Shown here: positions 1 through 45,268 of the stretch, piece after piece | Position numbering within the stretch: the stretch's first letter is position 1 | How the letters are laid out: every line of letters begins with the position of its first letter | Assembly (NCBI GenBank): GCA_002897935.1 | Contig: BDTA01000077.1 | Coordinates: 1 to 45,268 of the forward strand | Source: a bacterium BMS3Abin08 | GTDB taxonomy: Bacteria > Nitrospirota > Thermodesulfovibrionia > Thermodesulfovibrionales > JdFR-85 | Length of the DNA stretch: 45,268 bases | Direction of reading: 5' to 3' | The notes under the pieces: generated by a model | The model's input: the letters and a program-made list of their open reading frames with translations, nothing else | The model's database searches: none | What the model was told of the DNA's origin: nothing | Translations under genes and position numbers: made by a program

Positions 1-80
1 AATCCATGAAAAGGGTAGGTGAGTAATGGGTTTGGGCGGTTTCCAGGAAAATCGTTATGCTTCACCGGGATTGCTTGCCC

Positions 81-113
81 CGGAGTCCCGACTTGATGTC
101 GGGACGAGAATGA
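81..113. repeat. Dispersed 33-bp hairpin repeat, copy 1
   Basis: This 33-bp block is identical to 12486-12518. It contains an 8-bp inverted repeat, GTCCCGAC / GTCGGGAC, with a 5-nt loop. Both copies lie between genes. It is a short REP-like unit, not a transposase gene. Confidence 0.75.
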
Positions 114-130
114 GACGAAAAGCCATGGTC

Positions 131-167
131 CACCTGCCCCCAATTCGACCCACGACTCATACGGCGG
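131..167. repeat. Dispersed 37-bp repeat, copy 1
   Basis: This segment, beginning CACCTGCCCC and ending CATACGGCGG, recurs at 40711-40747 with about three mismatches. It shows no strong hairpin. Its function is unknown. Confidence 0.65.
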
Positions 168-416
168 ATCTGGTACGGAGGGATAGTGAACGGATTGGAC
201 GTTTTACGTTATTATATAGGGACAATCCTCTTGTGATACTTGACCTTGACGGGACACGCGGCATGAGGGCGTCTCTGAAAGAGGATGGGGGCTCCTTCGG
301 TCAGGCGGCACACAGCAGATAGTCCTTGTGATGAGGGTCGGGACAGAGACCATGGAAGCACTCAGGCTACGCAGGGATTTCATGAAAAGGAAACCCACAA
401 TAGCAGAGGAGGCCGG

Positions 417-1838
417 ATGAAGGCAATCATACTTGCCGGCGGTAGCGGAACAAGGCTATGGCCGCTTTCAAGGAAGAATTACCCGAAGCAGTTCCTGAAG
501 CTGAGGTCGGAGTATTCCCTCTTTCAGGAGACGGTCAGGCGCATCCTGAGAATTGTTCCCCGGCAGGACATCGTTATAATGACAAACAGTGAATACCGCT
601 TCTACGTCCAGGCAGAGCTCGATGCGCTCTCCCTGCCTCCGGCCAACATAGTCCTTGAACCGGACGGACGAAACACCGCACCTGCTATTGCCCTCGCAAT
701 GAAATACTGCAGGGACAAGCTCGGGTCCGACAGTAGCGACGTCCTCTTCATCCTGCCCTCTGATCATGTCATTGAACCTGAGGATGGGTTAGCCGAATAT
801 GTAAGGGCCGCCGAAGAGGCGGCAAAGATGGGATTAATCTGCACCTTTGGTATAAAACCCTCCCGGCCCGAACCCGGGTATGGATATATAAAGATGCAGG
901 ACTCTGCAGGGCCGGAGGTCAGGTTGTCCTCCGGACTTGACTGCTTCAGGGTGGAACGTTTTATAGAAAAGCCCGACAGGGAATCAGCGGAAAGGTACAT
1001 AAAGGACGGAAACTACCTGTGGAACTCCGGCATGTTTGCCTTCACCATAGAGAGGATGACCAATGAGATGCTCCTGCACTCACCCGATATCGGTGATATG
1101 CTCACGAAGGGTCTTGATGACTTCATTGCCGCCTTTGTTGATATGCCCGCCATCTCCATCGATTATGCGATCATCGAGAAGTCGGATCATGTCGTAACCA
1201 TGCCCCTGGATCTGTACTGGAACGACATCGGATCCTGGGACTCGATCTATGACATCCTGGACAAGGACGACTCAGGCAATGTCAGGAAGGGAGATACCCT
1301 GACCATGGATACCAGCGGTACAATGATCCTGGGCAACAAGAGGCTGATAACCACCATCGGGATCGAGGACTGCCTGATTGTGGAAACCGATGATGCAGTC
1401 CTCATTGCCAGGAAGGGCAGCACCCAGAAGGTAGGGGATATTGTGAAGACCTTAAACAGGGAAAACAGAAAAGAGGCATATGAACACCTCAAGACCCAGC
1501 GCCCCTGGGGCAGTTATACGATCCTTGAGGAAGGACCCAGGTATAAAATCAAAAAGATTACGGTACACCCCCGGGCAAAGCTGAGCCTGCAGAAACACTA
1601 CCACCGGTCGGAACACTGGGTTGTTGTTAAGGGCACCGCAAAGGTAACCATAGGGGATAAAGAGATCTTCATCCATGAAAACGAATCCGCCTATGTACCT
1701 AAATCAACCATCCATCGCCTCGAAAATCCGGGGAAACTCGCCCTTGAGATAATCGAGGTCCAGAACGGTGAGTATGTGGAAGAGGACGATATCGTAAGGA
1801 TAGACGATCATTACGGAAGGTCTGATAAAAACGGTTAA
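417..1838 (+). CDS. manC: Mannose-1-phosphate guanylyltransferase / mannose-6-phosphate isomerase
   Basis: This bifunctional enzyme makes GDP-mannose from mannose-1-phosphate and GTP and also interconverts mannose-6-P and fructose-6-P, feeding polysaccharide synthesis in the cytoplasm. The protein is 473 aa, the usual length of the type II family. The nucleotidyltransferase signature GGSGTRLWPLSR is at residues 8-19 and FIEKPD follows in the catalytic domain. The C-terminal cupin isomerase domain shows HYHRSEHWVVVKGTAKV and PKSTIHRLENPG. The start at 417 is chosen because the protein begins MKAIILAGG directly after an AGAGGAGG site at 405-412. An upstream in-frame start at 285 would add 44 residues unlike the family. 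cysC follows 30 nt downstream. Confidence 0.95.
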   Translation: MKAIILAGGSGTRLWPLSRKNYPKQFLKLRSEYSLFQETVRRILRIVPRQDIVIMTNSEYRFYVQAELDALSLPPANIVLEPDGRNTAPAIALAMKYCRDKLGSDSSDVLFILPSDHVIEPEDGLAEYVRAAEEAAKMGLICTFGIKPSRPEPGYGYIKMQDSAGPEVRLSSGLDCFRVERFIEKPDRESAERYIKDGNYLWNSGMFAFTIERMTNEMLLHSPDIGDMLTKGLDDFIAAFVDMPAISIDYAIIEKSDHVVTMPLDLYWNDIGSWDSIYDILDKDDSGNVRKGDTLTMDTSGTMILGNKRLITTIGIEDCLIVETDDAVLIARKGSTQKVGDIVKTLNRENRKEAYEHLKTQRPWGSYTILEEGPRYKIKKITVHPRAKLSLQKHYHRSEHWVVVKGTAKVTIGDKEIFIHENESAYVPKSTIHRLENPGKLALEIIEVQNGEYVEEDDIVRIDDHYGRSDKNG

Positions 1839-1868
1839 CCATGGTTCCGGACATAGAACCCCGATCAT

Positions 1869-2474
1869 ATGAAAAACCACGTCATCTGGCATAACGCCTA
1901 CATTACAAGGGAAGACAGGAACAGGCTCAACAAACACCGGAGCGGTCTCGTCTGGTTCACAGGCCTCTCAGCAAGCGGCAAGTCCACAATAGCCCATTAC
2001 GTAGAGAAGGTACTCCACAAAGAGGACATCCACACCTATGTGCTTGACGGCGACAATGTACGCCACGGGATAAACAGCAATCTCGGCTTCAGCCGTGAAG
2101 ACAGGAAGGAAAACCTCCGGAGGACAGCCGAACTCTCTAAGCTCTTTGTGGATGCGGGCATTATTGTCCTCGCCTCCTTCATCTCCCCCTACCGTGCTGA
2201 CAGGGCATACATAAGGGAACGCTTCAGTGGAGACAACTTCCTCGAGATATACGTCAAGTGCTCACTACGGGAATGCGAGCGTCGCGACCCCAAGGGCCAG
2301 TACAGGAAGGCCCGTGCAGGCATCATTAAAAACTACACAGGGATATCCTCACCCTATGAGGAACCCGAAACCCCCGACCTCGTTATCGATACGGAAAACT
2401 GCGACTTCGAAACATCCATAAACATGGTCATCGACCTCCTGAAGGAAAAAAACTTCCTCACCCTCCCCGCCTGA
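1869..2474 (+). CDS. cysC: Adenylyl-sulfate kinase (APS kinase)
   Basis: This enzyme phosphorylates adenosine 5'-phosphosulfate to PAPS with ATP, in sulfate activation. The protein is 201 aa, normal for a stand-alone CysC. The P-loop GLSASGKST lies at residues 32-40, DGDNVRHGIN at about 59-68, and the FISPYRADR segment of the APS site follows. No ATP sulfurylase or PAPS reductase gene is adjacent. The pairing with manC may mean that PAPS is used for sulfation of a mannose-containing polysaccharide, but this is inference. The ribosome site ahead of ATG 1869 is weak, so translation may be coupled to manC 30 nt upstream. Confidence 0.95.
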   Translation: MKNHVIWHNAYITREDRNRLNKHRSGLVWFTGLSASGKSTIAHYVEKVLHKEDIHTYVLDGDNVRHGINSNLGFSREDRKENLRRTAELSKLFVDAGIIVLASFISPYRADRAYIRERFSGDNFLEIYVKCSLRECERRDPKGQYRKARAGIIKNYTGISSPYEEPETPDLVIDTENCDFETSINMVIDLLKEKNFLTLPA

Positions 2475-2579
2475 AATCGGGACCTTTCCGAACCCCGAAC
2501 ACCCTGTCCCGGCTTGTCCGGAATCGTTCCTGCAATATCCTCGTATAAATCACTAAATGTCGGATTGCTTTGTCGAATT

Positions 2580-2721
2580 AGAGTCTGTGTATAAATTACA
2601 ATGCACCTTGCCGAAGGCCCCGACCTTTGGTCGGAGAGCTTGACAGTCCATTTGTCATTCCCGCAAGTGAAGCGCGCCGGGAATCCTTCTCAAAGAACGA
2701 TTCCGGACAAGCCGGAATGAC
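2580..2721. repeat. MITE-like repeat, incomplete copy with nested hairpins
   Basis: The left terminal repeat AGAGTCTGTGTATAAA occupies 2580-2595. A second unit, 2595-2644, is repeated at 3524-3573. A third unit, 2654-2721, begins GTCATTCCCG and ends CCGGAATGAC, so its ends are inverted repeats; it recurs at 25279-25353 and 45004-45085. No right terminal repeat is visible. The rest of the 2475-2811 gap holds nothing I can call a gene. Confidence 0.7.
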
Positions 2722-2811
2722 ACTGTGCGTTGTGATTAATGTTTAGTTGAAGTTTAAGCCTGTCTTCAACTAAAACACGAAAGCGCCATCTTTTCTTGAC
2801 GAAACGGGGAT

Positions 2812-2840
2812 TTGACAAACGCTGTTTATTATGCTATATT
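2812..2840 (+). promoter_or_regulatory. Strong sigma-70 type promoter for the NusG-like gene
   Basis: TTGACA at 2812-2817 and TATATT at 2835-2840 are separated by exactly 17 nt, which is nearly consensus. The predicted transcription start falls at about 2846-2848, only a few bases before ATG 2851. The mRNA would be almost leaderless. Confidence 0.8.
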
Positions 2841-2850
2841 GTTTCAAGGC

Positions 2851-3357
2851 ATGAACATGTCCTTCTGGTACTGTATATATACGAAGCCGGGGCTGGAAGA
2901 ATTCGTCACGATACAGTTTAATCAGCAGACCGGAATCGAGGTGTTTAACCCCAAAATCAGGAGAAAACGTTATCTTCGGGGGCGGATGACTGTGGCAGAA
3001 GAAAAACTCTTTCCCTGTTACCTCTTTGCACGGTTCGACCTGTGCCGGTACTACCGGATGGTGAAATACACCAGGGGGGTAAGAAGCCTTGTAGGCGACA
3101 GGGGTGGAAACCCTTACAGTGTAGATGAAAACCTGATTACCTTTCTCAAATCAAAAATGAACGATGGTTTCATCCGGCTTGACCCCTCCCATTTTGAACC
3201 CGGCGAGCAGGTAACGATCACGGAAGGACCGCTCAAGGGTCTGATGGGAATCTTTCAAAAGGACCTGCCTGTTAAAGAACGTGTGTTGATCCTCCTGAAT
3301 ATAATCTCCTACCAGGCAAGAATGGAGATAGACCGTGAACTCCTCGCAAAGGTATAA
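2851..3357 (+). CDS. NusG-family specialised transcription elongation factor
   Basis: The 168-aa protein begins MNMSFWYCIYTKPGLEE, typical of the N-terminal NusG (NGN) domain that binds RNA polymerase. A KOW-type segment, FEPGEQVTITEGPLKGLMG, lies near residues 115-135. Divergent paralogues of this kind (RfaH, LoaP, UpxY-like) act as antiterminators for polysaccharide or secondary-metabolite operons. That is family knowledge; the target here is not visible. The start at 2851, or the alternative ATG at 2857, is preferred because the promoter -35 box at 2812 overlaps a possible earlier start. The usual long operon does not follow: the next 520 bases hold only repeats and one small ORF. Confidence 0.85.
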   Translation: MNMSFWYCIYTKPGLEEFVTIQFNQQTGIEVFNPKIRRKRYLRGRMTVAEEKLFPCYLFARFDLCRYYRMVKYTRGVRSLVGDRGGNPYSVDENLITFLKSKMNDGFIRLDPSHFEPGEQVTITEGPLKGLMGIFQKDLPVKERVLILLNIISYQARMEIDRELLAKV

Positions 3358-3523
3358 ACACCCTCTTCCCAATCTCAGCGCGTTGAACGTCGAACACGGA
3401 AGTCCGGGGAATATGTTAAACCCGGGAAGAGATCGATTAACTCAAAAGAGAGGTCGATGTCATCGAAAATCACAACCGACGCCTTATCCTGCATTTAACG
3501 TATCACCGCCTGCTCTTTACATA

Positions 3524-3573
3524 ATTACAATGTACCTTGCTGAAGGCTCCGACCTTTGGCCGGAGAGCTTGAC
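3524..3573. repeat. Dispersed 50-bp repeat with REP-like hairpin, copy 2
   Basis: This block matches 2595-2644 with a few substitutions and carries the imperfect hairpin CTCCGACC / GGCCGGAG. It lies in the gap 3358-3612 between the NusG-like gene and a small ORF. I see no gene in that gap. Confidence 0.65.
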
Positions 3574-3612
3574 TAACATCTCAAACGAAGACATAAAACT
3601 AAAGGGCATCCC

Positions 3613-3753
3613 ATGTCTAAAAACAAATGGTCAGCTTTAAAGAAGACCCGGCACCGGCTCAAAAGATCTTTAAGGCCCTACCATCAAATCATATGTGCCT
3701 TGGCAGCCGGGTTAATCGTGGCTTGGCTTTTTATAAGACTTGCAGTAAAGTGA
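3613..3753 (+). CDS. Small basic single-pass membrane protein (hypothetical)
   Basis: This 46-codon frame starts MSKNKWSALKKTRHRLKR, strongly basic, followed by one hydrophobic helix, IICALAAGLIVAWLFIRLAV, near the C-terminus. Such a layout predicts an inner-membrane protein with its N-terminus in the cytoplasm. An AAGGG ribosome site at 3602-3606 lies 6 nt before the ATG. The family is not recognised. It is 127 nt upstream of larC, and its promoter is not obvious. The protein is short, so chance is possible, but base and codon use resemble the neighbours. Confidence 0.5.
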   Translation: MSKNKWSALKKTRHRLKRSLRPYHQIICALAAGLIVAWLFIRLAVK

Positions 3754-3880
3754 AGCTCCCCGGCTGCAAGGTGGGACTTCCGGGCAAGGAATGTAATTAG
3801 CGGATTTGGGTTACAAGATCCACGTGCAATAAAATGGCGACATAGATTAGAATATACGAAAAATACCTTCCGGAGGCCAG

Positions 3881-5068
3881 ATGAAAACAGCACATTTTGA
3901 TTGTTATTCCGGCATAAGCGGCGATATGTGCCTTGGGGCGCTGATAGACGCCGGCGCCGATCTCAACGAACTGAAAAAATCGCTCGGGACGCTTGGTATT
4001 GCTAACTACGGCATAACAAAAAGAAAGGTCGTAAAAGGGGGAATAGCAGCAACCAGGGTCAATGTAAAGGTACAACAGAAGGAACCCCTGAGGAGGCTTG
4101 CAGATATACTCTCAATTATCGGGAACTCAGACCTCCCGGAGCATATTGTCAAGGACTCATCAAGGATCTTCAGACAGCTTTTCCGTACGGAGGCAAAGAT
4201 ACACAGCTCTCCTCTGAAGGATGCCCATCTTCACGAACTCTCTGCAACCGACTGCATAATCGATATAGTTGGAACCCTCCTGTGCCTTCACCATCTCGGG
4301 GTTGAAGGTGTTACGTCTTCTCCCATAAACCTCGGTGGAGGAACGGTAGAGACTGCACACGGCCTCCTTCCTGTCCCGGCGCCGGCTACAGCCGAGCTGC
4401 TGAAGGGAATTCCTGTTTATTCTTCGGGTCCGGCCAGGGAGCTTACAACACCAACAGGAGCGGTCATAATCAGATCGCTTGCATCCTCCTTCGGTTCACC
4501 CCCCTCCATGATAATAAGAACAATCGGCTACGGTGCGGGAGGGCATGACTTCAAGGGACGGTCCAACACGCTGCGGGTCATTATCGGCGAGACTGTAGAA
4601 AAGACCTCGCAAATTTCAGAAGGGAGAAGATTCACTGAGTCGCTGATCATCATCCAGACCAATATTGATGATATGAATCCCCAGGTATATGGATACCTGA
4701 TTGAGCGGCTGTTGGGATGCGGGGCGCTCGATGCCTATCTCACAAACGTGATGATGAAGAAGGGAAGACCCGGTATCGTCTTAAATGTCCTCTCCACACA
4801 GGCGCTTAAGTACGCCCTTATCGACATAATCCTGAATGAAACAACCACTATCGGCGTCAGGTTCTTCGATGCGGAAAGGGTCTGTATCGGACGGAAGATC
4901 AGAAAAATCCAGACCGAATACGGTCCGGTAAGATTTAAGATAATTACCAGCCATGGCGAAGACCGGTTTCTTCCCGAGTATGAGGACTGCAAGAGAATCT
5001 CCATCGAGAGGAACCTGCCCCTGATCGAGGTGATGCAAAGGTTAAGAGACAAGGGTCCCGAATATTGA
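3881..5068 (+). CDS. larC: Nickel-pincer cofactor biosynthesis protein LarC
   Basis: LarC inserts nickel into pyridinium-3,5-bisthiocarboxylic acid mononucleotide, in a CTP-dependent reaction, to make the nickel-pincer nucleotide cofactor of lactate racemase and related enzymes. The 395-aa protein has the N-terminal signature HFDCYSGISGDMCLGALIDAG and the C-terminal segment IDDMNPQVYGYLIERLL. In some species larC is split by a programmed frameshift; here it is one continuous frame. A GGAGG site precedes ATG 3881. larA, larB and larE are not in the window, so the enzyme served is unknown. Confidence 0.93.
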   Translation: MKTAHFDCYSGISGDMCLGALIDAGADLNELKKSLGTLGIANYGITKRKVVKGGIAATRVNVKVQQKEPLRRLADILSIIGNSDLPEHIVKDSSRIFRQLFRTEAKIHSSPLKDAHLHELSATDCIIDIVGTLLCLHHLGVEGVTSSPINLGGGTVETAHGLLPVPAPATAELLKGIPVYSSGPARELTTPTGAVIIRSLASSFGSPPSMIIRTIGYGAGGHDFKGRSNTLRVIIGETVEKTSQISEGRRFTESLIIIQTNIDDMNPQVYGYLIERLLGCGALDAYLTNVMMKKGRPGIVLNVLSTQALKYALIDIILNETTTIGVRFFDAERVCIGRKIRKIQTEYGPVRFKIITSHGEDRFLPEYEDCKRISIERNLPLIEVMQRLRDKGPEY

Positions 5069-5252
5069 AAAGGAAGGCATCCCTGCACATGAACGGACAG
5101 CGCTTTCACCGGTTATGACGAGGCAACGGCGAGGGTTATGAGGACGGAAGAAAAAACAAGGAGGCTCGGGGAGGAGTGCGAAACTGAATCCTCAATCCGG
5201 AAGGCGGAACTCAAAAAGGCCGGGGCGCTCCCTGAGGAACAGGGGGTAAAGA

Positions 5253-5328
5253 TGGTAGGCGGAACAGGGATCGAACCTGTGACCTCAGCCTTGTAAGGGC
5301 TGCGCTCTCCCAACTGAGCTACCCGCCC
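5253..5328 (-). tRNA. tRNA-Val, anticodon UAC
   Basis: On the minus strand the sequence folds into a full cloverleaf. The acceptor stem pairs GGGCGGG with TCCGCCT, the D arm has AGCTCAGTTGGGAGAGC, the anticodon loop CTTACAA sits on a CAGCC/GGCTG stem, and the T loop is TTCGATC. The discriminator A and a genome-encoded CCA end at 5253; without CCA the end is 5256. Anticodon TAC reads GUA valine codons. It lies between larC and rtcB, convergent with larC. Confidence 0.95.
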
Positions 5329-5461
5329 ACTGTTATGTATTTTAAACAAACTAAAGCCGCTTTTTCAAACCTCTCATGATTCCCGGAATCCGCCGGCTGA
5401 AAAACCTGCGCATTACGGTGAGGATCGAGGTTCAACATGCCGTTGAAAAAACCGTTAATCG

Positions 5462-6904
5462 TCACCCCTTCACAACACCGATGGGCCTGAGCCTGGCCAC
5501 CTTCCTTGATATCCCGGCCCTGTGGACAACGTCAACCACGCTTGATATATCCTTGTATGCCTCAGACATCTCCTCTGCAAGCGTCCTCTTGCCTGCACTC
5601 ATAACATAGATCCCCGCATCCTCCATCTCCCTCCAGATGGCACGCCCCTTTGCCCTCTTAATCGCCTTGTGGCGTGACATTACACGGCCTGCGCCATGGC
5701 AGGTGGAGCCGAACGTCTGACTCATCGACCCTTCGGTCCCCACAAGCACAAAAGAGGCCCTTCCCATATCTCCCGGGATCAAAACAGGCTGTCCCACTTC
5801 CCTGTAGACATCGGGCAATTCGGGATGTCCCGGAGGGAATGCCCTCGTTGCTCCCTTTCTATGAACCACAAGCCTCTTCTTTTTTCCGTTCACAAGATGA
5901 TCTTCAACCTTGGCTATATTATGGGCGACATCATATACGAGACTCATACCCAGAGCGCCCGGTGAGATGCCGAGGGTATTCATTATCGTCTCTCTCGTCC
6001 AGTGCATGATGCACTGTCTGTTGGCCCAGGCATAGTTTGCCGCGGCCTTCATGGCTGCCATGTAATCCTGCGCCTCCTGTGAGCTTATGGGTGCACACGC
6101 AAGTTCCCTGTCCTTCAATCCTATCCCGTACTTCCTTGCAGCCCTCTCCATAACCTCCAGGAAGTCAGTACACACCTGGTGACCAAACCCCCTTGAACCG
6201 GTATGGATCATAACGGTAATCTGGTCTTTGAAGAGACCAAGGGCAGAGGCAACTCCCTCATCATAGATCTCGGAGACATACTGTATTTCAAGGAAATGGT
6301 TCCCGGAGCCAAGGGTCCCCTGCTGGGCACGGCCACGCTCATAGGCACGGTCGCTGATCAGGGAGGGGTCCGCCCCTTCAATGCACCCTCCGGATTCTGT
6401 CTTTTCAAGGTCATCCGGCTCACCCATCCCCTGCTCGACAGCCCAGCGTGCACCCTTCAGCAGGAGCCGTCTCTCCTCGTCCTTTGTGAGACGGATCCTC
6501 CCCTTGGATCCGACACCTGAAGGTATCTTGTTATACAGGACCCCGACGAGGTCCTTAATCCCGGGGAGCAGTTCCTCACGGGTGAGGTTGCTCCTCAGGA
6601 GCCTTACCCCTCAATTTATGTCATAGCCGACACCGCCGGGGGATACAATACCCGATTCCGAATCGAAGGCTGCAACCCCACCGATTGCAAAACCATATCC
6701 GGTATGGATATCCGGCATTGCAAGTGACGACGCAACAATCCCCGGAAGGGTTGCCACGTTTGCAACCTGGCGCACGGCGTCCTCTTCAAGAAGGTCCTCG
6801 AGCCCCCTGTCAACATAGATCACCCCGGGGACATTCATGCCGTCAATGAATCCGACGGGGACCCTCAGGCGGTTCTCATCTATCCTCTGAAGCTTCTCAA
6901 TCAT
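5462..6904 (-). CDS. rtcB: RNA-splicing ligase RtcB, predicted selenoprotein (UGA = Sec98)
   Basis: RtcB joins 2',3'-cyclic phosphate or 3'-phosphate RNA ends to 5'-OH ends using GTP and Mn2+. The frame is open from ATG 6904 to TGA 5462 apart from one internal TGA at 6613-6611, and read through it gives 480 aa, the family length. That TGA falls in [16 protein letters not shown], exactly where the family has the metal-binding cysteine (Cys98 in Pyrococcus horikoshii). Other ligands are intact at nearly the same numbers: D95, H203, H234, H328, and guanylylated H403 in STCHGAGR. Sequence before and after the TGA is fully conserved, so a decayed gene is unlikely. A SECIS-like hairpin follows the TGA. 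The archease gene lies 84 bp upstream on the same strand. An ordinary nonsense mutation or a sequencing error in a Cys codon (TGC/TGT) is the alternative. Confidence 0.88.
6583..6613 (-). promoter_or_regulatory. Candidate bacterial SECIS element in rtcB
   Basis: Directly from the TGA (6613-6611) the minus strand can form a two-part hairpin. A lower stem pairs TGAGG (6613-6609) with CCTCA (6587-6583). An upper 5-bp stem pairs GCTCC (6602-6598) with GGAGC (6594-6590) around a TGA loop at 6597-6595. A short UGA-proximal hairpin with a small G-containing apical loop is the known form of bacterial SECIS. The fold was made by eye. Confidence 0.6.
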
Positions 6905-6988
6905 GGTCTCACCTCCCGGAAATTAAAGAATTCAAGATACAAACACCTCATGTTGGTTGAACGTAAAAACTACGGTTTCAGCCGCAGC

Positions 6989-7408
6989 CTAAATATCAAA
7001 GATCACCTCGGCAGTCCAGAGCCCGTTCTTTTTTTCGATCTTCAGGTTGTGATAGGTGGCAGCCTTCAGTAACAGCCCCCTTTCGTGCCTCTCCGGATCA
7101 AACTCCTCTCCCCATACAGTTGCTTCGATCCCGTTTTCATTCACCATCTCTACCTCAACATCCCTGCCGGTGAAACCATAGGTGTCGAACTGGAAGATAA
7201 GCTCATTCAACCAGCTCACAAAAAGTCCGTCGAGTGATTCGCTGAAGACCTTTACGTTTATTGATTTTTTTGCATCCAGGGAGGAGAGGTTGGTAATAAG
7301 GCTAAAAAGACCTTTGGCCCCGTTAGTGAAGAGTTCCTCAAGCGTCCTGCCGTATACCCTGAGTCCGACATCGCCCGATACATCAAGAATCTTAAAGTCC
7401 TTGTCCAC
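6989..7408 (-). CDS. Archease, RtcB activator
   Basis: Archease speeds guanylylation of RtcB and lets it turn over repeatedly. The 139-aa protein has family features: the N-terminal FKILDVSGDVGLRVYG, a middle LSWLNEL-like stretch (FVSWLNELIFQFD), the basic H-E-R-G-L-L-L-KAATYHNL segment, and a C-terminal WTAEVIFDI. It is transcribed toward rtcB with an 84-bp gap, so the two form an RNA-repair operon. An AAAGGTGG ribosome site precedes ATG 7408. Confidence 0.93.
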   Translation of the reverse strand: MDKDFKILDVSGDVGLRVYGRTLEELFTNGAKGLFSLITNLSSLDAKKSINVKVFSESLDGLFVSWLNELIFQFDTYGFTGRDVEVEMVNENGIEATVWGEEFDPERHERGLLLKAATYHNLKIEKKNGLWTAEVIFDI

Positions 7409-7839
7409 CTTTATAAAAATAATACCATTTATTATTACTTATGTCAACGGACTCCCGGGGCACGAATCCGCCGTTTGATCCGAGGGTCGGATTGGGGCAG
7501 GCAAATAGGATGACGGGTCAAGGGGTTCGAAGTTCTTAATGGTATTGAAAAACCCAAAAGGCCGTAAAGGAGGTCACTGGATATTGCCGTTCGAGGTTCA
7601 GATTGATGGGGAGAAGGGATTCTTCGCTGCCCCTGAGTGATAGATGTTGTCATACAGAAAACAGTGTATATAAATCTGCGACACCGCAAGAGCCGGTTAA
7701 GCACCTGCTGAGAAGCCTCTTTTTCAGCGCCTTTCATGGACACCACTTAATGAAATGTTTTATTATATTGTATATTTTTACTATACGTAACTGTACGTAC
7801 TTCCAATGAAACCAAGCGCTCAGAATGCGGGCCTTCTGA

Positions 7840-7863
7840 TTTTCCCTTTGTTTTCAGGGAAAA
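7840..7863. repeat. Inverted repeat upstream of the sigma-54 promoter
   Basis: TTTTCCCT (7840-7847) and AGGGAAAA (7856-7863) form a perfect 8-bp inverted repeat with an 8-nt spacer, about 30 bp upstream of the -24 element. It could be an activator site or a simple hairpin. The rest of the 7409-7891 gap shows no gene. Confidence 0.4.
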
Positions 7864-7891
7864 GGGAACGGCATCGGGAACCACCTCCAAT

Positions 7892-7908
7892 CTGGCAAGT
7901 AATTTGCT
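7892..7908 (+). promoter_or_regulatory. Sigma-54 (RpoN) promoter
   Basis: CTGGCAAGTAATTTGCT matches the -24/-12 consensus YTGGCACGRNNNTTGCW. GG is at 7894-7895 and GC at 7906-7907, exactly 10 nt apart. Transcription would begin near 7919, 67 nt before the first gene of the receiver/Hnd operon. Such promoters need an AAA+ activator; an NtrC-type protein is encoded at 41796-43190, but a link between them is inference. Confidence 0.8.
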
Positions 7909-7985
7909 TCAAGAAGATATCGGCACAACCAGCAGGAGTGAACTTCATCACAAGACCTGTTAATGCTTTATGAAAGGAGGGCACA

Positions 7986-8747
7986 ATGGATAAAGGGAAG
8001 ATTATAGTCCTTGACGACGACCCCGCCGTAACGCTGAGTTGCAAAAGGATACTTGGAGCAGAGGGTTTCAATATAACCACTGTGAGCAGGGGAGAGGATG
8101 CGGTAAGGCAGCTTGAAAAGGAGGAGTATGAACTCCTGATTACCGACATAAGACTGCCTGACGTATCGGGGATTGAGGTTGTGAAGGAGGCCCGTGTGAT
8201 CCAGCCGAACACCGACGTCGTTGTTATTACCGGATACCCCACTCTTGAAGACGCAAAGGAGTCCATACGTCTTGGAGCCTTTGAGTATATTGAAAAACCC
8301 TTCACCCCTGAATTCATGATAAACGTTGCAAGAAAGATATTCGACCGGAGGGGCTGGATACTCCGCCAGGCATACATCAATGAATTCAGGAACTATATAG
8401 TGCCTCTGCGGGACAGGGAAAACCCCGTTGTCTTCTACAAGGAAGGGGTCTGGGCAAGACCCACGAAAAGCGGCCTCTGGGAGATAGGATACGACCTGAG
8501 ATATGAGATGGCCTCCGGGGAGATGCTTTATGTTGACTACCTGAAGGTTGAGAAGGTAAAGGCAGGTGAGCCCTTCGCACGGCTGCTGACCGGATCGGGT
8601 AAGATAATCGATATCCCCGCACCCATGACGTCCGACATCAGGGAGTTCAACACAAAGGCCAATGATGTAATCGGTTCTTTACTTAAAGAGCACCTCTCGG
8701 AAGGCTGGCTTGTCTGGCTTGCAAGGGTGGTGCCCCTTGAGCTTTAA
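7986..8747 (+). CDS. Response-regulator receiver fused to a GcvH-like lipoyl-carrier domain
   Basis: The 253-aa protein has two parts. Residues 4-120 form a receiver domain with the acidic cluster D10-D12, phospho-acceptor D54 in LLITD, T82 in VVITG and K104 in IEKPF. Residues 155-250 resemble glycine-cleavage H protein: VWARPTKSGLWEIGYD, then VKAGEPFARLLTGSGK, then PAPMTSDIREFN and SEGWLVWL. These match the H-protein order of hammerhead fold, lipoyl-lysine turn, AP(V/M)SG turn and C-terminal EGWL. K206 sits near the lipoylated lysine, with about a one-residue difference in spacing. There is no DNA-binding domain. A GGAGGG ribosome site precedes ATG 7986. It leads a sigma-54 operon of redox subunits, so a phosphorylation-controlled carrier or scaffold role is possible but unproven. 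Confidence 0.8.
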   Translation: MDKGKIIVLDDDPAVTLSCKRILGAEGFNITTVSRGEDAVRQLEKEEYELLITDIRLPDVSGIEVVKEARVIQPNTDVVVITGYPTLEDAKESIRLGAFEYIEKPFTPEFMINVARKIFDRRGWILRQAYINEFRNYIVPLRDRENPVVFYKEGVWARPTKSGLWEIGYDLRYEMASGEMLYVDYLKVEKVKAGEPFARLLTGSGKIIDIPAPMTSDIREFNTKANDVIGSLLKEHLSEGWLVWLARVVPLEL

Positions 8748-8806
8748 TATCGAACATTGAAAGGTTTCCTAATACAATTTTCATTTTTACAAACGGAGGT
8801 TAGATT

Positions 8807-9670
8807 ATGCCAGGCAGTATTTTGATTGTAGACGATGAAAGCGTTGTGATAAAGAGCTGCGAAAGGGTGCTCATACCCGAGGGTTATAATGTCTCGGGGG
8901 TTACAGGTGTAGCGGAAGCAATGGAAGTTCTGAAAAATGGAGATTTCGATATCGTTGTGACCGACCTCAAAATGCCCGGGATCGACGGCCTTGAACTTAT
9001 ACGCTGGATCAGGAACAACAACTCCAAGATAGGCATAGTAGTAATAACCGGTTATCCCTCTCAGGAGAGCATCAAGGATGCCCTGGAACTGGGCATTATC
9101 GATTACCTGCCCAAACCTTTCTCCCCCCAGTTGCTTATAGATGTCACGGAGAAGGCCATCACCGCGGTCAGGGCGCAGAAGGTTGAAGAAAAACCCCTGG
9201 ATGTCCGTGACGTTGAAAAGAAACTGAAGGAAATCATGAAGGTAATAGACAAAAACAGGAACAAACCGGGGGCATTGATTCCCGTGCTCCAACAGACCCA
9301 GGAGATAGTCGGATATCTCCCGCCCCCGGTCCAGAGGATAATTGCCCGTGAGTTGAACATCCCGGTCAGTCAGGTTCATGGGGTGGTATCCTTCTACTCC
9401 TTCTTTACCATGAAACCCAAGGGCAAGCATAACGTCCGTGTATGTCTTGGAACTGCATGCTATGTGAAGAGGGCGACCGAAATCCTGGAAAAGCTGAAAG
9501 AACACCTGGGAATTGAAGCGGGAGGCATCACCGATGACAAGAAGTTTTCCCTCGAGACCGTCAGATGTCTGGGCGCCTGTGGTCTGGCGCCTGTGGTGGT
9601 CGTGGATCATGACACACATGGAAGTGTTGATCCTGTCAAGGTGTCGAAAATAATTGATCAGTACAATTGA
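8807..9670 (+). CDS. Response-regulator receiver fused to HndA/NuoE-type [2Fe-2S] subunit
   Basis: The 287-aa protein joins a receiver domain (residues 1-122; D9/D10, D53, T81, K103) to a complete thioredoxin-like [2Fe-2S] NuoE/HndA domain (about 131-287). The cluster ligands are visible as C213-x4-C218 and C254-x3-C258 (VCLGTACY and VRCLGACG). HndA/NuoE passes electrons from or to the FMN site of the HndC/NuoF partner. The receiver resembles that of the preceding gene (both have VVITGYP and KPF), suggesting duplication. The gene lies 59 nt downstream of that gene behind a GGAGGTTAG ribosome site. A receiver on this subunit is unusual; it may gate assembly or electron flow (inference). Confidence 0.9.
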   Translation: MPGSILIVDDESVVIKSCERVLIPEGYNVSGVTGVAEAMEVLKNGDFDIVVTDLKMPGIDGLELIRWIRNNNSKIGIVVITGYPSQESIKDALELGIIDYLPKPFSPQLLIDVTEKAITAVRAQKVEEKPLDVRDVEKKLKEIMKVIDKNRNKPGALIPVLQQTQEIVGYLPPPVQRIIARELNIPVSQVHGVVSFYSFFTMKPKGKHNVRVCLGTACYVKRATEILEKLKEHLGIEAGGITDDKKFSLETVRCLGACGLAPVVVVDHDTHGSVDPVKVSKIIDQYN

Positions 9671-9690
9671 CATCCCGTTTAATATTAAAC

Positions 9691-9999
9691 AGAGTCTGTG
9701 TATAAATGTCTTTTTGTCGTCATGCCCCGAAAGCATTCGAGGCATTCAGGAAGCATTGAAAAGAATAGATTCCGGCTTAAAAACTGCCGGAATGACAGAT
9801 AGAAAAATTGAATTAATAAACAAACACTATGTAGAGACGCCATTAATGGCGTCTCTACAAAATGACCGGTGGTTCGGTTTATATTTTTGTCATACCCGAA
9901 GTCTGTAGTCGGGTATCCGGAAGTTACTGAAAAGACTGGATTCCCGCCCAACAGACCGCGGGAATGACGGCTCTATTGTTGAGTTTATACACAGACGCT
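9691..9999. mobile_element. MITE-like element with terminal inverted repeats (composite)
   Basis: The left end AGAGTCTGTGTATAAA (9691-9706) is matched by its inverse TTTATACACAGACGCT (9984-9999), with one mismatch. The right 116 bp (9884-9999) match 25424-25539 at all but about five positions. No coding capacity is seen, so mobilisation would need a transposase elsewhere. It sits inside the receiver/Hnd operon, between the HndA and HndB genes. Confidence 0.7.
9831..9858. repeat. Perfect 28-bp palindrome
   Basis: GTAGAGACGCCATT is followed at once by its exact reverse complement with no loop. It lies within the composite MITE-like element, and as RNA it could form a strong hairpin inside the operon transcript. 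Confidence 0.85.
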
Positions 10000-10019
10000 A
10001 AATAAAAATGGAGGCAACC

Positions 10020-10403
10020 ATGCCGAAGCTTACTATTGAAGACCTGAAAAAGATAAAGGAGGAGTATAAGGCAAAAACCGCCCTCAGGGGGGAGAAACAC
10101 AGGGCAAGGGTGACCGTCCATATGGGTACTTGCGGACTGGCAGCCGGGGCAAGGGATATCATGAATATTATCCTTGAGGAGCTGGAAAAGGCGGGCAGCA
10201 CAGATGTTGTCGTAACCACATCGGGATGTGCGGGCCTCTGCAGCCGTGAGCCGATGATCACCGTAAATATACTGGATGATCCGCCGGTAAAATATTGCAA
10301 TCTTGATGAAAAGAAGACGAGGAGGATAGTAACGGAACATATTATAGGAGGCAAGGTTGTGGAGGACCTCGCCCTTGTTCAGGGCTGTGAAACGTCATAC
10401 TGA
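10020..10403 (+). CDS. hndB: HndB-like thioredoxin-fold [2Fe-2S] ferredoxin subunit
   Basis: The 127-aa protein resembles the small HndB subunit of NADP-reducing and electron-bifurcating hydrogenases. Visible features are the helical start LTIEDLKKIKEEY, VHMGTCGLAAGARD with C38, and TTSGCAGLCSREP with C70 and C74. Three rather than four cysteines is, as I recall, usual for this subfamily. Start 10020 is chosen because GGAGG (10011-10015) stands 4 nt before it; an ATG at 10008 overlaps that ribosome site. The C-terminus VEDLALVQGCETSY adds one more cysteine. It follows the MITE-like insertion and precedes the HndC-like gene by 108 bp. Confidence 0.85.
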   Translation: MPKLTIEDLKKIKEEYKAKTALRGEKHRARVTVHMGTCGLAAGARDIMNIILEELEKAGSTDVVVTTSGCAGLCSREPMITVNILDDPPVKYCNLDEKKTRRIVTEHIIGGKVVEDLALVQGCETSY

Positions 10404-10511
10404 AAAACCTGATACGAACACGGGTCACCGGGACACAAGGTCTCTTTTTTACTCGTTCCGACTTCGTGCCCCGGTGGTTTGAAATAATACCTGGAACCGG
10501 AGGTTAATAAA

Positions 10512-12347
10512 ATGTATAGAGCCAATCTGATGCTGTGTGGAGGAACGGGCTGTATCGCGGGCGGCAGCCTGAAAATAAAGGATGCCCTCATCGAGGAACT
10601 GAAAAAGCATAAACTCCAGGATGAAATATCCGTAGTCCTCACCGGTTGTAATGGGTTCTGCGCTCAGGGACCTCTTTTGATCATCCATCCTGAAGACACC
10701 TTCTATGAGAAGCTGAAGCCTGAAGACATACCGTTTCTCATCGAGGAACACTTTATCAAGGGACGGCCTGTTGAGAAGTTTATGTACCGGGAGCCCAAGA
10801 AACGATCCGCCGTACCATCCATCAACGAGATCCCTTTCTTTAAGTTCCAGGTGCTCCGCGCACTGAGGAACAAGGGCCTTGTGGACCCGGAGAGTATAGA
10901 TGAGTACATCGCCCGTGACGGGTACATGGCTGCCGGCAAGGTGCTCCTTGAGATGACCCCTGAACAGGTCATTAAGGAGGTGAAGGACTCAGGCATAAGG
11001 GGCCGCGGCGGTGCCGGATTCCCGACCGGACTCAAGTGGGAATTCTGCTCCAGGGCCAAAGGGGATCAGAAGTATATCCTCTGTAACGGTGATGAGGGCG
11101 ACCCCGGCGCCTTCATGGACCGGAGCATAATGGAGGCCGACCCCCACGTCGTCCTTGAGGGCATGATTATAGCTGCAAAGGCAATAGGGGCGTCCAAGGG
11201 TTATATCTATGTGAGAGCCGAGTATCCCCTTGCAGTGAGCCGTCTTCAGATTGCGATAGACCAGGCAAAGGAGTATGGCCTCATCGGCGAGGATATCCTG
11301 AACTCGGGATTCAACCTCGATATCGAGATATACCTGGGCGCCGGAGCATTTGTCTGCGGTGAGGAGACGGCACTGATGCGGTCCCTTGAAGGCAAGAGGG
11401 GCATGCCTATACCAAGGCCGCCTTTCCCGGTAAACAAGGGGCTCTGGGGCAAACCCACGGTGCTCAATAACGTGGAAACCTATGCAAACATCCCCCAGAT
11501 AATCCTGAACGGGGCCGAGTGGTTCAAGAGCCTCGGGACCGAGAAATCAACAGGGACAAAGGTCTTTGCCCTTACAGGTGCGGTAAACAATATCGGCCTG
11601 ATAGAAGTCCCGATGGGGACTCCGCTGAGAACCATTATATTTGACATAGGCGGCGGGATCAGAAAGGGTAGAAAGTTCAAGGCGGTTCAGCTTGGCGGAC
11701 CCTCGGGAGGGTGCGTGCCGGAGCATCTCCTTGAGACCCCCGTCACTTATGAGGATATCGTAAAAACAGGGGCTATCGTGGGTTCAGGCGGCATGGTGGT
11801 CATGGACGATAACAACTGCATGGTTAATGTTGCAAGGTTCTTCCTTGAGTTTACCGCTGATGAATCATGCGGGAAGTGCACGCCCTGCAGGATAGGAACA
11901 AGGGTAATGCTTGACAGATTGATAGATATCACCGAGGGTCGCGGCAAGGAGGAAGACATCGAAATCCTTCAAGACCTCTCAGGTGACATTATCAAGACCT
12001 CCCTCTGCGGTCTTGGACAGACTGCGCCGAATCCCGTTCTTACTACAATTCGTTATTTTAAAGATGAATACGAATCGCACATACATGACAACTGGTGCAA
12101 GGCAGGCGTATGCAGGGAACTCTCAACGTTCTATATCGATGAAGAGGCCTGCACGGGATGCACCGTATGTGCAAGGAACTGCCCGCAGCATGCGATTACA
12201 GGCGAAAAGAAAAAACCTCACCATATCCACCAGGAACTCTGTATCAAGTGCCGGACCTGTTATGAGAAATGCAAGTTCGGTGCAGTGAAGGTAGGGCCGC
12301 GGGACATGTTTGAAAAAGAGCAGACCGGAGCGTCTGTTGAGGGTTGA
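10512..12347 (+). CDS. hndC: HndC/NuoF-like NAD(P)H-binding flavoprotein subunit
   Basis: The 611-aa protein has the full HndC/HydB domain order. An N-terminal thioredoxin-like [2Fe-2S] domain carries C9, C14, C46 and C50. The NuoF core has GRGGAGFPTGLKW and CNGDEGDPGAFMDRS for FMN and NAD(P)H binding, then an SLBB domain, then CGKCTPCRIG for the [4Fe-4S] cluster. The C-terminal ferredoxin domain binds two [4Fe-4S] clusters: CTGCTVCARNCP and CIKCRTCYEKC. It would oxidise NAD(P)H or reduce NAD(P)+ and exchange electrons with its neighbours. In known Hnd/Hyd complexes the next gene is an [FeFe]-hydrogenase; here it is a NuoG-like protein. A GGAGG site precedes ATG 10512. Confidence 0.93.
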   Translation: MYRANLMLCGGTGCIAGGSLKIKDALIEELKKHKLQDEISVVLTGCNGFCAQGPLLIIHPEDTFYEKLKPEDIPFLIEEHFIKGRPVEKFMYREPKKRSAVPSINEIPFFKFQVLRALRNKGLVDPESIDEYIARDGYMAAGKVLLEMTPEQVIKEVKDSGIRGRGGAGFPTGLKWEFCSRAKGDQKYILCNGDEGDPGAFMDRSIMEADPHVVLEGMIIAAKAIGASKGYIYVRAEYPLAVSRLQIAIDQAKEYGLIGEDILNSGFNLDIEIYLGAGAFVCGEETALMRSLEGKRGMPIPRPPFPVNKGLWGKPTVLNNVETYANIPQIILNGAEWFKSLGTEKSTGTKVFALTGAVNNIGLIEVPMGTPLRTIIFDIGGGIRKGRKFKAVQLGGPSGGCVPEHLLETPVTYEDIVKTGAIVGSGGMVVMDDNNCMVNVARFFLEFTADESCGKCTPCRIGTRVMLDRLIDITEGRGKEEDIEILQDLSGDIIKTSLCGLGQTAPNPVLTTIRYFKDEYESHIHDNWCKAGVCRELSTFYIDEEACTGCTVCARNCPQHAITGEKKKPHHIHQELCIKCRTCYEKCKFGAVKVGPRDMFEKEQTGASVEG

Positions 12348-12485
12348 CGGTCACATGATTTTAAATGAGACCCAAACCGGGCGATTCTTTTGCCTAATAG
12401 ACATCAAGTACCGGATGGTACTATGGTATCGGGTTTGAACGGCTTCCGTTTTTATCCCGTACTCATTACGGTGATAAAACCGCCT

Positions 12486-12518
12486 CGGAGTCCCGACTTG
12501 ATGTCGGGACGAGAATGA
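12486..12518. repeat. Dispersed 33-bp hairpin repeat, copy 2
   Basis: Identical to 81-113. It lies in the 310-bp gap (12348-12657) between the HndC-like and NuoG-like genes, which otherwise contains no gene. Confidence 0.75.
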
Positions 12519-12657
12519 ATGAAAACCCTATACCATTGTACCAGCCAGCCGTAGAATCGCTCAACTTGGGTGAGAAAAACCTGTTTTTTTGATAGCCTTA
12601 TCTGTCGGGAACAGGAAAAATACAGAAAACCGAATATTACGAAGGAGGATTCCGGAG

Positions 12658-15123
12658 ATGATAGAACTGACGATTAACGACAAGAAACTCCAGGCAGGAA
12701 AGGGGATGACCATCCTTAACATTGCAAAGGAGAATAACATAAATATACCTCATCTCTGCTGGGACAGGAGGTTAAAGCCCTATGGCGGCTGCAGGCTCTG
12801 TCTCGTCGAGGTCGAGGGGCAGCGGAAACTACTCGCTGCTTGCTCCACGCCGGCGGAAAACGGCATGGTTATTCATACGGACACCCCTACACTCAGGAAG
12901 GCCCGCAAGACAGTGCTTGAACTCCTTCTCGTCCACCACCCCCTTGACTGTCCTATCTGTGACAAGGCGGGCGAGTGTAGTCTCCAGGACCTTGCATATC
13001 AGTACGGTCCCTCACACAGCAGGTTCTACGGCGAGAGGAAACATGACCCGGAGGCATCAAGTCCGCTGATTGAGAGGAACCCCAACCGCTGTATCCTCTG
13101 TGGACGCTGTGTCAGGGTCTGCTGGGAACACCAGGGGGTAGGTGCAATCAGCCTGATAGGCAGGGGCTTCAAGACAAAGGTCAGCCCTGCCTTTGAAGAG
13201 ACTCTTGACTGCGAATTCTGTGGACAGTGTGTGGATGCCTGTCCCGTTGGAGCCCTCGGCACCAAACCCTACAAGTACAGGGCCCGGGCATGGTTTCTTG
13301 AGAGCACGGATACGATCTGTCCATACTGCAGTGTTGGATGCACACTTACTCTTGATCTCAGAGAAGGCAGGATACTCAGGGTAAGAGGTGTTGACGGTAT
13401 CGGTATAAACAAGGGGGACCTCTGCGGAAAGGGGAGATTCGGGTTCGACTTTATTTACAGTGACGCAAGGCTCAAGGCCCCCCTCATCAAGAAAGACGGG
13501 GAGTTTCAGCAGGTATCCTGGGAAGAGGCCATCTACTTTATCTCCGAGAGGCTCAAGGAGATAAAGGAAAAATACGGGTCTGAGAGCATCGGAGCAATAG
13601 GCTCTGCACGGGCAACCCTTGAGGACAACTACATGCTCCAGAAGTTCATGCGGGAAGTGATAGGCACTGATAACCTTGACACCTCTGCAAGATTAGGGTT
13701 TGCCTGGGCTCTGAAGGGTATGGAAGACACTTACGGCATCAAGCTGAACCCCATAAATCTTGACTCCCCTCTGGGGAAGGAGGCCGTCCTTGTTGTTGAA
13801 ACGGACATAACCTCGACGCATCCCATCTTCGGCCTGAAGTTTATAGAGGCCAAGCAGGGGGGCTCGGAGGTAATTGTCCTGGACCCCAGGAAAACAAAGC
13901 TTGCCAGGAGGGCATCTAAGTGGCTTCGTAACAGACCCGGTACTGCCACGGCCTTCCTCAACGGTATAATCAATCTTGCCTTCAAGGCAGGCGTACATGT
14001 GAAAAACGATATCACCACAGAGGGGCTCGATGCCTTGCAGGATTCGGTAAAGGATTATTCACCGGAAAAGGTCTCCGGGATTACGGGGATACCGGTGGAT
14101 GCGTTTCAGGCGGTCGCCGGGTCTTTTATAAACGCAGAAAGCCGCCTCCTCACCCTTACACTCGGGGCTGCCGAAAACCAGAAGGGGATCGAGACGGTGC
14201 ATGCCGCCGCCAACCTGCTGATGCTTTTGGGTGAGGGGCCGGAGGCGCTCCAGATACCTGCTGATTACGCAAACACATACGGCGCCTGGCTGATGAACGT
14301 CCGTCCGCTGAACGGCGGCAAGGACCTCTATGAAATGCTCTACTCCCCCGGGGCCTTAAAGGCCCTCTATGTAATGGGTGAAGACCCCCTTGTCACAATG
14401 CCCGAGGCAAATCTCATTGAAGAGACCCTGCGTGGGCTTGAACTCCTCATAGTCCAGGATATACGCCTCTCGGAGATTGCCGGGTATGCCCATGTGGTAC
14501 TCCCTGCAACGAGTTGGGCGGAAAAGGAAGGCACCTTTATAAACTCGCAGGGCCTTCCGCAACCCCTGCCCAAGGTGGTGGCACCGGCGGGTGATTCCAC
14601 ACATGACTGGAAAATCATCAGGAACATTGCGAGGGCTATCAGGCATGACCTGGGCACGATAGAGTTATCCACACTGAAGAATGAAATAGGACAGATGCCC
14701 ACTGAAGCGGGAAACCGGAAGTGGAGGTTCGTCCCCTCGGAATGGGAACTGAAAGAGGCCCCTGATGAAGAGTATCCGATCCTGATGGTTACCGGGAATA
14801 TTATGCAGCACTCAGGCTCTCTCTCAGTCATGTCAAAGAGTCTGAGCCACGTCCTCTCCGATGCCTTTGTCCAGATAAGCCCAGAGGATGCGGGGAGGTT
14901 CGGAGTCGATGACGGTGAGTTCATGAAGATCACATCAAAGAAGGGTTCCGTGCTTATCAAGGCAAGAATATCCGATGAAATCCCCGAAGGGATGCTCTTT
15001 GTGCCTCTTCACTTCGCCCATGCCAGGGTGGATACCCTCACCTCGGTACAAAGGGACGGGTCCGCCCTTCTTACACCCGTCAACATCACGGCACAGAAGG
15101 ACAACGGTGGAAGCCCGGGTTGA
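12658..15123 (+). CDS. NuoG/formate-dehydrogenase-like iron-sulfur molybdopterin-fold subunit
   Basis: The 821-aa protein starts with a [2Fe-2S] domain (C34, C45, C48, C62), a His/Cys [4Fe-4S] site (H94, C98, C101, C107) and two [4Fe-4S] clusters (C145/148/151/155 and C185/188/191/195). Then comes the MopB-type [4Fe-4S] site (C221, C224, C228, C256) and a molybdopterin-oxidoreductase fold to the C-terminal dinucleotide-binding domain. At the place where formate dehydrogenases have Cys or Sec before His, this protein has SARLGFAW (G347). It is therefore probably not a formate dehydrogenase, but a NuoG-like electron wire or an enzyme of unknown substrate. Start 12658 follows AAGGAGG (12642-12648). 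Confidence 0.87.
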   Translation: MIELTINDKKLQAGKGMTILNIAKENNINIPHLCWDRRLKPYGGCRLCLVEVEGQRKLLAACSTPAENGMVIHTDTPTLRKARKTVLELLLVHHPLDCPICDKAGECSLQDLAYQYGPSHSRFYGERKHDPEASSPLIERNPNRCILCGRCVRVCWEHQGVGAISLIGRGFKTKVSPAFEETLDCEFCGQCVDACPVGALGTKPYKYRARAWFLESTDTICPYCSVGCTLTLDLREGRILRVRGVDGIGINKGDLCGKGRFGFDFIYSDARLKAPLIKKDGEFQQVSWEEAIYFISERLKEIKEKYGSESIGAIGSARATLEDNYMLQKFMREVIGTDNLDTSARLGFAWALKGMEDTYGIKLNPINLDSPLGKEAVLVVETDITSTHPIFGLKFIEAKQGGSEVIVLDPRKTKLARRASKWLRNRPGTATAFLNGIINLAFKAGVHVKNDITTEGLDALQDSVKDYSPEKVSGITGIPVDAFQAVAGSFINAESRLLTLTLGAAENQKGIETVHAAANLLMLLGEGPEALQIPADYANTYGAWLMNVRPLNGGKDLYEMLYSPGALKALYVMGEDPLVTMPEANLIEETLRGLELLIVQDIRLSEIAGYAHVVLPATSWAEKEGTFINSQGLPQPLPKVVAPAGDSTHDWKIIRNIARAIRHDLGTIELSTLKNEIGQMPTEAGNRKWRFVPSEWELKEAPDEEYPILMVTGNIMQHSGSLSVMSKSLSHVLSDAFVQISPEDAGRFGVDDGEFMKITSKKGSVLIKARISDEIPEGMLFVPLHFAHARVDTLTSVQRDGSALLTPVNITAQKDNGGSPG

Positions 15124-15241
15124 TGGAGACGACATATGTTGGGGCAATCCGGTGATTCTCTGATGCGGGGACTTACCTCCGGAGGATTTCCCCATCGGGT
15201 TGAGGAGTCAGGACCGGCCGACTGCCGGTGTTCTATTCACC

Positions 15242-15409
15242 TCAGGAGTTGTGGTATCTGAAGACGTGCTGTATAAGCTCAACGGGGTTTGCAAACCTGA
15301 TCCCGCAGTATGGACAGGTGTCCCGGGAGATATCCGTGCCGGACATCCCTCCCCCGCAGGTATCTCTGCCTGAACCATCCCCACAGCTGCTTCCGTCATC
15401 CCGGTCCAT
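15242..15409 (-). CDS. Small C2H2 zinc-finger protein (hypothetical)
   Basis: The 55-aa frame starts MDRDDGSSC, has a Gly/Ser/Cys-rich middle, and ends with a classic C2H2 finger: CPYCGIRFANPVELIQHVFR followed by YH. The spacing is C-x2-C-x12-H-x4-H. Start 15409 is preferred because an extended -10 box, TGGTATAAT, ends 7 nt upstream on the minus strand; an earlier in-frame start at 15472 would lie across it. It is isolated between the NuoG-like gene and a divergently read Bax-like gene. It could bind nucleic acid or protein; the target is unknown. Confidence 0.6.
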   Translation of the reverse strand: MDRDDGSSCGDGSGRDTCGGGMSGTDISRDTCPYCGIRFANPVELIQHVFRYHNS

Positions 15410-15477
15410 AATCTTAATTATACCAGAACCGGGAATGCGGAATCCCGTGGCAGGATCTGAAAGCACTGGCATGAAAT

Positions 15478-15506
15478 TTGATTATAAAGTTCAGATGTGG
15501 TATAAT
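15478..15506 (+). promoter_or_regulatory. Sigma-70 type promoter for the Bax-like gene
   Basis: TTGATT (15478-15483) and TATAAT (15501-15506) are 17 nt apart, and TGG directly before TATAAT gives an extended -10. Transcription would start near 15513, 37 nt before ATG 15550. Confidence 0.7.
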
Positions 15507-15549
15507 AAAAAATACAGCATTTGATTTATTTATTTCGGATCCAGGACAT

Positions 15550-16374
15550 ATGAAGACTGTAAAAGGCATAATTATCTGTACAATAACCACTGCCTCCATT
15601 GTCTCCCTCCTCTTTTCAGGAGAGGAGGTCGTCAAGATGGGCGGCAGGGATTTACAGGTGGTTTATCAAAAAATTGACACCCCCGAGTCAATACTGGGAA
15701 GCCCTTTCGACTGTGAATCCATAACGCCGGTTGTTTACAGGAAAACGCCTTCACTGAGGAGACTCCCTGCGGCGAGGCAGAAGGAGGCATTTGTCAGGAT
15801 AATCCTGCCCTCCATTCTTATTGCAGAGCACAGGATCAGGCAGCAGAGGGCTGAACTGCTCGGCATAGTCAAAAAGATCAACAGGGACATCACACTGACG
15901 GGGAAGGAGATCACATTTGTATCCGGTCTCTTCAACAGGTACAGGACCTCGGACCTGAAAGAACTGCTTACACGGTTGAACGTCCATCCCCCGAGCATCA
16001 TCCTTGCCCAGGCAGCCCTTGAGAGCGGATGGGGAAGCTCCCGGTTCTTCTCTGAGGGGAACAACGTCTTTGGAGTATGGACATTCCGGCAGGATGCGGG
16101 AATTAAGGCCATAAACTCCAATGCAAGGCTCTCGCGGTATGATTCCACCCTTGATTCCGTAGAGGACTATCTCTTCAATATAAACGTTGGATGGGCCTAT
16201 GAGAGGTTCAGGGAGATGAGGGTAATCGCCCCCCGCTCACTCAACCTGATCTCCTACCTCGACAACTACTCAACCCTGAGGAAGGAGTATGTAAACCGCC
16301 TGAATACCATACTCAGGAGCAACCACCTTGAGATCTACGACAACTGCCGTATTGATCCTGATTATCTCTATTAG
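15550..16374 (+). CDS. Bax-like glucosaminidase-family protein
   Basis: The 274-aa protein begins with a hydrophobic export or anchor segment (MKTVKGIIICTITTASIVSL). It contains a C-terminal glucosaminidase domain like E. coli Bax, with ILAQAALESGWGSSRFF (catalytic-type Glu in ALESGWG), NNVFGVWTF and the YDSTLDSVEDYLFNIN stretch. Members cleave peptidoglycan or related glycans outside the cytoplasmic membrane. ATG 15550 is chosen because it follows the promoter and begins the export signal. The 3' end overlaps the deacetylase gene by 47 nt, so the two cell-wall genes are probably co-translated. Confidence 0.82.
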   Translation: MKTVKGIIICTITTASIVSLLFSGEEVVKMGGRDLQVVYQKIDTPESILGSPFDCESITPVVYRKTPSLRRLPAARQKEAFVRIILPSILIAEHRIRQQRAELLGIVKKINRDITLTGKEITFVSGLFNRYRTSDLKELLTRLNVHPPSIILAQAALESGWGSSRFFSEGNNVFGVWTFRQDAGIKAINSNARLSRYDSTLDSVEDYLFNINVGWAYERFREMRVIAPRSLNLISYLDNYSTLRKEYVNRLNTILRSNHLEIYDNCRIDPDYLY

Positions 16375-17428
16375 CCTGTCCCTGTCCTTTTTCTCCCCTG
16401 CAAAGGCTGAAAACCAGGCACCATATTCAGTCGGCACAAAAGGAAACCTCCTGTCCGGGTACGCCACTGTTCTTATTTATCACAAGTTCAACGAACCCGG
16501 GAGTCCTTCAACCTCGATACCATCCACGGTTTTTGAATCCCAGTTGAGGTATCTCAGGGAGAACAGCTACAATGTTGTGAGTCTATCCTTCCTCGTCTCC
16601 CTTATAAACGAGGGAAAAAAGATACCACCCCGGACAGTGGTGTTAACCATCGATGACGGGTATCGCAGTGTCTACACCCATGCATACCCCCTTCTGAAAA
16701 AATACCGGATTCCCTTCACCCTCTTTCTCTACATGGAGGCGGCCGGCAGGTATGGCGACTTCCTGACGACTGAAGAGATTAATGAAATGAAAGGAAACGG
16801 TCTCGTAACCTTCGGAAACCACTCCTACTCACACAAGAGGTTTGCCAGGCGTCCCCGTGGAATGTCTGAGAAGGATTACCTCCGGTGGATAGAGGATGAC
16901 CTTTACAGGAGCGAACACAGGTTCCGGGAGCTGATCGGCGAAAGACCCCTGTTTTTTGCATACCCCTATGGCGGGTATAACAGGAGATACCGGGAGATAG
17001 TTCAAAGGCACGGGTATCTTGCTGCCTTAACACAGGACACGGGTAGTGTAAACACCTGGACCGACAGATTCCTGATACCGCGAAATCCGATCGTAGGCAC
17101 CTGGGCGACCATCAAAAAATTTCAGGACTTCCTTAATACGGAACCCCTGCACGTCACCGGCTTTAGTCCGGGATACGGGGTCCTGAAAAAGAACCCCCCC
17201 ACGGGTGTGGAAGCGGTTATATCAAACATAGTCGACTATAAGAATATCGGCGTCTACATCTCGGAGAAAGGATGGCTGAAACCCCGGGTTGACCTATCAT
17301 CGGGCAGGATATCGATCAGGGATATCGGCCGGCTCTCAAGGAGGACCAACCGGATCGGTATTACCGCAATAAACCGCCTGACCGGAAGAAAGGCCACCTT
17401 CTTCTACCTGATCATCACTCCCAGATAG
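16328..17428 (+). CDS. Exported polysaccharide deacetylase (NodB family)
   Basis: The 366-aa protein starts with a signal peptide (about 28 residues, hydrophobic core LILIISISLSLSFF, cleavage near AKA). It has the NodB motifs: TIDDGYRSV with the metal-binding Asp and HSYSHKRF with the H-x3-H pair, then FFAYPYGGYN. The family removes acetyl groups from N-acetyl sugars in peptidoglycan or exopolysaccharide. The start codon is TTG 16328 with an AGGAG site at 16314-16318, inside the end of the Bax-like gene. The C-terminal 100 residues beyond the NodB domain are not recognised. Confidence 0.88.
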   Translation: MRSTTTAVLILIISISLSLSFFSPAKAENQAPYSVGTKGNLLSGYATVLIYHKFNEPGSPSTSIPSTVFESQLRYLRENSYNVVSLSFLVSLINEGKKIPPRTVVLTIDDGYRSVYTHAYPLLKKYRIPFTLFLYMEAAGRYGDFLTTEEINEMKGNGLVTFGNHSYSHKRFARRPRGMSEKDYLRWIEDDLYRSEHRFRELIGERPLFFAYPYGGYNRRYREIVQRHGYLAALTQDTGSVNTWTDRFLIPRNPIVGTWATIKKFQDFLNTEPLHVTGFSPGYGVLKKNPPTGVEAVISNIVDYKNIGVYISEKGWLKPRVDLSSGRISIRDIGRLSRRTNRIGITAINRLTGRKATFFYLIITPR

Positions 17429-17566
17429 TTACCCGGCCTCTGCAGACGACTGCCCGACACTCAGGAGATACTTGACGAGGCAGAGCCTCTCCCCGGGGGA
17501 GAGATCAAAGTAGAAGGCGCTCTCCATCAGGACACTCACAATCTCTTTCGCCTTGAATGACTTCAC
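17429..17566 (-). CDS. Small protein, 45 aa (hypothetical)
   Basis: This frame begins with GTG and encodes a short amphipathic protein starting MKSFKAKEIVSVLMESAFYF and ending with an alanine/serine/glycine tail. A GGGAG ribosome site stands 7 nt upstream. It is the last gene of a three-gene minus-strand cassette, 46 bp after the Cys-rich protein. The FDLSPGERLCLVKYLLS stretch resembles a folded helix-loop-helix, but I know no family. Confidence 0.5.
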   Translation of the reverse strand: MKSFKAKEIVSVLMESAFYFDLSPGERLCLVKYLLSVGQSSAEAG

Positions 17567-17612
17567 TGTCTTTTCTCCCTGTTAATACTATCGGCCGGCA
17601 GCGGAAACGACT

Positions 17613-17804
17613 TTAACCGGGACCCTGCTTTTCGCCCTCCTTCTCCTTATTATCCTCTTCCGCACCCCCTTCATCCTTGATACTTAAATCCCTCACAAAA
17701 TCAGGGCAGCGGATATCCTTCCGTGAAATAAAAAACTTCTTCCGGCATGTGGCCCTCCATGCACAGATGGCACATATCCCGGCAGACTCCTCTTTCATCG
17801 GCAC
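17613..17804 (-). CDS. Small Cys-rich protein, possible metal or Fe-S binder
   Basis: The 63-aa protein has a compact cysteine motif near the N-terminus, GICAICAWRATCRKKFF, and a fourth Cys in DIRCPDFVRD. The spacing C-x2-C-x4-C-x12-C could hold zinc or an iron-sulfur cluster. The C-terminal third is charged and low-complexity (Glu/Lys/Gly). Its start lies inside the end of the upstream nuclease-like gene (10-nt overlap), which points to translational coupling. Confidence 0.65.
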   Translation of the reverse strand: MPMKEESAGICAICAWRATCRKKFFISRKDIRCPDFVRDLSIKDEGGAEEDNKEKEGEKQGPG

Positions 17805-18634
17805 CTCCTCTTTAAAAAATAGCTTACTATCGTCTCAAGGTTACCCTCTATGGAGGGTTTTGCGTTTATCAGAAAAACCCTGTCTTCAACTGCAAAAAGC
17901 TCCGCCTTTATACGCTTCACCTCGGGAGGTGAGTCATACCGCTCTCCCAGTTCCTTCTCAAACATGGGGACGAGTTTATCCTTCATCCTGAGGTGTGTAT
18001 CCATAAGGAACACCGCCATGTCGGGGCAGAGATCAATCACCCTCGACCAGAATGCCCTCACCTCCCGGTCATAGACCTGCCTTGGGGGAGACGACTTCAC
18101 CTCCATGTAAAGCAGTCCGCCATCGATCTTCCCTATCACATCATAGTCGCCCCCGACCTTACGTCCTCTGAACTTGACGCCCCAGGTAGCCTCTATCATG
18201 AACTCCCGCTTAAAGATCTCCGTCACAAACCACTCGAGGGTTTCACCAAAGCTCTTAACCGGCCCTTTCTTCAAGAAAAAACTCTCCCCCCTCTGATCGA
18301 TGAACCCCTTCTCCCTGAGAAACGAGATGTAGTGTTCCGTCACATCACGGGTTGCGTACCTCGTAACCATATCCGTTTTAAAGCCCCCCTGCATCTTGAT
18401 AACATCCCTGAGGAAGAGCCTGAAGGCATACCCCTTCATCATACGGTAAAAATCGTCAACACAGCCGTCGTCGGGAAAGAGGAGGTCATCCCTGGGTTCC
18501 TTTGAATGTATTAAAAAAGCCCTTCTCTTAAGCATTACATCGAGAGGCGCTGTGAGGTCGTTGAGCCTTTTTCTGAGTGATTGGATCTCCTGCTTCAATT
18601 CCCTGATATATTCAATAGTTATGTCTCCGGGCAT
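17795..18634 (-). CDS. Predicted PDDEXK-fold nuclease-like protein with N-terminal coiled coil
   Basis: The 279-aa protein starts MPGDITIEYIRELKQEI and a short coiled coil, then a middle region with winged-helix character (residues about 85-125: TEHYISFLREKGFI). The core GGDYDVIGKIDGGLLYMEVKSS (D163/D165, E178, K180) matches the D...ExK metal site of PDDEXK nucleases; E132 could be the upstream acidic residue. The substrate is unknown. Start 18634 is preferred over upstream codons because a TATACT -10 box sits only 6 nt before it, which suggests leaderless mRNA. It is divergent from hisD. Confidence 0.68.
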   Translation of the reverse strand: MPGDITIEYIRELKQEIQSLRKRLNDLTAPLDVMLKRRAFLIHSKEPRDDLLFPDDGCVDDFYRMMKGYAFRLFLRDVIKMQGGFKTDMVTRYATRDVTEHYISFLREKGFIDQRGESFFLKKGPVKSFGETLEWFVTEIFKREFMIEATWGVKFRGRKVGGDYDVIGKIDGGLLYMEVKSSPPRQVYDREVRAFWSRVIDLCPDMAVFLMDTHLRMKDKLVPMFEKELGERYDSPPEVKRIKAELFAVEDRVFLINAKPSIEGNLETIVSYFLKRRCR

Positions 18635-18812
18635 GATTAGAGTATAAAACAACGGCAGGGTTAATTGCACTTTCAGGGCAAGCATATCCATCCTGCGTTT
18701 TCGGGTGCCGGGATTGGTTATAATAGACGGTATTCGGCCTGCTGCAACGGAAGGGATCGGTTGTTTCACATTCCTTGGCAGATGCCGCATATATTGAAAA
18801 GGAGAAACCACC

Positions 18813-20093
18813 ATGAAGATTATCAAGGATGAACGGGCTCTCAGGAGGTTCACCTCCATCCTGAAAAAGAGGGCGGAGGGCGTGGACGATAAAACGGTCG
18901 ATACCGTCAGTGAGATACTTCAGGGGATTAAAGACCGCGGCGATCGTGCCCTTATGGAATACACGGAGCGTTTTGACGACCTTAAAGTACCACCATTCGA
19001 GATACCAGAGAAAGAGATATCCGCTCTGTCACGCCTCACCCCGCCCGGTATTGTCGGGGCACTGGAGACCGCAGCCCGGCGGATACTGGAGTTTCACAAG
19101 AAACAGGTGGAAGAATCATGGACGTTCAGGGACAGGGGTGCCGTCATGGGACAGATCATACGCCCGATTGAACGTATCGGCGTATATGTCCCCGGGGGGA
19201 AGGCCTCATATCCTTCAACCGTGCTCATGAATGTCATCCCGGCACAGGTCGCCGGGGTAAAGGAAATTGCCCTCTGTGTGCCCACACCCCATGGCGATAT
19301 AAACCCTGCACTGATGACGGCGATAGAGATCCTCGGCGTAAAGGAGGTTTACCGAATAGGCGGCGCTCAGGCAGTCGGCGCCCTTGCATATGGAACTGAA
19401 ACCATAAGGAAGGTCGACAAGATTGTCGGGCCCGGTAACATCTATGTGGCTACTGCAAAACGGATGGTCTTCGGCCTTGTAGATATCGATATGATCGCCG
19501 GACCGAGTGAGGTGCTGATAATCGCCGACAGATTGGCCCGTCCGGAGCTGATTGCCGCCGACCTGCTTGGTCAGGCAGAACATGATGAACTCGCCTCCTC
19601 CATACTGATAACAACATCGACAGACCTCGCCGAGAGGGTAAACTCTGAACTGAAAGAGCAGCTTAAAGGCTTGAGGCGCAAAGGGATAGCAAGCAGTTCA
19701 CTCAGAAACTTCGGGAGGATAATAATCGTAAAGAGCCTCAAACAGGCCCTCGGCATAGCAAACGACATAGCACCGGAACATCTGGAGATTATGACGGAGG
19801 ACCCGGAAAAGCTGCTCCCGCTGGTACGGAATGCAGGCGCCATATTCCTTGGTGAATGGACACCGGAACCCCTTGGTGACTATGCAGCCGGGCCCAACCA
19901 CACCCTCCCCACGGGCGGGACGGCACGGTTTTTCTCCCCTTTAGGCGTGTACGACTTCCTGAAGAGATCAAGCCTGATCAAGTTCAGCAGGAGATCGTTC
20001 CTGAGATTGGCGCCTGTTGTTGAAACCCTTTCAGATACCGAAGGCCTCGAGGCACACGGCAATACGATCAGGATACGCAGGGGACTCGGCTGA
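18813..20093 (+). CDS. hisD: Histidinol dehydrogenase
   Basis: HisD oxidises L-histidinol to L-histidine in two NAD+-dependent steps, the end of histidine synthesis. The 426-aa protein has the normal length and motifs: GPGNIYVATAKR, DMIAGPSEVLIIAD, QAEHDELASS with a zinc ligand, and NDIAPEHLEIM. A GGAG site precedes ATG 18813, and a TATAAT at 18719-18724 may be its promoter. No other his genes are nearby, so it is outside a his operon. Confidence 0.96.
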   Translation: MKIIKDERALRRFTSILKKRAEGVDDKTVDTVSEILQGIKDRGDRALMEYTERFDDLKVPPFEIPEKEISALSRLTPPGIVGALETAARRILEFHKKQVEESWTFRDRGAVMGQIIRPIERIGVYVPGGKASYPSTVLMNVIPAQVAGVKEIALCVPTPHGDINPALMTAIEILGVKEVYRIGGAQAVGALAYGTETIRKVDKIVGPGNIYVATAKRMVFGLVDIDMIAGPSEVLIIADRLARPELIAADLLGQAEHDELASSILITTSTDLAERVNSELKEQLKGLRRKGIASSSLRNFGRIIIVKSLKQALGIANDIAPEHLEIMTEDPEKLLPLVRNAGAIFLGEWTPEPLGDYAAGPNHTLPTGGTARFFSPLGVYDFLKRSSLIKFSRRSFLRLAPVVETLSDTEGLEAHGNTIRIRRGLG

Positions 20094-20104
20094 ACCATAA
20101 CCTG

Positions 20105-20665
20105 ATGAAAAGAGACAGGATAAAATCATACATCCCCCTGTTTTCAAGCTATGTGGTAATACTCGCACTTGTACTGATTTACTACACGGCTAACCTATCC
20201 GTCGTAGGCTGGGCAGTACCTCTCCTGATGGTCCTGACTCCCGTGCTCCTTCACTCCGGGATCCGCGTGGATATCACTCTCAAGGATTTTGCCAAGGCCG
20301 TCATCATATCATCCCTGTTTCTGATTCCCTTTGTTTTTACAATCCTGATCACCGGGGGAGAGTTTACCATTCCAGGGCCTTCCACACTCGCATTTCATCT
20401 CTTCATTGCGTCCATACCGGAGGAGGTCTATTTCAGGGGGTTCCTGCAGGAAAATGCAGGGAATACCTTGTGGAGTGTCGTTATCATAAGCCTTGCCTTT
20501 ACAGTCATGCATTCCCCAAGGTATTTTATCGGGGGAGACGTCTCAGCCCTCCTGACATTCTTCCCCTCTCTGGTTATGGGATGGCTCTACATGAAAAAGC
20601 GCAACCTCCTCTACCCGGTGATCTTCCACTTCCTCTCAAACATCCTCTTTGCAGGCATCCTTTAG
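20105..20665 (+). CDS. CPBP-family intramembrane metalloprotease
   Basis: The 186-aa protein has several transmembrane helices and the three CPBP (Rce1/Abi-like) motifs: PEEVYFRGFLQ (EExxxR), FTVMHSP with its His, and FHFLSNILF with its His. Such proteins cleave or process prenylated peptides or bacteriocin-like substrates; the substrate here is unknown. It begins 11 nt after hisD and is probably co-transcribed. The ribosome site is weak. It converges on carB. Confidence 0.85.
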   Translation: MKRDRIKSYIPLFSSYVVILALVLIYYTANLSVVGWAVPLLMVLTPVLLHSGIRVDITLKDFAKAVIISSLFLIPFVFTILITGGEFTIPGPSTLAFHLFIASIPEEVYFRGFLQENAGNTLWSVVIISLAFTVMHSPRYFIGGDVSALLTFFPSLVMGWLYMKKRNLLYPVIFHFLSNILFAGIL

Positions 20666-20677
20666 AAACCCGGGGAA

Positions 20678-23600
20678 TCATACCGCCCCGGAGTCCCCGA
20701 CCTTCGGTCGGGGAGCTTCACTATGATACTCCTGAACGGAGAGTATCGTCAGGTTCTTGCTCTTGAGACCCTTGAGCGCCCGGGCCACTGCCCGGGCCCC
20801 CGATATGGTGGTTGTATAAGGCACACGGTACTGGAGGGCGCTGTGGCGGATGTAGAACGAGTCCTTCCTTGCACGGGCACTCTCCACGGTGTTTATGATA
20901 AAGCTGATCTCCTTGTTCTTGATGAGGTCAACCACATTAGGTCTGCCCTCCTTGAGCTTGTTCGTAACCTCCACATCTATCCCCCTCTCCTTCAGGTAGG
21001 CGGCGGTCCCCTTTGTTGCAACTACTGAAAGGCCGTATTTAATGAACGTCTTTGCTATCTCCGGCACATGGTGTTTGTCCTCATCCCTTACACTCATGAA
21101 GACCTTACCGCTGTCGGGGATCTGATTTCGTGCCGATGACGCCGCCTTTGCATAGGCGATACCGAAATCAAGGTCTATCCCCATCACCTCACCTGTGGAC
21201 TTCATCTCGGGCCCAAGGATGGTATCGACGCCGGGGAACCTGTCAAAGGGGAAGACCGCCTCCTTTACCGCCACATGCCTGACCTCCGGATCGGATGATA
21301 TACCAAGGTCCGGGAGTTTCTCGCCTGCCATCGTTTTTGCCGCAACCTTTGCAAGGGCCATCCCCGTTGCCTTGCTGACATAGGGGATGGTACGTGAAGC
21401 CCTCGGGTTTACCTCAAGCACATAGATATCCTTGTCCTTCACTGCAAACTGAACATTCATGAGCCCGACAACACCCAGTTCCTTTGCAAGCGCCCTGGTC
21501 TGCCTCTTTATCTCCCCGACGACATCCCCTGAGAGAGAGTAAGGAGGAACGGAACATGCCGAATCCCCTGAATGAATCCCCGCCTCCTCGATATGCTCCA
21601 TTACCCCTCCGATTATCACAACTTCCCCGTCTGAAACGGCATCCACATCCACCTCCGTGGCGTCAACGATATACTTGTCGATCAGTATGGGATGCCCTGA
21701 CGAGGCATTGACAGCCCTCTGCATATAGTTCCTGAGAGACTCTTCATCATAGACTATCTCCATCGCCCTGCCTCCAAGCACGTAGGAGGGCCGCACCATA
21801 ACAGGGTAGCAAATCCCTGCAGCAACCCCAAGGGCATCCTCGATGCTCATCGCCGTACCGCTGTCAGGCTGCCTGAGATTCAGCTTGTGAAGGAGTTCCT
21901 TGAAACGTTTTCTGTCCTCTGCCCTGTCTATTGCATCAGGAGGGGTACCGAGGATCCGGACCCCCTCTCTTTCAAGTGGGACGGCAAGTTTCAGGGGTGT
22001 CTGTCCGCCGAACTGGACGATCACACCTTCAGGCCTTTCAACCTCGATGATACCGAGTACATCCTCGAGGGTAAGGGGTTCGAAGTAGAGCCTGTCCGAG
22101 GTGTCATAATCGGTGCTGACCGTTTCGGGATTACAGTTCACCATGATCGTCTCATACCCGAGTTCCTTCAGTGCAAAGACGGCATGGACACAGCAGTAAT
22201 CAAACTCTATGCCCTGCCCGATACGGTTTGGACCGCTGCCCAGGATCATGATCTTCTTCCTGTCCGATGGATTGGCCTCACACTCCGTCCGGCGGCCGTG
22301 GGCCGTGGGCAGGCAAGTTGTTCCGGTCTTTTTATCCTCCCCCAATCCGGGACTTCCTGTTCCTATCCTGTAGAACGGTTTTTCATAAGTCGAATACAGA
22401 TACGGTGTGTATGCCTCGAACTCGGCGGCACAGGTATCGACCATTTTATAAACAGCCCGCATCCCCCCGTCTTTTCTCATCTCCCTGATATCATCCTCTT
22501 TCAATCCGGCAAGCCCTGCTATCCTCCTGTCTGAAAAGCCCCATGACTTGGCCTTGTGCAAGAGCTCCGGGCTCAGGGTTCCGGGTTCTTTTGCGGTTTT
22601 CATTCTTGAGTTTTTAATCTCGAATTCAAACTCCACTATCTCCCTTATGTTGTTCAGGAACCAGGGATCTATCCATGTAGTTTCGTGTATCTCCGCTACG
22701 GTCATTCCTTCCCTGAATGCCTGTGCAACGTAATAGAGCCTCTCACAGTTCGGTGTTTTCAACATCTCCCTCAGTTTATCGGGTTCGACTGCTTTCTCTT
22801 CAAAGCCATGGCTGTCAATTTCAAGGCTCCTTATGGCCTTCTGAAGGGACTCCTTGAATGTCCTCCCTATGGACATAACCTCCCCTACCGACTTCATCTG
22901 GGTCGTAAGTGTCGGGTCTGCCTCCGGGAACTTCTCAAAGGCAAAACGGGGAATCTTGGTTACCACATAGTCGATGGTGGGTTCAAAACTGGCCGGTGTC
23001 TCGCGGGTTATGTCATTGGGTATCTCATCAAGCGTAAGGCCGACAGCCAGTTTTGCAGCTATCTTTGCTATGGGGAACCCCGTTGCCTTGGAGGCGAGGG
23101 CAGACGAACGGGAAACACGGGGGTTCATCTCTATGACCATCATCTTCCCGTTTTCCGGGCTGAGGGCAAACTGGATATTACTTCCGCCTGTATCGACACC
23201 GATTTCCCTGATCACCGCTATGGATGCATCTCTCATTCTCTGATACTCTTTGTCGGTAAGGGTCTGGGCCGGGGCGACGGTAATCGAGTCACCCGTATGG
23301 ACACCCATTGGATCGAGGTTTTCAATCGAACATATTATGACCACATTGTCCTTGCTATCCCGCATCACCTCAAGTTCATACTCCTTCCATCCGATGACGG
23401 ATTCCTCCACAAGCACCTGCCCTACAGGACTCAGTTCAAGGGCATTTTCAAGAAGCACCCTGTACTCCTCCATGTTGTAGGCAACGGCGCTGCCGGTGCC
23501 GCCGAGGGTAAACGCCGGCCTGAGGATGGCAGGGAACCTTACATGCCCTATCGCCTCAAGCCCTTTCTCCATGTCTTTAACGGCAACCGAGCGGGGAACA

Positions 23601-24025
23601 TCGAGTCCCACCCTCCCCATCGCTTCCTTAAAGAGATCCCGGTCCTCCGCCTCCTTAATTGCATGGAGCTTTGCCCCTATCAGTTCAACACCATAATGGT
23701 CGAGCACTCCGGACTCTGCAAGCTCCATGGCAAGGTTGAGGGCGGTCTGTCCTCCCATTGTAGGCAGGAGCGCATCAGGTTTTTCACGATCAATTATCAT
23801 CTCCAGTATCTCGGGTGTAAGTGGTTCGATATAAGTGACATCCGCTGTCTCGGGATCAGTCATAATGGTTGCGGGGTTGGAGTTTACAAGCACAACCCTG
23901 TAGCCCTCCTCCCTCAGGGCCTTGCATGCCTGGGTGCCTGAGTAGTCGAACTCACAGGCCTGGCCGATCACTATCGGACCTGAACCGATAAGAAGAATCC
24001 TGCCGATATCCGTTCTTTTAGGCAT
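20678..24025 (-). CDS. carB: Carbamoyl-phosphate synthase large subunit
   Basis: CarB makes carbamoyl phosphate from bicarbonate, ammonia (from CarA) and two ATP, for pyrimidine and arginine synthesis. The 1115-aa protein has both ATP-grasp halves ([17 protein letters not shown] and [16 protein letters not shown]) and a C-terminal MGS-like allosteric domain. It is longer than usual for two reasons. About 30 extra residues ([13 protein letters not shown] region, DNA 22258-22375) stand between the halves. The last 14 residues, [14 protein letters not shown], are encoded by an intergenic-type hairpin repeat (20678-20720). It is the last gene of the pyr operon. Confidence 0.96.
20695..20713. terminator. 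Hairpin between convergent genes, inside the 3' end of carB
   Basis: CCCCGACC (20695-20702) and GGTCGGGG (20706-20713) form a perfect 8-bp stem with a TTC loop. It lies between the convergent CPBP gene and carB and could slow polymerase from both sides. There is no U-tract, so classical intrinsic termination is doubtful. It belongs to the same repeat type as 2619-2636. Confidence 0.45.
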
Positions 24026-24094
24026 CGTTGTCTTTCTCCTGAAAAAATTTAGTAAAACACGAAGGGCGTGATGATAAATGTCACGAGGGACAAA

Positions 24095-24682
24095 TTACAG
24101 AAACTCCCTTAATTTCAAAACGACATCCTCTGCATCCTTCTTCTCATGAGTTGTCAGGATCGTATAGCTCTTATCCCCAAAATCCAGATCCACATTATAA
24201 AACTCCTTTACCTCTCCAAACCCCGGGATAACGGTCCCGTGCTGCAAGGCAATCTTCTTAACAAAGGCTATGGCATCCGCATTTTCGGGCTCAAATTTCA
24301 CATGCCCTATCTTTATCTCTTTTAATTCCCCTACGGGTCTCTTTACCCTTGTGCCGAATATGGGCCTTTTCAGGGAAATCGTCACCCACTCTCCGTCAAA
24401 CACCGTCTCCAGGTATGGCTCCTTCAGGATATACAACCGCGAAAGGGGAAGGACAACTGCAAATACAAGTATCCCGATAACATAATGAACGAGTCCCAGA
24501 TCCGTAATGAGGGCAAAAAAACCAAGGACCGCACCCATGGCTGCCGCCGCAATAAAGCTTGCGGAGAGTTCACGGCTGAAGATCCCGCTGTGGAGCACGC
24601 TCCCCCTGTCCGACCTGAAAGACCTGGTCTCAATGATAACCCTGCCGTCCTCTAACGTGATCTTATACGCCGGCGATCCCAT
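24095..24682 (-). CDS. Conserved-type membrane protein, function unknown
   Basis: The 195-aa protein has a polar N-terminal 38 residues, two adjacent transmembrane helices (about 39-60 and 64-86), and a cytoplasmic C-terminal domain of about 110 residues with mixed strand/helix pattern (SLKRPIFGTRVKRP, IALQHGTVIPGFGEVKEFYN). A C-terminal PH-like fold is possible but not shown. It is 11 bp downstream of the nitroreductase gene and 69 bp upstream of carB, within the pyr operon. I do not recognise its family. Confidence 0.75.
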   Translation of the reverse strand: MGSPAYKITLEDGRVIIETRSFRSDRGSVLHSGIFSRELSASFIAAAAMGAVLGFFALITDLGLVHYVIGILVFAVVLPLSRLYILKEPYLETVFDGEWVTISLKRPIFGTRVKRPVGELKEIKIGHVKFEPENADAIAFVKKIALQHGTVIPGFGEVKEFYNVDLDFGDKSYTILTTHEKKDAEDVVLKLREFL

Positions 24683-24693
24683 AACTCAACGTG

Positions 24694-25233
24694 TTATCCT
24701 CCGTAAGATTTTCCATAGGAATTATGAAACACTTTCTTATAGTCAAGGTCCTCTCTCGGGTGAGGGGGCTTTTTCTCATCCGGGTAACCTACGGCAATAA
24801 CGGATTCGACCCTCATTGCACGGGGGATACTTAATACCTCCTTTACGTAATCCTCCGAGGTCATGGGCTCATTACACACCCTGTCCCTGATCTGCACCCA
24901 GCAACTCCCCAGCCCGATGGACCCAGCGGTCAGATGAATAAAGATCGAGGCTATAGAGCAGTCCTCAATCCATACATCACACCTCCGGGGGTCGGCACAG
25001 ATCACAATCCCCAGAGGGGCATTCACCAGGAATGACGAACCATGTGCCTTCGCCCTTGAGAGTTTCTTAAGGAGGTCCCTGTCTGTTACCACAATAAACT
25101 CCCAAGGGTTCAGGCCCCTTGATGAAGGGGCACGGAGGGCCGCCTCGATCAGGAGATCGATCTTTTCAGGTTCGACCCCCTGCTCCCTGAACCTTCGTAT
25201 GCTTCTTCTTTTTCTTATCAGTTCCAAAAACAT
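24694..25233 (-). CDS. Nitroreductase-family flavoprotein
   Basis: The 179-aa protein has the FMN-binding start of the family (FLELIRKRRSIRRFRE), AALRAPSSRGLNPWEFIVV, and GSIGLGSCWVQIRDR in the middle. Such enzymes use NAD(P)H and FMN to reduce nitro compounds, quinones or other acceptors. The natural substrate here is unknown. It lies inside the pyr operon after the repeat pair 25251-25539. Confidence 0.88.
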   Translation of the reverse strand: MFLELIRKRRSIRRFREQGVEPEKIDLLIEAALRAPSSRGLNPWEFIVVTDRDLLKKLSRAKAHGSSFLVNAPLGIVICADPRRCDVWIEDCSIASIFIHLTAGSIGLGSCWVQIRDRVCNEPMTSEDYVKEVLSIPRAMRVESVIAVGYPDEKKPPHPREDLDYKKVFHNSYGKSYGG

Positions 25234-25250
25234 AATCTCTCCCCGTAGTT

Positions 25251-25390
25251 AGTGTCTGTGTATAAACTACATGTACTTGTCATTCCCGCAATCCCGAACG
25301 CCTTCGGGACGGGAATCCTTCTTAAAGAACGATTCCGGTCAAGCCGGAATGACGGAAAACGACTACTGTTCGACTTTATACACAGACTCT
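25251..25390. mobile_element. MITE-like element, copy A of a tandem pair
   Basis: AGTGTCTGTGTATAAA (25251-25266) and TTTATACACAGACTCT (25375-25390) are terminal inverted repeats differing at one position. Inside, 25279-25353 is the GTCATTCC...GGAATGAC unit seen also at 2654 and 45004. No coding capacity. Confidence 0.75.
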
Positions 25391-25394
25391 ATTT

Positions 25395-25539
25395 AGAGTC
25401 TGTGTATAAAGTGCCATTTTTTATTTTTGTCATACCCGAAGTCAGTAGTCGGGTATCCAGAAGTTACTGAAAAGACTGGATTCCCGCCCAACAGACCGCG
25501 GGAATGACGGCTCTATTTTTGACTTTATACACAGACTCT
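25395..25539. mobile_element. MITE-like element, copy B of a tandem pair
   Basis: AGAGTCTGTGTATAAA (25395-25410) and TTTATACACAGACTCT (25524-25539) are exact inverted repeats. The right 116 bp are nearly identical to 9884-9999. It is 4 bp from copy A. An ATTTAG string follows both copies and may reflect the insertion target. The pair sits between carA and the nitroreductase gene. Confidence 0.78.
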
Positions 25540-25541
25540 AT

Positions 25542-26657
25542 TTAGTCCTTCTCCAACATCTCCCTGAACCTGTTGAATATATGCCTCGCATCATTCGGCC
25601 CGGGACCTGCCTCGGGATGATACTGGACGGAAAAGGCAGGCAGTTCAACATGCTCCATCCCCTCTTCCGTCCCGTCATAGAGGTTTCTGTGCGTCAGCCT
25701 TATCCGTCCCTTGAGACTCTCGACATCCACACAGTAGTTATGGTTCTGTGCTGTAATTTCCACCTCACCGCTATCGAGATACATTACGGGGTGATTGCCG
25801 CCGTGGTGTCCAAACTTCAGTTTGTAGGTCCTCCCGCCAAGGGCAAGTCCGAGTATCTGATGACCGAGGCATATGCCGAAAAGCGGCTTCTTTCCGAGCA
25901 GTTTTTTCGTGTTTTCAATCCCATACGTAACAGCTTCAGGGTCTCCCGGACCGTTGCTCAGCAGCACCCCGTCGGGATTCATATCAAGCACCGCCTCGGC
26001 AGGGGTGTCAGCCGGCACTACCGTTATATCAAATCCCGCCCCGGCAAGACTGCGAAGGATGCTGAACTTCACCCCGAAATCATAAACCACCACGCGCAAT
26101 CCTGAATCCTGAATCCTGGATCCCGGACCCGGCCGCCAAGGCCTCTCCGTCCATTTGTACTCCTTCCCGGTGGTTACATGCCTGACGAGGTCAACCCCTC
26201 CAATGCCGGGATGGGATTTTACCTTCGCGTAGAGGGCCTCGGGGTTAAGTTCCTCTGTGGATATTATCCCCATCCGGGCGCCATAGTTCCTGATATGTCT
26301 TGTAAGCGCCCTCGTGTCAATGCCCTGGATGCCCACCACGCCATGCCTCCCGAGATAATCCCCCAGTGATCCAGCCGAACGCCAGTTGCTCGGGTAGTCA
26401 AAGAACTCCTTTACAACGAACCCCTCAACCTTAGGCCCTCCTCCTGACTCGGTATCCTCTTCATTCACGCCGTAGTTCCCCATCTGTGTGTATGTCATGG
26501 TAACGATCTGTCCCCTGTATGAGGGGTCGGTGAGTATCTCCTGGTAACCGGTCATTGAGGTATTAAAGACCACCTCACCAATGGTCTCACCTTCGGCACC
26601 GAAGGACTCGCCTTCAAAGACCATCCCGTCCGACAGCACAAGCAACGCCTCTTTCAT
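25542..26657 (-). CDS. carA: Carbamoyl-phosphate synthase small subunit (glutaminase)
   Basis: CarA releases ammonia from glutamine and channels it to CarB. The 371-aa protein has an N-terminal domain ([23 protein letters not shown]) and a class I amidotransferase domain with C263 in FGICLGHQ and H347/E349 in YHPEAGPGP. Start 26657 is chosen because ATGA overlaps the pyrC stop and a GGGAG site precedes it. A short stretch at about residues 173-187 ([15 protein letters not shown]) looks like an in-frame insertion; its DNA (26099-26130) is a degenerate short tandem repeat. Confidence 0.95.
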
Positions 26658-27973
26658 TGACTCTCCCATCGATACCATTTGTCTTTTGCAAAAGCCATTA
26701 AAACAGATCCGGTTAATAACCATCCATCAAACGGGGTATTTCTACCGAGGGACAAAAACTCCTCCGGTTTCACCTTGAATTCTCTTTTCGGATCCACAAT
26801 GATAATATCGGCATCAGCGCCCTTTTTAAGCGTACCCTTATCAATGGAAAGTATGTTTGCAGGATTCAGTGACATTTTTTTCACCATCTCCCTGAGCACA
26901 AGTGTGCCGTCTTCCACGAGCCGCAGACTCAGCGCCAGCGCTGTCTCAAGCCCTGAAATACCGAACGCTGCACGGTCGAACTCACAGAGCTTTTCATCCC
27001 TGTGATGGGGTGCGTGATCTGTGGCAATAACATCAATCGTTCCATCGGAGAGACCCCCTTTGATCGCCTCTATGTCCCTTGCCGTCCTCAGGGGGGGATT
27101 CACCTTTGCATCGGTGTTGTATCCGTTAACCGCATCCTCCGTAAGAGTAAAGTAGTGGGGACAGGTCTCGGCAGTTACATTCAGACCACGCTCCTTTGCA
27201 CAGCTCACGGCCTCGACGCCGCCGGCGGTAGAGACATGGGCAATATGAAGTCTTCCACCTGTCAGGGCGGCAAGTTCAATATCCCTCTTTATCATTGTTA
27301 CCTCTGCTTCGGCTGGGATTCCCGTCAGACCGAGCTTCAGAGAGACTACCCCTTCATTCATCAAGCCCCCTGCAGCGAGATCCAAATCCTCGGCATGGGA
27401 AATGACCGGAACATTAAAATTCCTCGAGTACTCAAGCGCCCTTCTCATAACGAGGCTGTTCATAACGGGACGTCCGTCATCTGAAAAGGCAACACACCCT
27501 GCCTCGTACATCATCCCCATCTCTGCAAGTTCTTCGCCCTTCTGGCCCTTTGTTATAGCCCCAATGGGGAAAACGTAACATGAGCCCTCTGCAAAGGCCT
27601 TTCTGAGAATAAAATCGGTGACGGTCTCGTTGTCATTTACCGGGTTTGTGTTCGGCATGCAGCAGACGGATGTAAAACCTCCCCTGACCGCCGCCATCGT
27701 ACCGGTCTTTATCGTCTCCTTATATTCATACCCCGGCTCACGGAGATGAACATGCATGTCGACCAAACCCGGAAGCACGTACATACCTGCGGCATCGATA
27801 ATCTCAGGTGGGAGGTCGTCACGGCCCTTGAACTCCGGATCCTGAACCTTGGATATTGAACCATAAATCCTGCATTCCTTTATCTTCCCATTCTCAACCA
27901 GTATATCGCCCTTCCCATCGATCCCCTGTGCCGGGTCGACTATATGTCCGTTTTTAATCAGCAGGTTCAACAT
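26654..27973 (-). CDS. pyrC: Dihydroorotase
   Basis: PyrC cyclises carbamoyl-aspartate to dihydroorotate. The 439-aa protein is a class I dihydroorotase: [14 protein letters not shown] holds the first two zinc-binding His, VISHAED and LHIAHVST follow, and ATDHAPH carries the catalytic Asp. About 18 residues near position 38-55 ([17 protein letters not shown]) are extra compared with the usual compact start, and their DNA resembles the insertion in carA. The stop overlaps the carA start (ATGA), and the start lies 2 nt after pyrB. Confidence 0.95.
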
Positions 27974-27975
27974 CC

Positions 27976-28893
27976 CTATGCCCTGCCTCCTCCGAGCAGA
28001 TAAAGGACCGCCATCCTTACGGCAATTCCGTTTGTTACCTGATCCATGATCACCGACCTCGGTGAATCCGCCACTGAGGAATCTATCTCCACCCCCCTGT
28101 TCATGGGGCCGGGATGCATAACTATCGCGTCATCCTTTGCAAGTGAGAACCTCTCGGGTGTAAGCCCCCAGAAACGGAAGTATTCATCTACCGTGGGGAA
28201 AAAGCCCCGGTCCTGCCTCTCAAGCTGAATTCTCAGCATCATCACCACATCCACATCCCTTAATCCGTCTTCCATTGTGTAGAATATCTCCACTCCCTCT
28301 TCCCTGAAACGCCGGGGCACAAGTGTGGGAGGCCCGATGAGTCTGACCCCTGCACCGAGTTTTCTAAGGCAAAGGATGTTTGATTTTGCAACCCTGCTAT
28401 GGAGTATGTCTCCCACGATAGCCACCCTGAGCCCGTTCAGAACTCCCTTCTTCTCCCTGACTGTAAAGGCATCGAGGAGTGCCTGAGTGGGATGCTCATT
28501 TACACCGTCTCCGGCATTGATTATTGAGGCCTCCAGATGTCTTGCAAGAAGGTGTGATGCGCCCGAGCATGAGTGCCGGACAACCACGAAATCAGCACCC
28601 AGGGCCTGAATCGTCATCGCCGTGTCTATAAGGCTTTCTCCCTTGACCACGGAACTCGTGGATACGGAGAAGTTTATTACATCGGTGCTCAGCCTCTTCG
28701 CAGCCAGTTCAAAGGAGGTCCGTGTCCTGGTAGAGGGCTCATAGAATAGATTCACAACGGTCTTGCCCCTCAGGGCCGGAACCTTCTTGATATCCCTTTC
28801 AAGGACACCCCTGAACCCCTCGGCGGTATCGAGTATTAAATTAATATCACCCTCAGAGAGATCATTAATGCTCAGAAGATGCCTTGTTTCCAT
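27976..28893 (-). CDS. pyrB: Aspartate carbamoyltransferase catalytic subunit
   Basis: PyrB makes N-carbamoyl-aspartate from carbamoyl phosphate and aspartate. The 305-aa protein has the carbamoyl-phosphate motif [24 protein letters not shown], and the [11 protein letters not shown] segment near the C-terminus. There is no pyrI regulatory subunit; control is likely by PyrR. It is 31 bp after pyrR and 2 nt before pyrC. Confidence 0.96.
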
Positions 28894-28924
28894 GGTTCAC
28901 CTTTTTCTCTTTTGCCTGCAGCGC

Positions 28925-29509
<585 letters not shown>

Positions 29510-29544
29510 TTATACATGTATTTCAAGCTCATAACTCCTGCCTT

Positions 29545-29564
29545 GCCGACCTCGCAGGGTCAGC
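29545..29564 (-). promoter_or_regulatory. PyrR-binding RNA hairpin
   Basis: The leader RNA forms GCUGACC / GGUCGGC (7 bp) around the hexaloop CUGCGA. The loop fits the CNGNGA loop of the PyrR consensus ARUCCNGNGAGGYU, and GG follows as expected. Downstream CAGGAG (near 29533-29538) could pair with CUCCUG of the terminator 5' arm as an antiterminator. PyrR binding would prevent that and favour termination. Confidence 0.78.
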
Positions 29565-29578
29565 TTAAAAGCAAAAAT

Positions 29579-29608
29579 ATTAAAACATAAATCATATGAC
29601 TATTGCAA
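29579..29608 (-). promoter_or_regulatory. Probable pyr operon promoter
   Basis: On the minus strand TTGCAA (29608-29603) and TTTAAT (29584-29579) are 18 nt apart. Transcription would start near 29571 and include the PyrR hairpin and the terminator. It lies just after the atpC stop at 29617. Confidence 0.55.
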
Positions 29609-29616
29609 GCACGGGA

Positions 29617-30027
29617 TTAACGGGCGGTCTTCTTCTCCGAAAGCTCTATCCTTGTCAGCGCCCTCTCAAGTGAAGCCCGTGCCCTTGCATAATCAAACTC
29701 CTCCTTCTTTTGAAGGCGTTCCTCCGCCCTCTTCATCGCCTCCTTTGCACGTTCAACGTCTATAGCCTCTGCCCTTTCAGCGCTGTCAGCCAATACAAGG
29801 ACCGTGTCACCGGAGACCTCTGAATAGCCACTGTTAACAAAGACATATCGTGCAGCCCCGCCCTGTTTGTAAACAAGCACACCAACCTTGAGAGTGGTTA
29901 CAAAGGAGATATGCCCGGGGAGCACACCGAACTCTCCCTCCGAGCCGGGGGCAATAACCTCATCAACCTCCTCCTTCAGGACGGCACCATGGGGTGAAAC
30001 GATTTCAAGCATAAGTTTTTCAGCCAT
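29617..30027 (-). CDS. atpC: ATP synthase epsilon subunit
   Basis: This F1 central-stalk subunit can inhibit ATP hydrolysis. The 136-aa protein has the N-terminal beta-sandwich typical of the family (LEIVSPHGAVLKEEVDEVIA, GEFGVLPGHI) and a C-terminal helical hairpin. It is the last gene of the atp cluster, 73 bp after atpD. Confidence 0.96.
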   Translation of the reverse strand: MAEKLMLEIVSPHGAVLKEEVDEVIAPGSEGEFGVLPGHISFVTTLKVGVLVYKQGGAARYVFVNSGYSEVSGDTVLVLADSAERAEAIDVERAKEAMKRAEERLQKKEEFDYARARASLERALTRIELSEKKTAR

Positions 30028-30100
30028 CTATAACTCCAGCTTTGAATTTTGAATCTTAAGCGTTCGAACAAACTCAAGCATCAAGCAATCAACCTTAATA

Positions 30101-31522
<1,422 letters not shown>

Positions 31523-31622
31523 TTATACCTCCATATTAATTTTTAGGTTAAAATAACGGTTGAAGTTAAGAAAAACCCCTGATGTTCCCCGGCCTTAACC
31601 TCAACCCTGGTCTTAACCACGT

Positions 31623-32492
31623 TTATTTTCCCTTCAGCGCCTCGGCGCCACCGACGATGTCCATCAATTCCATGGTAATGGAGGCCTGACGTGCCTTATT
31701 GTATTCAAGGGTCAACCTGTCTATCATGTCCTCTGCATTTCTTGTTGCGTTCTCCATGGCGGTCATCCTTGCCGCCTCTTCGGATGCCTGTGACTCGAGC
31801 ATGGCCCTGTAAACCATGATTTCAAGACTCTTCGGCAGCAGCCTGCTGAAAACCTCTCTCTCAGAAGGCTCAAAGAGAAAATCCGTCATCTCCTTTGATT
31901 CATCCTGCACTATCTCCCCGATGGGCAACAACCTCAACCTCACTACCCTGTGAATGGCAACACTCTTGAACTCATTGTAGACCAGGTATACCTCATCAAA
32001 GGTCTCATTTATATAGTGCTCCATAAGGTCCCCGGCAATCTCCTGAGCGGAATCAAAGGTTATCCTGCCGGAGAGCCCTGTCCATAACTGTCTGATTGGG
32101 TAGTCCCGCCTGCTGAAGTGATCCCGGGCCTTCCTTCCGATCGTACTCAGGCTGATCTCAAAGCCCCCGGCCTTCAGTTCCTTGACAAGCCCGTTTGCTC
32201 CCTTAATAACATTTGCATTAAAGGCGCCGCACAGCCCCTTGTCACTGGTAAGGACAAGGACCTCAACCGTCTTCCTCGGCCTTACCCTGAGCAGGGGATG
32301 CAGATCATCACCCGTGGGTTGTGCAAGGGACATCAAGACCTCGCGCATCTTATCGGAATAGGGACGAAGGGCCATCATGCCTTCCTGGGCACGCCTGAGC
32401 TTGGCGGCAGCTACCATCTTCATGGCGCGGGTTATCTTTGAGGTGCTCTTGATCGAGACTATCCGTCTTTTAATGTCCCTTAAAGTCGCCAT
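31623..32492 (-). CDS. atpG: ATP synthase gamma subunit
   Basis: This is the rotating shaft of F1. The 289-aa protein starts MATLRDIKRRIVSIKST and ends with the helix NATRNAEDMIDRLTLEYNKARQASIT, both conserved in the family. It lies between atpA and atpD with gaps of 51 and 103 bp. Confidence 0.97.
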   Translation of the reverse strand: MATLRDIKRRIVSIKSTSKITRAMKMVAAAKLRRAQEGMMALRPYSDKMREVLMSLAQPTGDDLHPLLRVRPRKTVEVLVLTSDKGLCGAFNANVIKGANGLVKELKAGGFEISLSTIGRKARDHFSRRDYPIRQLWTGLSGRITFDSAQEIAGDLMEHYINETFDEVYLVYNEFKSVAIHRVVRLRLLPIGEIVQDESKEMTDFLFEPSEREVFSRLLPKSLEIMVYRAMLESQASEEAARMTAMENATRNAEDMIDRLTLEYNKARQASITMELMDIVGGAEALKGK

Positions 32493-32543
32493 CTATTTCT
32501 CCCTTTTATCGGTCATTGCATACACCCTGAATCGGCGCTGTTT

Positions 32544-34052
32544 TTAGGCCTTAAAGGTCTCCTTGAATGCCGTAATAGCCTCGCTGAGCCTGTTCTTCAA
32601 CTCCTCATCAAGGGCCTTCTTTTCCACAATATCCTGTTTCAGGTCCACCTTCTGACTGCGAACAAAACTCAAAAGACCCTGCTCAAAACTACCTATCTCC
32701 TCCACATCGAGATCATCGAGAAACCCCTGTGTCCCGGCATAGAGAACGATAATCTGCTCGTCGATGGTCAACGGAGAGTACTGGCCCTGTTTCAGGAGTT
32801 CAACCATCCTTTTACCGCGCTCAATCTGCTGGAGAGTGGACTTGTCAAGGTCGGAGCCGAACTGGGCAAAGGCTGCAAGCTCACGGAACTGGGCAAGATC
32901 GAGCCTGAGTGTACCGGCAACCTGTTTCATCGCCTTGGTCTGGGCAGCGCCACCAACCCGGCTGACTGAAAGGCCGACATTAACAGCAGGTCTTATACCG
33001 GCATAGAAGAGATCGGGCTCGAGATATATCTGACCGTCGGTAATGGAGATAACGTTGGTAGGGATATAAGCCGAGACATCACCTGCCTGGGTCTCAATTA
33101 TAGGAAGTGCGGTCAGGGAACCGCCTCCATGTTTATCAGAGAGCTTGGCTGATCTCTCAAGGAGTCTCGAGTGGAGGTAAAAGACATCCCCCGGATAAGC
33201 CTCACGGCCCGGTGGACGTCTCAGAAGCAGGGAGAGCTGCCTGTAGGAAGCAGCCTGTTTACTTAAGTCATCGTATATAATCAGGGCGTGTTTCCCGTTG
33301 TCCCTGAAATACTCACCCATGGTACAACCCGAATAAGGCGCAATGTACTGAAGGGGAGCCGGCTCGGAGGCTGAAGCAACAACCACGGTTGTATATTCCA
33401 TTGCCCCGTGCTCCTCGAGGGTCTGGACAACCCTGGCTACCGATGCCCTCTTCTGTCCCACGGCCACATAGATACAATAAACATCTTCGCCCTTCTGATT
33501 AATAATTGCATCAATTGCAATAGCCGTTTTCCCGGTCTGTCTATCACCGATGATAAGCTCTCTCTGCCCCCTGCCGATGGGAATCATGGCATCAATGGCC
33601 TTAAGTCCGGTCTGAAGAGGCTCTCTAACGGGCTGCCTGTCAACAATACCGGGGGCAACAATATCTATCTTCCTGGACTCGCTGGATTCAATCGGTCCCT
33701 TACCATCTATGGGCTGGCCGATGGCATTCATGACCCGGCCAAGCATGGCTTCACCAACGGGGACCGCCATAATCCTCCCCGTTCGCTTTACGATATCCCC
33801 CTCACGCACAAGGGTGTCTTCACCAAACAGAACGACACCGACCACATCTTCTTCGAGGTTCAGGGCCATCCCGAATACCCCGTTCTGGAACTCAAGGAGT
33901 TCACTTGCCATTGCATTTTCAAGGCCGTACACCCTCGCAATTCCGTCACCGACACTCAGGACCGACCCGATCTCACTGACATCCACCTTCTTCTCAAAGT
34001 CGGCGATCTGCTGCTTAATAAGCTCACTTATTTCATCAACCTTAATCTCCAT
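32544..34052 (-). CDS. atpA: ATP synthase alpha subunit
   Basis: This is the non-catalytic nucleotide-binding F1 subunit. The 502-aa protein carries the P-loop [28 protein letters not shown] and the conserved [10 protein letters not shown]. Normal length. The C-terminus ends FKETFKA. Confidence 0.98.
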
Positions 34053-34099
34053 AGTTTCACCCCTTATCTATATTATCTTCAACCTGCAATCTATAACGC

Positions 34100-34645
34100 T
34101 TACACACCCGCCAACTGATTCCTCAAACGCTGGAGCTGGCCTCTGATGCTGCCGTCATACATGGTGCTCCCGATCTTCACAACGATACCGCCAAGCAACT
34201 CAGGATCGTAGACGTACTCAATTTCCACTTCCCTCTTCGTCAAACGCTTAAGGGATTCGAGAAGACGCCTCTCGTATTCACCGTTGAATTTAAAAGGCGT
34301 AACCACCGTCGCCTTGGTCTTTCTCGTCCTGTCGAAATAAATACTTATAAAATTCTTCAGAACGGCGGGCAGGGCTGCAACAGCGCGCCTGTGAGCTATA
34401 AACACCAAGAACCGCTTCACTTCTTCCTTAAAAGACAGCCTCGCTGAAAGGGCGTCTATGCCCCTGCTTCTTTCATCATCCGAGACAAGGGGGCTGAGAA
34501 AGAAGTTCTTCAGCTCCTTGCTCTCCTCTGTTATCCTGCATACTACCGAGAGGTCCTTGATGACATCCCCGGCCCCCTCGATGCCACAGGAGTTAAAGAG
34601 CATCCTCGCATATTTCTTTGCATATTTATTCTGATCCTGTGCCAC
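34100..34645 (-). CDS. atpH: ATP synthase delta subunit
   Basis: Delta joins the peripheral stalk to the top of F1. The 181-aa protein begins with the KKYARMLFN signature and ends DPELLGGIVVKIGSTMYDGS, both typical. It starts 4 nt after the atpF stop, so it is translationally coupled. Confidence 0.95.
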   Translation of the reverse strand: MAQDQNKYAKKYARMLFNSCGIEGAGDVIKDLSVVCRITEESKELKNFFLSPLVSDDERSRGIDALSARLSFKEEVKRFLVFIAHRRAVAALPAVLKNFISIYFDRTRKTKATVVTPFKFNGEYERRLLESLKRLTKREVEIEYVYDPELLGGIVVKIGSTMYDGSIRGQLQRLRNQLAGV

Positions 34646-34649
34646 GGTC

Positions 34650-35261
34650 CTATCCCTCTAATTTCCTTATTGATTCCTCTATAATCTTCAACTGCTCCTC
34701 TTCGGTCAGGTTCTCCCTCAGCTTCTTCTCCGCAAGCTTGATTGCAAGTTCAGCGGCCTCTGAACGAAGCGCTGCCTTTGCGTTCTTCAGCTCAAGTTCA
34801 ATGTTGGCTCTTGCCTGTTCCTTGATCTTTTCACTCATCCGGGTCCCCTGCTCGATGAGGCTGTCTCTTTCAGACTCACCGGACTTGCGGGCGGATGCAA
34901 TGATCTTCTCTATCTCCTGATCCCTGAGGGCGAGCTTCTCCTGAACCTCCTTCAGGGCCTTCTGTGCCAACTCCTTTGCCTCTCTCGCCTCCGTAAGGGA
35001 CTGTTCAATAACCTCTGATCTCTTCCTGAAGTACTCCTTCATGGGTTTTGAAAGGAACTTGACAAGAATAAAGATCAGGATTGCGAAATTTACAATCCTC
35101 CACAACCATTCCTTCCAGTCACCACCATGGCTGGAGGCTCCCTCCTCGGCTGCATAGACCACCGCATTATGTATGATAAAAAACGCGCTGATTAAAAGCG
35201 CCGACAGGACGACAACCGCCGATTTCTTAATCCTTGATCTTAAATTTTCCATCCCGCTCAT
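34650..35261 (-). CDS. atpF: ATP synthase F0 b subunit
   Basis: This peripheral-stalk subunit is 203 aa. It has two N-terminal hydrophobic stretches (about 13-38 and 52-68) and a long charged coiled coil. The first stretch ends near YAAEEG and looks like a cleavable signal peptide, leaving the second as the true membrane anchor; this arrangement is known for b subunits in some delta-type lineages. Its ATG overlaps the b' stop (ATGA). Confidence 0.93.
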   Translation of the reverse strand: MSGMENLRSRIKKSAVVVLSALLISAFFIIHNAVVYAAEEGASSHGGDWKEWLWRIVNFAILIFILVKFLSKPMKEYFRKRSEVIEQSLTEAREAKELAQKALKEVQEKLALRDQEIEKIIASARKSGESERDSLIEQGTRMSEKIKEQARANIELELKNAKAALRSEAAELAIKLAEKKLRENLTEEEQLKIIEESIRKLEG

Positions 35262-35677
35262 ACCTCTACAAGTTTCCTGACAATCTCGTCGGAGAATCTC
35301 CTCACATCCTCACCAAGCTTCCTGCGTGCATTTTCCGTCTCCTTCCGGATATCCTCCCTGGCCTTCTCAATCTCACGCATTGCCTCTTCGTGAGCCTCGG
35401 ATATCAACTTCTTTTGCACACCAAGCCCCTCTTCCCTCAAGGAACTGTAAAGCTCCCTGGCCTCTTCCCTTGCCGAAGACAGTTCCTGCCGGAACTTCAT
35501 CAGCTGCTCGTCCTTCTTCTCGTTCAGCCTCTTTGCCTCCTCGAGGGCGCCCTGAACGCTTTCCTTTCTCTCCTTAAAGAGACTGAGAAGAGGCCTGAAG
35601 AGAAGGAGATTCAGCAGAAAAAGGAGCAGAAGAAAATTGGCCAACTGCACAAAAAACCACTTGTTAAGTTCGATCAT
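35258..35677 (-). CDS. atpF': ATP synthase F0 b' subunit
   Basis: The second, divergent stalk subunit is 139 aa: one N-terminal helix (WFFVQLANFLLLLFLLNLLL) and a long coiled coil rich in Glu and Arg. Together with atpF it indicates a b/b' heterodimer stalk. It is the first gene of the cluster; the a and c subunit genes must lie elsewhere. Confidence 0.92.
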   Translation of the reverse strand: MIELNKWFFVQLANFLLLLFLLNLLLFRPLLSLFKERKESVQGALEEAKRLNEKKDEQLMKFRQELSSAREEARELYSSLREEGLGVQKKLISEAHEEAMREIEKAREDIRKETENARRKLGEDVRRFSDEIVRKLVEV

Positions 35678-35728
35678 GGTTCACCTTTTATCAATGTTTG
35701 AAAAAAGTCAAATACGCAAAAGTGTTGA

Positions 35729-35758
35729 AATCTATCACAGTATCACATCCTTTGTCAA
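35729..35758 (-). promoter_or_regulatory. Probable atp operon promoter
   Basis: On the minus strand a perfect TTGACA (35758-35753) is followed after 18 nt by TAGATT (35734-35729), with TGA in front of the -10 as an extended element. It lies about 50 nt upstream of the b' start at 35677. Confidence 0.65.
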
Positions 35759-35802
35759 GAATACAGCCAATAATTTTTCTTATAGGTTGAAAAATTTTTT
35801 AA

Positions 35803-35831
35803 ATCACACAACCTTTCCCATATGTTATAAT
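35803..35831 (+). promoter_or_regulatory. Promoter of the coiled-coil/glutaredoxin gene pair
   Basis: TATAAT at 35826-35831 is preceded by TGT (extended -10), and ATCACA at 35803-35808 stands at a spacing of 17. Transcription would start near 35838, ahead of a GGAGG site and ATG 35859. Confidence 0.6.
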
Positions 35832-35858
35832 ATCTGAAAAACGTACAGGAGGACTTAT

Positions 35859-36278
35859 ATGGGGTTCTGGGAGACACTGAGAAAGGACATCAAAAAGGGG
35901 ATTGACGAAGGACTTGAGGCGTTCAAGGAGGGCACCGAGGTACTGAAGCACAAGGCCGGTTCCGTAACCGAAGACATAAAAAATAAAGTAAAGGCATTTG
36001 AACTGAGACAGAAGATCCAGGTGCAGCTCACCGAACTCGGCGGCAGGGTCTATGAAATCTCTTCCGATAAAAGGAAGAACCCGATGCGTGATGAAAAAGT
36101 GGAGAAAATAGTGGAGAGGATAAAAAAGGTGCAGCAGCAGATAGATAAACTGGAAAAGAATGAAACAGGGAAGGCCGCAAAAAAGACCGGGACTTCCGGA
36201 AGATCACGGAAAAAGAAAACCGCAACGCGGGCTGCCGGGGAAACGGCAGGTAAAGCACCGAAAAGGAGCAAGGAGTAA
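35859..36278 (+). CDS. Coiled-coil protein with lysine/alanine-rich tail (hypothetical)
   Basis: The 139-aa protein has an amphipathic helical start (MGFWETLRKDIKKGIDEG), a central coiled coil with heptad-like repeats to about residue 100, and a basic low-complexity tail (KKTGTSGRSRKKKTATRAAG) like histone H1. It could bind nucleic acid or membranes; the family is not recognised. A GGAGG site precedes ATG 35859. Its stop TAA overlaps the next start (TAATG), so the downstream selenocysteine-type glutaredoxin is probably translated by reinitiation. Confidence 0.75.
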   Translation: MGFWETLRKDIKKGIDEGLEAFKEGTEVLKHKAGSVTEDIKNKVKAFELRQKIQVQLTELGGRVYEISSDKRKNPMRDEKVEKIVERIKKVQQQIDKLEKNETGKAAKKTGTSGRSRKKKTATRAAGETAGKAPKRSKE

Positions 36279-36523
36279 TGGAGGACATCACCGTCTTCAC
36301 AAGTCCCACCTGACAGGACTGCCGGGCACTGAAAGGGTACCTTTCGGAAAGGGGCATTCCCTATATCGATAAAGATGTTGCAAATGACCCGGAGGCGCGC
36401 AAAGAACTTACAGGGAAATACGGAAGGATGGCAACGCCTACAATGGTCATTGGCGGGAAGGTCTTTGTGGGGTTTCAAGACAACAGGAAGGCGATTGAAC
36501 AGGCTTTAAGGGGAGAGGGTTAA
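36278..36523 (+). CDS. Glutaredoxin-like protein, predicted selenoprotein (UGA = Sec12)
   Basis: The frame ATG 36278 to TAA 36521-36523 gives 81 aa if the in-frame TGA at 36311-36313 is read as selenocysteine. The active site becomes TSPT-U12-QD-C15, where glutaredoxins have CxxC. The rest fits a small glutaredoxin: MEDITVFTSPT strand, LKGYLSERGIPYIDKDV, cis-Pro in MATPTMVI and GGKVFVGFQDN at the end. The protein continues without change of quality past the TGA. It starts inside the stop of the upstream gene (TAATG). A hairpin fitting a bacterial SECIS follows. Selenocysteine glutaredoxins are known, so this is the expected reading. Its role is thiol-disulfide exchange, with an unknown partner. 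Confidence 0.88.
36311..36347 (+). promoter_or_regulatory. Candidate bacterial SECIS element in the glutaredoxin gene
   Basis: After the TGA (36311-36313), CTGAAAGG (36329-36336) pairs with CCTTTCGG (36340-36347), 8 bp with one G-U, around the loop GTA (36337-36339). The loop begins with G and lies 23 nt after the TGA. The fold was made by eye. Confidence 0.65.
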
Positions 36524-36532
36524 CCCCTCCCC
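36510..36532. terminator. Hairpin between convergent glutaredoxin and ferredoxin genes
   Basis: GGGGAG (36510-36515) pairs with CTCCCC (36527-36532), and the enclosed GGGTTAACCC is itself palindromic. The stem covers the glutaredoxin stop. No strong U-tract follows on the plus strand, so it is only a probable terminator or mRNA-end hairpin. Confidence 0.45.
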
Positions 36533-36547
36533 CCCCTGACAAAAAAC

Positions 36548-36736
36548 TCAGTCCTCCCAGGTAATCGCCTCAACCGGACATGTATCGATCGCTTCCTGGC
36601 AATCACAGGTATCACAGCCGTTTTCATTTGTAACATGGGCCTTACCGTCGTCCTGCATCTCAAAAACCTCGGGACAGACGGCAACACAGGATTCACAACC
36701 CTCACAGAGATCCCAATCAATTACGGGCTTAGGCAT
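36548..36736 (-). CDS. Small [4Fe-4S] ferredoxin
   Basis: The 62-aa protein has CEGCESCVAVCP (C11, C14, C17, C21) near the start and C41, C44, C46 and C53 in the C-terminal half, ending CPVEAITWED. C11/C14/C17 with C53 could ligate one cluster; the other cysteines may hold a second one or form a disulfide. It acts as a soluble electron carrier. A GGAGG-like site precedes ATG 36736. It is monocistronic, convergent with the glutaredoxin gene and divergent from the copper ATPase. Confidence 0.92.
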   Translation of the reverse strand: MPKPVIDWDLCEGCESCVAVCPEVFEMQDDGKAHVTNENGCDTCDCQEAIDTCPVEAITWED

Positions 36737-36862
36737 GACAAAAAACCTCCTCTTAAAGATTCTCTCCTGCTAAGCAGGATAACAAATTCACAATTCCTTC
36801 AATAGTATATGGTATATATAATATTAAAAGGGATTTAAAAAAATCTATCGAGGTGCATAACC

Positions 36863-39268
36863 ATGAGAAATATAACTTTGCCTATTAGGGGGATGACGTG
36901 CGCCTCCTGCGTCAAGGCCGTTGAAACCGCCCTTGGCAGGATGGACGGGGTCAGGGACGCAGCCGTAAACTTTGCCTCGGAGAAGGCGACACTTACTGCT
37001 GAGAAGGACATACCCGTCGAAAGATTCATAGACACAATCAAAGAGGAGGGGTATGACGTTGTCACGGTAAAAACCGAGTTCGCCGTAAAAGGCATGACCT
37101 GCGCCTCCTGTGTTGCCGCGGTTGAAAAGGCGCTGAAAAGGCTCTACGGCGTCCTCGATGTTAATGTGAACCTTGCCACTGAAAAGGCCTCCATCGAATA
37201 CATACCCACCATTGTAAGCTTCAGTGACTTCAGAAAAGCGGTCAGGGGACAGGGTTATGACGTTGAGACGATAACGGGGGAGTTCATCGACAGGGAAAAA
37301 GAATCCCGCGAGAAGGATTACCGGGACATACTGTACCGCTTTGTAGTCAGTGCGGTCCTCTCCGTCCTTATACTCGCAGGAAGCATCCTGGACATCCCGG
37401 TGCTCTCAAACTGGTTTGTCCTCTTAATACTTGCAACACCCGTACAGTTCTGGGCGGGACTCAGGTTTTACAGGGCGGCATGGTCGGCATTCAAGCACTT
37501 CACAACCAATATGAATACCCTTGTGGTCGTGGGCACCTCCGCAGCATATTTTTACAGTGTTATAGCCACCTTTTTCCCCTGGATATTCGAGGTCGGAGGA
37601 CTTCAGGTTCATGTCTATTTTGATACCTCGGCAATAATAGTCACCCTCATACTCCTTGGACGCCTGCTTGAAGCAAGGGCAAAGGGAAGGACCTCCGAGG
37701 CCATGAGGAAACTCATCGGGCTTCAGGCAAAGACGGCGAGAATTGAAAAAGACGGCAAGGAGGAAGAGGTTCCCATAGACGAAGTAACCGCGGGTGACAC
37801 GGTAATAGTCCGGCCCGGCGAAAAAATACCCGTTGACGGGGTCATAATCGACGGCTATTCCTCTGTAGACGAAGCCATGCTGACGGGGGAGAGTATGCCC
37901 GTTGACAAGACCACCGGTGATATGACATTCGGCGGGACCATCAACAGGGTGGGAAGCTTCAAACTGAAGGCTACCAGGATAGGGAAGGACTCGGCCCTCT
38001 CTCAGATCATACGCCTCGTGGAAGAGGCCCAGGGCAGCAAGGCCCCCATACAGAGGCTTGCCGACAGGGTGGCTTCCGTCTTTGTCCCTGTAGTGATATC
38101 ACTGGGGGTTGCGACCTTCCTGCTGTGGTTCTTCCTTGGTCCGGAGCCTGCATTTACAAGGGCGATGATGAACTTTATCGCCGTGCTGATAATTGCCTGC
38201 CCCTGTGCCCTTGGTCTTGCAACCCCGACCGCTATTATGGTCGGGACCGGCAAAGGCGCTGAACGCGGGATATTGATACGTGACGCAGAGGCCCTGGAGA
38301 CATCACATAAAATCCGGTCCGTCATCCTGGACAAGACCGGGACCATAACAACAGGGGAACCACAGCTGACAGACATTATAAGCACCGATAGTGTTGATAA
38401 AGAGACCCTGCTGAGGCTGGCCGGTTCGGCAGAGAAGGTCTCCGAACACCCCCTTGCCGAGGCAATCGTCAGGAAGGCACTATCCGAGGGGATCGGGCTT
38501 ACCTCCCCCGACGACTTCCAGGCAATCCCCGGAGGAGGCGTAAGCGCCAGGATCGGCGGTGACGATGTCTTTGTAGGAAACCCCTCGCTGATGAAGAAAC
38601 AGGGGATAGAGACCGGGGTTGCCCTGGAGGATGTCAAGAAACTATCCTCTGAAGGAAAAACCGCCGTGCTTCTGTCCGTTAATAAACGAATCCTCGCCAT
38701 CCTGGGTATAGCAGACTCAATCAAGGAGGGCTCGCCCGAGGCCGTCTCTTCACTCAAGAATCTTGGCGTGGAGGTGGTTATGCTTACAGGCGACAACGAG
38801 AGAGTAGCGAAGCGTATTGCAGAGTCCGTGGGGATAGACCGGTTCTTTGCCGAGGTGCTTCCGGAGGGAAAGGTAGACGTTGTTAACCGTCTGAAGGAGG
38901 AGGGAAAGGTTGTCGCCATGGTTGGAGACGGTATAAACGACGCACCCGCACTTGCCGCGGCGGATGTTGGTATTGCCATAGGAACGGGGACGGACATTGC
39001 CATGGAGGCATCCGACATCACCCTGATCAAAGGTGACCTCAGGAGTGTTGCCGAGGCTATCCGCCTCAGCAGACTAACCCTGAAGACAATCAAACAGAAC
39101 CTCTTCTGGGCCTTTTTCTACAACATCATCGGAATCCCCGTTGCAGCGGGCATTCTCTATATCTTCGGAGGGCCGCTCCTGAACCCTGTTTTTGCCTCGG
39201 CGGCAATGGCATTCAGTTCGGTCTCCGTTGTGAGCAACTCCCTGAGGCTCAGGACAAAAAGGCTCTGA
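36863..39268 (+). CDS. copA: Copper-exporting P1B-type ATPase
   Basis: The 801-aa protein pumps Cu+ from the cytoplasm using ATP. It has two N-terminal heavy-metal domains with GMTCASC (residues about 10-16 and 76-82), the TGES loop, the membrane metal site CPC in [12 protein letters not shown], the phosphorylation site DKTGT, and [10 protein letters not shown]. Silver transport is possible. It starts 126 bp from the divergent ferredoxin. Upstream lies AT-rich sequence with a TATAAT at about 36817; no clear copper operator is seen. Confidence 0.95.
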
Positions 39269-39300
39269 CGGCATGAGCGCCGCATCATCCTGAACTTCCG

Positions 39301-40689
39301 ATGCAGTGGACCCTCAACAAAAAACTCATCTTTATCATGGTTGCACTCAGTGCAACCATGATCTCCATGATACTCGCCTTCAACCTCTATTCTGAAAGGG
39401 TCCTCTACATGACCCTTGCGAGCAAGATGGGAAGGCTCATGGACTCCACCCGCATCGCAATCGAGGAAATGACGAGTAAGGATAAATCTCAAAGGATAAG
39501 CCTTTTACGGGACCTGAAGAGGCTTAACTCGGAGGGCATCAGGGAAATAAACATAATAGATGCCTCAACCAAAATCACGGCAAGCACCAACCCCGGTAAG
39601 GTCGGGCAAACCACAACCAAAGACATTACCGAACTTATATTCAAATCCGAGCTTGGTGAATTCGTCTCAAAAGAGGGGAGAAATTACAACATTATCATCC
39701 CCGTTGTTGTAAAGGGGGAACACCAGGGCTACATACATTTCGTTATCAGCACCGACGATATAGCAAGGATACTCAAGGCCAACATACTGAGCAGAATAAT
39801 GGCGGCGCTCCTTATACTTGTGCTGGGCACCCTCGGTGCAATCTGGCTGGCAAGCCGTTACACAAGGCCGATAAAGGAGGTGGTGCAAGCTGCCCGTTCA
39901 GTAGCGGCAGGTGATCTCGAGACCGAATTGAGCATAACGGAAAAGGACGAGATAAGAGAACTCAAGGAGAGTTTCAATCAGATGATCCGGAGGCTTTCAG
40001 ACCTCAGGAAACTTGAGGAAAGGGTCAGGGAAACAGAGCATCTCTCAACGATCGGTGAACTTTCGCGTACCATTGCACACGAAATAAGAAACCCCCTGAA
40101 CTTCATCAGCCTCAGCGTTGATCACCTGATGGACAGGTCGGATCAATCATCAAGGGAGCTTCTTCAGAGGATCAAGCAGGAGATCAGGCGGCTTGACACA
40201 CTTGTCGGAAACTATCTTTCTTACGGAAAACCCCTCAAGATAACAAAAAGACCCGTGGACTTGAGGGTCCTTATTGAAGATACCCTCTCACTTGTACGCG
40301 CAAGGGCTGAAAGGGCAGGTATCGCCATCACAAAGGACTACCAGCTTGATCCATCCTTTAAGGCGCCCGTTGATCAGGAGCTGATCAAGACCTGCCTGTT
40401 CAATATCCTTCTCAATGCCTTCCAGGCCATGCCGGACGGCGGCACAATAAGAATAACGACGAGAAAAAACAGTGACGGAGAGGTGATCATCTCCATCAGG
40501 GATTCAGGGACCGGCGTACAAAAAGAGGACCTCGACAGGATCTTTGAACCCTTCTTTACAACAAAACAGAAGGGGCTGGGGCTCGGACTTGCCATGACAA
40601 AGCGTGTAGTTGAAGAACACGGAGGAAAGGTTACCTTTGAGAGCACCGAAGGAGCCGGAAGCACGGTTACATTCACCATGCCGCTTTGA
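39301..40689 (+). CDS. Membrane sensor histidine kinase (HAMP, NtrB-type)
   Basis: The 462-aa protein has a first membrane helix at about 8-27, a periplasmic sensor of about 130 residues, a second helix (ILSRIMAALLILVLGTLGAI), and a HAMP linker. The phospho-acceptor His is in TIAHEIRNPLNF. N, G1 and G2 boxes are clear (LLNAFQAMPDGG, DSGTGVQ, GLGLGLAMTKRVV). The signal is unknown. It starts 32 bp after copA and may be co-transcribed. The probable partner is the NtrC-type regulator at 41796, two genes on. Confidence 0.93.
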   Translation: MQWTLNKKLIFIMVALSATMISMILAFNLYSERVLYMTLASKMGRLMDSTRIAIEEMTSKDKSQRISLLRDLKRLNSEGIREINIIDASTKITASTNPGKVGQTTTKDITELIFKSELGEFVSKEGRNYNIIIPVVVKGEHQGYIHFVISTDDIARILKANILSRIMAALLILVLGTLGAIWLASRYTRPIKEVVQAARSVAAGDLETELSITEKDEIRELKESFNQMIRRLSDLRKLEERVRETEHLSTIGELSRTIAHEIRNPLNFISLSVDHLMDRSDQSSRELLQRIKQEIRRLDTLVGNYLSYGKPLKITKRPVDLRVLIEDTLSLVRARAERAGIAITKDYQLDPSFKAPVDQELIKTCLFNILLNAFQAMPDGGTIRITTRKNSDGEVIISIRDSGTGVQKEDLDRIFEPFFTTKQKGLGLGLAMTKRVVEEHGGKVTFESTEGAGSTVTFTMPL

Positions 40690-40710
40690 GGTTTAAACAA
40701 ACATCCTTCC

Positions 40711-40747
40711 CACCTGCCCCCCACTTGACCCACGACTCATACGGCGG
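40711..40747. repeat. Dispersed 37-bp repeat, copy 2
   Basis: Matches 131-167 with about three mismatches. It lies between the histidine kinase and the J-domain protein gene. Confidence 0.65.
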
Positions 40748-40782
40748 CCTTTCCCCCTGTCTTTAGGCTATAATAAATAACC

Positions 40783-41799
40783 ATGTATCTCTCAAGGGAA
40801 GAGACAGGCGGAAGCCCCCGCTACCTGATAAAAGAGACCTTCAAGGAGGGGAAACAACTGAAGAGTCACGTCCTCTTTGATCTCGGCCCTGACCCCTCTG
40901 AATTCATTGTATACCCGGGTGGAAACAGTTTCTATATCGACGCTGAAGTTGAACTAAGCATTACAGACAATGGGATCGAAGTTGATACATTTGAACTGGA
41001 AGACCTGTTCTTTCCCTTTCTTGACGCCCGTCTCAAGAGGACAATCAGGCCATCCACGGGGTCCGACTATAAGGACCGCTACAGGGGGCTGAGCAAGTCC
41101 TCCCTGATGGAGCTGCAATCCGGTATTCATATCTTTGACAGGAGGAGGCTTCACTTCATCCGGTTCGGCTCGATCAGGCAGGACGATATTGACGCGGTTC
41201 CCTACCGGTACTTCAATCGCCTGCTTGAAAAGTCCAGAGACGAGATAGAGTGTCTCATCATGGAAGCCGAAAGCAGTCTCGGAATGTCCGAACTGAAGCA
41301 TTACGTATACACCATATTCAACCTGCAGCGTTTCTTCCCCAACAACCACTTCGCCGGGACTGCCCCACAGATGCTCGATCAGGAACTCCTTGACAGCCAT
41401 TTCATTGAGGCACTCTGCAGTCTCAATCGTGATACAACCTATACCGGGGAGGATCACTGTCACAAAACCCTTCATCCCCGTCTCCCGCGATATGTAATCA
41501 TGTATTTTGACTATGAATTCGGCCGCGAACCTCACACCGGCCGGTTCAACGGTTTCCGGCACTCGGACAGGGGATTCAAACCTTCCCCTGCCGCCGGTGC
41601 AAAGGGGTTCTCCATACCCGGGGCATGCAGGATCCTCAACCTCTCCGTCGAGGAATACAACAACCTGAACAGGAAGGGGCTCACCAGGCGGTTCAGGAGG
41701 CTTGCCCACGAACATCATCCCGACAAGGGGGGCAACCACGACAGGTTTATCGACCTCTGCAGGGCATATGAAAGGCTCCTGAAAGGGAAGACCGAATGA
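40783..41799 (+). CDS. C-terminal J-domain protein of unknown function
   Basis: The 338-aa protein carries a J-domain at its C-terminus (about 282-336), with the HPD motif in HEHHPDKGG, which stimulates DnaK-type ATPases. The first 240 residues (MYLSREETGG, GNSFYIDAEVELS, FPFLDARLKRT) are not recognised; there is no zinc-finger or G/F region. TATAAT at 40769-40774 ends 8 nt before ATG, so the mRNA may be leaderless. Its stop overlaps the start of the NtrC-type regulator (ATGA), tying this protein to the two-component pair around it. A role as a chaperone-linked partner is inference. Confidence 0.85.
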   Translation: MYLSREETGGSPRYLIKETFKEGKQLKSHVLFDLGPDPSEFIVYPGGNSFYIDAEVELSITDNGIEVDTFELEDLFFPFLDARLKRTIRPSTGSDYKDRYRGLSKSSLMELQSGIHIFDRRRLHFIRFGSIRQDDIDAVPYRYFNRLLEKSRDEIECLIMEAESSLGMSELKHYVYTIFNLQRFFPNNHFAGTAPQMLDQELLDSHFIEALCSLNRDTTYTGEDHCHKTLHPRLPRYVIMYFDYEFGREPHTGRFNGFRHSDRGFKPSPAAGAKGFSIPGACRILNLSVEEYNNLNRKGLTRRFRRLAHEHHPDKGGNHDRFIDLCRAYERLLKGKTE

Positions 41800-43190
41800 A
41801 ACCGGCCCACACCGCCGATATACTGATTGTTGACGATGAACCCCTTCAGAGGGAGATCCTCGGCACCATACTCTCCGAAGAGGGGTACAACGTGTTTGAG
41901 GCAGGCTCCGGCGCTGAGGCAATCGGCGTCTTTAAGGAGAACAACCCGCAGCTCGTCCTCACAGACCTCAAGATGCCGGACTTGAGCGGTCTTGAACTTA
42001 TAGAGAGGATTCAATCCTTACGTCCCAAACAACCACCGGCTGTTATCATTATGACCGCCTACGGGACAATCTCATCTGCTGTTGAGGCCATCAAGAACGG
42101 GGCCTTCGACTATCTGACGAAGCCCCTTGACAAGGATGCCCTTCTTCTTAAAATCCGTCAGGCCGTTGAAAGGAATGAACTCCTGAGAGAAAATCTCTAC
42201 CTCAGGGAGACCCTCTACGAACGGTTCCGTATAGACGGCATTATAGGAGAATCCTCAAAGATGAAAACCGTAATCGACACGCTCAGGAAGGTCTCTCCTA
42301 CAAACGCTACCGTCCTTATACGTGGTGAGAGCGGAACGGGCAAGGAACTGGTAGCGCGCGCCATCCACTTCAACAGCCCCAGGAGGACAAAACCATTTAC
42401 CGCAATAAACTGCGCCTCCATCCCCGAAAACCTCCTCGAGAGTGAACTCTTCGGTTACGAACCGGGCGCCTTCACCGGTGCAACATCGAGGAAAAAGGGA
42501 CTCATAGAGAGCACCGACGGGGGCACCCTGTTCCTTGATGAAATCGGTGACATGCCCGCAAACCTCCAGGCCAAACTCCTGCGGGTATTGCAGGACGGCG
42601 AGGTCAGGCGCGTGGGCGGCAAGGAGTCCTTCAGGGTAAACATAAGGACCATAGCCGCCACCCATCAGAACATCGAGGAACTGATCGGGGACGGCAAGTT
42701 CAGGGAAGACCTGTATTACAGGCTGAAGGTAGTTACCATAAACCTTCCTCCGTTAAGGGAACGCAGGAAGGATATCCCCCTCCTTTCCGATTACTTTCTC
42801 AGGAAATACAACGAGGAATTCGGGAAGAGGGTATCCGGCATTGAAGAAAAGGCATTGACAGCTCTCATCGATTACAGGTGGCCGGGGAACATCAGAGAAC
42901 TCGAATCCGTCATAGAGAGGGCAATCATTATGTCCGAGTGCAGCACGGTTACCTACAGCGACATAAAGGATGAACTCCCCGTCAGGAAAGACAGGGGCTC
43001 CTTGGACATAGAGATTCCCGACGACGGTATTGTTTTCGAGGATATTGAAAAGGAACTCATGAGGAAGGCCATGGAGAGGACCAATTACGTTGCAAAGAGG
43101 GCCGCCGAACTCCTCGGTATGAGCTACAAGACCTTCTGGTACAGGTGGGAGAAGTTCGGCCTCGGCAAAAACAAAAAAGGTGAAAAATAG
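41796..43190 (+). CDS. NtrC-type sigma-54 response regulator
   Basis: The 464-aa protein has a receiver (D57 in LVLTDLKMPD), an AAA+ domain with Walker A GESGTGKE, the sigma-54-contacting loop GAFTGA, and Walker B DGGTLFLDEIGDM, and a C-terminal Fis-type helix-turn-helix (AAELLGMSYKTFWYRWEKF). It activates RpoN-dependent promoters when phosphorylated. It starts by ATGA overlap inside the J-domain gene. The only sigma-54 promoter I find in this window is at 7892, so a link is possible but not shown. Confidence 0.96.
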   Translation: MKPAHTADILIVDDEPLQREILGTILSEEGYNVFEAGSGAEAIGVFKENNPQLVLTDLKMPDLSGLELIERIQSLRPKQPPAVIIMTAYGTISSAVEAIKNGAFDYLTKPLDKDALLLKIRQAVERNELLRENLYLRETLYERFRIDGIIGESSKMKTVIDTLRKVSPTNATVLIRGESGTGKELVARAIHFNSPRRTKPFTAINCASIPENLLESELFGYEPGAFTGATSRKKGLIESTDGGTLFLDEIGDMPANLQAKLLRVLQDGEVRRVGGKESFRVNIRTIAATHQNIEELIGDGKFREDLYYRLKVVTINLPPLRERRKDIPLLSDYFLRKYNEEFGKRVSGIEEKALTALIDYRWPGNIRELESVIERAIIMSECSTVTYSDIKDELPVRKDRGSLDIEIPDDGIVFEDIEKELMRKAMERTNYVAKRAAELLGMSYKTFWYRWEKFGLGKNKKGEK

Positions 43191-43277
43191 TCCCTTTTTG
43201 ATATAATATCCCTTTCCGGATCTTGGGTACCTTGTCCTTTGCAACTCTAAACATGAAAACTTTTCCGAGGAGGCACT

Positions 43278-44447
43278 ATGTCAATAAAGATTGAACTTGC
43301 AAGGCGCCTAAAAAACCTGCCCCCCTATCTCTTCGCCAGGATCGATGAAATGAAGTCCGAGGCCCTAAAGAAAGGAACCGACCTTATTGATGTCAGCATA
43401 GGCGACCCCGATCTTCCCACCCCTGAACATATAGTCAGGGCAATGCAGAGGGCGGTTGAAAACCCCGAATATCACAAGTACCCCTCATACCAGGGCATGC
43501 TCTCCTTCCGTGAGGCCGTTGTCGGCTGGTATAGGGACAGATACGGTGTTATCCTCGATCCGGCTTCAGAAGTCCTTTCCCTGATCGGCTCCAAGGAGGG
43601 CATCGGGCATATTCCACTCGCCTTCATAAATCAGGGGGATGTTCTTCTCTGCCCGAGCCCCGCCTATCCGGTGTATGCCATAGGGGCCCTCTTCGCCGAC
43701 GGAGAACCGTTTTATATGCCTTTGAGGGAGGAAACCGGGTTCCTTCCGGATTTCGGGGCTGTGCCCGCGGATATTCTCAGAAGGGCAAAGATGATGTTCC
43801 TGAACTATCCCAACAATCCGACTACGGCCCTTGCCGGCAGGGAGTTCTTTAACGAGGCAATAGAGTTTGCAACGAAGCATGACATCATAATCTGTCATGA
43901 CGCAGCTTACTCGGAACTCTTTTACGATGGGAAACGGCCCCTCAGTTTCATGGAGATAGAGGGAGCGAAAGAGGTGGGTATAGAGTTCCACTCCCTTTCC
44001 AAGACCTACAACATGACAGGCTGGAGGATAGGCTATGCCGTCGGCAACAGCGAGGTTATCGCAGGGCTTGGAAAGATAAAGACCAATATAGACTCCGGGG
44101 TGTTCCAGGCCATCCAGGAGGCATCGATAACCGCCCTGAACACAGGTGACGATATCCTTTCTGAAATAAGGAATACCTATCAGGCAAGGAGGGATATCCT
44201 CTATGAGGGCCTGAAGGAGATAGGGCTCGACGTCATAAAACCCATGGCTACCTTCTATCTATGGACAAAGGTTCCATCCGGGTATTCATCAGAGGACTTT
44301 GTCGTTCATATCCTCGAAAAGGCAGGTATCCTCTGCACGCCCGGCAACGGCTTTGGTGAACCCGGCGAGGGATATATCCGGTTTGCCCTTACCGTCACGG
44401 ATGAAAGGACCAGGGAAGCGGTTGAGAGGCTCAAAGCAGCAGTATAA
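43278..44447 (+). CDS. dapL: LL-diaminopimelate aminotransferase
   Basis: DapL turns tetrahydrodipicolinate directly into LL-diaminopimelate using glutamate, a short route to lysine and peptidoglycan. The 389-aa PLP enzyme shows NLPPYLFARIDEMK near the start, IDVSIGDPDLPTP, the NYPNNPT motif and the PLP lysine in SLSKTYNMTGWRIGYA. Some close relatives are other aminotransferases; the start and the overall pattern fit DapL best. A GGAGG site precedes ATG 43278. Confidence 0.9.
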   Translation: MSIKIELARRLKNLPPYLFARIDEMKSEALKKGTDLIDVSIGDPDLPTPEHIVRAMQRAVENPEYHKYPSYQGMLSFREAVVGWYRDRYGVILDPASEVLSLIGSKEGIGHIPLAFINQGDVLLCPSPAYPVYAIGALFADGEPFYMPLREETGFLPDFGAVPADILRRAKMMFLNYPNNPTTALAGREFFNEAIEFATKHDIIICHDAAYSELFYDGKRPLSFMEIEGAKEVGIEFHSLSKTYNMTGWRIGYAVGNSEVIAGLGKIKTNIDSGVFQAIQEASITALNTGDDILSEIRNTYQARRDILYEGLKEIGLDVIKPMATFYLWTKVPSGYSSEDFVVHILEKAGILCTPGNGFGEPGEGYIRFALTVTDERTREAVERLKAAV

Positions 44448-44466
44448 CCTCCCTCACCCGCAAGTC

Positions 44467-44958
44467 ATGGCTATCGTATACATAGGAATTGGAACAAACC
44501 TCGGCAACCGCGAGAAAAACTGTTGGAAGGCCCTTGAGAGGCTTGAAGAGATAGGTGTAAGAGTAACGAAGAGGTCTTCCCTTTATGAAACCGACCCCTG
44601 GGGCGTCAAGGATCAGCCCCCCTTCATCAATATGGCCGTGGAGACGGAAACCGCTTTTTTGCCGGAGGATCTCCTTGTGAAGCTCAAGGCAATTGAAACA
44701 ACGATGGGGAGGGAGAAGACGTACAGGTGGGGGCCCCGCGTCATCGACCTCGATATCCTCTTCTATGACGACATGGTAGTCGATACCGGTTCGCTCAGGA
44801 TTCCCCACCCCCGTCTCCATGAGAGGGCGTTCGTTTTAGAACCACTGTCGGAAATTGCGTCTGAGTTTATTCATCCCGTTATGGGAAGGTCCATTAAGGA
44901 GTTGTTAGGGGAAGTGAAGTCGAGCTCTCCGACCAAAAGTCGGAACTTGCCGATGTAA
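44467..44958 (+). CDS. folK: 2-amino-4-hydroxy-6-hydroxymethyldihydropteridine pyrophosphokinase
   Basis: FolK transfers pyrophosphate from ATP to the pterin alcohol in folate synthesis. The 163-aa protein has YIGIGTNLGNRE at the start, YETDPWG, and RWGPRVIDLDILFYDD with the metal-binding Asp pair. The last 14 residues (KSSSPTKSRNLPM) lie on a repeat-type hairpin at about 44928-44947, so the original tail may have been replaced. Start 44467 follows dapL by 19 nt. Confidence 0.95.
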   Translation: MAIVYIGIGTNLGNREKNCWKALERLEEIGVRVTKRSSLYETDPWGVKDQPPFINMAVETETAFLPEDLLVKLKAIETTMGREKTYRWGPRVIDLDILFYDDMVVDTGSLRIPHPRLHERAFVLEPLSEIASEFIHPVMGRSIKELLGEVKSSSPTKSRNLPM

Positions 44959-44975
44959 GGAAAACCTGATTAAAC

Positions 44976-45190
44976 AGAGTCCGTGTATAAATTACGGTTA
45001 TTTGTCATTCCCGCAAGTGAATCCCGAACGCTTTCGGGAGTCGGGAATCCTTCTTAAAAAACGATTCCGGACAAGCCGGAATGACAGAAAAACAACCGCT
45101 CTGCGCTTTGAACGACTCCCCGAACGCTTTCGGGGAATGACGGGAGAACGTCAACTGTTCGATCCTTCATTCCCGACCAAAGGTCGGGGC
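44976..45190. repeat. MITE-like repeat, incomplete copy, with REP-like hairpins
   Basis: The left terminal repeat AGAGTCCGTGTATAAA (44976-44991) is followed by the GTCATTCC...GGAATGAC unit (45004-45085). CCCCGAACG...CTTTCGGGG and CCGACC...GGTCGG hairpins follow to about 45190. No right terminal repeat is visible. Confidence 0.6.
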
Positions 45191-45213
45191 TTTCGCCGGG
45201 ATGTATTGTAATC

Positions 45214-45268
45214 TCAGGCGTGTTTTTTTACGAAATCCCCGAACCCCTTGAGTATTTTAAGCCCGGTT
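45214..45268 (-). CDS. C-terminal end of a gene running in from the right (partial)
   Basis: On the minus strand an open frame enters from the window edge and ends at TGA 45216-45214, coding for the tail GLKILKGFGDFVKKHA. The amphipathic, basic tail looks like real protein, but 18 codons are too few to name a family. Confidence 0.4.
   Translation of the reverse strand, partial: TGLKILKGFGDFVKKHA

Follow-up and report, generated by a model that had tools for sequence, protein, structure and literature searches.

In the Nitrospirota bacterium BMS3Abin08, a 253-aa protein encoded on the forward strand at positions 7986..8747 of the analyzed stretch of DNA (the window, 45,268 nt) joins a complete response-regulator receiver to an H-protein fold that has lost its cofactor site, and its gene heads an operon for a putative electron-bifurcating complex. 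The preferred reading of this protein, termed RR-GcvH, is that a haem-sensing kinase controls the bifurcating complex both by transcription and through receivers, RR-GcvH being a docking subunit that is switched by phosphorylation and carries no lipoyl group; the probability of this reading is put at about 0.5. The encoding of RR-GcvH together with the enzyme, and the presence of a receiver on the enzyme's own BfuC subunit, suggests direct signal control of a bifurcating enzyme.

The two-part architecture proposed in the first-pass annotation, a receiver fused to a GcvH-like C-terminal half, is borne out by the open reading frame, the PF00072 and PF01597 domain searches, and the AlphaFold and Foldseek results. 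The receiver occupies residues 6-113 (8001..8324, forward strand; PF00072, E = 3e-25), and receiver alignment places the phospho-acceptor at D54 (8145-8147). All of the receiver-bearing homologues conserve D10-D12, D54, and K104 (71/71), and position 82 is a threonine in 67 and a serine in three of these 71 copies. With the acidic pocket, phospho-aspartate, threonine, and lysine in place, RR-GcvH is by sequence a response regulator with every residue needed for phosphorylation. Among the homologues read, all those not truncated at the edge of a contig carry the fused receiver (71 with a receiver among 72 non-redundant homologues).

The GcvH-like domain covers residues 151-245 (8436..8720, forward strand), and several searches indicate, far beyond chance, that residues ~150-253 are predicted to adopt the H-protein fold. 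The PF01597 (GCV_H) score falls just below its cut-off for the protein itself (21.7 bits against 22.2; E = 2e-4), above it in the genome-wide scan (23 bits), and well above it for many of the homologues, one of which scores 36 bits. A profile of the domain built from 24 homologues matches solved H-proteins at E = 2.6e-6, and hhalign pairs the domain with the genome's own GcvH at a probability of 94.7% (E = 6e-8). The match list from Foldseek with the full-length model was dominated by receivers and therefore the C-terminal domain was folded separately. The AlphaFold model of the isolated domain (~150-253), based on 54 homologues, has a pLDDT of 88.4 and a pTM of 0.83, and in Foldseek the PDB matches with E ≤ 0.001 occupy ranks 1-22 and are all H-proteins (22/22; prob 1.00, TM ~0.6), in keeping with the structural resemblance to GcvH anticipated for residues 150-253. 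The domain is under purifying selection (median dN/dS 0.068, compared to 0.049 for the receiver), with Y151, G154, W156, W165, E166, G168, D170, and R172 invariant in 72/72 homologues and ~20 residues near-invariant across the class.

The lipoyl lysine of GcvH occupies the tip of a hairpin, the counterpart of which in RR-GcvH is formed by residues 196-211 (8571..8618, forward strand), as placed by HMMER, hhalign, and the homologue alignment. The hairpin of RR-GcvH is one residue longer than that of GcvH, and HMMER and hhalign agree that G205 (8598-8600) stands opposite the lipoyl lysine and that K206 (8601-8603), which the first-pass annotation had located near the lipoyl site, is indeed near and one residue past the lipoyl column. 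That column holds a glycine in 71 of the 72 homologues, while position 206 is variable (Q 24, K 23, R 12, N 4, H 2, T 2, D 2, A 1, E 1, G 1), with the 23 lysines found mostly in close relatives. The Glu-Ser-x-Lys context of GcvH is missing from the hairpin. Together, the variable position 206 and the glycine in the lipoyl column appear to rule out lipoylation at K206, and the fold has remained strongly constrained by purifying selection despite the loss of the prosthetic site. The PF03099 scan of the genome detected no lipoate-ligase gene, which the first pass had suggested looking for, beside the operon; the two PF03099 genes are on contigs C76 and C47, and a true GcvH with an intact lipoyl lysine is encoded on another contig, C105. 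In the loci of relatives that were compared, the conserved neighbourhood of RR-GcvH contains no glycine-cleavage or lipoylation genes.

RR-GcvH shares the fold and overall sequence pattern of GcvH (PF01597) and differs from it in the glycine that replaces the lipoyl lysine, the fused receiver, and the lack of surrounding glycine-cleavage genes. Another parallel, for an H-protein fold outside glycine cleavage and next to redox genes is LbpA, the GcvH-like lipoate-binding protein of the sHdr sulfur-oxidation system, which is lipoylated and is accompanied by lipoylation genes of its own (PMC10332631); in RR-GcvH, by contrast, the lysine is not conserved, the operon lacks lipoylation genes, and the neighbours are Bfu and signalling genes rather than shdr. 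Because the defining lysine was tested for and is not kept, RR-GcvH is predicted to be neither an H-protein nor an LbpA-type carrier, despite its fold.

Directly downstream on the forward strand lie the genes that make this a redox operon with HndA/B/C-like members, as had been claimed from the first reading. RR-BfuC (8807..9670, 287 aa) joins a receiver (PF00072, 2e-28) to a NuoE/HydC/HndA-type [2Fe-2S] subunit (PF01257, 1e-50) with cluster cysteines at 213, 218, 254, and 258, and is followed by an HndB-like small thioredoxin-fold ferredoxin (10008..10403, 131 aa; PF01257 3e-4, NF041612 1e-9). The next gene encodes BfuB (10512..12347, 611 aa), a HydB/HndC/NuoF-type FMN and Fe-S subunit with PF01512, PF10589, and PF00037 domains (FMN, 51K Fe-S, and ferredoxin; SLBB scored below its cut-off), which resembles HydB of a bifurcating hydrogenase (7q4v_B, E = 1e-258) and NiFe-BfuB (7t2r_B, 2e-248). 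The B2 cluster of Bfu enzymes is bound by C438, C476 (a threonine in roughly two thirds of family members), H525, C531, and C536, and the histidine is found only in bifurcating Bfu members (PMC9304861). BfuB retains all of these positions, as C436, T474, H523, C529, and C534, each exactly two residues below its published number. The last gene, annotated at 12589..15123 with a start that is probably nearer 12658, encodes a NuoG/FdhA-like BfuA in which domain searches and alignment find the catalytic cysteine and histidine of formate dehydrogenase replaced; the cysteine position is a glycine in those relatives whose motif was read.

By these features the enzyme falls within the Bfu family and is predicted to be a bifurcating complex. 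The operon has the same BfuC, HndB, BfuB, and BfuA complement with B2 ligands as the Bfu (HydABC-type) enzymes, including HndABCD and Nuo-Bfu (PMC9304861), and differs from them in the N-terminal receiver of BfuC, in RR-GcvH at the head of the operon, and in a BfuA without a recognized catalytic site; the terms 'response regulator', 'receiver', and 'glycine cleavage' are absent from PMC9304861. The gaps within the operon at 9671-10007 and 12348-12588 are unusually long and, because the first contains an inverted repeat of 20+20 nt (90% complementary) at 9825-9864, may hold small repeat elements. At three loci in relatives (L041, L109, and L111), two NfnA/NfnB-like genes (277 and 482 aa) are inserted between RR-GcvH and RR-BfuC, possibly linking the system to NADPH.

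A near-perfect match to the sigma-54 (-24/-12) promoter, TGGCAAGTAATTTGCT, is present on the forward strand at 7893..7908, 78 bases 5' of the RR-GcvH start codon, and the window contains no second match (0.14 matches expected). Relatives have equivalent sites, with at least 10 of 12 positions matching, ahead of RR-GcvH at 21/38 loci (0.012 expected per region), a count that is not made up of independent observations, given the relatedness of the genomes and a single genome that contributes two of the loci. The site is missing in some relatives, chiefly those with a different operon layout. RpoN is encoded in the genome, and an upstream scan of the kinase gene described below returned no convincing sigma-54 site.

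A signalling cluster is located elsewhere in the same genome, beside nuo genes (contig C62, locus L119, 4086-10983), and encodes a membrane histidine kinase that carries two c-haem motifs, a receiver-sigma-54 activator, two DRTGG proteins, two ATPase-domain proteins, a PHP protein, and a lone receiver. In many relatives, some or all of these signalling genes precede the RR-GcvH operon, often adjoining nuoABCD. Among 16 kinases examined, CxxCH is present in 15 and CxxxxCH in all 16, and since these motifs lie in a region expected between two membrane helices, the kinase is likely a di-haem periplasmic sensor. The receivers of RR-GcvH, RR-BfuC, the lone receiver, and the sigma-54 activator have in common an alpha-1 motif, S-C-[K/Q/E/R]-[R/K] (S18-C19-K20-R21 in RR-GcvH, within 8001..8324, forward strand), which is absent from all of the genome's other receivers that were examined (0/30) and lies in a helix that is a known kinase-specificity site (PMC2991266). 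The similarity of the four receivers at six alpha-1 positions was matched by 0/20,000 random quartets, a count that is descriptive because the positions were picked after the motif was noticed. Overall identity among the four (31-46%) is similar to that with the other receivers of the genome and therefore favours a shared kinase docking site over mere recent duplication. Docking motif, gene neighbourhood, and co-occurrence thus point to the four receivers and the haem kinase as a single putative signalling system.

RR-GcvH belongs to a group of mostly uncultured Nitrospirota. Among 396 Nitrospirota genomes, mostly drafts, the GcvH-like domain was detected at E < 1e-34 in 95, all from the class of BMS3Abin08; Nitrospirota outside that class gave weak matches in short, stand-alone frames, in line with true GcvH. 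A genome-collection scan reached close relatives, whose records carry the label Nitrospirota, Thermodesulfovibrio or, in one case, Deferribacteres, and a plasmid search returned no match. The RR-BfuC fusion is present in 93 of the 95 RR-GcvH genomes, including three (G359, G032, and G198) in which the two are unlinked, and lies within ~9 kb of RR-GcvH at 41 of 46 loci compared, so that the neighbourhood with HndA/B/C-like genes is as conserved as the first reading had supposed it might be. Two genomes (G017 and G259) have RR-GcvH without any RR-BfuC, and at three loci (L091-L093) RR-GcvH is downstream of a different nuoE-nuoF-nuoG-like set. A further 19 genomes carry RR-BfuC without RR-GcvH. 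In G020 (locus L161) and G188 (locus L165), RR-GcvH is absent although the signalling genes and RR-BfuC are contiguous, and in genome G040 only an RR-GcvH remnant broken by a stop is left. By this distribution RR-GcvH is a dispensable accessory to the RR-BfuC system: its clean loss in the 19 genomes indicates that the enzyme can do without it, and the retention of the kinase cluster and RR-BfuC in some genomes that lack it indicates an optional layer. Chaperone genes recur near these loci, with groES/groEL downstream of the system in L105, while L090 and L107 have groEL-like genes of the same cluster and L117 has hrcA-grpE-dnaK-dnaJ-like genes directly after RR-GcvH.

In the preferred reading, the kinase would sense either a haem ligand or the redox state of the periplasm and raise transcription of rr-gcvH, rr-bfuC, hndB, bfuB, and bfuA from the sigma-54 promoter, presumably through the activator of the signalling cluster. 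The same kinase would also phosphorylate the receivers on the complex (BfuC) or beside it (RR-GcvH), and would thus have four: the sigma-54 activator, the lone receiver, RR-GcvH, and the receiver built into BfuC of the NADH/ferredoxin complex. The lipoyl-less H domain would act as a protein-binding module, and phosphorylation of D54 may alter its docking, either on a partner or on the Bfu/Nuo-type complex, and so tune electron flow. The stronger proposal that two-component phosphorylation directly gates flavin-based electron bifurcation, from haem kinase to the BfuC receiver and to a cofactor-less H-fold gate docked on the complex, is tentative and somewhat less probable. Of the carrier or scaffold with phosphorylation-dependent contacts suggested in the first-pass annotation, the carrier half fails, as the lysine is kept in only 23/72 homologues, the outcome that the first pass had named as refuting it, and the scaffold half is still the best explanation.

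The main rival confines RR-GcvH to signalling: it would have no contact with the enzyme and would bind the kinase, the two ATPase-domain proteins, or the DRTGG and PHP proteins, in the role of phosphate sink, adaptor or scaffold. The conserved proximity to signalling genes fits such a role, as do two loci without Bfu genes at which RR-GcvH adjoins a kinase and a lone receiver (L117) or a lone receiver (L095), and the common docking motif would permit competition for phosphate; however, RR-GcvH is co-transcribed with the Bfu genes, apart from the signalling cluster, in the family of BMS3Abin08, and the near-total co-occurrence with RR-BfuC counts against a signalling-only role, leaving it perhaps a one-in-four proposition. 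Less likely still is mimicry of the H-protein, with one phosphorylation state occupying GcvP, GcvT, and lipoate enzymes and so regulating glycine cleavage or lipoylation. The fold and the true GcvH in the genome are compatible with mimicry, but the hairpin that partners read is altered in RR-GcvH, the conserved neighbourhood holds none of the corresponding genes, and no full-length GcvH was seen in four of the RR-GcvH genomes (G026, G033, G235, and G038), an absence that is suggestive only, as these are drafts and can miss contigs.

The remaining two explanations are both highly improbable. A lipoyl carrier on K206 with phosphorylation-dependent contacts would draw on the position of K206 at the hairpin turn and on the lysine being common there in the family of BMS3Abin08, yet position 206 is a residue other than lysine in 49 of the 72 homologues, G205 occupies the lipoyl column, and no lipoate genes adjoin. 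That the GcvH-like half is a functionless, decaying remnant, the least probable reading of all, would account for the lost prosthetic site, the missing gene in the 19 RR-BfuC genomes, and the broken G040 copy, but is at odds with the low dN/dS and the class-wide near-invariant residues.

Response regulators mostly act on DNA or second messengers. RR-GcvH has the complete receiver of response regulators with non-DNA-binding outputs and differs in its H-protein-fold output, for which no described case was found in the open-access papers searched; these papers likewise contained no description of a receiver-H-protein fusion, and the first-pass annotation had not known it as a described system. 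A class of the Nitrospirota places receivers both on a bifurcating-enzyme subunit and on a cofactor-stripped carrier fold encoded beside it. If the preferred reading is true, electron bifurcation would be under direct phospho-control and a prosthetic-group carrier would have been repurposed as a signalling output domain, while the haem kinase, sigma-54 promoter, and four receivers provide a testable control circuit for the Bfu operons of these little-known Nitrospirota.

Elsewhere in the window, rtcB (RNA ligase; 5462-6904, reverse strand) contains an in-frame TGA at 6611-6613 in place of the conserved metal-binding cysteine of GYDIN-C-G. The codon at that cysteine is TGA in 10 of 20 copies examined, including that of BMS3Abin08, and TGC or TGT in the other 10, and a CTCCT(G/C)AGGAG hairpin lies just 3' of most of the TGA codons. 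A tRNA-Sec is encoded in the genome, and the rtcB product looks like a selenocysteine RtcB.

Follow-up and report, generated by a model that had tools for sequence, protein, structure and literature searches.

In the Nitrospirota bacterium BMS3Abin08, a response-regulator receiver that retains its phosphorylation residues is joined, within one open reading frame, to the HydC-type [2Fe-2S] subunit (BfuC) of a putatively bifurcating NAD(H)-ferredoxin oxidoreductase. As judged from sequence, this union of a Bfu-type subunit with a response regulator in a single polypeptide is what is new here, and our confidence in the fusion and in its signalling module is high. We tentatively propose, at slightly less than even odds, that a two-component kinase directly controls this bifurcation-type enzyme via the receiver in its gating-[2Fe-2S] subunit, alongside sigma-54 control of the operon. 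To our knowledge, the control of direction and rate in NADH/ferredoxin electron-bifurcating enzymes is poorly understood; the receiver described below is a candidate switch that is covalently part of the enzyme, and it makes gating by signalling directly testable in such an enzyme.

A receiver fused to an electron-transfer subunit

The window is the whole stretch of DNA that was analysed, 45,268 nucleotides of contig BDTA01000077.1. On its plus strand, positions 8807..9670 hold an intact frame of 287 aa (REC-BfuC), whose ATG start codon is preceded by GGAGG. Residues 5-113 (8819..9145) match the receiver model PF00072 (Response_reg, E 2e-28) and contain the acidic pair D9/D10, the phospho-acceptor D53 (codon 8963-8965), T81 (9047-9049) and K103 (9113-9115). 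Residues 144-286 (9236..9664) match PF01257 (2Fe-2S_thioredx, E 1.1e-50) and carry the C1 [2Fe-2S] cysteines that mark BfuC in the Bfu family, namely C213, C218, C254 and C258 (codons starting at 9443, 9458, 9566 and 9578). The solved structures nearest to this NuoE/HndA/HydC part are HydC proteins (7t2r, 8a6t, 7q4v). The receiver part itself contains no cluster cysteines, and no DNA-binding domain was found in REC-BfuC. A linker of ∼30 residues separates the two halves in the window (28-36 residues among 39 aligned homologues); across these homologues, identity is 27% in the linker, 63% in the receiver and 69% in the NuoE part.

The operon and the predicted type of its enzyme

REC-BfuC belongs to an operon with the gene order REC-GcvH-like, REC-BfuC, HndB-like, BfuB and BfuA, all on the plus strand. 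The HndB-like gene (10008..10403) encodes a small [2Fe-2S] thioredoxin-fold protein of 131 aa, which matches PF01257 just below cut-off (2.6e-4) and occupies the same place in the gene order as in homologous loci. BfuB (BfuB/HydB/HndC; 10512..12347) combines an N-terminal [2Fe-2S] domain (PF01257), an FMN/NADH domain, NADH_4Fe-4S and a C-terminal 2x[4Fe-4S] domain. It aligns over its full length, N- and C-terminal cluster domains included, with HydB (7q4v, 1e-258) and NiFe-HydB (7t2r, 2e-248). The Bfu family has been defined by sequence (Schut et al., 2022; PMC9304861), and the 51K FMN, SLBB, NADH_4Fe-4S and 4Fe-4S domains of its BfuB recur here, SLBB as a weak match: PF01512, PF10589 and two copies of PF00037 score above their cut-offs, and PF10531 (SLBB) reaches 22.6 bits, below the cut-off of 27. 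BfuA (12658..15123) is NuoG/FdhA-like and joins Fe-S domains to a Mo-bis-MGD fold without the catalytic Cys/His (PF13510, PF10588, PF22117, PF04879, PF00384, PF01568); the 2Fe-2S/4Fe-4S ferredoxin domains of a BfuA are represented by PF13510, PF00111, PF00037, PF10588 and PF04879. Its best solved matches are FdsA-type formate dehydrogenase subunits.

Three other enzyme types were considered and rejected. An NAD-dependent formate dehydrogenase does not fit, because the Mo-ligating Cys/Sec and the following His are replaced by G and F in the window (NLDTSARLGF versus NTDTCARVCH in Rhodobacter capsulatus FdsA); no Mo-ligating Cys was found at that column in 48 BfuA homologues. For an [FeFe] hydrogenase, the FeFe models match only the N-terminal Fe-S part of the large subunit, within residues 25-230, the rest being a molybdopterin fold. 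The NADH module of complex I (NuoEFG) was rejected on the NuoE tree, in which the fused clade stands apart (100*) from the NuoE of complex I, this genome's own copy included. We conclude that, by sequence, the operon encodes an NAD(H)-ferredoxin oxidoreductase of the Bfu/HydABC type, whose BfuB is HydB-like and for which bifurcation is putative. An earlier assignment to the HndA subunit of an NADH-linked complex was right in kind, but the Bfu/HydABC type is more exact, and the enzyme is not a plain complex I.

Two observations on gene arrangement were made in passing. One homologous locus (L069:10868-20130) has a single REC-NuoE gene followed by two BfuB-BfuA pairs in tandem. In the window, repeats whose ends read GTCTGTGTATAAA and whose cores read CATTCCCGCAA lie at 2573-2727, 9684-10005, 25244-25545 and 44969-45091, one of them between the REC-BfuC and HndB-like genes; similar repeats with VIPACP-type translations also occur on contig C62 of the same genome.

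A candidate kinase and a family of sister receivers

In related loci the genes upstream of the fusion encode a kinase, a CheY-like receiver, sometimes a sigma-54 regulator, and a DRTGG-HATPase-DRTGG-PHP-HATPase cassette. The kinase has HAMP, HisKA and HATPase domains, and its extracytoplasmic part mostly carries CxxCH and CxxxxCH motifs. Among 33 fused loci with ample flanks, REC-GcvH was present in 28, PHP in 23, the kinase (within 10 kb) in 22 and CheY in 20. In the genome of the window, the candidate kinase lies on contig C62 (10085-11746), where kinase, sigma-54 regulator, cassette and CheY stand beside complex I genes.

The receivers of this module, carried by NuoE, GcvH, CheY, the sigma-54 regulator and the ATPase, form one clade (98/89) that excludes 41 other receivers of the same genome, and the NuoE and GcvH receivers pair within it (94/90); the tree comprises 88 receiver domains with few alignment columns, and its bootstrap is not fully settled. 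The simplest account of this topology is that the module receivers arose by duplication within the circle of targets of one kinase. The sensor is present in 29 of the 32 genomes with the fusion and in three of the nine without it (Fisher p 0.001, kinship ignored). We infer with moderate confidence that the C62 kinase pairs with the module receivers.

Several findings count against control by this kinase. In the window's own family it is unlinked to the operon, and no sensor homologue was found at E 1e-6 in three fusion-bearing genomes (G019, G027 and G038). In a further genome (G017, L127:3419-6266), kinase, CheY and REC-GcvH occur without a NuoE fusion, directly before hrcA-grpE-dnaK-dnaJ-type genes.

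The cassette also stands at unfused Hyd/Bfu-type loci, some of them in other phyla (7/16 well-flanked unfused loci), and therefore looks older than the fusion. At two loci its HATPases are themselves fused to receivers, as REC-HATPase and HATPase-REC (L086:7310-8179 and L128:9434-10345); in the receiver tree, the L086 one is sister to the NuoE receiver of its own locus.

A sigma-54-type motif upstream of the operon

A sigma-54-type promoter motif, TGGCAAGTAATTTGCT (7893..7908, plus strand), matches 11 of 12 consensus positions and lies 93 nt ahead of the operon's first gene. Of 43 homologous loci, 17 have a site that matches 10 or more of the 12 positions in the 200 nt before REC-GcvH; by chance, 0.45 of the 43 would be expected from shuffled sequence (3 at most) and 0.57 from windows drawn at random in the same loci. 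Control is probably dual, acting on transcription through the sigma-54 regulator and, as the fused receiver suggests, on the protein as well. The kinase may thus act twice, on transcription and on the enzyme.

Proposed control of electron flow

We propose that a kinase whose periplasmic sensor is of the CxxCH/CxxxxCH (c-haem-like) kind phosphorylates several sister receivers. Its targets would be CheY, REC-GcvH, the sigma-54 regulator, which would switch the operon on, and the BfuC receiver. Once phosphorylated at D53, the BfuC receiver would dock differently on BfuB/BfuC; the altered docking could gate the branch FMN → C1 [2Fe-2S] → B2 and so adjust NADH/ferredoxin electron traffic faster than transcription could. 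The pairing of kinase and receivers, haem binding, phosphorylation and the gating effect are the parts of this explanation that we infer. For the whole, in which the kinase would control both the operon and the assembled enzyme via the REC-BfuC receiver, we estimate a probability of roughly 0.5, and the chances that the phosphorylated receiver directly controls electron flow appear about even.

Structural work on related enzymes bears on the gating step. In the cryo-EM structure of NiFe-HydABCSL, the C-terminal domain of HydC moves between FMN and B2 and was proposed as a gate for low-potential electrons (PMC8880783); in Thermotoga maritima HydABC, the moving parts are the bridge domains of HydB and HydA (PMC9499530). 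By analogy, a receiver on BfuC would be well placed to bias such domain movement. The gating would be indirect, since the mobile part of HydC is its C-terminal domain and the receiver is N-terminal.

Information might also flow in the opposite direction. The BfuC receiver would then inform the kinase of the enzyme's redox or assembly state, serving either as a phosphate sink or as feedback that tunes the sigma-54 regulator. This is in keeping with the several sister receivers that appear to share one kinase, and feedback by an Fe-S-binding single-domain receiver is documented for FixT acting on FixL (PMC7078487). However, a phosphate sink needs no fusion to a catalytic complex, and the cluster cysteines all lie outside the receiver; we regard such reporting as unlikely.

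The REC-GcvH-like neighbour

The first operon gene (7986..8747, plus strand) encodes a protein of 253 aa, with a receiver at residues 6-113 (PF00072, 3.2e-25) and a C-terminal GcvH-like domain, for which the PF01597 match is marginal (21.7 bits for the whole protein and 23.9 for the domain alone, at a cut-off of 22.2). The lipoyl lysine that characterizes GcvH is usually missing from the REC-GcvH family: among 45 sequences the position is occupied by K, Q, H, R, E and others, with Lys in the window and Gln in many. We rejected lipoyl chemistry as a conserved trait of REC-GcvH. The preliminary description had asked for a search of other genomes and whether the domain pair always comes with the GcvH-like partner; the pair does recur, but the partner is not constant, being immediately upstream of the fusion in 40 of 50 loci.

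This neighbour suggests another role for the BfuC receiver, that of a phosphorylation-dependent assembly or docking module which dimerizes, or binds REC-GcvH or CheY, and thereby recruits or localizes the complex instead of gating electrons. REC-GcvH is usually adjacent and its receiver is the one that groups with the NuoE receiver; moreover, a GcvH-like domain without a conserved lipoyl lysine may therefore be a binding module. The at least ten fusion loci that have no adjacent REC-GcvH argue against such a role, which we hold to be just as unlikely as reporting to the kinase. Control of the assembled enzyme by the kinase through the BfuC receiver is the reading that we prefer to both.

Conservation and origin of the fusion

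The fused frame was found in 32 of 41 relatives (one of the 32 being cut by a contig end) and, with a frame length of 283-384 aa as the criterion, in 75 Thermodesulfovibrionia genomes among 295 of the phylum Nitrospirota. A named genome collection yielded at least about 50 full-length fusions; the labels among the fusion matches listed were Nitrospirota or unclassified, with one exception labelled Deferribacteres. We read 51-53 full fusion sequences directly, two of them from single-contig chromosomes (L046 and L063). D9, D10, D53, T81, K103 and the four cluster cysteines are invariant in 52-53 of 53 sequences, and 61 columns are invariant across 39 fusion sequences. Between closely related sequences, dN/dS is about 0.05-0.09 in the receiver and 0.04-0.07 in the NuoE part; both halves of REC-BfuC are under purifying selection of similar strength.

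These data bear out the preliminary description, which had listed D53, T81, K103 and the four cysteines as present and had taken both halves to be functional in a fusion with no DNA-binding output: D53, T81 and K103 are where it placed them, and the invariance and low dN/dS identify a real, conserved receiver/electron-transfer fusion with both halves intact. Its interpretation as a whole is borne out in part. Of the two findings that it had named as fatal, loss of the phospho-Asp in homologues is excluded by the invariance of D53. The receiver could instead be a structural appendage that stabilizes the subunit with little regulatory effect, and unfused sister enzymes evidently exist in the same phylum without it; the D, T and K of the phosphorylation site do not vary and dN/dS is low, which makes this very improbable. 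The other finding named as fatal, a frameshift or assembly join that merged two genes, is next to impossible given the same fused frame in 75 genomes, closed chromosomes among them, with all residues kept; nothing was found that speaks for it.

A tree of 99 NuoE sequences places the fusions in one group. Three rows inside it appear as 'unfused': two (L088 and L099) are contig ends, and the third, L090, is a near-identical copy of L063 on the same chromosome, whose own operon breaks off after a cut HndB frame. Closest to the fused clade stand Nitrospirota enzymes that are unfused; all are accompanied by the cassette, and several come from another class. A single origin near the base of Thermodesulfovibrionia fits this tree with moderate support (85-88 SH-aLRT).

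Relation to known systems

The enzyme resembles members of the Bfu family (PMC9304861) in the N- and C-terminal cluster and FMN/NADH domains of BfuB, its HydC/HndA-type BfuC and the A-type Fe-S domains of BfuA. It differs from them in that BfuC bears a receiver and that BfuA is Fdh-like and lacks the catalytic Cys; neither 'response regulator' nor 'histidine kinase' turned up in a word search of the main text of Schut et al. (2022). With the Desulfovibrio NADP-reducing hydrogenase HndABCD and Thermotoga HydABC it shares an A/B/C-like gene set plus an HndB-like small protein, but its large subunit lacks the H-cluster domain and its HndA carries the receiver. The NAD-dependent formate dehydrogenase FdsABG of R. 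capsulatus supplies the best solved matches of BfuA, whereas here the Mo-ligating Cys and the next His have become G and F/Y, and the B subunit is of the BfuB type with extra clusters.

On the signalling side, response regulators with enzymatic output likewise combine an intact receiver, a linker and a non-DNA-binding effector; here, in contrast, a multi-subunit redox enzyme provides the effector, an electron-transfer subunit, and such a subunit is thereby added to the list of response-regulator outputs. FixT (PMC7078487) also joins receiver signalling to Fe-S chemistry, but it consists of one receiver and inhibits a kinase, whereas the cluster here sits in a separate domain, a subunit of a redox complex. 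No published description of a receiver/NuoE-type fusion was found in the full-text literature searched, whose coverage leaves out most subscription journals. The analysis also names a likely sensor, a predicted haem-type kinase, for an uncharacterized Bfu clade; if the proposal is true, control by such a sensor in Thermodesulfovibrionia could reach the enzyme as well as its gene.

An in-frame TGA in rtcB

Elsewhere in the window, the minus strand encodes RtcB (6904-5465) with a single in-frame TGA at about 6613-6611. The TGA falls precisely on the codon of the catalytic cysteine of this RNA ligase (GYDIN-TGA-GVR). A possible hairpin follows the TGA (z -1.1). The search covered 21 genomes including this one, and in 13 of them RtcB has one in-frame TGA; among 16 loci in which the motif was read, 12 had TGA and four had TGC (Cys). 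A tRNA-Sec family model scores above its cut-off in this genome, although it also matches genomes without selenocysteine. RtcB is a candidate selenocysteine protein.

Follow-up and report, generated by a model that had tools for sequence, protein, structure and literature searches.

Glutaredoxins with a UxxC active site, in which U is selenocysteine (Sec), are included in the tables of experimentally verified prokaryotic selenoproteins in reviews of 2022 and 2026, and selenoprotein glutaredoxins have been reported earlier in Geobacter, Alkaliphilus, Moorella and the Sargasso Sea. Thus, this kind of selenoprotein is already known, and the Nitrospirota redoxin of the present study adds another member. 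The redoxin is encoded in a stretch of 45,268 nucleotides from the bacterium BMS3Abin08 (contig BDTA01000077.1), referred to below as the window, and we are highly confident that it is a genuine selenoprotein of the UxxC, glutaredoxin-fold kind. Compared with the selenoprotein glutaredoxins (PF00462), e.g. Grx of Geobacter sulfurreducens and cGrx1 of Alkaliphilus oremlandii, the window protein shows the same fold, the same UxxC site and a UGA followed by a SECIS-type hairpin; however, it comes from another lineage, the Nitrospirota, and its host genome contains no MsrA or GshB matches. Among the NCBIfam models, the YruB family (TIGR02196) was the best, with 74.6 bits (E = 6.8e-21), under the curated cut-off of 88.55 bits, and this model matched 11 of 11 aligned redoxin members. 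The glutaredoxin-like profiles of the UXX-star selenoproteins (NF041212, NF041211 and NF047338) also cover the Sec site, but their scores of 51.6, 44.1 and 26.8 bits were below the curated cut-offs of 66, 100 and 97 bits, respectively, and the window redoxin, unlike UXX-star, retains the second Cys of UxxC. NrdH-redoxin (TIGR02194) is likewise a small single-domain redoxin, whose profile clearly matched and whose structures (4hs1 and 4fiw) are similar, but the score reached 39 of the required 85.75 bits, and no ribonucleotide reductase gene adjoins the redoxin gene. The redoxin enlarges the Nitrospirota selenoproteome, a topic on which one literature search found little that was directly relevant.

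The redoxin gene, its neighbours and its orthologs

The redoxin gene (36278..36523, + strand) was delimited using translation with TGA as U, Pfam, orthologs and an AlphaFold2 model. The frame extends from the ATG at 36278 to the TAA at 36521-36523 and encodes a protein of 81 aa that starts with MEDITVFTSPTUQDC. The lone in-frame TGA lies at codon 12 (36311..36313, + strand), generating the active site U12-Q-D-C15, and is read here as selenocysteine from the UGA at the same codon in orthologs and the sel machinery of the genome. An earlier, sequence-only reading of the window had described a complete 81-aa frame upon read-through, a TGA replacing the first Cys codon of a CxxC site and a gene missed by a standard ORF caller. 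Translation confirmed the complete frame, translation and orthologs together confirmed the replaced Cys codon, and the ORF list indeed contains no + strand ORF at this position. Missed by standard annotation and restored through comparative evidence, the redoxin gene offers a clean example of such a recovery.

The sequence AAGGAG is located at 36270-36275, 2 nt ahead of the redoxin ATG, and the motif TAATG (36276..36280, + strand) joins the redoxin gene to the preceding gene. The coupling proposed earlier from this motif holds in part: the one-base overlap between the TAA at 36276-36278 and the ATG at 36278 is present, whereas coupling is at most suggested by it. The upstream gene (35859..36278, + strand), known from the ORF list and the ortholog neighbourhoods, encodes an unnamed protein of 139 aa with an apparent coiled coil and a Lys/Ala-rich tail, for which nothing above cut-off was obtained in Pfam or NCBIfam. 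In the orthologs of the window's family, the gene immediately preceding the redoxin is coiled-coil-like, in Sec and Cys forms alike, and a search by motif did not find such a gene adjoining the redoxin in family f13. Downstream, a convergent gene (36548..36736, - strand) was assigned to a small ferredoxin-like protein of 62 aa from its translation and genomic context. As a matter of context alone, a similar ORF is found downstream at several orthologous redoxin loci.

Homology extends across the UGA. The Pfam Glutaredoxin model (PF00462) matched residues 4-62, i.e. both sides of the UGA, with 56.7 bits (E = 2.8e-15) against a gathering cut-off of 22.9. In the scan for redoxin loci, a plain single-sequence query returned 0 matches and an alignment-based query returned 20 loci; in whole-genome searches, the orthologs fell into the window's family and family f13 of the same order. 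Among these close orthologs, the window included, the first active-site Cys codon is UGA in 18 and a Cys codon (TGC or TGT) in 2. A separate scan of named records revealed three further Nitrospirota UGA loci and one Zixibacteria locus with UVDC, as well as Nitrospirota assemblies from several projects with largely identical loci. The non-identical UGA copies, again including the window, amount to 21 from Nitrospirota and 1 from Zixibacteria. UGA also occurs in five more distantly related homologs from family f15, within a U..C site. In every aligned ortholog UGA or Cys occupies one and the same column, and the ATPT motif is invariant. When five orthologs were compared with the window over the 63 codons that follow the UGA, 29-36 third positions differed, as against 12-17 first or second positions, a pattern indicating that purifying selection persists downstream of the UGA. 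The redoxin of genome G005 was also considered as carrying a second recoded stop and was rejected; the reported TAA is the end of the gene and the active site is CPDC, a Cys form.

The hairpin after the UGA

The published model of the bacterial SECIS specifies a loop of 3-9 nt, a stem of 4-16 bp, a G among the first two loop nucleotides, a spacing of 16-37 nt and an MFE of -7.5 or lower (PMC13188914). In the present study, the SECIS-type hairpin of the window (36329..36347, + strand) was assessed by folding, by this model, by covariation and by synonymous recoding. The fold recovered the 8-bp hairpin with loop GTA that the sequence-only reading had placed after the UGA: positions 36329-36336 pair with 36340-36347, including one U-G pair, around a loop at 36337-36339. 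The hairpin starts 15 nt past the UGA, and its stem of 8 bp, its loop of 3 nt (GUA), its UGA-loop spacing of 23 nt and its energy of -7.7 kcal/mol all lie within the model. Possible lower stems (36316-36318 with 36358-36360 and 36320-36323 with 36353-36356, + strand) were obtained in the minimum-free-energy fold of the window sequence and are missing from some ortholog folds. Rfam contained no SECIS model matching the redoxin hairpin.

Under a strict filter, requiring a G at the first or second loop position, an uninterrupted stem and -7.5 kcal/mol or better, only 4 of the 18 close orthologs passed, and so did approximately 2.4% of all TGA triplets across the window; at this chance rate, the hairpin alone is no proof of selenocysteine. 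In 6 of the 18 orthologs (L063, L066-L068, L070 and L071), the loop lacks the G expected from the SECIS consensus. The stem keeps a constant offset in 17 of the 18 close orthologs as well as in the five distant homologs, and across 22 aligned sequences 93.8% of cells were paired, with double changes in four pairs. The covariation score of this alignment was reached by 0 of 500 shuffles. Compared with protein-preserving synonymous recodings, the hairpin was more stable, with a Stouffer z of -5.75 over the 18 close orthologs, a value in which kinship inflates independence, and single orthologs ranged from -0.3 to -3.9, often just moderately unusual. In ortholog L029 the usual hairpin is missing, and an alternative with loop GUA occurs 7 nt earlier, at a spacing of 16. 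Since a stable hairpin also occurs nearby in the Cys ortholog L028, energy alone does not tell Sec from Cys forms. The clade shows the exchange of Sec and Cys at a single codon alongside the loss or shift of a SECIS hairpin. In both Cys forms (L026 and L028) and in L029, with its hairpin shifted by 7 nt, YL/YM is followed by K or R, whereas S takes this position where the hairpin is standard; at this point, the protein sequence of the redoxin may be dictated by the RNA stem.

Decoding of the UGA

The same assembly contains selA, selB, selD and a tRNA-Sec with anticodon UCA. The absence of sel genes, which the sequence-only reading had named as grounds for giving up the claim, is thus not the case, and the active selenocysteine system that it proposed is supported by these genes and by rtcB, a second UGA gene in the window. 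The selA gene was present in 18 of 18 genomes with a UGA redoxin, compared with 174 of 395 in a sample of the phylum; this co-occurrence is a weak test because selA is nearly universal within the order. It was also observed that selD (L017) carries a Sec UGA of its own (AAGU-AGK), with a strong hairpin downstream that has 8 bp, a spacing of 17 and an energy of -9.7 kcal/mol.

Several other readings of the UGA have to be weighed against selenocysteine. The codon might be translated as cysteine via a Sec-like tRNA-Cys of the selC* type, and the same genome does contain another tRNA built on a tRNA-Sec body, carrying U73 and an encoded CCA, between yedF and a selenium LysR regulator (L003, G000:C92:10603-10701, minus strand). 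This tRNA is of the selC* tRNA-Cys type, which has been described in Nitrospirae and other groups and in some cases bears an opal anticodon (PMC7609411). However, the tRNA observed here has the anticodon GCA, which does not pair with UGA, a normal tRNA-Sec(UCA) exists alongside it, and selD of the same genome uses UGA as well, making translation as cysteine very improbable. A nonsense change in the Cys codon, either in a pseudogene or through a sequencing or assembly error, would be compatible with the fragmentation of the host assembly into 123 contigs. Nevertheless, the same codon is UGA in many separate assemblies, including the single-contig chromosome CP070737, and purifying selection after the UGA speaks against both a pseudogene and an error. 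The possibility that TGT or TGC had been misread as TGA, the other objection foreseen in the earlier reading, is ruled out by UGA in independently assembled genomes. Taken together, the excess of third-position differences and the UGA in orthologs leave a pseudogene or error even less likely than decoding as cysteine. Finally, we assign a negligible probability to an alternative code, in which every UGA specifies an amino acid, for example Trp; the open frame is compatible with it and nothing else is in its favour, but many ordinary genes of the window terminate in TGA, the genome contains Sec machinery, and orthologs swap UGA with Cys, not Trp.

Selenocysteine is therefore the reading adopted here. 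By analogy with the E. coli system, we propose that the UGA at codon 12 would be decoded by SelB and Sec-tRNA-Sec(UCA), recruited by the hairpin. As in glutaredoxin and thioredoxin chemistry, Sec12, placed where helix 1 begins, might act as the attacking selenolate and Cys15 as the resolving thiol, and the Se-S bond expected between them would be reopened by a reductant.

Fold, reductant and a second UGA gene

The AlphaFold2 model of the redoxin (pLDDT 84.4) has a glutaredoxin fold with U12 directly before helix 13-25, and both features of the thioredoxin/glutaredoxin fold are present: the catalytic residue precedes helix 1, and the TP loop is conserved. PDB matches with TM > 0.8 were obtained, the best in both fold and sequence being dithiol cGrx1 (7c10; TM 0.86/0.93, 40% identity), which we take to be the clostridial selenoprotein glutaredoxin in its Cys form. 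In the work on cGrx1, the protein was reportedly linked to a Sec-MsrA partner. MsrA was considered as the partner of the redoxin by this precedent and was rejected, as no MsrA was found in the host genome. The same genome, which is 96% complete, gave no match to the GSH-S_ATP profile, i.e. no GshB. Without GshB and MsrA, neither glutathione dependence nor an MsrA partnership can be carried over from cGrx1. The label "glutaredoxin" given by the sequence-only reading thus stands as far as fold and Pfam family are concerned, whereas the nearest NCBIfam model is of the YruB type, below cut-off, and glutathione dependence is unsupported and doubtful. The redoxin looks nearer to redoxins of the YruB/NrdH type. 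Because no GshB match was obtained, a thioredoxin-reductase-type enzyme is a likelier reductant than glutathione, and the protein is probably a general UxxC disulfide reductase receiving electrons from such an enzyme. We suggest more tentatively, at somewhat less than even confidence, that these proteins might form a distinct, unnamed selenoredoxin subfamily of Nitrospirota with a Zixibacteria relative, glutaredoxin in fold only, reduced without glutathione and serving a partner specific to these bacteria.

The claim that rtcB is a second UGA-for-Cys gene in the window was also confirmed. The RtcB gene (5462-6904, - strand) has an in-frame UGA at 6611-6613, in the context GYDIN-U-GVR, and the Cys replaced by this UGA is a conserved metal ligand of RtcB. 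The region downstream of the UGA did not pass the one hairpin filter applied. RtcB does not figure in the texts of the 2022 and 2026 reviews, their selenoprotein lists included, or in the deep-Sep paper, and a literature search retrieved no report of an RtcB with UGA. RtcB with UGA is possibly an undescribed selenoprotein family, and it is the more novel lead in the window compared with the redoxin. Among the 15 family genomes having RtcB, the codon is UGA in 10 and TGC in 5, all five belonging to one genus. Many more RtcB frames across the order hold one TGA, counted per frame and whatever its position.
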